From an uncultured Luminiphilus sp. (GTDB lineage: Bacteria > Pseudomonadota > Gammaproteobacteria > Pseudomonadales > Halieaceae), in NCBI GenBank assembly GCA_938091995.1, contig CALKNZ010000046.1, forward strand, positions 1-33,894: 33,894 nt of DNA, given 5' to 3'. Positions 1-33,894 of this stretch are shown piece by piece. The notes beneath the pieces are model-generated. The model made no database searches. It worked only from the letters and a program-made list of their open reading frames with translations, and was not told the DNA's origin. Every line of letters starts with the position of its first letter. Position 1 is the first letter of the stretch. The position numbers and the translations under genes are program-made.

Positions 1-1457
1 TCATAAATTCCCAGGATTTGCTACAGGCAACCTTAGATTCGGTTTCTGAAGCGGTGGTAACGATGTCACGAGAAGGCAAAATTCTAACCATTAATGCCGC
101 GTCAAAAGCAATGTTTGGCTATTCATTATCGGAGATTAAAGGCCAACAGATTTCGACTATCGCCCGGGAAGAAGAACTAGTCGACCTTAGCAAGGAGCTT
201 TTTGCTGATGCCAAAACAATTGAAATTGGAAGCTTCGTCAGAAGAGTGCAAACAAGACTTTCCAGAAAAGATGGGTCTCGTTTTATCGCGTCGATTGAAC
301 TTCGTGACGTGGAAATTAATGGAGACCAGGTCTTTATCAGCTTCATTATTGACCTCACTAGAAAAAAAGAATTTGAAAGTACCGTAAAAGCTTTGAGCTC
401 AGCAGTGGAAGAGTTGGCTGCTGGTATTGTGTTACTAAATAATGAATCGCAAATAACTTACAACAATGCTTATTTTTCAAAACTGCTCAACATTCCCTCA
501 CAGGTTGCCATCGCAGGGCTGTCAATCAATGAACTGTTTGATCGTGTAGCTCTTCAGATTAAAAACTTAGACGCTGTTGGTGCTGAATCAAACAAGAGGC
601 TGCTACTAAAATTTTACGAAAACCTATCCACACCTATTACGCTTTTTACAAAAACGGAGCGCATATTAAGCCTGCGCGTTCAGGCTCTTGAAGGGGGAAA
701 TACTATATTGACCCTGACCGATAATACTGACGAGCAGCAACGGCAGCTTCAGCTAGAGCAAACGACAAAACTTGCGACACTCGGCGAAATGGCGGCAGGT
801 ATTGCCCATGAGCTAAATCAACCGTTAAACGCCATAAAACTCACTGCCAACAACCTCATTAGGCAATATCAACACGATAAAGCGAAAGCCGAACAAACCA
901 TCAAGGCAAAATTGGAGCAAATCAGCAGTCAGGTTGACCGCGCCGCTAAAATTACCGACCACATGCGGACATCGGCGCGCTTGGCAAACGAGCAGCATGC
1001 AGTAGCTGATATCGCCCAGGTGGTCAAGGATACTAATCTATTGGTTGAATCCAGCTTAAGGCTTGAAAGCATTGAATTTCGAACGCAAATCGATGCTTCG
1101 TTACCCCACTGCAAACTCCATCCCATCCGACTTGAACAAGTATTGCTCAACCTCGTTACCAATGCGCGTGACGCCTATAAAGAGCGTCAAACAGACGAAA
1201 GCGTCCAATGGATATTGATTAGTGCACGTCAAAAAAACCCGCAAAGTCTCGAGCTTAAATTCGAAGACTCCGCCGGGGGCATTCCAAAAGGCGCTCTCGA
1301 GAGAGTTTTCGATCCTTTTTACACCACGAAGGAAGTCGGTAAAGGCACTGGACTGGGACTATCAATCTCCTATTCGATTATTACAGACGCTGGCGGCACC
1401 TTATCGGTAAAAAATACTGGCGTTGGCGCACAGTTCACAATACTGCTGCCTACTTAA
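1..1457 (+). CDS. PAS-domain sensor histidine kinase (5' end missing)
   Basis: Membrane-less sensor kinase fragment; the reading frame stays open to the first base, so the true start lies outside the window. Numbering from the TTG at 18, the sequence has a PAS domain at about residues 1-118 (SEAVVTMSREGKI, then FGYSLSEIKG), a second PAS-like region at about 125-240, and a HisKA dimerisation helix with phospho-acceptor His264 in AGIAHELNQPLNAIK. The ATPase domain follows, with N box (LLNLVTNARDAY), G1 box (DSAGGIP) and G2 box (GKGTGLGLSISYS). The H-box wording resembles FixL/DctB-type kinases, which autophosphorylate and pass phosphate to a response regulator. No regulator gene lies downstream; the partner, if adjacent, would be upstream of the window. 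The signal sensed cannot be told, and no haem or flavin ligand is evident. The stop codon touches the stop of the convergent phosphatase gene with no spacer. Confidence 0.93.
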   Translation, partial: INSQDLLQATLDSVSEAVVTMSREGKILTINAASKAMFGYSLSEIKGQQISTIAREEELVDLSKELFADAKTIEIGSFVRRVQTRLSRKDGSRFIASIELRDVEINGDQVFISFIIDLTRKKEFESTVKALSSAVEELAAGIVLLNNESQITYNNAYFSKLLNIPSQVAIAGLSINELFDRVALQIKNLDAVGAESNKRLLLKFYENLSTPITLFTKTERILSLRVQALEGGNTILTLTDNTDEQQRQLQLEQTTKLATLGEMAAGIAHELNQPLNAIKLTANNLIRQYQHDKAKAEQTIKAKLEQISSQVDRAAKITDHMRTSARLANEQHAVADIAQVVKDTNLLVESSLRLESIEFRTQIDASLPHCKLHPIRLEQVLLNLVTNARDAYKERQTDESVQWILISARQKNPQSLELKFEDSAGGIPKGALERVFDPFYTTKEVGKGTGLGLSISYSIITDAGGTLSVKNTGVGAQFTILLPT

Positions 1458-3110
1458 CTAGCCACTGAACTGCCGATCACCAACTCTGGCAATCAGTGCT
1501 GGCGTTTCTTCTATCGTATAATCACGATTTAAAATTGAGCTCACAAAACGCCACTGACTCACTGTCGCATCAGGGGTCATTGTCACCTTGGACCAACCTC
1601 GACGATAAGTATCGAGCGCCAGCAACTCGGGGCTACTGTCTTGCAATAGCTTTGCCAGCTGCTTCGGCGGCAAAGGGAAGTAACTTTCCAGTCCTGGACT
1701 CGTGATGCCCGGGCACCCAATCTCAACACCTACCGAAAGACCCGCCTCTGTTTCTAGATTAAAAGCCCAACCGTTGTGGGTGTCTCCTGCCACGATCACT
1801 GGGTTATTAGCCAAATTTAGCAATAGCTGATACACCCGCTCTCGGTCTGCAGGGTAACCATCCCATGCATCAAGATTCATGGGCAAATTAAAGGCTCCCA
1901 ACTGCAGTGTCCCCAGCACATAGCTGCGAATTTCCTCTGGCAGTTCCAGCATTGCCAGCTGCTCCGGGGTCATTTGAGGAATGTTAAGTTTTCCCATCAA
2001 CACTTGCTGCCCTACAAATTGCCAGGGTGCTCCCCTATCTTTACTTGCTGCCAATTGGTTAGCGAACCAGGCCAGCTGATCTTCACCTAATAATGTCCGG
2101 TTGGGATTTCGGAGCAAGGTTTCCTTAAAGTTTTGCGGCGACCGCTTAGCGTCAATTAAGTCACGCCTATAATCTAGCTGCTCATCTCGCCCTACAAGGC
2201 GCGTATCTAACATAATGATGTCTGCCAGATCACCCACTGGGAAAGATCGATAAATCGGTCCCTGATCGGTTTGCGCAGGTGTTCGAATAGGCATCCATTC
2301 ATGGTACGCCTTTCGGGCCATTTGTATGCGTGTGGCAAAATCCCCCTCTCCATCGTTGTGATTTTGTGCTCCGTTTTGCCAGGTATTATTCGCCAATTCA
2401 TGGTCGTCCCAAACACAAATCCAGGGATGGGCAGCGTGAGCCGCCTGAAGGTCGCTATCGGTGCGATAAAGACCATAGCGTTGGCGATAATCTTCAAGAG
2501 CGAGTATTTCATGCTCGGGTACTACGGCTCTTCCCAGAGAATCTACGACATAAGGATTGGCATATATCCCTTGGGCATATTCGTAGATGTAATCTCCTAG
2601 GTGCATCACCACGTCAACATCGGCCTGAGCGATATCTCGGTAAGCATTAAAATATCCTTGGGGGTAGTTGGAACAGGAACAAACCGCCAAGCTAAAAGCC
2701 TCTAACGCTCCAACAGGCAAGGTTCGCGTGCGCCCAACAGGTGAGGTCTCACCGTTAAAAATGAACCGGAACCAGTATCTAGTACCGGGTTTTAATCCAG
2801 CTGCATCGACCTTAACCGTATAGTCTCGCCCAGGCCCAGTTGTTGCCTCTCCGCGCGCCACTATCTGCTTGAATTGCAGGTCTTCTGCGACCTGCCATGT
2901 ACCCGTCAAAGACTTCAATGCGCCGTCACCCGGCAGCACTCGTGTCCACAGAATTACCCTATCACTCAACGGGTCGCCACTAGCAATGCCGTGGGTAAAG
3001 TAGGCATTTGCAGCCGCGGCCACCTCAAATCCACGTAGGGAGACCAAGCCCAAGGTCATACCCATCCCTTGCAGCACTCGCCGACGATTAACCTGTGATT
3101 TCTCGAACAT
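1458..3110 (-). CDS. phoD: PhoD-like alkaline phosphatase / phosphodiesterase, Tat-exported
   Basis: Predicted periplasmic metallophosphoesterase of the PhoD family (550 aa), which releases phosphate from phosphomono- or diesters. The N-terminus has a twin-arginine signal (NRRRVLQGM at residues 8-16, then a hydrophobic stretch ending AAAANA), as expected for enzymes exported folded with metals. An Ig-like N-terminal domain covers about residues 35-130 (THGIASGDPLSDRVILWTR). The catalytic domain follows with CSCSNYPQGYFNAYRDI, HLGDYIYEY, WDDHE and VAGDTHNGW, the metal-binding blocks of the family. A Shine-Dalgarno GAGGA sits 8 nt before the ATG. The gene lies 58 bp downstream of the outer-membrane protein gene on the same strand, so the two are probably cotranscribed. 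No Pho box was recognised, so phosphate regulation is unproven. The gene symbol is by family, not by proven orthology. Confidence 0.93.
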   Translation of the reverse strand: MFEKSQVNRRRVLQGMGMTLGLVSLRGFEVAAAANAYFTHGIASGDPLSDRVILWTRVLPGDGALKSLTGTWQVAEDLQFKQIVARGEATTGPGRDYTVKVDAAGLKPGTRYWFRFIFNGETSPVGRTRTLPVGALEAFSLAVCSCSNYPQGYFNAYRDIAQADVDVVMHLGDYIYEYAQGIYANPYVVDSLGRAVVPEHEILALEDYRQRYGLYRTDSDLQAAHAAHPWICVWDDHELANNTWQNGAQNHNDGEGDFATRIQMARKAYHEWMPIRTPAQTDQGPIYRSFPVGDLADIIMLDTRLVGRDEQLDYRRDLIDAKRSPQNFKETLLRNPNRTLLGEDQLAWFANQLAASKDRGAPWQFVGQQVLMGKLNIPQMTPEQLAMLELPEEIRSYVLGTLQLGAFNLPMNLDAWDGYPADRERVYQLLLNLANNPVIVAGDTHNGWAFNLETEAGLSVGVEIGCPGITSPGLESYFPLPPKQLAKLLQDSSPELLALDTYRRGWSKVTMTPDATVSQWRFVSSILNRDYTIEETPALIARVGDRQFSG

Positions 3111-3168
3111 GTTTTATTTCCTCACCTATCAGCCCTCGAAAGAGCGCAGCACTCCGATTATCACTACT

Positions 3169-4200
3169 CTACCGGATCTCGCCCGGTCTGACTGACAGAT
3201 TTAAACGAATAAATGGGCTCCGGGAAATATCAAATTCAGGGCCATCGAGGTCGGTACCGTTATCGAACTGTAGCGTCCGCAAACCACCAAAACCCGCACT
3301 CAGCGAAGCCCACAGACTGCCCTTCAAGCGGTGGCTAAAATCGAGACCAAAATCAAACGCATTGATATCTCTGCTAGCGGCACCCTTACCAGTATCGATC
3401 GCCCAACCAGAACCTGAAATCATACCTCCAACAGCGATGAACCAATCGGGCGAGGGTGCATAGATAACTTGAGGCCACGGCATGACCCCGCTAAGGGTCC
3501 ACTCCTCATTAATGGTGTAGGAAACCCCCACATACGGTAGCCAATAACTCTCAAAAGGTGAGTTACTTGCAAAGGCACCAAACATCCACCAAATATCATC
3601 TGAGGCCATATAACGGGTAAAAACACCACCCATAGTCTGCCAGTAAGCCGTACCTTGCTCGAGATTATTGTCGTTATAAAACGGCAATAAAAACCCCATG
3701 ACCTGCCAATCATGATTCCATTGCTTAAAGTACCCTACGCCCAAAGCCGCCGTTTCAACACTAAATTCCTGCGCTGCAGATACGCCGGGATCATCGACCG
3801 TAAAATCACTATCACTGGCATAGAAACCTAGAACCAAGGTATCAGTTTTATTGAGAAGAATCGGTAAACCTGCCGCGATACTTGCAGTGCGCTCCCGGTA
3901 ACTAATAGTGTCCCCCGCCTCTGGAAATTCGCGTACTGTCGCATCCTCGTAAAAGGACGTACCCAGGTAAGCAATCGGTAAGAAGGGCGCATTGCTGCGA
4001 GATCGAGAAAACTCAATATCAGATTCAGAAAAGGCCCGGACTTTCTCTGCTATGTAACGACCTAAAGCCGAGTCAGTATCGGCTTCCTCAGCAACAATAG
4101 ACTCTGTTACCAGCGCATCGGCACCACTCTCAGCGAGCACAGCCGTCGCGGGAATGATCACTGCGGCCACAAAAAGAAGGGAACAGCTCAATTTATGCAT
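3169..4200 (-). CDS. putative outer-membrane beta-barrel protein (DUF6268-like)
   Basis: A 343-residue protein with a Sec signal peptide (residues 1-23, cleavage after AVLA). The mature part alternates hydrophobic and polar residues with many aromatic and glycine positions (TIMGGVF-, WMFGAFAS-, LPYVGVSYTI-like strands), typical of a beta-barrel. It ends in strand-like LNLSVRPGEIR rather than a terminal Phe. The overall style matches DUF6268 outer-membrane proteins, which have no assigned function; the family call is from memory of sequence style. The segment at about residues 24-60 is acidic and probably not part of the barrel. It is the first gene of a likely two-gene unit with the PhoD-like phosphatase and is divergent from dusA. 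A link to phosphate-ester uptake is possible from context only. Confidence 0.72.
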   Translation of the reverse strand: MHKLSCSLLFVAAVIIPATAVLAESGADALVTESIVAEEADTDSALGRYIAEKVRAFSESDIEFSRSRSNAPFLPIAYLGTSFYEDATVREFPEAGDTISYRERTASIAAGLPILLNKTDTLVLGFYASDSDFTVDDPGVSAAQEFSVETAALGVGYFKQWNHDWQVMGFLLPFYNDNNLEQGTAYWQTMGGVFTRYMASDDIWWMFGAFASNSPFESYWLPYVGVSYTINEEWTLSGVMPWPQVIYAPSPDWFIAVGGMISGSGWAIDTGKGAASRDINAFDFGLDFSHRLKGSLWASLSAGFGGLRTLQFDNGTDLDGPEFDISRSPFIRLNLSVRPGEIR

Positions 4201-4282
4201 CTACTGGCATTCCAAATTAAGAAAGGCGAATTGTACGCAAGGATACTGGCACTGGCACACCGAACTACTCTACCCTACTGCC

Positions 4283-5314
4283 ATGAATGAAACCCAACCC
4301 AAGATACCCGTTGGCATATCCCCGTCACCTTGGCGATTTTGCACGGCACCCTGCATGGACTGGACCGACCGCCATTGTCGTCATTTCTGGCGTCAACTCA
4401 CCCACCGCAGCCGGCTCTATACCGAAATGGTCACCACAGGCGCACTCCTTCATGGCGATATTGATCGGCATTTAGATTACGGCCCAGAAGAGCATCCCCT
4501 TGCCTTACAGTTAGGTGGCTCAAACCCCCAAGATCTGGCCCAATGCGCCAAGCTGGCTGAAGCTAGAAGCTTCGATGAAGTGAATCTCAACTGCGGCTGC
4601 CCATCAGATCGTGTCCAAAATGGCCGCTTTGGCGCATGCCTGATGGCAGAACCCGAACTCGTTCGCGACTGTGTCGCTGCCATGCGAGAAGTCGTTGATA
4701 TTCCCGTTACCGTGAAACAGCGAATCGGAATTGACCATCAAGAGAGCTTTGACGAATTACGCGATTTTGTCGGTATTGTGGCTGAGGGGGGATGCGAGGT
4801 ATTCATCGTTCACGCACGTAAGGCTTGGCTTGAGGGTTTATCGCCCAAGCAAAATCGCGAAATACCTCCCCTCAACTATGCATGGGTTTACGCGCTCAAA
4901 CAGCAGTTTCCACACCTCACCATTGTTTTAAATGGGGGCATTCAAGACCTTGAGGAATGTGAGCAGCACCTGACTAAAGTGGATGGCGTCATGCTGGGCA
5001 GAGCTGCTTACCAAACTCCCTGGCTGTTAAGCACGGTGGACTCAAGACTCTTCGGTGACAAAGATCCCGCCCCAAACCGAGAATACGTCATCGCAAAATT
5101 GATCGAATATATCGAGATCTACTTAGCCAGTGGCGGCCGGCTGAACCACGTGACGCGGCATATTCTGGGGCTTTTTCACCAACAACCCGGTGGCCGGCTA
5201 TTTCGCAGAACACTCAGTGAGGGCGCACATCTCATTGATGCCGACGCTTCGGTATTACTGGCGGCTTTAGCTGAGGTGACACAACGTATTAGCAAAGAAT
5301 CTGTGGTTGAATAG
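4283..5314 (+). CDS. dusA: tRNA-dihydrouridine(20/20a) synthase DusA
   Basis: FMN enzyme that reduces uridine in the D-loop of tRNA with NADPH. The 343-aa product has the DusA signature APCMDWTDRHCRHF (residues 22-35), LYTEMVTTGALLHGD, the catalytic-cysteine block NLNCGCPSDRVQNGRFGACL (Cys106), VKQRIGID, and the FMN-phosphate region LNGGI / GVMLGRAAYQ. I chose the ATG at 4283: upstream codons stay open to 4154, but that stretch overlaps the divergent neighbour's start and reads as non-family sequence. The start gives a length close to E. coli DusA. The Shine-Dalgarno before it is weak. tal follows after 54 bp on the same strand. From memory, dusA-tal adjacency also occurs in Pseudomonas. Confidence 0.95.
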   Translation: MNETQPKIPVGISPSPWRFCTAPCMDWTDRHCRHFWRQLTHRSRLYTEMVTTGALLHGDIDRHLDYGPEEHPLALQLGGSNPQDLAQCAKLAEARSFDEVNLNCGCPSDRVQNGRFGACLMAEPELVRDCVAAMREVVDIPVTVKQRIGIDHQESFDELRDFVGIVAEGGCEVFIVHARKAWLEGLSPKQNREIPPLNYAWVYALKQQFPHLTIVLNGGIQDLEECEQHLTKVDGVMLGRAAYQTPWLLSTVDSRLFGDKDPAPNREYVIAKLIEYIEIYLASGGRLNHVTRHILGLFHQQPGGRLFRRTLSEGAHLIDADASVLLAALAEVTQRISKESVVE

Positions 5315-5368
5315 CCCTTCACTGCGATCTCTTCCTGCGCCCACACACAACCCACGGATGTCAGCTAA

Positions 5369-6295
5369 ATGAACAAACTAGATCAACTGCGAGGCATGAC
5401 TGATGTCGTCGCTGATACGGGCGACATCGACGCCATTGAACGTTTAAAGCCTCAGGACGCCACCACCAACCCATCCCTGCTATTGAAAGCAGCGCAAATG
5501 CCCAGATTTGAAGACCTCGTGGCCACTATTAAAGCGGGCAAACACTCTGAGGCAGCATCTTGCGACCACTTTGCCGTTGCCGTTGGTACAGAAATCATTA
5601 AATTAATCCCGGGCAGGATCAGCACTGAGGTCGATGCCCGCCTTTCTTTCAATACTCAAGCGACGGTCACTAAAGCACGAGAATTGATAGCACTCTATGA
5701 TGGGCAAGGCATTACCAGCGATCGCATCCTGATCAAAATTGCTGCCACCTGGGAGGGTATCCGTGCTGCTGAAATTCTTGAGCGAGAGGGAATACAGTGC
5801 AATCTTACCTTGGTATTTGGCTTCGCTCAGGCACAGGCTTGCGCTGATGCCGGTGTCTTTCTAATCTCGCCTTTTGTCGGGCGGATCCTCGATTGGCACC
5901 TTGCAAACACTGACCTCAAAGTAACGCGAGCCACCGAAGACCCTGGCGTGCAGTCGGTCATGCGGATATACGAACACTACAAAAGCCACGGCTATGGCAC
6001 AGTGGTTATGGGAGCGAGCTTCCGCAATACGGGCGAAATCGAGGCCCTCGCGGGCTGTGACCGCCTTACAATCAGCCCAGACCTTATGGAGGCCCTGAGC
6101 AACGATCACGAAGCGCTACCAAGAATGCTAGCGCCACTAGACACAACATTAAAAACACCAGCTCCCCTCTCTGAAGCGAACTTTCGCTGGCAAACCAATG
6201 AAGAGGCAATGGTGACTGATAAGTTATCTGATGGTATTCGGCGCTTTGCCGCCGATCAGGTGAAATTGGAACACATTCTTCTTCGGGATCATTGA
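5369..6295 (+). CDS. tal: transaldolase (class I, TalB type)
   Basis: Cytosolic enzyme of the non-oxidative pentose phosphate pathway, moving a dihydroxyacetone unit between sedoheptulose-7-P and glyceraldehyde-3-P. The 308-aa length fits the TalA/TalB family. Visible signatures are [13 protein letters not shown] (residues 30-42), EVDARLSFN (87-95), and the Schiff-base lysine Lys123 in [15 protein letters not shown], followed by [12 protein letters not shown] and [10 protein letters not shown]. The start is preceded by a modest purine run. Together with dusA it forms a plus-strand pair. Its stop overlaps the 3' end of the convergent STAS gene by 7 bp, so no terminator separates them. Confidence 0.97.
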
Positions 6296-6768
6296 GCTTC
6301 CAAGGTCATGACCAAACTGTGAAATGCGGCGTGGTTATCCTCGTTAAGGCCCATTAGCGCGCGATGCGCTTCAATAACCTTGAGGCGTACCTCTTCTTCG
6401 CTGGCATTTCTTGCCGGCAAGTCACGACAACATTCGACGTCGCATCGCTCACTGCGAACCTCAAATAGCTGGCCAAAACCCATAGCCTGCAGCAGTCGGT
6501 CAATGCTGGGATCACAGCTGAAAATGGCCGGCTTAAACCCAAATTGCGTCTCAGTATTGATTGCAAGTTTAGCTAGCATTCCAAGCGTGGTGCTGTCGAG
6601 ACCTGTCGCTTCAGTCACATCAACCCAAACAGAAAGAAAATCGGGCTCGGCAAACATCCGTTCAAAATATTCGTCGAGAGCGGTGCACATCACCAAACGT
6701 ACGTCGCCCTCAAGCTTGAGCACATGCGCTCCCTCGTTGCTTCCGGCTCGGATTTGGCAATCTTTCAA
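6289..6768 (-). CDS. rssC: STAS-domain anti-sigma factor antagonist (RssC-like)
   Basis: A 159-aa protein with an N-terminal STAS domain (about residues 12-105) and a roughly 50-residue tail. Proteins of this type switch partners according to phosphorylation of a conserved Ser/Thr. Here the site reads [12 protein letters not shown], with Ser59 in the expected position; VWVDVTE supplies the preceding beta strand. The start is a TTG overlapping the stop of the upstream phosphatase gene (TTGA), with GAGG about 8 nt upstream. The next Met (residue 27) would cut into the domain. This tight coupling supports one regulatory module: the phosphatase would dephosphorylate this protein. The name follows the Pseudomonas RssB/RssC arrangement recalled from the same neighbourhood. 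A kinase for it is not in the window. Confidence 0.8.
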
Positions 6769-7964
6769 CTAAAGCCTCGCGTAATAAATAGGGCAGCCAC
6801 ATCGTCAGGAAGATGATTAGGGTCTACCGCCTCTAGACCCAGTCTAGTCGCCAATGTTCGCGGACTCTCCAGAGGCCCTTCCAGAAGTCGCAGCAGTGAG
6901 GCCTCTTTTTCTATCAGGTTGCCGCTGCCCAGAAGCTCGAGAATACCATCAGACAGTAACGCCAGCACAAAATGCTCAGGCAAAGTAATCTGGTGTTGGG
7001 TGTAACGCGCCTCTCGCATAAGCCCAACGGGAGGACCCTCCCCCTCCAAATATCGAACGCTGCCTTCATCGATAAGTATGGGGTGAGGCAGGTGGCCAGC
7101 AATACTGTAGGTAAGCTGATGGGTCTTAAAGTTTAAGACCCCCACAATCATGGTCGCGTACTTATTGATTACCAGTTCTAATAATTCGTTGTTAGCCAAC
7201 TCCAGCATTTCTTGCGGGCAAATCACAGTGTGATCCTCCCGGCGCAAAAAATCGGAGCGCTTACGCGCGAATAGATTCTTCAGAAGTACGGTAGCAAACG
7301 CTGATGAGCTGCCATGCCCAGAAACATCGGCAAGAAAAAAAACAATTTGGTCCTCACCCACGCTGAAATAATCAGTAAAGTCCCCACTGAGGTACAGCGA
7401 GGGCACTATTGAATGACTAAACCAATAGTCTCCCTGATGCAAAGACCCTGAAGGCAACAAGGCTCTTTGGACTTGTCGACCGGCCTGTTGATCTTGTTCC
7501 AGTACCCGCAGCGAGTGTCGAAGCTCGGTGTTACTGCGCTCGACGTCCTCTTTGCTCGCTTTCAGTTCACGTTGAAGATGTCGATGATTAACACAACGCT
7601 CTATCGAACGTTTCAACAGCCCCGGGCGTTCTTGAGGCTTCACAAAGAAGTCGGTAGCGCCCAAACCCAGAGCCGTTTTCATCGAGTCAACGTCTTGTTC
7701 GTCTGCAATGACAATAACGGGCACCTGCACATCAAAATTTCGCATGGCCCTTCGAACAGAGGCCCATGAGACGTTGGTCAGGCCGACATTACAAAGCACA
7801 CAGTCCCAGGGACTGTCAGGGCCCAGGGCCCCTTCTAAATCTGGCACCTCATCGGCCACATCAACCTCAAAGGTCCCCGTCCCAAGTGCCACAATCAGGC
7901 GCTCTGCCCTTGTCGATTGATCGTCTACGATCAGAACGCGTCTAACGTCGATCTCACTACTCAT
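6765..7964 (-). CDS. rssB: degenerate-receiver PP2C/SpoIIE-type phosphatase (RssB-like)
   Basis: A 399-aa two-domain regulator: receiver fold at residues 8-125, a charged coiled-coil linker (about 127-168), and a PP2C/SpoIIE serine phosphatase domain (about 180-398). Metal-binding motifs are SGDFTDYF (Asp195), FLADVSGHGSSSA (Asp213) and HLPDDVAALF. The receiver keeps the acidic pair Asp14-Asp15 and Lys109 (FFVKP), but the phospho-acceptor position reads LCNV with Asn59 (codon AAT), and the conserved Ser/Thr is Ala87 (VIVIADE). It is therefore unlikely to be switched by aspartyl phosphorylation. It overlaps the STAS gene by 4 bp and lies 24 bp after mlaA. Family knowledge: the phosphatase resets an anti-anti-sigma STAS partner, and in Pseudomonas the pair affects RpoS. 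The role here is inferred. Confidence 0.85.
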   Translation of the reverse strand: MSSEIDVRRVLIVDDQSTRAERLIVALGTGTFEVDVADEVPDLEGALGPDSPWDCVLCNVGLTNVSWASVRRAMRNFDVQVPVIVIADEQDVDSMKTALGLGATDFFVKPQERPGLLKRSIERCVNHRHLQRELKASKEDVERSNTELRHSLRVLEQDQQAGRQVQRALLPSGSLHQGDYWFSHSIVPSLYLSGDFTDYFSVGEDQIVFFLADVSGHGSSSAFATVLLKNLFARKRSDFLRREDHTVICPQEMLELANNELLELVINKYATMIVGVLNFKTHQLTYSIAGHLPHPILIDEGSVRYLEGEGPPVGLMREARYTQHQITLPEHFVLALLSDGILELLGSGNLIEKEASLLRLLEGPLESPRTLATRLGLEAVDPNHLPDDVAALFITRGFS

Positions 7965-7988
7965 GGCTAAGGACCATCGTTGATACCT

Positions 7989-8699
7989 TCAGAAATCTTC
8001 TCCTTCCCACCCTTCATCAAACTCAGAGAAGTCGTCCATAACTGCACCGTCATTGATTAACAAGCCGCGGCGTTGCATGTAGGCGTCTCGCAGAAAAATA
8101 TATTGATCTCCCGAGAGCAGTTCATCAGCACCAAGCAACCCGGCACGAATATCAACAAGAGAAATCGCTCTCAACCCCCACTGTGCGTCCCGCCCGCCAA
8201 TTTGGCCGGTTGGCGAAGCAAAGGCATCGAAAACGGTACCTGCCGTCCCGCGTAAAGTGCTGGGGCCCAAGAACGGCAACATCACAAAGGGACCTTGAGC
8301 AACGCCCCAGGTCGCTAATGTGTGCCCAAAGTCAGTTTGATACTGAGGAATCTCCATGTGGCTAGCAACGTCAAAGACGCCGAAAAATCCCAACGTGCTA
8401 TTAACAACAACTCGCCCCAGATTGTTCGCCCCATACTTGAAGCGACCCTGAAGAAAAGCATTTAAAGCCGCATTTACGTCAATGAAGTTCCGAAAAAAAT
8501 TGTTAACTCCCATTCGAGCTGGGGTCGGCATTACCGCCTCATAACCGACAGCGATAGGCCGAACAAGGTATTTGTCAGCCCCATTATTAAATCCATAAAT
8601 GGCACGATTAAACCCCTCTAAGGGGTCTTCTGTGGCCTGTGCTGAGCCCGCGACCGAGGACGCCATCAGCAACATCAAAGCGATAAAAACGTTGCGCAT
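7989..8699 (-). CDS. mlaA: MlaA/VacJ-family phospholipid-removal protein
   Basis: Outer-membrane component of the Mla system, which removes phospholipids from the outer leaflet and passes them to MlaC. The 236-aa product has the family blocks DPLEGFNRAIYGFN, the segment YLVRPIAVGYEAVMP, NFFRNFIDVNAALNAFLQG, VNSTLGFFGVFDVA and GPFVMLPFLGPSTLRG. I chose the ATG at 8699, which has GAGGGG just upstream; an open extension to 8804 reads as non-family sequence. The signal peptide (MRNVFIALMLLMASSVAGSA, cleavage about residue 22) has no lipobox cysteine, so this copy is probably not lipidated, unlike E. coli MlaA. The other mla genes are not in the window. It leads the run into the rssB/rssC pair. 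Confidence 0.93.
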   Translation of the reverse strand: MRNVFIALMLLMASSVAGSAQATEDPLEGFNRAIYGFNNGADKYLVRPIAVGYEAVMPTPARMGVNNFFRNFIDVNAALNAFLQGRFKYGANNLGRVVVNSTLGFFGVFDVASHMEIPQYQTDFGHTLATWGVAQGPFVMLPFLGPSTLRGTAGTVFDAFASPTGQIGGRDAQWGLRAISLVDIRAGLLGADELLSGDQYIFLRDAYMQRRGLLINDGAVMDDFSEFDEGWEGEDF

Positions 8700-8802
8700 A
8701 AACCCCTCTTTTAATCTAACTTTTATCATTACAATGGACGGTGGTGATTTGACTGCTGTAAACCCTATCAAACCTCGAGCAGCGCTACGAGGGTGGGGCA
8801 TC

Positions 8803-8818
8803 AAATCTCGCCAGATTT
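8803..8818. repeat. short inverted repeat in hrpA-mlaA spacer
   Basis: A perfect 6-bp stem AAATCT / AGATTT with the loop CGCC lies in the 146-bp spacer between the hrpA stop and the mlaA start. No T-run follows on either strand, so it is not a standard intrinsic terminator. It may mark an mRNA end or processing site; a chance hairpin of this size is also possible. Confidence 0.3.
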
Positions 8819-8845
8819 ACTAATATCTGTGTTACGCAACAACGC

Positions 8846-11800
8846 TTATCTTGGGTTCTCAATTAACCAAACTCTTACTTTTTGCCATTGTTCATCGAGG
8901 CGCTTCGCCGAAACCGGCAAACGCGTGCCGAGCTGCTGTGCAAAAAGCGACACTCTGAACTCCTCAAGCATCCAGCGATATTGCAAAGCCGGGGGTGATA
9001 ACGCAGCGAGACCAGGATAATCCACAGTAGCCTCGCTCAAACGTGTGAGACTCGGCTGTAACAAACTCAGGCTCTTGTGATCTTTTTCGGTTTGGCCATT
9101 GAGCCGCTGTACACGGTGCAACAGTGCTTTGGCATAACGCGGGTACTGCTCCAACCAGTAGGCGGGATTCATAATCATGAATCCTGGCTCCAACAACCCT
9201 TGAATTTGAGCGGTAATATCTGCCTGCGCTGCCGAAAACTCGGATTTTTTGAGCTGATTAAGGTGCTTTTGAACCTCAGCTAATGGCTTGAGAAAATTAA
9301 TCATGACTTGCTCTTTTGCAAGGGCCATCGGTACCCATTGACCCTTGGCAGCATCAAGGCTGCGAGTAAACGCTGCCTCATCTCTTGGCAGTTCTTCGCC
9401 CCAAGTGTCTAACACACTCGCCATAATCGTCTCGCGAACTAAAGCAGCTCTCTCCAACCCACTGCCTGCCAGCGCTAGGGCTGATTGATTATCGGCAAAA
9501 AGCTGCTTGCGAAGATATTTTACCGTCTGACTACTGCAGGTCATCGCTAGCGCAGCAACACCACGCCGGTGCAGTAACGTCGCATCGTGCTGATAATCAT
9601 GTAACTCAAGCGCAATTCGATCGCCATGATCCACCAAGGCGGGGAAACGCTCCACCTTCATACCTGCCGCTGAGGTGCGCCAGACAGCAGGCAGGTCACC
9701 AAAGCTCCAGCTCTTAACCTGATGTTGTGCCAACGAGTTAGAGGGCTCGCTAGGTCTAGCAAGAGCCGAGCCATCGCGAAATTGTCCTACCAGCGCCGCC
9801 ATATCCCGGCCCTGACCCAGAAGCTTTCCTCTCTCATCAACGACTCTAATATTTGCCCGATAGAATTCAGCCAGACCGGTAATGTCCCAATCTTCATCGG
9901 CGATAACGACGCCACGAGTTTTTCGCAGCGCAGCCGACAGTGCAGCACACAGCGCCACATCATCGGGTTGCATCATGGCAAGAGCTGCATCAACGACGTC
10001 AGGCACCGGCACCAACTGCTTGCGGCGAGCCTTGGGCAGGCCCTTCACCAGAGCAATACATTTTTCACGCAGTAACCCCGGAACCAGCCACTCAAAACGG
10101 TAGCGTGGTGCGCGGTTTAACAGGGGCAATGGAACGGTGACTGAAATTCCGTCATTTTCTCGCCCCGGTTCAAAACAATATTTCAGTCGGTACGTTGTGT
10201 CTCGCCAATCGAGCTCAGACGGAAATTGATCGGCGACTGCTTCCCCCGGATCACGGGTTAAAATTTGCGCCTGATTAAGGCGAAGCTGTTGATCGTCTGG
10301 AAGCTGCCTAACCCACTTCTCAAGGGTACTCGCACTAAAACAACCATCGGGAATTCGCTCATTATAAAAATCAAACAGCGCCTGCTCATCGACTAATAGA
10401 TCGCGACGGCGGGTGCGTGACTCTAGGTCTTGCACCTCTTTGACACGGTTCAAGTTAGCCTTAAGAAATGCAGGTGGTTTTTTATAGTTCCCCGAAACCA
10501 AACCGTCTCTAATAAAGATTTCCCGTGCGACCAAGGGATTTACGTCACCAAAATGAATTCGCTGACCGTCGCTAATGGTTAGGCCATAAAGGATGACTCT
10601 TTCAATGGCCATAACTCGACCTGAGCGCATCTGCCATGCAGGCTCGTAGTGCTGACGCTTAAGAATTTGAGGATTAATGCGAAGCAGCCAAAGGGGATCT
10701 ATGGCGGCACACTGCCTGGCATACACTTGCGACGTCTCGACCACCTCTGCCGCGACTAACCATTTAGGCGGCTTTTTATGCAGCACCGAACCCGGGAAGA
10801 TCTGAACTTTCCTGTTGCGAGTGGCATTATATTTTCTGCCCTCGTCAAGTTGCGCGACTTGCCCCAGCAAACCGGATAACAGCGCTTTATGTACCTCATC
10901 AAAATCTGTTTCATCACTCAGTTCAGATCTTGGGCGCAGCTGCACTTGTCTACAGGCAATTACCAGCTGACCATGAACCTCTCGCCACTCCCGAAGTCGA
11001 AGATAAGAAAGAAATTCGCGCTGACATAATTTTCGCAACTGACTTTGTGACAGTGCCTGCCGTTGCTCTTCATAATATCGCCACAGGTTTAACCAAGATA
11101 AAAAATCTGAGCGCGGATGATTAAATCGCGCATGGGCTTGGTCAGCCTGAGCTCGCTTCTCCGCGGGTCGGTCTCTTGGGTCCTGAACCGCAAGAGCGCT
11201 GACCACCACCAAAACCTCTTCAAGACACTTAAGCTCGCCCGACGCATGAACCATGCGCGCCAATTTCGGATCGATCGGTAATTTGGCCATTTTTCGACCC
11301 AGAGCGGTCAACTTGCCTCGGGCTGAAATAGCTCCCAGCTCCTCGAGAAGTCGCTGACCGTCGCGCACCATCTTGGCTTCGGGCGGATCCACAAAAGGAA
11401 ATTTCTGAACCTCGCCTAAACCCAACTCCAACATTTTCAGAACAACAGCAGCAAGATTAGTGCGCAAGATCTCTGGATCGGTAAATTCCGGTCTAGCGAG
11501 AAAATCTTGCTCGCTGTAAAGGCGCAAACAGACACCAGCCGCCACCCGACCGCAACGCCCCTTACGCTGGTTTGCGCTCGACTGCGATATACGCTCAACA
11601 GGCAAGCGCTGGAGCCGAGTGCGATGGCTATAACGACTGACTCTGGCTGTTCCCGGGTCAATCACATAGCGGATGCCGGGAACAGTCAAAGAGGTTTCCG
11701 CGACGTTGGTTGCCAATACAACCCGCATGCCACTGCCAGAGGGTTTAAAAACCCTATTTTGTTCCTTGACACTCAGACGAGCGTAAAGCGGCAAAATCTG

Positions 11801-12586
11801 TCGTCGCTCGTCTCCTTTTAGGCGACGGGAAAGATCACGAATCTCCCGTTCTCCCGGGAGAAAAATTAAGACATCACCCCGGGGACCAAAGTCCTCCGCA
11901 ACAATGCCATCAACGGCACGCACAATCTGATCTTCCACACCATCTTCAGCGTCATCAGAATCGCCCAAATAATGCACTTCCACGGGGAAAAGGCGCCCAG
12001 AGACCTCAATGACAGGAGCGTTATTAAAATGCTGGGAAAAGCGCTCTACATCGATAGTTGCTGAGGTAATAATGATCTTGAGGTCGGGTCGCTTGGGTAG
12101 CAAAGCCCGGAGATAACCCAAAATGAAGTCAATGTTTAGACTGCGCTCGTGGGCCTCGTCAATAATCAGCGTGTCATAGTCACGCAACTCACGATCCCGC
12201 TGAAGTTCTGCAAGCAAGATGCCATCGGTCATGAGTTTAATAGCCGTACTGGGCGCTACAGAGTCGTTAAAGCGTACTTTGTAGCCCACCAAACCGCCGA
12301 GCTCGGACCCCAGTTCATCGGCGATCCGTTCTGCAACTCGGCGTGCCGCCAAACGTCGGGGCTGAGTGTGACCGATACGCGCTTCCTGTCCACGCCCCAG
12401 CTCGAGACAAATCTTAGGAATTTGAGTGGTTTTTCCTGAACCCGTCTCCCCAGCAATGATGACAACCTGATGCTGGCTTATCGCCTCACGAATCTCCTCG
12501 CGACGCTCACATACAGGCAGATCACTGGGAAAATTAATCGGATTCGGTATAACGCGAACCGGCACCTCTTTTGTCTTTTTAAGCAT
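8846..12586 (-). CDS. hrpA: DEAH-box ATP-dependent RNA helicase HrpA
   Basis: A 1246-aa DExH helicase, known in E. coli for resolving stalled ribosomes and for mRNA processing. The sequence shows Walker A GETGSGKT (residues 46-53), TQPRRLAARRVA (motif Ia), DEAH (143-146), SAT (175-177), and motif VI in QRKGRCGR. Then come the winged-helix/ratchet (HA2) region, an OB fold, and the long C-terminal DUF3418-type region that separates HrpA from shorter helicases. It is slightly shorter than E. coli HrpA (about 1300 aa), mostly through a shorter N-terminal lead. The ATG at 12586 lies 25 bp after the fadD stop, so the two are likely cotranscribed. Confidence 0.96.
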   Translation of the reverse strand: MLKKTKEVPVRVIPNPINFPSDLPVCERREEIREAISQHQVVIIAGETGSGKTTQIPKICLELGRGQEARIGHTQPRRLAARRVAERIADELGSELGGLVGYKVRFNDSVAPSTAIKLMTDGILLAELQRDRELRDYDTLIIDEAHERSLNIDFILGYLRALLPKRPDLKIIITSATIDVERFSQHFNNAPVIEVSGRLFPVEVHYLGDSDDAEDGVEDQIVRAVDGIVAEDFGPRGDVLIFLPGEREIRDLSRRLKGDERRQILPLYARLSVKEQNRVFKPSGSGMRVVLATNVAETSLTVPGIRYVIDPGTARVSRYSHRTRLQRLPVERISQSSANQRKGRCGRVAAGVCLRLYSEQDFLARPEFTDPEILRTNLAAVVLKMLELGLGEVQKFPFVDPPEAKMVRDGQRLLEELGAISARGKLTALGRKMAKLPIDPKLARMVHASGELKCLEEVLVVVSALAVQDPRDRPAEKRAQADQAHARFNHPRSDFLSWLNLWRYYEEQRQALSQSQLRKLCQREFLSYLRLREWREVHGQLVIACRQVQLRPRSELSDETDFDEVHKALLSGLLGQVAQLDEGRKYNATRNRKVQIFPGSVLHKKPPKWLVAAEVVETSQVYARQCAAIDPLWLLRINPQILKRQHYEPAWQMRSGRVMAIERVILYGLTISDGQRIHFGDVNPLVAREIFIRDGLVSGNYKKPPAFLKANLNRVKEVQDLESRTRRRDLLVDEQALFDFYNERIPDGCFSASTLEKWVRQLPDDQQLRLNQAQILTRDPGEAVADQFPSELDWRDTTYRLKYCFEPGRENDGISVTVPLPLLNRAPRYRFEWLVPGLLREKCIALVKGLPKARRKQLVPVPDVVDAALAMMQPDDVALCAALSAALRKTRGVVIADEDWDITGLAEFYRANIRVVDERGKLLGQGRDMAALVGQFRDGSALARPSEPSNSLAQHQVKSWSFGDLPAVWRTSAAGMKVERFPALVDHGDRIALELHDYQHDATLLHRRGVAALAMTCSSQTVKYLRKQLFADNQSALALAGSGLERAALVRETIMASVLDTWGEELPRDEAAFTRSLDAAKGQWVPMALAKEQVMINFLKPLAEVQKHLNQLKKSEFSAAQADITAQIQGLLEPGFMIMNPAYWLEQYPRYAKALLHRVQRLNGQTEKDHKSLSLLQPSLTRLSEATVDYPGLAALSPPALQYRWMLEEFRVSLFAQQLGTRLPVSAKRLDEQWQKVRVWLIENPR

Positions 12587-12611
12587 GAATTTATACTACC
12601 TGAAACAGCAA

Positions 12612-14294
12612 TTAAGCTGATTCGCGCAGCTCCCGCCGTAAAATTTTCCCGACATTCGTTTTGGGTAATTCTTCCCGAAATTCAATGTGCTTGGGCACTT
12701 TATATCCGGTTAGCTGAGTCCTGCAGAAGTCTTTCAATGCAAGCTCAGTGAGCGTCGGATCTTTACGAATAACGAACATCTTGATGACTTCGCCATTTTT
12801 AGAATCGGGCAGCCCAACAGCCGCACACTCCAAAACACCCGGGTGCTTGCTAACAACATCCTCAAGTTCGTTTGGGTAGACGTTAAAACCTGAGACCACA
12901 ATCATGTCTTTTTTTCGATCAACAATACGAAGATAACCGTCTCGCTGAATAACCGCCACATCACCGGTGAAGAACCAGCCCTCAGGATCAATGACCTCAG
13001 CCGTAGCCTCAGCTCGTTGCCAATATCCCTGCATGACTTGAGGTCCGCGAATACATAACTCCCCGGCATCGTCAAAGCCTAGTAACTGATTATTGTCATC
13101 GACGACGCGCACTTCGGTGTTGGGTACGGGTAAACCAATGGTCCCCAATTGCTGGGCGCCACCCGGATTACCCGTTGCAACAGGTGAAGTTTCTGTTAAC
13201 CCGTATCCCTCCGAGACCGGACACTGCGTTAACGCCTGCCAAGCGTTGGCGGCGTCTTCTGTTAGGGCCATTCCCCCAGAAAAGGTGACTTTTAGGTCGC
13301 TAAAATCTAGACCTTGGAAGTCGGAATCATTGGTTAAGGCCACGAACAACGTGTTAAGCCCAAAAAATAACCGCGGACGATAGGTCCTAAATGCACTAAC
13401 GACCGACTTTAAGTCACGAGGATTGGGGATTAGCACGGTGTGCGCACCCACATAGAGCGCATACATCGACGCTGTAAACGCATAAATGTGATACACCGGT
13501 AACGGCTGGATAAACGTATCGCCGTAGCCTTTTAGTTTGTAACTACCAAACAAAGCATCAGCCTGCATCACATTCGCCACTAGGTTACCGTGAGACAGCA
13601 TGGCGCCCTTGGCGACTCCGGTAGTACCCCCGGTGTACTGCAGCATGGCCAAATCATCTGCCCTTACGGCAGCATTTGCTACGAACTGATGTTTTTGACC
13701 CGCTGACAGTACGTCTCTCAGTGTCAATGCCCCAGGAATCGAAAATGGCGGCACCAATTTTTTAACGTGTTTGGCCACAAAGTTGATAAAAAACCGTTTG
13801 GGTTGGGGATGTAAATCGGCTAACTCGGTAATCACAACTTTTTCGACCGCCGTACGCGGTAAAACAGCGGCTGCATGCTGGGCAACGTTTGCCTGCACCA
13901 CCAATAATTTCACCCCAGCGTCACTAAACTGATGTTCAATTTCTCGCTCGGTGTAGAGGGGATTGGTGTTCACCACAACCATGCCTGCCCGCAAAGCGCC
14001 CAATACAACCACGAAATATTGAATGAGGTTGGGCATTTGAACGGCGATGCGATCTCCGGCTAACAGACCCGATTCCTGGGTTAGCCACGCCGCGAAGTGC
14101 CCCGCTAATCGATCCAATTCACCATAACTCAGTGAGTGTCCCAGGCTTGTACAGGCCGTAGCATTTTCATGTCGCTTTAGTGCGTCATCAAATAATGCAA
14201 TGATATTTGGAAATGCTTGAGTGTTTATGTCTGTAGAAATTTGCAAAGCGGCAAGCCGCTCTGCAATAACTCGGTTAATATCTGCCTGCTCCAT
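12612..14294 (-). CDS. fadD: long-chain-fatty-acid-CoA ligase FadD
   Basis: Acyl-CoA synthetase (560 aa) that activates fatty acids through an acyl-AMP intermediate, at the inner membrane. Adenylate-forming motifs are in order: YTGGTTGVAKGAMLSHGN (residues 220-237, AMP/ATP loop), the linker-type SEGYGLTETSP (361-371), GWFFTGDVA (439-447), the FACS signature around DRKKDMIVVSGFNVYPNELE, and catalytic Lys550 in PKTNVGKILRREL. The length matches E. coli FadD (561 aa). GAGGA lies 5 nt before the ATG. It is divergent from the MaoC-type hydratase gene, so the two may share control by fatty-acid signals; no FadR or PsrA box could be assigned in the spacer. Confidence 0.95.
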   Translation of the reverse strand: MEQADINRVIAERLAALQISTDINTQAFPNIIALFDDALKRHENATACTSLGHSLSYGELDRLAGHFAAWLTQESGLLAGDRIAVQMPNLIQYFVVVLGALRAGMVVVNTNPLYTEREIEHQFSDAGVKLLVVQANVAQHAAAVLPRTAVEKVVITELADLHPQPKRFFINFVAKHVKKLVPPFSIPGALTLRDVLSAGQKHQFVANAAVRADDLAMLQYTGGTTGVAKGAMLSHGNLVANVMQADALFGSYKLKGYGDTFIQPLPVYHIYAFTASMYALYVGAHTVLIPNPRDLKSVVSAFRTYRPRLFFGLNTLFVALTNDSDFQGLDFSDLKVTFSGGMALTEDAANAWQALTQCPVSEGYGLTETSPVATGNPGGAQQLGTIGLPVPNTEVRVVDDNNQLLGFDDAGELCIRGPQVMQGYWQRAEATAEVIDPEGWFFTGDVAVIQRDGYLRIVDRKKDMIVVSGFNVYPNELEDVVSKHPGVLECAAVGLPDSKNGEVIKMFVIRKDPTLTELALKDFCRTQLTGYKVPKHIEFREELPKTNVGKILRRELRESA

Positions 14295-14425
14295 AAAATC
14301 CTCAGTTAATAAGTAAAAAAATCAAGGGTCCGCATGATGTTGTCTTGCGTGCAACGGGGTCAACCTGCCACCCTTGCAACTAGAGAAATATTTTCGCTTT
14401 TAACCGCACCAGTTAGGAGAACGGT
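14295..14425. promoter_or_regulatory. divergent fadD / phaJ promoter region
   Basis: A 131-bp spacer between divergent genes must hold both promoters. It contains the small palindrome TTGCGTGCAA and, further right, an A/T-rich block (AGAAATATTTTCGC) before the phaJ ribosome site. No confident -35/-10 pair or named operator could be assigned. The pairing of an acyl-CoA ligase with an enoyl-CoA hydratase suggests a shared fatty-acid-responsive regulator, as inference. Confidence 0.4.
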
Positions 14426-14941
14426 ATGTCCAACACTTCACAGATCACCAACCTTACCTTTGACGAAATTAATGTCGGGGATACCGCTGACTACAGCCGC
14501 CTTGTGACAACTCGCGAGGTTGAGCTGTTTGCGGCCGTTTCTGGCGATCACAACCCAGTCCACCTGGATCCAGAGTATGCCGCTACGACGCAGTTTGGCG
14601 AATGCATCGCCCATGGCATGCTTACAGGTGCGTTTATTTCCGCCGCTATTGCCATGGAGCTACCCGGACCAGGAACTATTTACTTGGGACAAACACTGCA
14701 ATTTCGCTCACCTGTGACCTTGGGCGACACACTGACCGTAGCTTTGGAGGTCACAGATAAACACGCCAGCAAACCCTGGGTGACCATATCAACCGTTGTA
14801 ACCAACCAAGACAACAAAGCGGTCGCGAAAGGTGAGGCAACCGTTATGGCCCCGAGTAAAAAAGAGACGGTGACTATTGTGCCCCCCTCTGCGATTCAAC
14901 TACTCGATGACGACGAAGCTGCGTCCGCAGACAAGAACTGA
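14426..14941 (+). CDS. phaJ: MaoC-family (R)-specific enoyl-CoA hydratase (PhaJ-like)
   Basis: A 171-aa hotdog-fold hydratase that adds water to trans-2-enoyl-CoA to give (R)-3-hydroxyacyl-CoA. It could feed polyhydroxyalkanoate or other (R)-hydroxyacyl pools. The catalytic Asp-His dyad lies in the family motif FAAVSGDHNPVHLDPEYA, followed by FGECIAHGMLTGAFIS and GTIYLGQTLQFRSPV. AGGAGA lies 8 nt before the ATG. About 30 residues beyond the hotdog core form an acidic tail (LLDDDEAASADKN) encoded by DNA that also codes, in antisense, for the neighbouring protein's end. No PHA synthase is present in the window, so PhaJ is a family name; a more general MaoC role is possible. Confidence 0.88.
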   Translation: MSNTSQITNLTFDEINVGDTADYSRLVTTREVELFAAVSGDHNPVHLDPEYAATTQFGECIAHGMLTGAFISAAIAMELPGPGTIYLGQTLQFRSPVTLGDTLTVALEVTDKHASKPWVTISTVVTNQDNKAVAKGEATVMAPSKKETVTIVPPSAIQLLDDDEAASADKN

Positions 14942-15417
14942 TCAGGATCTACGTACACTAGGCTAAACGTCACAATGGGGCGCTCAGGATCAGGTGCTAT
15001 GCCCAGCATGATGGCATTTACCATGCCATCATGGTTTGTCCCACCGACAGAACCGATCAAATTTAAATCGCTTTCGCCGTCCGGCATCTGTTCCTCGTTA
15101 TCCAACGGCTTAAACACCGGTAAGGGGTTACCCGGACGTAAGTCGTCTGAGAGGCGAGCGACTAGCGCAAGTACGCCATCGCGCCATGCCGAAAAATTCA
15201 AACTACCGTTGAATGACCTCGCATCCATAGCTAAGTCCATTCTCACAGTTCCGCCATCTTCCATTTTAAGATGGGTTAGAGTCACCTTTCGGCTTCCCTC
15301 TAGCTCTCTAAAAATACGCTTTGCGGTTGTGCGATCCGTCTCGAGAATCCCATTGTTTAAGAGATTCGCAGCAATGGTGGCAAGTTGATTGGCTTCAAGT
15401 ACCTTATCTTTCTTCAT
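14896..15417 (-). CDS. hypothetical protein with polyserine C-terminus
   Basis: A 173-aa soluble protein I do not recognise. It has no signal peptide or membrane segment. The N-terminal third is a charged helical stretch (ANQLATIAANLLNNG...RIFRELEGSRKVTL). The middle has LKMEDGGTVRMDLAMD and WRDGVLALVARLSDDL. A beta-rich end (AIMLGIAPDPERPIVTFSLVYVDP) precedes a SADAA linker and six serines. The last 46 bp lie inside the 3' end of the convergent phaJ gene, so the serine run is the mirror of that protein's acidic tail. Codon use and the starting ATG look normal, which supports a real gene, but no Shine-Dalgarno is clear. Confidence 0.68.
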   Translation of the reverse strand: MKKDKVLEANQLATIAANLLNNGILETDRTTAKRIFRELEGSRKVTLTHLKMEDGGTVRMDLAMDARSFNGSLNFSAWRDGVLALVARLSDDLRPGNPLPVFKPLDNEEQMPDGESDLNLIGSVGGTNHDGMVNAIMLGIAPDPERPIVTFSLVYVDPDQFLSADAASSSSSS

Positions 15418-15453
15418 GGTTATGACGTCTGCGAAAAACCACTATTGTACGCT

Positions 15454-15480
15454 TTGTCCCCTGTTCGGCTAGGGGCACAA
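15454..15480. repeat. inverted repeat in divergent spacer upstream of mnmC
   Basis: In the 111-bp spacer between the hypothetical gene (-) and mnmC (+), TTGTCCCCT pairs with AGGGG(C)ACAA around an 8-nt loop, giving nine base pairs with one bulged C. The position between two divergent starts fits an operator or a leader hairpin. No T-run follows it. No regulator is assigned. Confidence 0.45.
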
Positions 15481-15528
15481 TATCAATAAATTAAAATACC
15501 ACTGTTTCATCGACATTCAGGATCAGTA

Positions 15529-17526
15529 TTGATACATCGTGACAACCTTCAATGGCGACCAACCCCCGCTCCCGATATTGAGTGGCGCGACGGTATACCC
15601 GTGTCTCGTGAATTTGATGACGTTTATTACTCTACAGAAAATGGCGTAGCAGAAAGTCGCTACGTTTTTCTGGAGGGGAGCCGGTTTCTGGATCATGCGC
15701 AAGCAAACAAAATTGCGATTGCTGAAACCGGATTTGGCACTGGACTGAATTGCCTTATCGCCCTCGATGCCTGGCTTCAGAACAGAGAGCGCAGAGCGTC
15801 AAGCGCTACCCTGCATTATGTGGGTTTCGAGGCTCAGCCTCTAAGCCAAGCTCAGCTGCGGCTCGCCTGGGAAAAATGGCCGTCCTTATCTCATCTCGCT
15901 GAGCGTCTCATTCAAGATTGGCCACAAGCTATTCCGGGCTGTCATCGAATCTACTGGCCCGATTGGCATATCACCCTAGACCTTTGGTGGGACGACGCTC
16001 AAGAGGCCTTGAATGATCTTGCGTCACGGCGGCGACGCTACTTTAATATTTGGTTTCTTGACGGCTTTACACCTTCAAGGAACGAGGGTATCTGGTCAGC
16101 AGAGATATTTAACACTATGGCGACTCTGAGTCGCCAAGGAGCAACCTTTGCCACGTTCACCGCTGCAGGCGAGGTCCGAAGAGGATTAAGCTCAGCCGGC
16201 TTTACGGTGCACAAACGCCCAGGCTTCGGGGTAAAGCGAGAGGCACTTTGGGGTCAGCTCAATCGTACCGCGGAATTTCCAAAACCCTTGAAAGTGACGC
16301 CTTGGGATTTAACCGTGCCAATGCCTCGCCCCAAAACAGCGGTGGTCATTGGTGCGGGGCTCGCAGGCAGTTTCGCAGCCCGCGCTCTGGCAGAGAGAGG
16401 GGTGAATGTTAGGGTCCTTGAGGCTAATGCTGTCGCCAGTGGCGGCTCGAGTAATCTTCAGGGGATTACCTATACAAGACCCTCAAAGCGCCATGGCGTG
16501 CTGGCCGACTTTGCTATTGCCAGTTATCAAATTGCCACGCGGCTTTACCATCAACTACTAGGAGCAACACTGATCGAAGACGGCGATGGCAGTCACTGCG
16601 GCTATCTTCAAGTGACCAACGATACCCATACCCTCAGGTACTTAAAACAGTTCGAGCATCGTGATCTACCTTTTTGTGTTTTCAATGCCGAAGAGGCATC
16701 CATCCAACTGGGCGCTGCAGTCACACAGGATGCTCTTTTTTTTCCCAATGCCTGTTGGTTGTATCCCGCTGCTGTATGTCGAGAGCGTCTAGCCCACCCG
16801 CGGATCGAGCTACTAGAGTTTCGGGGCCACTGCGATTTTTCGGCAAATACTTCGGGCTGGCAGATCAACGATAAGCATGGGAACCGTTATAACAGTGACA
16901 TCCTGATACTGGCCACCGCGAATCACCTCAATACCACTCCAGAAACGGCTTGGCTGCCCCTGCAAACAATTCGCGGGCAAACCACCCACGTCGCCGCGAC
17001 GCAATCTTCTGCTGGGCTGCTTACAGCACTTTGCCACGAGGGTTACTTGCCACCACCTCGCCTGGGCGTACACTGTTTGGGCGCCACCTACGGACCCGGA
17101 GATACAGCTCTTGATGAGCGTCGCGCTGATCACATGACAAACCTGTCAAAACTAGGGTCTGTACTGCCAGATTTAGGTTTCCCAAGCAGTGCAGCACCCT
17201 TGTCGGGTCATGTCGCACTTCGCTGCACCACCACAGATTATTTACCTGTTGTGGGTCCAGTGCCCAACAAGGCGGCATTTAATGCCTGCTACGCTAGCCT
17301 CAAGACGAAGAAAACACGGTTCATCGATCAGGAGTGCCCGGTAATACCAGGGCTATTTATGCTCGCGGGACTCGGCTCGAGAGGCCTCACCGCAGGACCG
17401 CTGGCAGCAGAAATATTGGCAAGCGATATTATGGGAGAACCCGCTCCAGTGCCCCGCTATTTACAACAGGCGTTATCACCCGCGCGCTTTCTAAAACGCG
17501 CAATTGTGCGGGGTCAGCCACTATGA
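15529..17526 (+). CDS. mnmC: bifunctional tRNA mnm5s2U biosynthesis protein MnmC
   Basis: Two-domain enzyme (665 aa) finishing the 5-methylaminomethyl-2-thiouridine modification at wobble position 34. The N-terminal MnmD methyltransferase domain (about residues 1-250) shows the SAM motif AETGFGTGLN (65-74) and the catalytic-type FLDGFTPSRN (Asp178). The C-terminal FAD oxidoreductase domain begins with AVVIGAGLAGSFAARALAERG (nucleotide-binding GxGxxG at 275-280) and includes SSNLQGITYTRPSKRHG and LAGLGSRGLTAGPLAAE. The start is a TTG with AGGA 6 nt upstream; no in-frame ATG precedes the conserved WRDGIPVSREFDDVYYS. Its TGA overlaps the next gene's ATG (ATGA), so translation of the cyclotransferase is probably coupled. 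Confidence 0.95.
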   Translation: MIHRDNLQWRPTPAPDIEWRDGIPVSREFDDVYYSTENGVAESRYVFLEGSRFLDHAQANKIAIAETGFGTGLNCLIALDAWLQNRERRASSATLHYVGFEAQPLSQAQLRLAWEKWPSLSHLAERLIQDWPQAIPGCHRIYWPDWHITLDLWWDDAQEALNDLASRRRRYFNIWFLDGFTPSRNEGIWSAEIFNTMATLSRQGATFATFTAAGEVRRGLSSAGFTVHKRPGFGVKREALWGQLNRTAEFPKPLKVTPWDLTVPMPRPKTAVVIGAGLAGSFAARALAERGVNVRVLEANAVASGGSSNLQGITYTRPSKRHGVLADFAIASYQIATRLYHQLLGATLIEDGDGSHCGYLQVTNDTHTLRYLKQFEHRDLPFCVFNAEEASIQLGAAVTQDALFFPNACWLYPAAVCRERLAHPRIELLEFRGHCDFSANTSGWQINDKHGNRYNSDILILATANHLNTTPETAWLPLQTIRGQTTHVAATQSSAGLLTALCHEGYLPPPRLGVHCLGATYGPGDTALDERRADHMTNLSKLGSVLPDLGFPSSAAPLSGHVALRCTTTDYLPVVGPVPNKAAFNACYASLKTKKTRFIDQECPVIPGLFMLAGLGSRGLTAGPLAAEILASDIMGEPAPVPRYLQQALSPARFLKRAIVRGQPL

Positions 17527-18311
17527 AGCTATGGTGCTGCTATTTTTTGCCTGTTTTTCTCGCCACATCGGGTCAGATTTGCGCTGCCGAAAATGAAATC
17601 TCGCACCATCGAGCGAACAAGCTCCGTGCAGTTGCCATTGAATCTCGGCCCATGGAGCGCCGAAATTTCACTCAAGGGCTCTACATTTCGGACTCAGAAC
17701 TTTACGTAAGCTCGGGCCAATACGGTAAATCTGCAGTCCGCGTTTACTCTTGGCCTGACATGATTCTGAACAGAGAAATGGCACTGCCTAAGGCGTTGTT
17801 TGCTGAGGGGTTGACCCTACTTGCCAATCGACTCTGGGTTCTAACCTGGCGGGAAGGCAAGCTACTTGTCATGGACCCTTCGACCCTTGAGGTGCTTACA
17901 ACCGGAAAAATCAGCGGCGAAGGCTGGGGCATTACCCATAATGCCTCGACGCTGTGGCTCTCTAATGGCTCCTCACGTCTGCATAGCATTGATCTGAGCA
18001 GCGCAGCAAAGACTCAGTCCCTCGATGTTACTCTCAACGGCAAGCCCTTAAAAAGACTCAACGAGCTCGAGTGGATAAACGGTAAAATCTGGGCGAATGT
18101 CTGGTTAACCAATACGATCGTGGTGATCGATCCTAAAACCGGAGCCGTTACCGACGAGATTACGGTAGATGACCTGCTCAATGCAGAGGATCGAGAAACC
18201 AATACCGATGTGCTCAATGGGATAGCCCATGATCCTCAGACCGGTGCCATCTGGATCACGGGAAAGCGCTGGCCTAAATTATTTCGCATTGAACTTGAGA
18301 ACACGAACTAG
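17523..18311 (+). CDS. glutaminyl-peptide cyclotransferase (glutamine cyclotransferase family)
   Basis: A 262-aa exported five-bladed propeller enzyme that converts N-terminal glutamine of peptides or proteins to pyroglutamate. The N-terminus is a Sec signal (MKLWCCYFLPVFLATSGQIC, cleavage around CAA/EN). Family blocks visible are RRNFTQGLYI (46-55), FAEGLTLL (93-100), GEGWGITHN (132-140), LNELEWINGKIWANVWLT and LNGIAHDPQTGAIWITGKRW. I chose the ATG overlapping the mnmC stop; a longer in-frame extension into mnmC has no signal-peptide character. It is cotranscribed with mnmC, but no functional link is apparent. It acts in the periplasm, presumably on secreted proteins. Confidence 0.9.
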   Translation: MKLWCCYFLPVFLATSGQICAAENEISHHRANKLRAVAIESRPMERRNFTQGLYISDSELYVSSGQYGKSAVRVYSWPDMILNREMALPKALFAEGLTLLANRLWVLTWREGKLLVMDPSTLEVLTTGKISGEGWGITHNASTLWLSNGSSRLHSIDLSSAAKTQSLDVTLNGKPLKRLNELEWINGKIWANVWLTNTIVVIDPKTGAVTDEITVDDLLNAEDRETNTDVLNGIAHDPQTGAIWITGKRWPKLFRIELENTN

Positions 18312-18383
18312 TGCGCTTCGCGCTACAATAACCACTTGGGTGCCACGAGGGCCCCAGTCTTCTCTCTAGCCAGCGGATGTTTC

Positions 18384-21335
18384 ATGGAATCAATAGCCCA
18401 AAACCCAGCCACTATTACCTTCACAAAGCAGCGCAGCGCAACGATTCCTGGGCTCAATGTCACGGTTGAGGAATTTATTCATCCGGGCACCGGCGCGCAG
18501 CATTTACACCTGCAGTGCGACAACCCCGAAAATGTCTTTATGGTGGCACTACGTACCGTTCCAGAAGACTCCACCGGAGTCGCCCACATTCTGGAACATA
18601 CTGTGCTGTGCGGCAGCGAAAACTACCCCGTCCGCGATCCTTTTTTTATGATGCTTCGGCGTTCACTGAATACTTTCATGAATGCATTTACCAGCTCTGA
18701 TTGGACTGCTTACCCTTTTGCCACGCAAAACCGTAAAGACTTTAGTAATTTATTGTCGGTTTACTTGGACGCGGTCTTCTTCTCAAGACTGGATCCCCTC
18801 GACTTCGCGCAGGAAGGACATCGAGTAGAGTTCGAGAACCCCAAAGACACTGAGGGCAATCTTGTATTCAAGGGTGTCGTGTTTAACGAAATGAAAGGCG
18901 CGATGTCGTCAGTGTCTGCCGTCTTGTGGGATAGGTTGTGCTACGAACTCTTCCCCACTAACACCTACCATCACAACAGTGGTGGTGATCCCGCTAATAT
19001 TCCTGATCTCAGCTACCAGCAGCTAAGAGATTTTTATGCCCGGCACTACCACCCGAGTAACGCGGTGTTTCTCACTTTCGGTGACATCCCTGCGAGTGAT
19101 CATCAAGCTGTTTTCGAAAACGCTGTACTCAATCGCTTTGAAGCATCAGAAACGGCTATTTCAGTTGATTTAGAACATGCATTCACCACACCTAAGCGCG
19201 CCACCCACCCTTATGCAGTTGAGGCTGACGAGGAATCCGGACGCAAGACCCACCATGTTATTGGGTGGAAGCTTGGAGAGAGCTCTGACCTTCTCGCCAT
19301 GCTTGAAGCACAGGTTTTAGCCGCAGTGCTCATGGAAAACAGTGCCTCACCGCTCATGCATTTTCTTGAAACAACACCCCTTGGAACGGCGCCATCACCA
19401 CTGTGCGGTGTTGAAGAATCCATGCGGGAAATGGTCTTTTGCTGTGGCATTGAGGGCAGTGATATTGATCAGCTCGAGGAATTTGAGGTCGCCGTTCTTG
19501 ACGTCATAAAAACCATTTCTGAAACAGGAATTCCCAAGGAAAGACTCGAGGCCATACTGCATCAAATTGAACTATCCCAGCGAGAATTAACCGGCGACGG
19601 TATGCCCTATGGCCTAAACCTGATGCTTCGAGCACTGGGGGCCGCGGTGCATGGAGGGGATTCACTAGCCGCACTCAACCTTGATCCCATACTGCAGACT
19701 ATTCGTGAGCGCAGTCTCAGTGATAATTATGTGCCCGGGTTGATTAATCGCTTACTGCTGCAAAATCCGCATCGCGTGACGCTTACGCTGGCACCCGATA
19801 GCGGGCTTACCGCAGGCCGTGAAGCAGCTGAGCAAGAACGACTCAGCGCTATGGCCGCATCTCTGGACAATGCAGGACGCTCTAAAGTTTTGGATCTTGC
19901 CGAGAAACTGAAGGAGCGGCAAGGTATTGAGGATGACCCTGACATTTTGCCAAAAGTGACGCTTAGCGACATCCCACACGGCGTTTCAGAGCCCAAACCC
20001 AGTGTTAGAAATGAGGGCGGCATTGATGTTTGGAACTACACGACCGGTACTAATGGTCTGGTCTACCAGCAGTGGGTTAAACCCCTCCCAGCACTGTCTG
20101 ACCAGGAGATGACCAACTTGCCCTTTGTGACGGGGTTAATCGGAGAACTGGGGGCGGGATCTGAGAGCTATCTGACGATACAAGATCGTCAGTCCGCCAC
20201 TGTTGGATCTCTGGGTGTTTCGACCATGACGCGCAGTGCCCGAGGCGATGTGCAAGATTGCAGCGGCTGGCTTGTGATGTCATCGAAAGCACTCGCAAAC
20301 CGCTCGCACCAACAAGTCGATCTAATGCACGATACATTTACCCAAACCCGGTTTGACGAGGGACCTCGCATCCGCGAGCTCGTTAACCAAATTCGAGCGC
20401 GGCGTGATCAATCAATCACCGGCAGTGGTCACAGCCTAGCGATGACCGCCGCATCCGCTGGCATGAGCCCTTTGGCGCTTAGAGCCCACGAACAGGGGGG
20501 GTTAGAGGGCATCCGAAACTTACGAAAGCTTGACGACCGGTTATCACTAGACAGTGAACTCCAAGAATTCATGGCACAGCTATCTGGAGTGCATCGCCAA
20601 ATTGTTGATTCACACGGCCTGCAAATAGCCGTCATTGCCGACACACAAAACTTGAAGGCGGCAGAAGAATACGCACTAGAAAAGGTTAAATCGACGGCCC
20701 GAGATCTGCCAGGACCGCTTTGGCACCCTGAAGCCATTAGAGAGCACCGCCGAGAGGCTTGGATCACCAATACTCAGGTGAATTTCTGCGCTAAAGCCTA
20801 TCAGACAGTGCCTTCTAGCCATCCAGATGCGCCCGCCCTAACGGTTCTATCCGCCGTATTACGCAACGGCTATCTTCACCGGGCTATCAGAGAACAGGGT
20901 GGAGCTTATGGCGGTGGTGCCAGCCACGACGGTAATGTCGGCGCCTTTCGGTTCTTCTCCTACCGAGATCCGCGCCTAGGGGAGACCTTGACTGACTTTG
21001 ATGCGGCAATCGACTGGTTTTCGACGAACACCCATGCCCCTGAAACCTTAGAAGAGGCTATTCTTGGGGTTATTGGCAGTCTTGATAAACCCGGATCTCC
21101 AGCTGGGGAAGCCCGAAAGCATTTTCATGAGTCATTGTTTGCTAGAACGGCAGATCATCGTGCGGCTTTTCGGCGCGGCGTTATTAACACGACGCTGGAT
21201 GACCTCCGCCGAGTCACCGAGACCTATCTGCTAAACGCAGAAGCCAGCACAGCGATTATTACTAACCCACAAACCGCTACTCGAGAAGCAGCGCTTCTCG
21301 AAGAATTAGATCTGAAACAAAGAGACTTAAACTAA
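18384..21335 (+). CDS. M16C insulinase-family metallopeptidase (presequence-protease-like)
   Basis: A 983-aa zinc peptidase of the M16C group, whose organelle relatives degrade presequence and other small peptides inside a closed chamber. The inverted zinc motif HILEH (His68, Glu71, His72) lies in DSTGVAHILEHTVLCGSENYP. The downstream ligand region is VFNEMKGAMSS. Two further M16 domain halves follow, including TAYPFATQNRKDFSNLL and the C-terminal REQGGAYGGGASHDG block. I prefer the ATG at 18384 to a TTG 48 bp upstream because it has a purine-rich site (GCGGA) before it and begins at the family's usual distance from the motif. No signal peptide is visible, so it is probably cytoplasmic. It is the last plus-strand gene, ending 3 bp from the convergent C39 gene. 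Confidence 0.94.
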   Translation: MESIAQNPATITFTKQRSATIPGLNVTVEEFIHPGTGAQHLHLQCDNPENVFMVALRTVPEDSTGVAHILEHTVLCGSENYPVRDPFFMMLRRSLNTFMNAFTSSDWTAYPFATQNRKDFSNLLSVYLDAVFFSRLDPLDFAQEGHRVEFENPKDTEGNLVFKGVVFNEMKGAMSSVSAVLWDRLCYELFPTNTYHHNSGGDPANIPDLSYQQLRDFYARHYHPSNAVFLTFGDIPASDHQAVFENAVLNRFEASETAISVDLEHAFTTPKRATHPYAVEADEESGRKTHHVIGWKLGESSDLLAMLEAQVLAAVLMENSASPLMHFLETTPLGTAPSPLCGVEESMREMVFCCGIEGSDIDQLEEFEVAVLDVIKTISETGIPKERLEAILHQIELSQRELTGDGMPYGLNLMLRALGAAVHGGDSLAALNLDPILQTIRERSLSDNYVPGLINRLLLQNPHRVTLTLAPDSGLTAGREAAEQERLSAMAASLDNAGRSKVLDLAEKLKERQGIEDDPDILPKVTLSDIPHGVSEPKPSVRNEGGIDVWNYTTGTNGLVYQQWVKPLPALSDQEMTNLPFVTGLIGELGAGSESYLTIQDRQSATVGSLGVSTMTRSARGDVQDCSGWLVMSSKALANRSHQQVDLMHDTFTQTRFDEGPRIRELVNQIRARRDQSITGSGHSLAMTAASAGMSPLALRAHEQGGLEGIRNLRKLDDRLSLDSELQEFMAQLSGVHRQIVDSHGLQIAVIADTQNLKAAEEYALEKVKSTARDLPGPLWHPEAIREHRREAWITNTQVNFCAKAYQTVPSSHPDAPALTVLSAVLRNGYLHRAIREQGGAYGGGASHDGNVGAFRFFSYRDPRLGETLTDFDAAIDWFSTNTHAPETLEEAILGVIGSLDKPGSPAGEARKHFHESLFARTADHRAAFRRGVINTTLDDLRRVTETYLLNAEASTAIITNPQTATREAALLEELDLKQRDLN

Positions 21336-21338
21336 GTC

Positions 21339-21965
21339 TCAGGGCCGCCCCTGATGAGAAGCGTGCGATGTGCTTTCAATAATCAGTGCGATACCCCGGC
21401 CCATAGGATCAGACCAGCGGGAGACTAAGCCGTCCCATGGCACTTTTAAAATGCCATGGGACGGATCATAAATAGTCGCCAAACCTAAAGCGTCCCTTGG
21501 TTGTAAAACTATAAAATGCCCTCCAACTTTCCCCGGCATTCTCAAGATCGTTACTCGATCGATATTCTCAAGCCACGATCGCGACGCAGAAAGTCCTCGG
21601 GAGGGGATGCCAAAATACGCTAATAACCATTGTAAATCTGATAGCGAGTAACCCTCGCCCGCAGGTCTGCCTTCAGTCGCAATATAGCGATGGCTCAATA
21701 AACTGGCTAACTCCTGCAGCTCCGGATCAAGCCCCCTGTCGGCGAGAATAAAACCAACCGCTCTAAGTCCACAGTCGTTACGCAGAGCGACGGGGTCTAA
21801 AACAAAAGCTGGACTGAAGGGTAAGCTTGAGATTACAGAGCCCGAATTGAACTCGCCCTGAACCGGCAAGGTCAAGAGTAGGCCTAACCCGGCAATTAAC
21901 CGGGCTAGGATTGAAGAACACCGTAGACGACTCGAATAGCTAAACACAGCGCCGCAAGATCGCAT
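21339..21965 (-). CDS. exported C39-type cysteine peptidase
   Basis: A 208-aa protein with an N-terminal signal or anchor (basic residues, then ARLIAGLGLLLTLPVQG, cleavage about residue 37) and a papain-like C39 fold. Catalytic residues expected for the family are visible: Cys65 in RNDCGLRAVG, His150 in GGHFIVLQP, Asp167 in IYDPSHG. The Gln that usually sits six residues before the Cys is Val59 here. C39 domains normally process Gly-Gly leader peptides inside ABC exporters; stand-alone exported versions such as FapD of the Pseudomonas functional-amyloid operon are also known. The preceding gene, 10 bp upstream, encodes a small exported protein with a Gly-Gly motif, a plausible substrate. A striking 13-bp perfect hairpin overlies the codons just after the catalytic Asp. 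Confidence 0.8.
   Translation of the reverse strand: MRSCGAVFSYSSRLRCSSILARLIAGLGLLLTLPVQGEFNSGSVISSLPFSPAFVLDPVALRNDCGLRAVGFILADRGLDPELQELASLLSHRYIATEGRPAGEGYSLSDLQWLLAYFGIPSRGLSASRSWLENIDRVTILRMPGKVGGHFIVLQPRDALGLATIYDPSHGILKVPWDGLVSRWSDPMGRGIALIIESTSHASHQGRP
21430..21464. repeat. 13-bp perfect inverted repeat inside the C39 peptidase gene
   Basis: The arms CCGTCCCATGGCA and TGCCATGGGACGG match perfectly around the 9-nt loop CTTTTAAAA. Each arm contains its own palindrome CCATGG. In the minus-strand mRNA this is a strong stem-loop covering the codons for PSHGILKVPWDG, directly after the putative catalytic Asp. No U-tract follows on either strand. An arm of this length with a short loop is unlikely by chance in 34 kb. 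Its role (RNA processing, translational pause, protein-binding site) is unknown. Confidence 0.85.
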
Positions 21966-21975
21966 GACTCGCTAG

Positions 21976-22272
21976 CTACGGAGCCTCAGTGTAAAAGTGC
22001 GGACTCGTCGGTGCGTAATAAGGCACGTATACCCCCCAATAAAAGCCCATTAAGGCCAAATCTACGCTGGCTATACCTAAAGCGAGGGCCATTGGCCCCA
22101 AGCCCCCTCGGGTGCTTTCCATAACAATCGGGTCGAGCTCTTGAATTGGCATATCGTAAACAAGTGTTGAACGGCTATCCCGGTGCGAATCAGCGTGCAT
22201 CGGTTCGGCCATAGCAGCCGTTGCACCCACTAGCAGTAATGCTAGTCCTAGTGACTCAAATGTAGTTTTCAT
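21976..22272 (-). CDS. small exported protein with Gly-Gly leader-like motif
   Basis: A 98-aa protein I do not recognise. It has a Sec signal peptide (MKTTFESLGLALLLVGATAA, cleavage near MA/EP). A polar spacer follows, then ELDPIVMESTRGGLGPMALA with Gly56-Gly57, then a hydrophobic segment and a tail rich in aromatic residues (MGFYWGVYVPYYAP). Leu at -12 and Met at -7 from the cleavage point fit bacteriocin-type double-glycine leaders; Thr at -4 does not. Two ATGs are possible; GGGAG touches the first (22278) but lies 6 nt before the second (22272), so I chose the second. The C39 peptidase gene follows after 10 bp. A maturation-substrate role is inferred from that pairing. Confidence 0.72.
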   Translation of the reverse strand: MKTTFESLGLALLLVGATAAMAEPMHADSHRDSRSTLVYDMPIQELDPIVMESTRGGLGPMALALGIASVDLALMGFYWGVYVPYYAPTSPHFYTEAP

Positions 22273-22294
22273 AGACATCTCCCTGTCTTAGTAA

Positions 22295-22312
22295 GGGACC
22301 ATCCTGGGTCCC
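22295..22312 (-). repeat. leader hairpin upstream of the Gly-Gly protein gene
   Basis: A perfect 6-bp stem GGGACC / GGTCCC with a 6-nt loop lies 10 nt upstream of the GGGAG ribosome site on the minus strand. No U-run follows, so it is not an ordinary terminator. It may stabilise or control the mRNA of the small protein gene. Confidence 0.45.
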
Positions 22313-22324
22313 GGTTTCTGTCGT

Positions 22325-22348
22325 GTCGTCTACATGGCGGTAAACGAC
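22325..22348 (-). repeat. second leader hairpin between desaturase and Gly-Gly protein genes
   Basis: GTCGTTTAC pairs with GTAGACGAC (minus-strand reading) over nine positions with one G-U wobble, around the loop CGCCAT. With the adjacent stem at 22295 it gives two consecutive hairpins in a 161-bp spacer, suggesting a structured leader or a processing site that separates the desaturase message from the small-protein/peptidase message. Confidence 0.4.
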
Positions 22349-22433
22349 AACGAAGCGGAAATCCTAGGCGTATAAGTTGCGTATGAACACGTCAGATAGA
22401 TGCGGAGATTAGCTGTGGCTGACACGATAGCGT

Positions 22434-23399
22434 TTAGGACGATACTGATGATGACCCTTGCAGTACGCTCTTAAATACCGTGCCATACCCAGGAGACACA
22501 GGGGTGTGGTCAAAGTAACCTCGAGCCCGCAACAACCGACGAAGATCTGCAAGTCGATAACACGGCACTGCCGCCATAAAATGATGCTCTAGATGAAAAT
22601 TGACGGAATGCGGCGCCATCAAAAAACGCTGCCAATAGGGTGCTTCTACCGTGCGCGTATTTTCTCTGGGATCAAGATCATAAAGATTGGGCACCGCCCC
22701 ATGCTCCGCAATTTGACGCAGTCGAATCACCAGCATGTAAGTAGTCATAAAGGTGGCAAACCACAGTAACCATGTCCAGCCCCATCCCAGTGCAAATAGA
22801 GCGAGAAACAAGAGCCCCTGCACCAATATTTGCTTGAATAAAAGTGCTCGACCCTGACCTTGAGCTCGGTTCATATTCCCAGCACCGCCCCTAACCAGGC
22901 TGATTAACAACTTAAAACCTGTTTGCCCGGTTAAATCGCGAAAGACTTTTCGACCGAAGCTTTTGTTCTTAATTGGATAGGCCGCATAATTAACGAGATC
23001 TGGATCATCGCGAGTGCCCGCTTTTCGATGATGCTCCAAATGCCCCGCCGCATAGCTGGGCAGATCGCCCAAGGTTGGCAATGCACAAAACCACTGACCT
23101 ACAACACGATTCAACGCCGGCGTGGCAAACAAAGAGCCATGACCTGCTTCATGCATGAGAACAGCAAGGCCCAACTGGCGACCCGGTAAAAATACTAGGA
23201 CAATTATTGCAGTCAGTGGCCCGGGAAAAAGCGCAGCCAGCCCTAGCAGTATAAAAACTAAACCCCATGTTTGAGCCACCAGCCAAAGTCCAACCAAGTC
23301 GCTTGATTGCATTAATGCTAACCGCTCTTCAGCAGAAAGCAGCTCATTGGGCTTAGTGGGTGCTACAGAACCACTTTTATGGGCGACATTCATCGACAT
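22434..23399 (-). CDS. membrane fatty-acid desaturase (type 1)
   Basis: A 321-aa integral-membrane di-iron enzyme of the fatty-acid desaturase / hydroxylase superfamily. The three histidine boxes are visible: HEAGHGS, HLEHHRK and HLEHHFM; a further His lies in RQIAEHGAVPN. Hydrophobic spans flank the first box (LVAQTWGLVFILLGLAALFP and TAIIVLVFLPG) and the middle (LVQGLLFLALFALGWGWTWL). AAAGG lies 7 nt before the ATG. The substrate is unclear: lipid acyl chains are usual, but carotenoid or other hydroxylases share the boxes. It lies upstream of the Gly-Gly protein and C39 peptidase on the same strand. A 21-bp perfect palindrome lies about 156 bp upstream of its start. Confidence 0.9.
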   Translation of the reverse strand: MSMNVAHKSGSVAPTKPNELLSAEERLALMQSSDLVGLWLVAQTWGLVFILLGLAALFPGPLTAIIVLVFLPGRQLGLAVLMHEAGHGSLFATPALNRVVGQWFCALPTLGDLPSYAAGHLEHHRKAGTRDDPDLVNYAAYPIKNKSFGRKVFRDLTGQTGFKLLISLVRGGAGNMNRAQGQGRALLFKQILVQGLLFLALFALGWGWTWLLWFATFMTTYMLVIRLRQIAEHGAVPNLYDLDPRENTRTVEAPYWQRFLMAPHSVNFHLEHHFMAAVPCYRLADLRRLLRARGYFDHTPVSPGYGTVFKSVLQGSSSVSS

Positions 23400-23554
23400 C
23401 TAGACACCTTTAGGCGTGGGTTTTTTTCTGGAGGCGCAACCCTATCTTCCCACAAAACACCGTTGCAGGACGACCTATTACCAATAACAAATAAGGCCAT
23501 AAGTGGCGTTAATCAGTGTGCATGGATGGGAGAGCCCTAGCCGTTTTTACCTAC

Positions 23555-23575
23555 TTCAAACAGAAGCTGTTTGAA
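23555..23575. promoter_or_regulatory. 21-bp perfect palindrome, likely operator
   Basis: The arms TTCAAACAG and CTGTTTGAA are perfectly complementary around AAG. The size and symmetry fit a dimeric regulator such as a TetR-family protein. The CAAAC/GTTTG half-sites resemble those described for the fatty-acid regulator PsrA, but the spacing is 7 rather than 2-4. It may control the desaturase, the lipoprotein, or both. Confidence 0.6.
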
Positions 23576-23735
23576 TCCTGACCGCACTCATAGATACCTC
23601 ACCCGCCCCTGACAATGGCATCGGTCAATAACGCTCACGCCAGTATCTCTGAAAAACGTTTAGAACTGCATTTAGTGATAGCTCATTTTATAAAGACTTG
23701 CCATAATTCTGCCCCTGTATCGACATACAAGTTTT

Positions 23736-23750
23736 TGACCGCAACGGTCA
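23736..23750. repeat. short inverted repeat upstream of the lipoprotein gene
   Basis: TGACCG and CGGTCA flank CAA, about 80 bp upstream of the lipoprotein start. The 6-bp arms are perfect. TTGACC within it could be a -35 element, but no good -10 follows at the right distance. An operator or leader hairpin is possible. Confidence 0.35.
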
Positions 23751-23830
23751 GGTCCAATTTGCGGCAAAGACTTTTGAAATTGTGTCGGCACATCTCTAAA
23801 GCGTTTCACATCTAGCTCGAGGATTTCAAA

Positions 23831-24517
23831 ATGCGTCAATTCGCCATAAGCCTTTCCTGTAGCGCCTTAATTGCACTAACGGCAGGGTGTGCGTCTACAG
23901 AAGATCAGGCCATAGAAGCCTTGAACGACACTGGACAAGTGTCTCGTAACTCAAACTACAAAGACATCACCCAATATCCGGGTAATGTCACCTGCGGCAA
24001 ATACCTCGCTCAAGATTATCAGGGCTTTCCCATTTACAAGGATTTCGTCGTCTTAGATACCGTAGCCAACCTCAGGCCATTAGCTCTAGACGTTAAAATT
24101 TACTGCAGCGAGGATCCAGCAGCGGCGCTGGACGCGGCTTTTAACATTAATTATCAAGTTCAAAAGCTTCAGATAGATAGCATTCTCGAAGATTTCCGTA
24201 CACTAGCAGAGCCGCTTGCAGCTTATTTAAAGAGCAATCGCACCTACCCCTGGACCGAGCAGGGACTCCAAGCTCTGGTCGAACGCACAACAAAGGGTAA
24301 CGCTCCCTTAAATTTTCCAGAGGACGGTTACATCAGCGCAATACCCACCGACCCTTGGGGTAAAAGTTATGATTACGTCTGTGAGCCCTTCGCCGGAATT
24401 CTTGTCCCCTACAAACTTCAGTCCTTCGGCGCTGATGGGGTCGCGGGTGGCACGGAAGCAAATGCAGATATCAAGCACAGCTACCTGCCCTACTTTGACC
24501 ATATAAACGACCTGTAG
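23831..24517 (+). CDS. lipoprotein with GspG-like pseudopilin C-terminal domain
   Basis: A 228-aa lipoprotein: the lipobox LTAGC places the acylated Cys at residue 20. After an unassigned segment (about 25-115, with Cys55 and Cys92) comes a domain matching the globular part of type II secretion major pseudopilins. It has a helix (SILEDFRTLAEPLAAYLKSN), TYPWTEQGLQALVERTTKG (138-156), IPTDPWGKSYDYVC (171-184) and LQSFGADGVAGGTEANADI (196-214). The hydrophobic pilin helix and prepilin cleavage site are absent; lipidation would anchor it instead. GAGGA precedes the ATG. No other secretion genes are nearby, so any link to the T2SS is inference. The 3' end is 24 bp from the convergent transporter gene. 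Confidence 0.85.
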   Translation: MRQFAISLSCSALIALTAGCASTEDQAIEALNDTGQVSRNSNYKDITQYPGNVTCGKYLAQDYQGFPIYKDFVVLDTVANLRPLALDVKIYCSEDPAAALDAAFNINYQVQKLQIDSILEDFRTLAEPLAAYLKSNRTYPWTEQGLQALVERTTKGNAPLNFPEDGYISAIPTDPWGKSYDYVCEPFAGILVPYKLQSFGADGVAGGTEANADIKHSYLPYFDHINDL

Positions 24518-24541
24518 TCGTTCTAGGCTTGCCCATGATGA

Positions 24542-26266
24542 TTAAAAAGGAAACACCCTCGGCAGCAAGAGCAAAACAACAGTGCTGTACACCAAGGTAA
24601 TCGGCAGACCAAACCTCAGATAATCGGCACGCTGATAGCCTCCCAAGTTTTGTACCATCAGGTTTGTCGTATAGCCAAAAGGCGTTAGAAATGAGGCGCT
24701 AGCGCCAAAAGCAATGGCCATAACAAAGGGCATGGGGTCGGCACCACTCGACAGCGCTAGGGTCCAAGCCAATGGAAACATTAAAGCCGCAGCCGCATTG
24801 TTGGTCATTAACTCGGTGAGCAACACGGTCAGGACATAAACCGCAACCAGCGTCCATAAAGGGTCTAAACCAGCAATGAGTGGCGACACCCAAGCAGCGG
24901 CCAAAGCCACAGCACCGGTATCCTGAAGGCCCTGCGCAACCGTTAAAGCTGAAGCAATTATTAGCCACATCTCAAAGGGAAAACGGCGCCGCAAATCAGC
25001 GCCGTTTATAACGCCAAGCACCATAAAAATAGCCAATAGAAAGGCGAGCCCCGTTACCAAAGCGAGAATTCCCATGGCGGCTAAAGTGACAATCGCCACC
25101 ACAGATGCTGTGATAAAAATGCTGACTGATAGCGGCAAACGTGAGGTATCGACTTCAGAATTAACGACCAAAAAATTGCGACCCAAATTCATGCGTTGGG
25201 CAAAATCAGGACCCACAGCTAACGCCAAATAATCACCCGGTTGCAGCGTAATACCCCCGAGCTTTCCCGAGAGCTGAGCGCCATCGCGACGCAAACCCAC
25301 AACCGCCGCATCAAAACGCGCTCTAAAACTGGATTCTTTTATGGTTTGACCCGCCACAGCCGCATTGGGCAACAAAACAACCTCCGTCATATTGTCACCC
25401 AACAAACCCTCTTCCGTCGCAAAGAGCTGTAATCCTGGAAAATTCGAAAGAATGCCGATTCGGCTAACGTCTCCCGAAAAAATCAGCCGATCGCCGGCCT
25501 CAATGCGCTGTGAGGGCGCAACCGGCGAAAGCATCTCCTCGCCACGCGCAATCTCCACCAAAAACAGGTCATCCAGATCACGCAGCCCATTTTCTAATAT
25601 GGTTCTGCCCACAAGTTTAGATTCGGGGAGCACCGTCGCCTCAATCAAATGCTCACTGATTTGTAGCTCAGTGTTCTCGTACTGAGGTAATTGGTGACGA
25701 AACAGCATCATGAAAATGATTCCGCCAATTGCCGCAGGCAGCGCCACCGGCAAAAATGCAAAAAAAGCGATGCCCTTCCCCGAAGCTTCTTGTAAAAAAC
25801 TGCTGACGATGAGGTTGGTAGACGTACCGATAAGTGTCAGCGTACCCCCTAAAATAGCCGCATAGGAAAGGGGCAGCAAAAGCTGGCTTGGGGCATGAAG
25901 ACGGGATCGTTTCAGTACCCCAGCAAGCGTTGCCACGACAGCGGTATTGTTAACAAAAGCCGAAAACACAGCAGTCACTAGCGATATACGTAATATAGAC
26001 CCCGCTAGAGATGGAGCGACCATGCGACGAGAAACCATCAACAGCCAAGGCAGCCGTTCAAAGCCCACCGAGACAAGCATTAGCAGTACGAGAGTAACCA
26101 GCCCCTCATTCGTGGCTTTGGATAACACCGTATCGATATCGACGAGCCCCATCAACAAACAGGCCAACATTGCACTGGCAAAAATCCAAGGAGCAGACCA
26201 CCGTGTCACCAAAAGAGACGTGACTAGCCAGACGACAACCAGCATTATTAAGCTAATATCCAACAA
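24542..26266 (-). CDS. SLC13-family transporter with two RCK_C (TrkA-C) domains
   Basis: A 574-aa inner-membrane carrier of the divalent anion:sodium symporter type. Two membrane halves enclose a cytosolic part: about residues 1-190 and 380-574, with two TrkA-C-like domains at about 205-285 and 290-370 (VGRTILENGLRD, IEAGDRLIFSGD, LQPGDYLALAVG). Repeat-related motifs FVNNTAVVATL plus GTSTNLIV in the first half match TNNAAAALMFP plus GYTTNLMV in the second half; these hairpins bind sodium and substrate in the family. The substrate (sulfate, dicarboxylate or other anion) cannot be told. The start is uncertain: tandem TTG codons at 26266 with weak ribosome site; an ATG seven codons later is an alternative. 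Confidence 0.88.
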   Translation of the reverse strand: MLDISLIMLVVVWLVTSLLVTRWSAPWIFASAMLACLLMGLVDIDTVLSKATNEGLVTLVLLMLVSVGFERLPWLLMVSRRMVAPSLAGSILRISLVTAVFSAFVNNTAVVATLAGVLKRSRLHAPSQLLLPLSYAAILGGTLTLIGTSTNLIVSSFLQEASGKGIAFFAFLPVALPAAIGGIIFMMLFRHQLPQYENTELQISEHLIEATVLPESKLVGRTILENGLRDLDDLFLVEIARGEEMLSPVAPSQRIEAGDRLIFSGDVSRIGILSNFPGLQLFATEEGLLGDNMTEVVLLPNAAVAGQTIKESSFRARFDAAVVGLRRDGAQLSGKLGGITLQPGDYLALAVGPDFAQRMNLGRNFLVVNSEVDTSRLPLSVSIFITASVVAIVTLAAMGILALVTGLAFLLAIFMVLGVINGADLRRRFPFEMWLIIASALTVAQGLQDTGAVALAAAWVSPLIAGLDPLWTLVAVYVLTVLLTELMTNNAAAALMFPLAWTLALSSGADPMPFVMAIAFGASASFLTPFGYTTNLMVQNLGGYQRADYLRFGLPITLVYSTVVLLLLPRVFPF

Positions 26267-26447
26267 AACTTTTACGTGTCCGATGGTTTGGGAGGTGTCA
26301 GAATACGCATTTACGTCGTTAACTAACAGTGACTGCGTTTAGCACCCAGTAGGCGCCTGTCTGGGACACGTGTACTGTAGCTCCGACTGAGCTGGCATAA
26401 AACCTTCACCCATAATTTTTGATCACTATGACACGGAGAATAACCCC

Positions 26448-26819
26448 ATGATTGGATACGTCACCCTAGGAGTCAGCGACCTGGAAGCTGCCAAGAGTTT
26501 TTATCAGCAGTTATTGGGCGAAATGGGGGCCTCTACCCTGCTCGAAATGGATCGAATTGCCTTTTTTGGCAAAGATATGGCTAACCCGATGCTCGCTGTC
26601 TGCATTCCCTACAACGAGAGTGATGCGCACTCCGGCAACGGCAACATGGTGGCCTTTAACCCGGGCAGTAAAGAAGCCTGTGACGCGCTCTATCAAAAAG
26701 CACTGGCTCTAGGTGCAAGTTGTGACGGAGAGCCCGGACAACGTATACCCGATATGTTTTATGGCGCCTACGTTCGTGATCTCGATGGCAACAAGCTGTG
26801 CTTTTTCCAATTTGGCTAA
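26448..26819 (+). CDS. VOC-superfamily (glyoxalase/dioxygenase fold) protein
   Basis: A 123-aa protein with two beta-alpha-beta-beta-beta units. The first begins GYVTLGVSDLEAAKSFYQQL and the second has MVAFNPGSKEACDALYQKAL and closes with GAYVRDLDGNKLCFFQF, the typical VOC ending. The usual metal ligands are not clear: position five lacks His, and only the terminal acidic/aromatic region is canonical. It may be a binding protein or a lyase-like enzyme of unknown substrate. GGAG lies about 10 nt before the ATG. It stands alone between the transporter (divergent) and the DUF481 gene. Confidence 0.86.
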   Translation: MIGYVTLGVSDLEAAKSFYQQLLGEMGASTLLEMDRIAFFGKDMANPMLAVCIPYNESDAHSGNGNMVAFNPGSKEACDALYQKALALGASCDGEPGQRIPDMFYGAYVRDLDGNKLCFFQFG

Positions 26820-26912
26820 AGCCAATGACGACTTAATGCAGCCTTCATCGAACATGTAGAAGCCGTGATGGACAACACAAACTCCCCTATCTCTGATAGT
26901 TAGGACATATTA

Positions 26913-28070
26913 ATGCGCAGCTTGTTAACCCTATTGTTGCTAATGTACGCCACGTGGGGGCACACCCACAGTAACAATGACGTTATCACTATGTATAACG
27001 GCGATCGTATCACCGGCGAAATCAAGGGATTGGCAAATGGAGACTTAAAAATAAACCCTCCTTATGCTCCGGTAATTTCTTTAGATTTGCAGAACATTGC
27101 CTCTATTGAGTCCAATTACAATTATGAAATTCTCACGGAAAACAATGAAAGGCTGTACGGCAATATTTCGAGTACTGACAAGACTGGCGAGTTGCAATTC
27201 ACCAGCATCGACAGCGCCAAGGTAATCCCGCTGTTAGAAATTACTGAAATTAGACCGATTGAAGAAAGTTTTGCTGAGCGGCTGCAGTACACCATAGGCG
27301 CGAACTTTAACCTTGAACCCGATATACAAACCTACAAAGTCGAAGGCACGGTAAGTTATGCATCCTTAAGGGGTCAAACCTCCGCGCGAGCTAATATCTT
27401 GCAATCTAATTATCGCTCTCTAAATGAGCAAGGTGATTATGAAGACGACTATACACAGACACAGGGATTATTCAGATTAGAAAACGAACGCTGGTCAAAG
27501 TTTAGCAATAATTGGTACCGAAGCTTCTCGGGACAATACGACTACAACGATCAACTCAATAACTTTGGCCGAGTGTCCTTGGGTTCAGGTTTTGGTCGAT
27601 ATTTTATCGATAATGCCGGGATGCGACTGAGCACACTGATTGGACTTCAGGGTATCGCAGAACGGAGTAAAGTAGAGAATGAGGCCGACGCAGAACCTGA
27701 CATTCTTCAGTTCAGCTTTTGCTCTGGCGACCTCTTTGATGAAAGCTGTTCTGACGATATTTCCTTTATTAAGCAAACGGATTTCTCTGCCGAGGGTTTC
27801 CTGACCAGTTCTTTTGTCATGTACAGCCTGACCGACGTGGATCTCGATATCAATATAACGGGAAGTCTTTATCCCTCTTTGACCGAGGGAGACCGCCTGC
27901 GCGCGCATTTAGAAGCCGCCGTGAAGTGGGAGGTTATTAGTGATCTGAATATAAAGCTCAGCTTGAATTCTGACTACGATTCCGGAAAGGAAGATTCTGG
28001 CGAGTTAGAATCATTTCGCAAGAAAACCTTGGACTACAGTATTTTACTGGGTCTCGAATGGGCTCCCTAG
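26913..28070 (+). CDS. DUF481 outer-membrane beta-barrel protein
   Basis: A 385-aa outer-membrane protein with a Sec signal (MRSLLTLLLLMYATWGHTHS). A small beta domain (about 21-110: VITMYNGDRITGEIKGL and a second copy-like unit LTENNERLYGNIS) precedes the barrel, which begins near RLQYTIGANFNLE and has repeated amphipathic strands to LDYSILLGLEWAP. This is the YdiY-like DUF481 family, associated with salt or stress response in some species but without defined function. AGGA precedes the ATG at 26913. The stop TAG shares the CTAG palindrome with the stop of the convergent MscS gene (4-bp overlap). Confidence 0.86.
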   Translation: MRSLLTLLLLMYATWGHTHSNNDVITMYNGDRITGEIKGLANGDLKINPPYAPVISLDLQNIASIESNYNYEILTENNERLYGNISSTDKTGELQFTSIDSAKVIPLLEITEIRPIEESFAERLQYTIGANFNLEPDIQTYKVEGTVSYASLRGQTSARANILQSNYRSLNEQGDYEDDYTQTQGLFRLENERWSKFSNNWYRSFSGQYDYNDQLNNFGRVSLGSGFGRYFIDNAGMRLSTLIGLQGIAERSKVENEADAEPDILQFSFCSGDLFDESCSDDISFIKQTDFSAEGFLTSSFVMYSLTDVDLDINITGSLYPSLTEGDRLRAHLEAAVKWEVISDLNIKLSLNSDYDSGKEDSGELESFRKKTLDYSILLGLEWAP

Positions 28071-29791
28071 GTAGAAGCTGAAGCATTTTCGGTCTCGTGA
28101 TGAAAGTGGTGTAAGTCGCGCTGAGGAAAAGGAATGGTAATTCCCGCTCGATCAAAGGCGAGTTTGACTTCTCGATGCAGCGTCCAATACGTCGGCCAAT
28201 AGTCCTCAGTCTTCACCCAGGGTCGCACGACAAAATCAATAGAACTTTCCCCATGTCGGTGCAGACGAATCACTGCTTCGGGCTCGGGAAGCACTGCAGG
28301 TATCTGCGCCAAAACTTCAGCCAAGACTTGCTCTGCAAGCTCGATGCTATCGGTATAGCTGATACAAAACTCGGTATCCACGCGACGCATATTTTGACTG
28401 GTGTAGTTGCGAATCACGTCACCCCATATTTTACTATTGGGCACGATCAAACTTTTGTTGTCGGTAGTAGTAATAGTTGTCGATACCAAATTCATTCGCC
28501 GCACAGTACCCTCGACTCCGGCTACGGCAATAAAATCTCCAACATCAAACGGTCGGTAAGCCAAAATCATCCCCCCCGCCGCAAAGTTACTTAGGGTCTC
28601 CTGCAGGGCAAAACCCAGGATAAAGCCAGCAACCCCCAGACCTGCCAACATGGGTGCCAAAGAAATACCCACCTGAGATAACGCAATAAGAAAACCTGCG
28701 GCCATCACACTACCGCCGATCATTGAGACTGTGACATCTCTCAAAAGCTGAGACATACCGCTGGGCCGAGCGTCCAAGGTGCGCTGGGCAAATCCTCGCG
28801 CTCCTCGACTGATGACTCGAGCAAGAAACACAATACCCAAGAATACCAGGATGCGGAGCACTGCATCGGGGCCCTCAGCGGTAAACCAGCGAATAATCTT
28901 GTGATAAATATCGTCAACAACAACGTTGAATACATCGATATCCACCATTTCCAAGGAAATTGCGGTTTGCTCTTCAATAATGGCACGCTTGAGTCGAGTG
29001 GTATCGAGGCCCACGCGCTGCATTTGAGCTCCAATACGCCCCAGTCGGTCTACATCCAAAGCAAGGAGCTGCTCCGCTCGCAGCAATGCTTCTTGTAAAG
29101 TTGCATCAGACGAGGCGAGTTTTAGTCGAGATTGCAGGGCTTTACGCTGCGCTTTTAACAGCTGCAAAGATCCTAGTCGCTCATCTGCATAATTTAGCAA
29201 GCTTCGATTGGCGAGTTTTTCCAAAGTACCGGCAGGAAAATTTAACGCTGCACGGATGTCCACAACACCAATCATATGCTCTAAATAACGAATTCGCTGC
29301 TCGTTCATGCTGTCGATTTGGGCGAGTAGCAGCGCTCTATCAGAGCCACTGAGCGTCTCTAGCTCTTCATATTTATCTGCAATTCGAGACTCGAGAAGCT
29401 CAAATCGGCGCACAAAACCCTCATCGAGCTGTTGATTACGCAACGCTAATCTTGCCGCGAGCTCACCACGATCAGCTGCTCCTGTATCTAGTTTTAAAAC
29501 ACGTGCTGCGATTTTGCTGAACTGCTCCAGCACATGAAGAGATTCTTCGTCCAAGTAAAAGCGCAGCGCATCCTCTACCTCCCCGCTAACATCCCCAGCC
29601 TCTTCCTCTGTCTGTCGAATAGCATAGAAGCGCTGTTCAAGAAGATTAAGCTCATCTGCGACGGTTGGACCTTGGTCTGCTTTGGGATCCAAGGCTTTTT
29701 CCTGACTCCAAATGAGGCCCGAGGCCATCAGCAAAGCCAGTGAAGCAATCCACGTGCAAGCTTTAATTTTTGAAGGAATCATTGCTTTCAT
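28067..29791 (-). CDS. MscS-family mechanosensitive channel with long N-terminal coiled region
   Basis: A 574-aa inner-membrane channel related to MscS, which opens under membrane tension to release solutes. A signal-like N-terminus (about 1-30) is followed by about 260 residues of charged helical sequence (for example RRFELLESRIADKYEELETL), probably periplasmic. Membrane helices lie at about 305-400. The pore helix and beta domain are recognisable in LAGLGVAGFILGFALQETL, MILAYRPFDVGDFIAV, GTVRRMNLVSTTITTTDN and VPNSKIWGDVIRNYTSQ. It is about twice the length of E. coli MscS because of the N-terminal extension. The ATG overlaps the DAHP synthase stop (ATGA) with GAGGTGG upstream in that gene, so the two are translated from one message. 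Confidence 0.93.
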   Translation of the reverse strand: MKAMIPSKIKACTWIASLALLMASGLIWSQEKALDPKADQGPTVADELNLLEQRFYAIRQTEEEAGDVSGEVEDALRFYLDEESLHVLEQFSKIAARVLKLDTGAADRGELAARLALRNQQLDEGFVRRFELLESRIADKYEELETLSGSDRALLLAQIDSMNEQRIRYLEHMIGVVDIRAALNFPAGTLEKLANRSLLNYADERLGSLQLLKAQRKALQSRLKLASSDATLQEALLRAEQLLALDVDRLGRIGAQMQRVGLDTTRLKRAIIEEQTAISLEMVDIDVFNVVVDDIYHKIIRWFTAEGPDAVLRILVFLGIVFLARVISRGARGFAQRTLDARPSGMSQLLRDVTVSMIGGSVMAAGFLIALSQVGISLAPMLAGLGVAGFILGFALQETLSNFAAGGMILAYRPFDVGDFIAVAGVEGTVRRMNLVSTTITTTDNKSLIVPNSKIWGDVIRNYTSQNMRRVDTEFCISYTDSIELAEQVLAEVLAQIPAVLPEPEAVIRLHRHGESSIDFVVRPWVKTEDYWPTYWTLHREVKLAFDRAGITIPFPQRDLHHFHHETENASAST

Positions 29792-30858
29792 GAACTGCCA
29801 CCTCGGTTGAGACGCCTTTGTGCGACATCGTCTGCCAGTCGGACCAGAATATTTTCAGTAGCCGTCCAATCAATACAGGGATCGGTAATGCTTTTTCCGT
29901 AAGTGAGTTGACCCCCTTCAACAACGTTTTGGCGACCCTCTTCTAAAAAACTTTCAATCATCACTCCGATAATCGCATCATTCCCACCAGCAACCTGCTG
30001 ACCAATATTGGCGAGCACCTCTAACTGTCGTTTTGGCTGCTTACGGCTGTTGGCGTGACTCGCATCGATCATCAGCCGATCGGACAAACCCGCCTGACTT
30101 AGCAGCGCCCGCGCATCATCAACGGCAAACATGTCATAGTTTGGTTTATGTCCACCTCGCAGAATTACATGACAATCTTCATTACCTAATGTTTCGAAGA
30201 TTGCAGACTGTCCTTCCTTGGTAACGGAGAGGAAGTGGTGGGGTTGACGGGCAGCGCCAATCGCATCCACCGCCATTTGCACATCGCCATCCGTGCCGTT
30301 TTTAAACCCAACAGGACATGACAGCCCCGAGGCCAGTTCCCGATGGGTTTGACTCTCAGTTGTTCTTGCACCTATGGCCCCCCAACTCACCAAATCGGCT
30401 AAATATTGTGGGGATATAAGGTCGAGATATTCAGTGCCCGTGGGCAACCCCAGTTTGTTGAGGTCCATGAGTAATTGGCGAGCCAAGCGAAGACCCCTGT
30501 TGATCTGAAAGGAACCGTCTAAATCTGGGTCATTAATGAGACCCTTCCAGCCCACTGTGGTTCTCGGCTTTTCGAAATAGACCCGCATAACCACTAGCAA
30601 ACGGTCACTCAACTTTTCAGCAAGGGGCTGTAGGCGCCGACCATACTCAATAGCAGCGTCGACATCGTGAATGCTGCAAGGACCCACAACCACCACAAGC
30701 CGGTCGTCCTCACCTGTCAACACGTTGTGTATCGCTACTCGGGCCTGAGTGACATGAGCAGCAACGGTTTCATCAAGAGGTATCTGACTCAACAAGTCAC
30801 TGGGCGCAGCCAACTCTTTGAGGGACGAAATTCGAGTGTCATCGGTAATTGAAGGCAT
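29788..30858 (-). CDS. 3-deoxy-7-phosphoheptulonate (DAHP) synthase, class I AroG/AroF type
   Basis: First enzyme of the shikimate pathway, condensing phosphoenolpyruvate and erythrose-4-phosphate. The 356-aa product aligns by eye to E. coli AroG/AroF: GPCSIHD (Cys61, metal ligand), YFEKPRTTVGWKGLINDP (Lys97), GARTTESQTHRELASGLSCP, FKNGTDGDVQMAVDA, HVILRGG, and IDASHANS. The sequence SVTKEGQSAIFETLGNEDCH matches AroG/AroF rather than AroH. Which amino acid inhibits it cannot be decided. The ATG at 30858 is preceded by an in-frame GTG (30861), so either may start; no strong ribosome site is visible. It follows the DUF501 gene by about 13 bp and overlaps the MscS gene by 4 bp. Confidence 0.94.
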   Translation of the reverse strand: MPSITDDTRISSLKELAAPSDLLSQIPLDETVAAHVTQARVAIHNVLTGEDDRLVVVVGPCSIHDVDAAIEYGRRLQPLAEKLSDRLLVVMRVYFEKPRTTVGWKGLINDPDLDGSFQINRGLRLARQLLMDLNKLGLPTGTEYLDLISPQYLADLVSWGAIGARTTESQTHRELASGLSCPVGFKNGTDGDVQMAVDAIGAARQPHHFLSVTKEGQSAIFETLGNEDCHVILRGGHKPNYDMFAVDDARALLSQAGLSDRLMIDASHANSRKQPKRQLEVLANIGQQVAGGNDAIIGVMIESFLEEGRQNVVEGGQLTYGKSITDPCIDWTATENILVRLADDVAQRRLNRGGSS

Positions 30859-30871
30859 CACATTTATAAAC

Positions 30872-31435
30872 TCATGATTGGGCGTCGGAGATAGAACTCA
30901 CAGAGCTCTCAGCGAGAAGCCCGTCAATCATATCTCCCACTGCGTTAGATTGAACACAATGCGCGGCATACCATGTATGCAAACAACGAATCCTGTCGGA
31001 CCCCTGAATGCCACCAATACCGCGACTGGTGAAGGCTTCTATCATACCAGAGGACTCCAAGAGTTCTCGTTCCGTAAGCGTCATAGTTGCCGCACGGACT
31101 GCCCGATGTTTTTCATGATCAATGCACATCTGAGCACGTAATTCAGCCGAATCGTTAACCACCTGCTGCAACTTGGCAATACAGCCAGCAGCTTCTAGTC
31201 GATCAATGGCCAGGCATAGCGCCGGATCGATCAACCAAAATACGGTTGGAAATGGCTTACCATCAACCACAGGAGCTACCTGAATGACGCGAGGGCGGCC
31301 TTGAGTATCCCAGGCCACAATATCTCGCAGACCCCGTGGCTCGCGGTCTAAACATTGCCTGATATAGGGACGCCAACGCGATAATTCGCTTTCGTTCACT
31401 GCTCTGGATTTTTTAGGATCAAACATACACCTCAT
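30872..31435 (-). CDS. DUF501 domain-containing protein
   Basis: A soluble protein (187 aa from the start chosen) of the DUF501 family, function unknown. Family blocks are visible: PRVIQVAPVVDGKPFPTVFWLIDPAL, RLEAAGCIAKLQ, RGIGGIQG, and RIRCLHTWYAAHCVQSNAVGDMIDGL, with conserved Cys and His that look like ligands or catalytic residues. Starts at 31465 (ATG), 31435 (ATG) and 31426 (ATG, with GAGGTG too close) are possible; I chose 31435 as a compromise. It heads the run into DAHP synthase and MscS. In some bacteria DUF501 genes sit near cell-wall or phosphatase (Ppx/GppA) genes, from memory; here the neighbours do not reveal a role. Confidence 0.8.
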   Translation of the reverse strand: MRCMFDPKKSRAVNESELSRWRPYIRQCLDREPRGLRDIVAWDTQGRPRVIQVAPVVDGKPFPTVFWLIDPALCLAIDRLEAAGCIAKLQQVVNDSAELRAQMCIDHEKHRAVRAATMTLTERELLESSGMIEAFTSRGIGGIQGSDRIRCLHTWYAAHCVQSNAVGDMIDGLLAESSVSSISDAQS

Positions 31436-31471
31436 ATTAACACCGGTTAAAAACCAGAAGACCATAAAGGT

Positions 31472-31500
31472 TTGACGCGGCTCGTCGGCGCGAGTAGTCT
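31472..31500 (+). promoter_or_regulatory. putative btuB promoter
   Basis: TTGACG at 31472-31477 and TAGTCT at 31495-31500 are separated by 17 bp. The -35 matches five of six consensus bases, the -10 only three. Transcription would start near 31507, just where the riboswitch aptamer begins, which supports the assignment. Confidence 0.4.
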
Positions 31501-31504
31501 GCGC

Positions 31505-31640
31505 GGCGTTAGGTGCCTACCGGTCATAGCGGTCTGGGTAGGTTAAAAGGGAAACTGGTGCTCGGTGTCAAACCGCAAAACCAGTGCTGCCCCCGCAACG
31601 GTAGGGAACTTTGTTCCGAGCCCGATACCTGCCTGACGTA
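31505..31640 (+). ncRNA. cobalamin riboswitch aptamer
   Basis: A B12-sensing leader upstream of btuB. Conserved elements appear in order: TTAGGTGCC, TTAAAAGGGAAACTGGTG, the box GCTGCCCCCGCAACGGTAGG, and GAGCCCGATACCTGCCT. The outer stem closes with CGT.AGGT at 31505-31512 and ACCT...ACG at 31627-31638. Cobalamin binding in the family lowers expression of the downstream uptake or synthesis genes. The expression platform lies after it, with a hairpin hiding the ribosome site (31720-31747) and a possible competing pairing. Exact ends are approximate. Confidence 0.93.
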
Positions 31641-31719
31641 ACGTAAACCACAGAGCGGAGGGCTCTGCAGGGTGCGACTCCCCAATTGGCTGGAGCCCAC
31701 ACCTGTGCTGTTTGTGACA

Positions 31720-31747
31720 GCGCCTCCGCCCTAAACAGGAGCTGCGC
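31720..31747 (+). promoter_or_regulatory. Shine-Dalgarno-sequestering hairpin of the btuB leader
   Basis: GCGC+CTCC (31720-31727) pairs with GGAG (31738-31741) and GCGC (31744-31747) around a 10-nt loop with a CT bulge. The 3' arm contains the AGGAG ribosome site 7 nt before the btuB ATG, so folding would block translation. This is the likely output switch of the riboswitch. Confidence 0.7.
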
Positions 31748-31748
31748 C

Positions 31749-33611
31749 ATGTCTCGCACAACACTGCACCGACCCATGATTCTATCTCTGCTTACGGGCG
31801 CACCACTGTTAGCGATGGGTGCCGAGGTAACAGATGGAGAGGCGCTGGAAGAAACCGTTGTCGTCGCGTCCCGCGTGCCCACCCCCCTAAATCGAATCGG
31901 CGTGTCGGTATCGATTACCGACCGTGAGACCCTAGAGATCTTAGGCTATAGCGACGTCGCAGACTTTCTTGATCTGCAGCCCGGCATTTCGGTGACCCGA
32001 GATGGCGGCCCCGGAAAATCGGCCGCTGTGCGCATTCGTGGCGAGGAAGGATTCAGAACACGAGTTGTCCTAGACGGCATTGATATTGCTGACCCCTCTT
32101 CACCGCAAATCAGCCCACGAATTGAACACCTTTTATCTGAGGGACTGCAGCGAATCGAAGTCCTCAGAGGGCCTCAAGGACTCGCTTATGGCGCCGATGC
32201 CGGCGGTGTCATTGCCATAACTACCCGTCAACCGGAACAGGGGCTCGCTGCGAGTTTCACCTTAGAAGGCGGTCAAAATGGCTATTCCGAATTAGGCGGA
32301 TTTGTCGCCGGGGGTACTGAAAAATTTCGCGGCGCCCTGTCAATCACCGATTTAAGCACCGATGGCTTCAACGCCAGAACCTCTGACAATTCGGAGTCAG
32401 ACGACGACGGGTACAGCAACACTACGATTCATGGGACGGCCACATTAGCGCTCACTGAAGCACTCACCCTTACCGGAAGTGTGCACGATATTACTGGGGA
32501 TAATGATTACGACGGCTGCTTCGACACCATGACTTTTGCTCAGATTAATGCCTGCACCGATACTTTCGACCAATCCGCCGTTCGTATCTCAGCAAGATTT
32601 CAGAATACCCTCATCGATTCATCGCTAAGCTACGAAAAATCTGAGCTCGAAAGAGCGTTTTTCAGCGATTCACTTGCTTCATTTGCCACTGAGGGTGCGC
32701 AGGAGGAAATTTCTTGGATTGGTTCATTCTCGCAACTTTCGGGGCAACGCGTTACCCTTGGGCTGGATGCCGCCGAGCAATCCCTGAACGACGGTGGCGA
32801 TGACCGCAGTCGAGACAATTTAGGCATTTGGGGCGAGTATGACTTTGACTTTTTGGCCGGGGCGCTCACTGTGGGCGCCAGATTGGATGACAATGATGAT
32901 TTTGGAAAACATACTTCCTGGCGAGTCAGCTTACAGCAACAGCTTGCCGGAACCGATTACCCACTGATCGTCAGGGGTGCTGTTGGCACCGGTTTCCGTG
33001 CACCTAGTCTGTATGAAATTGCTTACAATGCTGGGCCATTCAGCTATGCCCCGGCAGCCACTACAGCACTCTCTGAAGAACAAAGCCAAGGATGGGAGAT
33101 AGGTTTGAGCTGGGGCCAACCCAACCAGCGACTGGAAGTGACCTGGTTTGACCAAGAAATAGACAATGAAATCTACTTCGACCTCGCCAGTTATTCAGGC
33201 TACCTGCAGGGTACGGGCACCACGTCGTCACGTGGCTTAGAATTTGCTGGTGAAACCACTTTTCTTTCAAACTGGCGCCTTATGGCAAATCTCACTTGGA
33301 ACGAGACGGAATCTAATGATGGTCAGCAACGGCCCTATCGTCCCGAATGGACCGGGGCGACCAGCTTACTCTGGCAAGACCGTGCGATAACCGCCGCTTT
33401 GACAGCGCGATTTACATGGGACTCGGTCGATACTGTAGGAGCGTCTATGGCCGATACAGAACGCCTTGACGCCAGCATAGCCGTCAGTGTTACGCAATCC
33501 CTACGCCTGACCGCGCGAATCGAAAACATGACCGATAGCCAAGATCCACAGATCCGGGATTACAATCAAATTCCTAGGGCCGCCTACCTTGGCGTTCGCT
33601 ATAGCATCTAA
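31749..33611 (+). CDS. btuB: TonB-dependent vitamin B12 receptor BtuB
   Basis: Outer-membrane receptor (620 aa) that imports cobalamin with TonB energy. It has a Sec signal (MSRTTLHRPMILSLLTGAPL, cleavage after AMGA), a TonB box ETVVVAS (35-41), a plug domain (LDLQPGISVTRDGG, VRIRGEEGFRTRVVLDGI, RIEVLRGPQGLAYGADAGGV), and a 22-strand-type barrel to the final RAAYLGVRYSI. FRAPSLYEI and LEVTWFDQEIDNEIYFD are typical BtuB blocks. I chose the ATG at 31749 with AGGAG 7 nt upstream; an in-frame extension to 31686 lies in the leader. The riboswitch upstream confirms a cobalamin role. cobO follows after 11 bp. Confidence 0.96.
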   Translation: MSRTTLHRPMILSLLTGAPLLAMGAEVTDGEALEETVVVASRVPTPLNRIGVSVSITDRETLEILGYSDVADFLDLQPGISVTRDGGPGKSAAVRIRGEEGFRTRVVLDGIDIADPSSPQISPRIEHLLSEGLQRIEVLRGPQGLAYGADAGGVIAITTRQPEQGLAASFTLEGGQNGYSELGGFVAGGTEKFRGALSITDLSTDGFNARTSDNSESDDDGYSNTTIHGTATLALTEALTLTGSVHDITGDNDYDGCFDTMTFAQINACTDTFDQSAVRISARFQNTLIDSSLSYEKSELERAFFSDSLASFATEGAQEEISWIGSFSQLSGQRVTLGLDAAEQSLNDGGDDRSRDNLGIWGEYDFDFLAGALTVGARLDDNDDFGKHTSWRVSLQQQLAGTDYPLIVRGAVGTGFRAPSLYEIAYNAGPFSYAPAATTALSEEQSQGWEIGLSWGQPNQRLEVTWFDQEIDNEIYFDLASYSGYLQGTGTTSSRGLEFAGETTFLSNWRLMANLTWNETESNDGQQRPYRPEWTGATSLLWQDRAITAALTARFTWDSVDTVGASMADTERLDASIAVSVTQSLRLTARIENMTDSQDPQIRDYNQIPRAAYLGVRYSI

Positions 33612-33622
33612 GGGACTGAAAC

Positions 33623-33894
33623 ATGGACAGCAATCACAAAGACGCGCGCCACAATCGCGCCATGGAAAAACAAAAAGCTGCTGTCGATGCCGGCGTGGCA
33701 GCGGCCACCACCGACAGAGGTGTTGCCGTACTTTTAACCGGCGATGGCAAAGGCAAAACCAGCTCAGCCTTTGGCATGGTAGTGAGGGCCCTAGGCTATG
33801 GACAAAAGGTTGGGGTCATACAGTTTATAAAAGGCGTGCAGCTGTCAGGAGAGGAGCACTACCTTCGCGATCACTGTCCCGAAGTAGAGTTCTA
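33623..33894 (+). CDS. cobO: corrinoid adenosyltransferase CobO/BtuR (3' end missing)
   Basis: First 90 residues of an enzyme that transfers the adenosyl group of ATP to cob(I)alamin or cobyrinic acid diamide. After a charged N-terminal segment (about 1-35) the P-loop reads LLTGDGKGKTSSAFGM, followed by RALGYGQKVGVIQFIKG and GEEHYLRDHCPEVEF, all typical of the CobA/CobO/BtuR family. The gene runs off the right edge. AGGGA lies about 8 nt before the ATG, and the gene follows btuB by 11 bp, so it shares the riboswitch-controlled message: uptake and activation of B12 are controlled together. Confidence 0.93.
   Translation, partial: MDSNHKDARHNRAMEKQKAAVDAGVAAATTDRGVAVLLTGDGKGKTSSAFGMVVRALGYGQKVGVIQFIKGVQLSGEEHYLRDHCPEVEF

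Follow-up and report, generated by a model that had tools for sequence, protein, structure and literature searches.

A stand-alone C39 peptidase and a small leader-bearing protein in Luminiphilus: a probable reduced relative of the Fap and Fil systems

The window analysed here, a stretch of 33,894 nucleotides that forms one entire contig of an uncultured Luminiphilus sp. genome (81% complete), encodes a small, apparently exported protein and, next to it, a stand-alone C39-type cysteine peptidase. In our best reading this pair is a pared-down representative of the exported C39 peptidases of which FapD and FilB are the type cases. With a probability of roughly 0.7, it would operate as a reduced Fap/Fil-type system, in which a precursor exported by Sec is cleaved by the exported C39 peptidase immediately ahead of the precursor's hydrophobic tail. 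We favour an envelope maturation pair because the linkage between the two genes is near-absolute, both proteins appear export-like by hydropathy, and the leader of the small protein is under strong constraint. The first-pass annotation of this DNA had likewise proposed a periplasmic maturation pair; that proposal survives as the best reading, but the Gly-Gly motif on which it was built does not.

The gene pair and its linkage across Halieaceae

The small protein, which has homologues throughout the loci described below, is encoded on the minus strand at 21,976..22,278 by a frame of 100 amino acids from the first ATG, or 98 from a second Met at 22,272, and is proposed as a leader-bearing precursor. 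Ten bases separate it from the next frame on the same strand (21,339..21,965), which encodes the C39 peptidase, a protein of 208 amino acids with a signal-like start. Both frames, their spacing and the leader-like motif in the small protein are thus as first annotated. The export signals that had been assigned to the two proteins are plausible, in that each has a hydrophobic N-terminal stretch as judged from hydropathy alone. In agreement with the earlier observation that no ABC transporter accompanies the pair, a Pfam scan found none among the 13 other proteins of the window, the flanking genes on both sides included.

A fatty-acid desaturase gene lies upstream of the pair (22,434-23,399, minus strand), with a T2SS-G-domain gene nearby (23,831-24,517, plus strand), and both are neighbours of the pair in several close relatives too. 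Further along the window, a cobalamin riboswitch (31,494-31,650, plus strand; Rfam, 76.5 bits) sits directly 5' of a TonB-dependent receptor gene (31,686-33,611). The sole other C39 match in the genome lies on a different contig (G000:C109:19395-20888; L001, L175), at the N-terminus of an ABC transporter which runs into the contig end and in which the catalytic Cys seems, by eye, to be absent.

Homologues of the small protein were found in 61 of 140 Halieaceae genomes by single-sequence search and in 62 by profile search, spread over 10 of 28 genera. The linkage and motif counts that follow cover the 61 loci found first, and leave the 62nd match (G004) outside; they include L067 and L068, which are divergent and have long extra C-termini. 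Of the 61 loci, 59 have a co-oriented C39 gene downstream, whose frame starts at most about 0.5 kb past the end of the small-protein frame, and the other two loci end at contig edges. The gene pairing is therefore real and the linkage near-absolute, and the check for co-occurrence in related genomes that the first-pass annotation had called for bears out its pairing of the two genes. An order-wide draw of 390 genomes, with at most 12 candidates scored per genome, gave 8 matches to the small protein; since all 8 fall within Halieaceae, the protein looks specific to this family.

A leader with one invariant glycine

In its 98-residue form, the small protein begins with a signal-like hydrophobic segment (residues 1-22; 22,207..22,272, minus strand), recognised by hydropathy and modelled at low confidence as a helix at residues 3-20. 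Farther in lies the leader-type motif ELDPIVMESTRGG (residues 45-57; 22,102..22,140, minus strand), with a predicted cut after Gly57, and behind it the hydrophobic tail (residues 58-98; 21,979..22,101, minus strand), which is the predicted mature product. The same low-confidence model places a short helix at residues 48-54, corresponding to positions -10 to -4 of the leader, and a longer one at residues 59-86 of the tail, where mean predicted pLDDT is 86-87 over residues 61-80.

Constraint on the leader and the tail is beyond chance. In the window and four close relatives, pN/pS was 0.10 for the leader and 0.11 for the tail, whereas the signal reached 0.37 and the linker 0.48; these ratios are only rough because synonymous sites are far diverged (pS 0.5-0.7). 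Most invariant residues lie in the tail, among them D71, L74, G80, Y82 and P84, which do not vary in the 29 rows of alignment A1. This tail could instead lodge in the inner membrane as a stop, a possibility that weighs against our best reading.

Gly-Gly had been taken as the key motif of the small protein, and this claim fails because homologues that lack it keep the peptidase neighbour. The first Gly (-2) is invariant in all 61 aligned homologues, and the residue after it (-1) is R in 21, G in 13, E in 10, Q in 7, K in 6 and A in 4. One of R, E, Q, K and A therefore takes the place of the second Gly in 48 of the 61 homologues, and in 46 of the 59 whose locus shows a C39 gene, and we dropped GG as the defining motif. 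Conservation of the Gly-Gly and its flanks, which had been suggested as a check, thus proved partial: the first Gly and the leader positions are kept and the second Gly is free.

As read from the alignment, the conserved element is a double-glycine-type leader of roughly the form L(S/D)xxE(L/M)xxxRG-x, belonging to the LSxxELxxxxG type and having one invariant Gly. Among the 48 distinct leaders, position -12 is hydrophobic in 45 and position -7 in 47, and position -8 is E, D or Q in 32. Position -4 is hydrophobic in only 24, being otherwise mostly T or S, which counts against our best reading. The leader in the window is itself a partial match to the textbook consensus, with Leu at -12 and Met at -7 but Val at -8 and Thr at -4; near-textbook leaders occur in some relatives, such as LSGAELEDATGR in L044. 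For the leader bound by LahT, a two-turn helix from -11 to -4 has been described, with residues -12, -7 and -4 sitting in a groove (PMC6363468), and the consensus leader of ComA is given as LSXXELXXIXGG (PMC6181422). The -12, -7 and -8 pattern of the family falls on these groove-binding or consensus positions. Known C39 substrates have GG, GA or GS at the cut, whereas most relatives here have R, E, Q or K at -1, and this difference also counts against our best reading.

A C39 peptidase with an intact triad

The downstream gene had been annotated as a C39 peptidase with an intact Cys-His-Asp set, and the protein proves to be one on Pfam score, modelled fold and conservation. It matches Peptidase_C39 (PF03412) at 29.6 bits against a cut-off of 22, and its structural model, with block-mean pLDDT of 88-97 over residues 61-200, has PCAT1, ComA and the LahT double-glycine protease among its top structural matches. 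The triad columns are invariant: the catalytic Cys65 (21,771..21,773) is Cys in 59 of 59 family C39s, and His150 (21,516..21,518) and Asp167 (21,465..21,467; all minus strand) are each conserved in 58 of 59, the remaining one (L045) being cut by the contig end. A PDB sequence search returned no match. A single-protein scan of contigs with the C39 found no relative either, although the genome search did recover relatives.

The oxyanion-hole Gln expected six positions ahead of the Cys is replaced by Val59 (21,789..21,791, minus strand). This Gln is present in 51 of the 59 family C39s and is missing in exactly 8 genomes, which are the window's clade. Its absence from this clade counts against our best reading, given that each of the 53 exported C39s that we scored from outside Halieaceae has it. 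Loss of the Gln is by itself no argument for inactivity, because the Q26A substitution in CvaB is reported to have only a minimal effect (PMC3335142). In pairwise comparison of the window and the same four close relatives, the C39 gene has a pN/pS of 0.33-0.52.

The same leader type beside other exported C39 peptidases

Across the class, the FapD model matched in 72 of 369 genomes, with no match above the model cut-off; 58 of the matches lay in open frames shorter than 400 amino acids, and 54 of these, in 53 stretches, made up our class-wide set. A leader matrix of 13 positions was built from the 48 distinct family leaders, taken from DNA, and used to scan open reading frames with a hydrophobic start at a shuffle p < 0.01. 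It found leaders in 25 of 70 adjacent same-strand frames (25 of 44 loci), compared with 6 of 62 distant frames (3 of 33 loci). A smaller matrix, from 17 of the 29 A1 rows, gave 27 of 70 adjacent frames (26 of 44 loci) against 5 of 62 distant ones (2 of 33 loci). The distant frames above the threshold also resemble leader proteins. At 19 of the 44 exported-C39 loci, no adjacent frame reached the leader threshold, which counts against our best reading.

The 12 best FapD-like loci (L100-L111) had a leader at p < 0.01 in the protein at the FapE position in 10 cases, matches that speak to leader type and not to FapE homology. The FapE-position proteins of L106 (p 0.06) and L112 missed the threshold, and L107 is without an adjacent candidate. 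At L101, a FapE-like protein carries LSDDEMGDMRGR directly followed by Y, beside FapD-like and FapF-like genes; the three neighbours match the NCBIfam models of FapD (282 bits), FapE (96.5) and FapF (439), although none of these scores reaches the strict cut-off. In an Aeromonas caviae record, LADGELAHLRGR, again followed by Y, is the best-scoring site of the protein after the FapD-like gene, by score without the shuffle test. Other leader matches are proteins of a different kind, with LTxxEMxxLRGG followed by F. In the literature surveyed on such leaders and on FilB, none of the titles and abstract openings describes a leader in the partners of exported C39s.

Genome G556 (L147-L152) has seven exported-C39 genes, each with an adjoining match to the barrel profile and an upstream protein. 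Most of these upstream proteins have one common signal sequence and leader and then differ, in the manner of a modular leader with diversified cores.

Barrels, 2-TM genes and the ancestry of the pair

A gene for an exported beta-barrel-like protein occurs in 21 of the 140 family genomes, and 19 of them have it no more than about 0.3 kb 5' of the small-protein gene, as read by eye from coordinates. Outside Luminiphilus, a FapF-like barrel is found just upstream in 18 of the 21 genomes that have the small protein. The 57 Luminiphilus genomes, just 17 of which reach 90% completeness, include one with a match to the barrel profile; in the genus, G112 alone belongs to the 19 genomes with the barrel close upstream, and other genes occupy the upstream position at the locus. 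The profile search likewise gave no match for a FapF-type barrel in the window's own genome, which is 81% complete. The first-pass annotation, which saw in FapD a precedent and no fap genes, missed the FapF-like barrel upstream in many relatives.

By hhalign, the barrel matched FapF at 98.2% probability (E 6e-14), in an alignment that includes four class-wide barrels, and the C39 matched FapD at 99.2% (E 7e-20). A five-barrel profile matched frames in 18 of the 53 class-wide loci at E 1e-3 in the first round, 9 of them at 1e-10. Iteration raised this to 49 of 53 loci, 42 of them with the barrel within 3 kb on the same strand, with second-round E-values that are partly circular because the profile was trained on 19 first-round frames; the independent support for the barrel comes from the first round and from hhalign.

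A 2-TM gene lies between the substrate and the C39 in 48 of 61 loci (E < 0.01, from a profile seeded with 13 of the 61), with 3 further weak matches (0.06-2.2) and 10 loci without a match. Neither this gene nor the oxyanion Gln occurs in the 8-genome clade of the window. Substrates terminate in CxxC in 16 of the 19 barrel-bearing genomes, against 0 of the 42 others, and FapC of several Pseudomonas is reported to end likewise (PMC3684753). A Gly run often precedes the CxxC ends (L163-L165, L060, L064 and other barrel-bearing loci).

In a midpoint-rooted tree of the C39s, in which the long-branch row L032 is placed unsurely, the 13 GG genomes are set apart by a single branch (100/99), and nested among them is the clade of 8 genomes to which the window belongs (100/99). 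We infer that the barrel and the 2-TM gene have been lost, as opposed to gained later elsewhere.

In another genus of the family, at locus L172 (G056:C1:180500-185200), a homologous barrel is followed by a small TM protein and then by an exported protein of 218 amino acids that differs from the small protein described here, with a leader of the same type (LSPAEMAATEGD) and another tail. Inspection by eye of the open reading frames in that stretch revealed no C39.

Proposed mechanism and alternative explanations

In the mechanism we propose, the small protein would be exported by Sec and its signal peptide then removed. The C39 peptidase, itself exported, would bind the internal leader through Leu at -12 and Met at -7 and cut at the end of the leader, probably after Gly-Gly57 but possibly directly after the invariant Gly, freeing or exposing the hydrophobic 41-residue tail. 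The periplasm is a plausible compartment for this step because FapD is reported to require its Cys and to act there (PMC5557850); loss of FapD Cys38 blocks secretion in the E. coli assay of the Pseudomonas sp. UK4 fap operon. In relatives outside the genus, where the operon as a rule also includes genes for a FapF-like barrel and a 2-TM protein and most substrates terminate in CxxC, the product would probably be handed to or through the outer membrane. In Luminiphilus, with a barrel seen in only 1 of 57 genomes, the product would most likely remain in the envelope.

Three other explanations deserve consideration. The C39 may have ceased to cut, and may now bind and escort the leader, as C39-like domains do in certain type I exporters. 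Absence of the oxyanion Gln from the 8 genomes of the window's clade, a -1 residue that is unconstrained across the family, and a constraint on the C39 gene (pN/pS 0.33-0.52) weaker than that on the leader all suit such a role. A pure chaperone, however, need not keep the triad, which is retained as Cys in 59 of 59 and as His and Asp in all 58 complete C39s, and CvaB stayed active as Q26A (PMC3335142), so that we regard escort as unlikely. The combination of a double-glycine-type leader, a 41-residue hydrophobic tail and, in most relatives, a small 2-TM gene between substrate and C39 also recalls a microcin-like arrangement, with an antibacterial mature peptide and the neighbouring 2-TM protein conferring immunity. 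The seven C39 genes of G556, beside proteins that mostly have a common signal and leader and a differing remainder, would fit the same pattern. This explanation is distinctly improbable: the tail is strongly conserved and undiversified (pN/pS 0.11; invariant D, L, G, Y and P), the window's clade has kept the peptide without the 2-TM gene, and no ABC exporter was found at the locus.

The conserved Gly and the tail might, finally, be merely the start of a transmembrane helix, with the C39 acting on another substrate and the adjacency arising from shared regulation. The Gly does lie directly before the model helix at 59-86, and the tail holds most of the invariant residues, but the leader upstream is as constrained as the tail (0.10 versus 0.11). 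The same leader moreover recurs with unlike continuations beside other exported C39s, as in the FapE-like proteins, and with another tail at L172; of the three explanations we consider this one the least probable. We rank the reduced exported-C39 system above the escort, microcin-like and membrane-helix explanations, each of which carries lower weight.

A wider proposal, to which we give even odds, joins these observations. Exported C39s, comprising FapD, probably FilB and many unnamed proteins, would share one modular leader, L(S/T/D)xxE(L/M)xxxxG-x, inside Sec-exported precursors and tolerate almost any residue at -1. FapE would then be a direct substrate of FapD, cut between RG(R/K) and (Y/F), and in Luminiphilus this machinery would be reduced to the enzyme and one hydrophobic envelope peptide, with no outer-membrane channel. 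A 2017 study already suspected FapE, citing missing N-terminal peptides and GG/GA motifs, and reports that a canonical C39 sequence was not found in Fap proteins (PMC5557850). The conserved leader yields a specific predicted cleavage site in FapE-like proteins, which makes a standing question about the export of functional amyloids directly testable. It hints at the substrate of the peptidase in this better-known amyloid-fibre export machinery. More generally, it would carry double-glycine-type leaders from cytoplasmic ABC export into the periplasm, with the -1 position relaxed, and would point to a possible shrinkage of a Fap/Fil-type system to two genes in a marine lineage.

Comparison with known systems

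Double-glycine microcins and bacteriocins have the leader at the N-terminus of the precursor and a C39 ABC exporter at the locus. Here the leader lies at residues 45-57, behind a signal-like segment, and the C39 stands alone, the scan of the flanking genes having given no ABC family. The pair shares with the C39 domains of PCAT1, ComA and LahT the fold, the triad and the leader pattern at -12, -7 and partly at -8 and -4. It differs from them in that the C39 is unfused to a transporter, the precursor is probably exported by Sec first, and the -1 position is free across the family.

The Fil system (FilB/FilC) is best known from Acinetobacter and is a putative pilus system. In NCBIfam, FilB bears the name of a C39 family peptidase. 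Its model is matched at 27-63 bits by five relatives of the window C39, and the FilC model at 61 bits by one FapF-like barrel, in a comparison that covered peptidase and barrel. The window C39 had no match to the FilB model at E up to 1, and the scores of its relatives are far below the cut-off of 475. With FapD the window C39 scored 12.1 bits against a cut-off of 330, and five relatives 41.5-67.4 bits; a close assignment to either FapD or FilB was dropped on these model scores.

The window's pair is unlike Fap (FapD/FapE/FapF) in that the peptidase is partnered by a small protein that contains a hydrophobic helix and has no apparent amyloid repeats, and in that the genome gave no barrel match. 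What the two have in common is a stand-alone exported C39 and a leader-bearing exported partner, together with a FapF-like barrel in relatives, and the CxxC substrate ends in 16 of the 19 barrel-bearing relatives recall the FapC CxxC of some Pseudomonas. Since a gene for a FapF-like barrel directly precedes the pair in many relatives, the relation to Fap is evolutionary, and not only an analogy.
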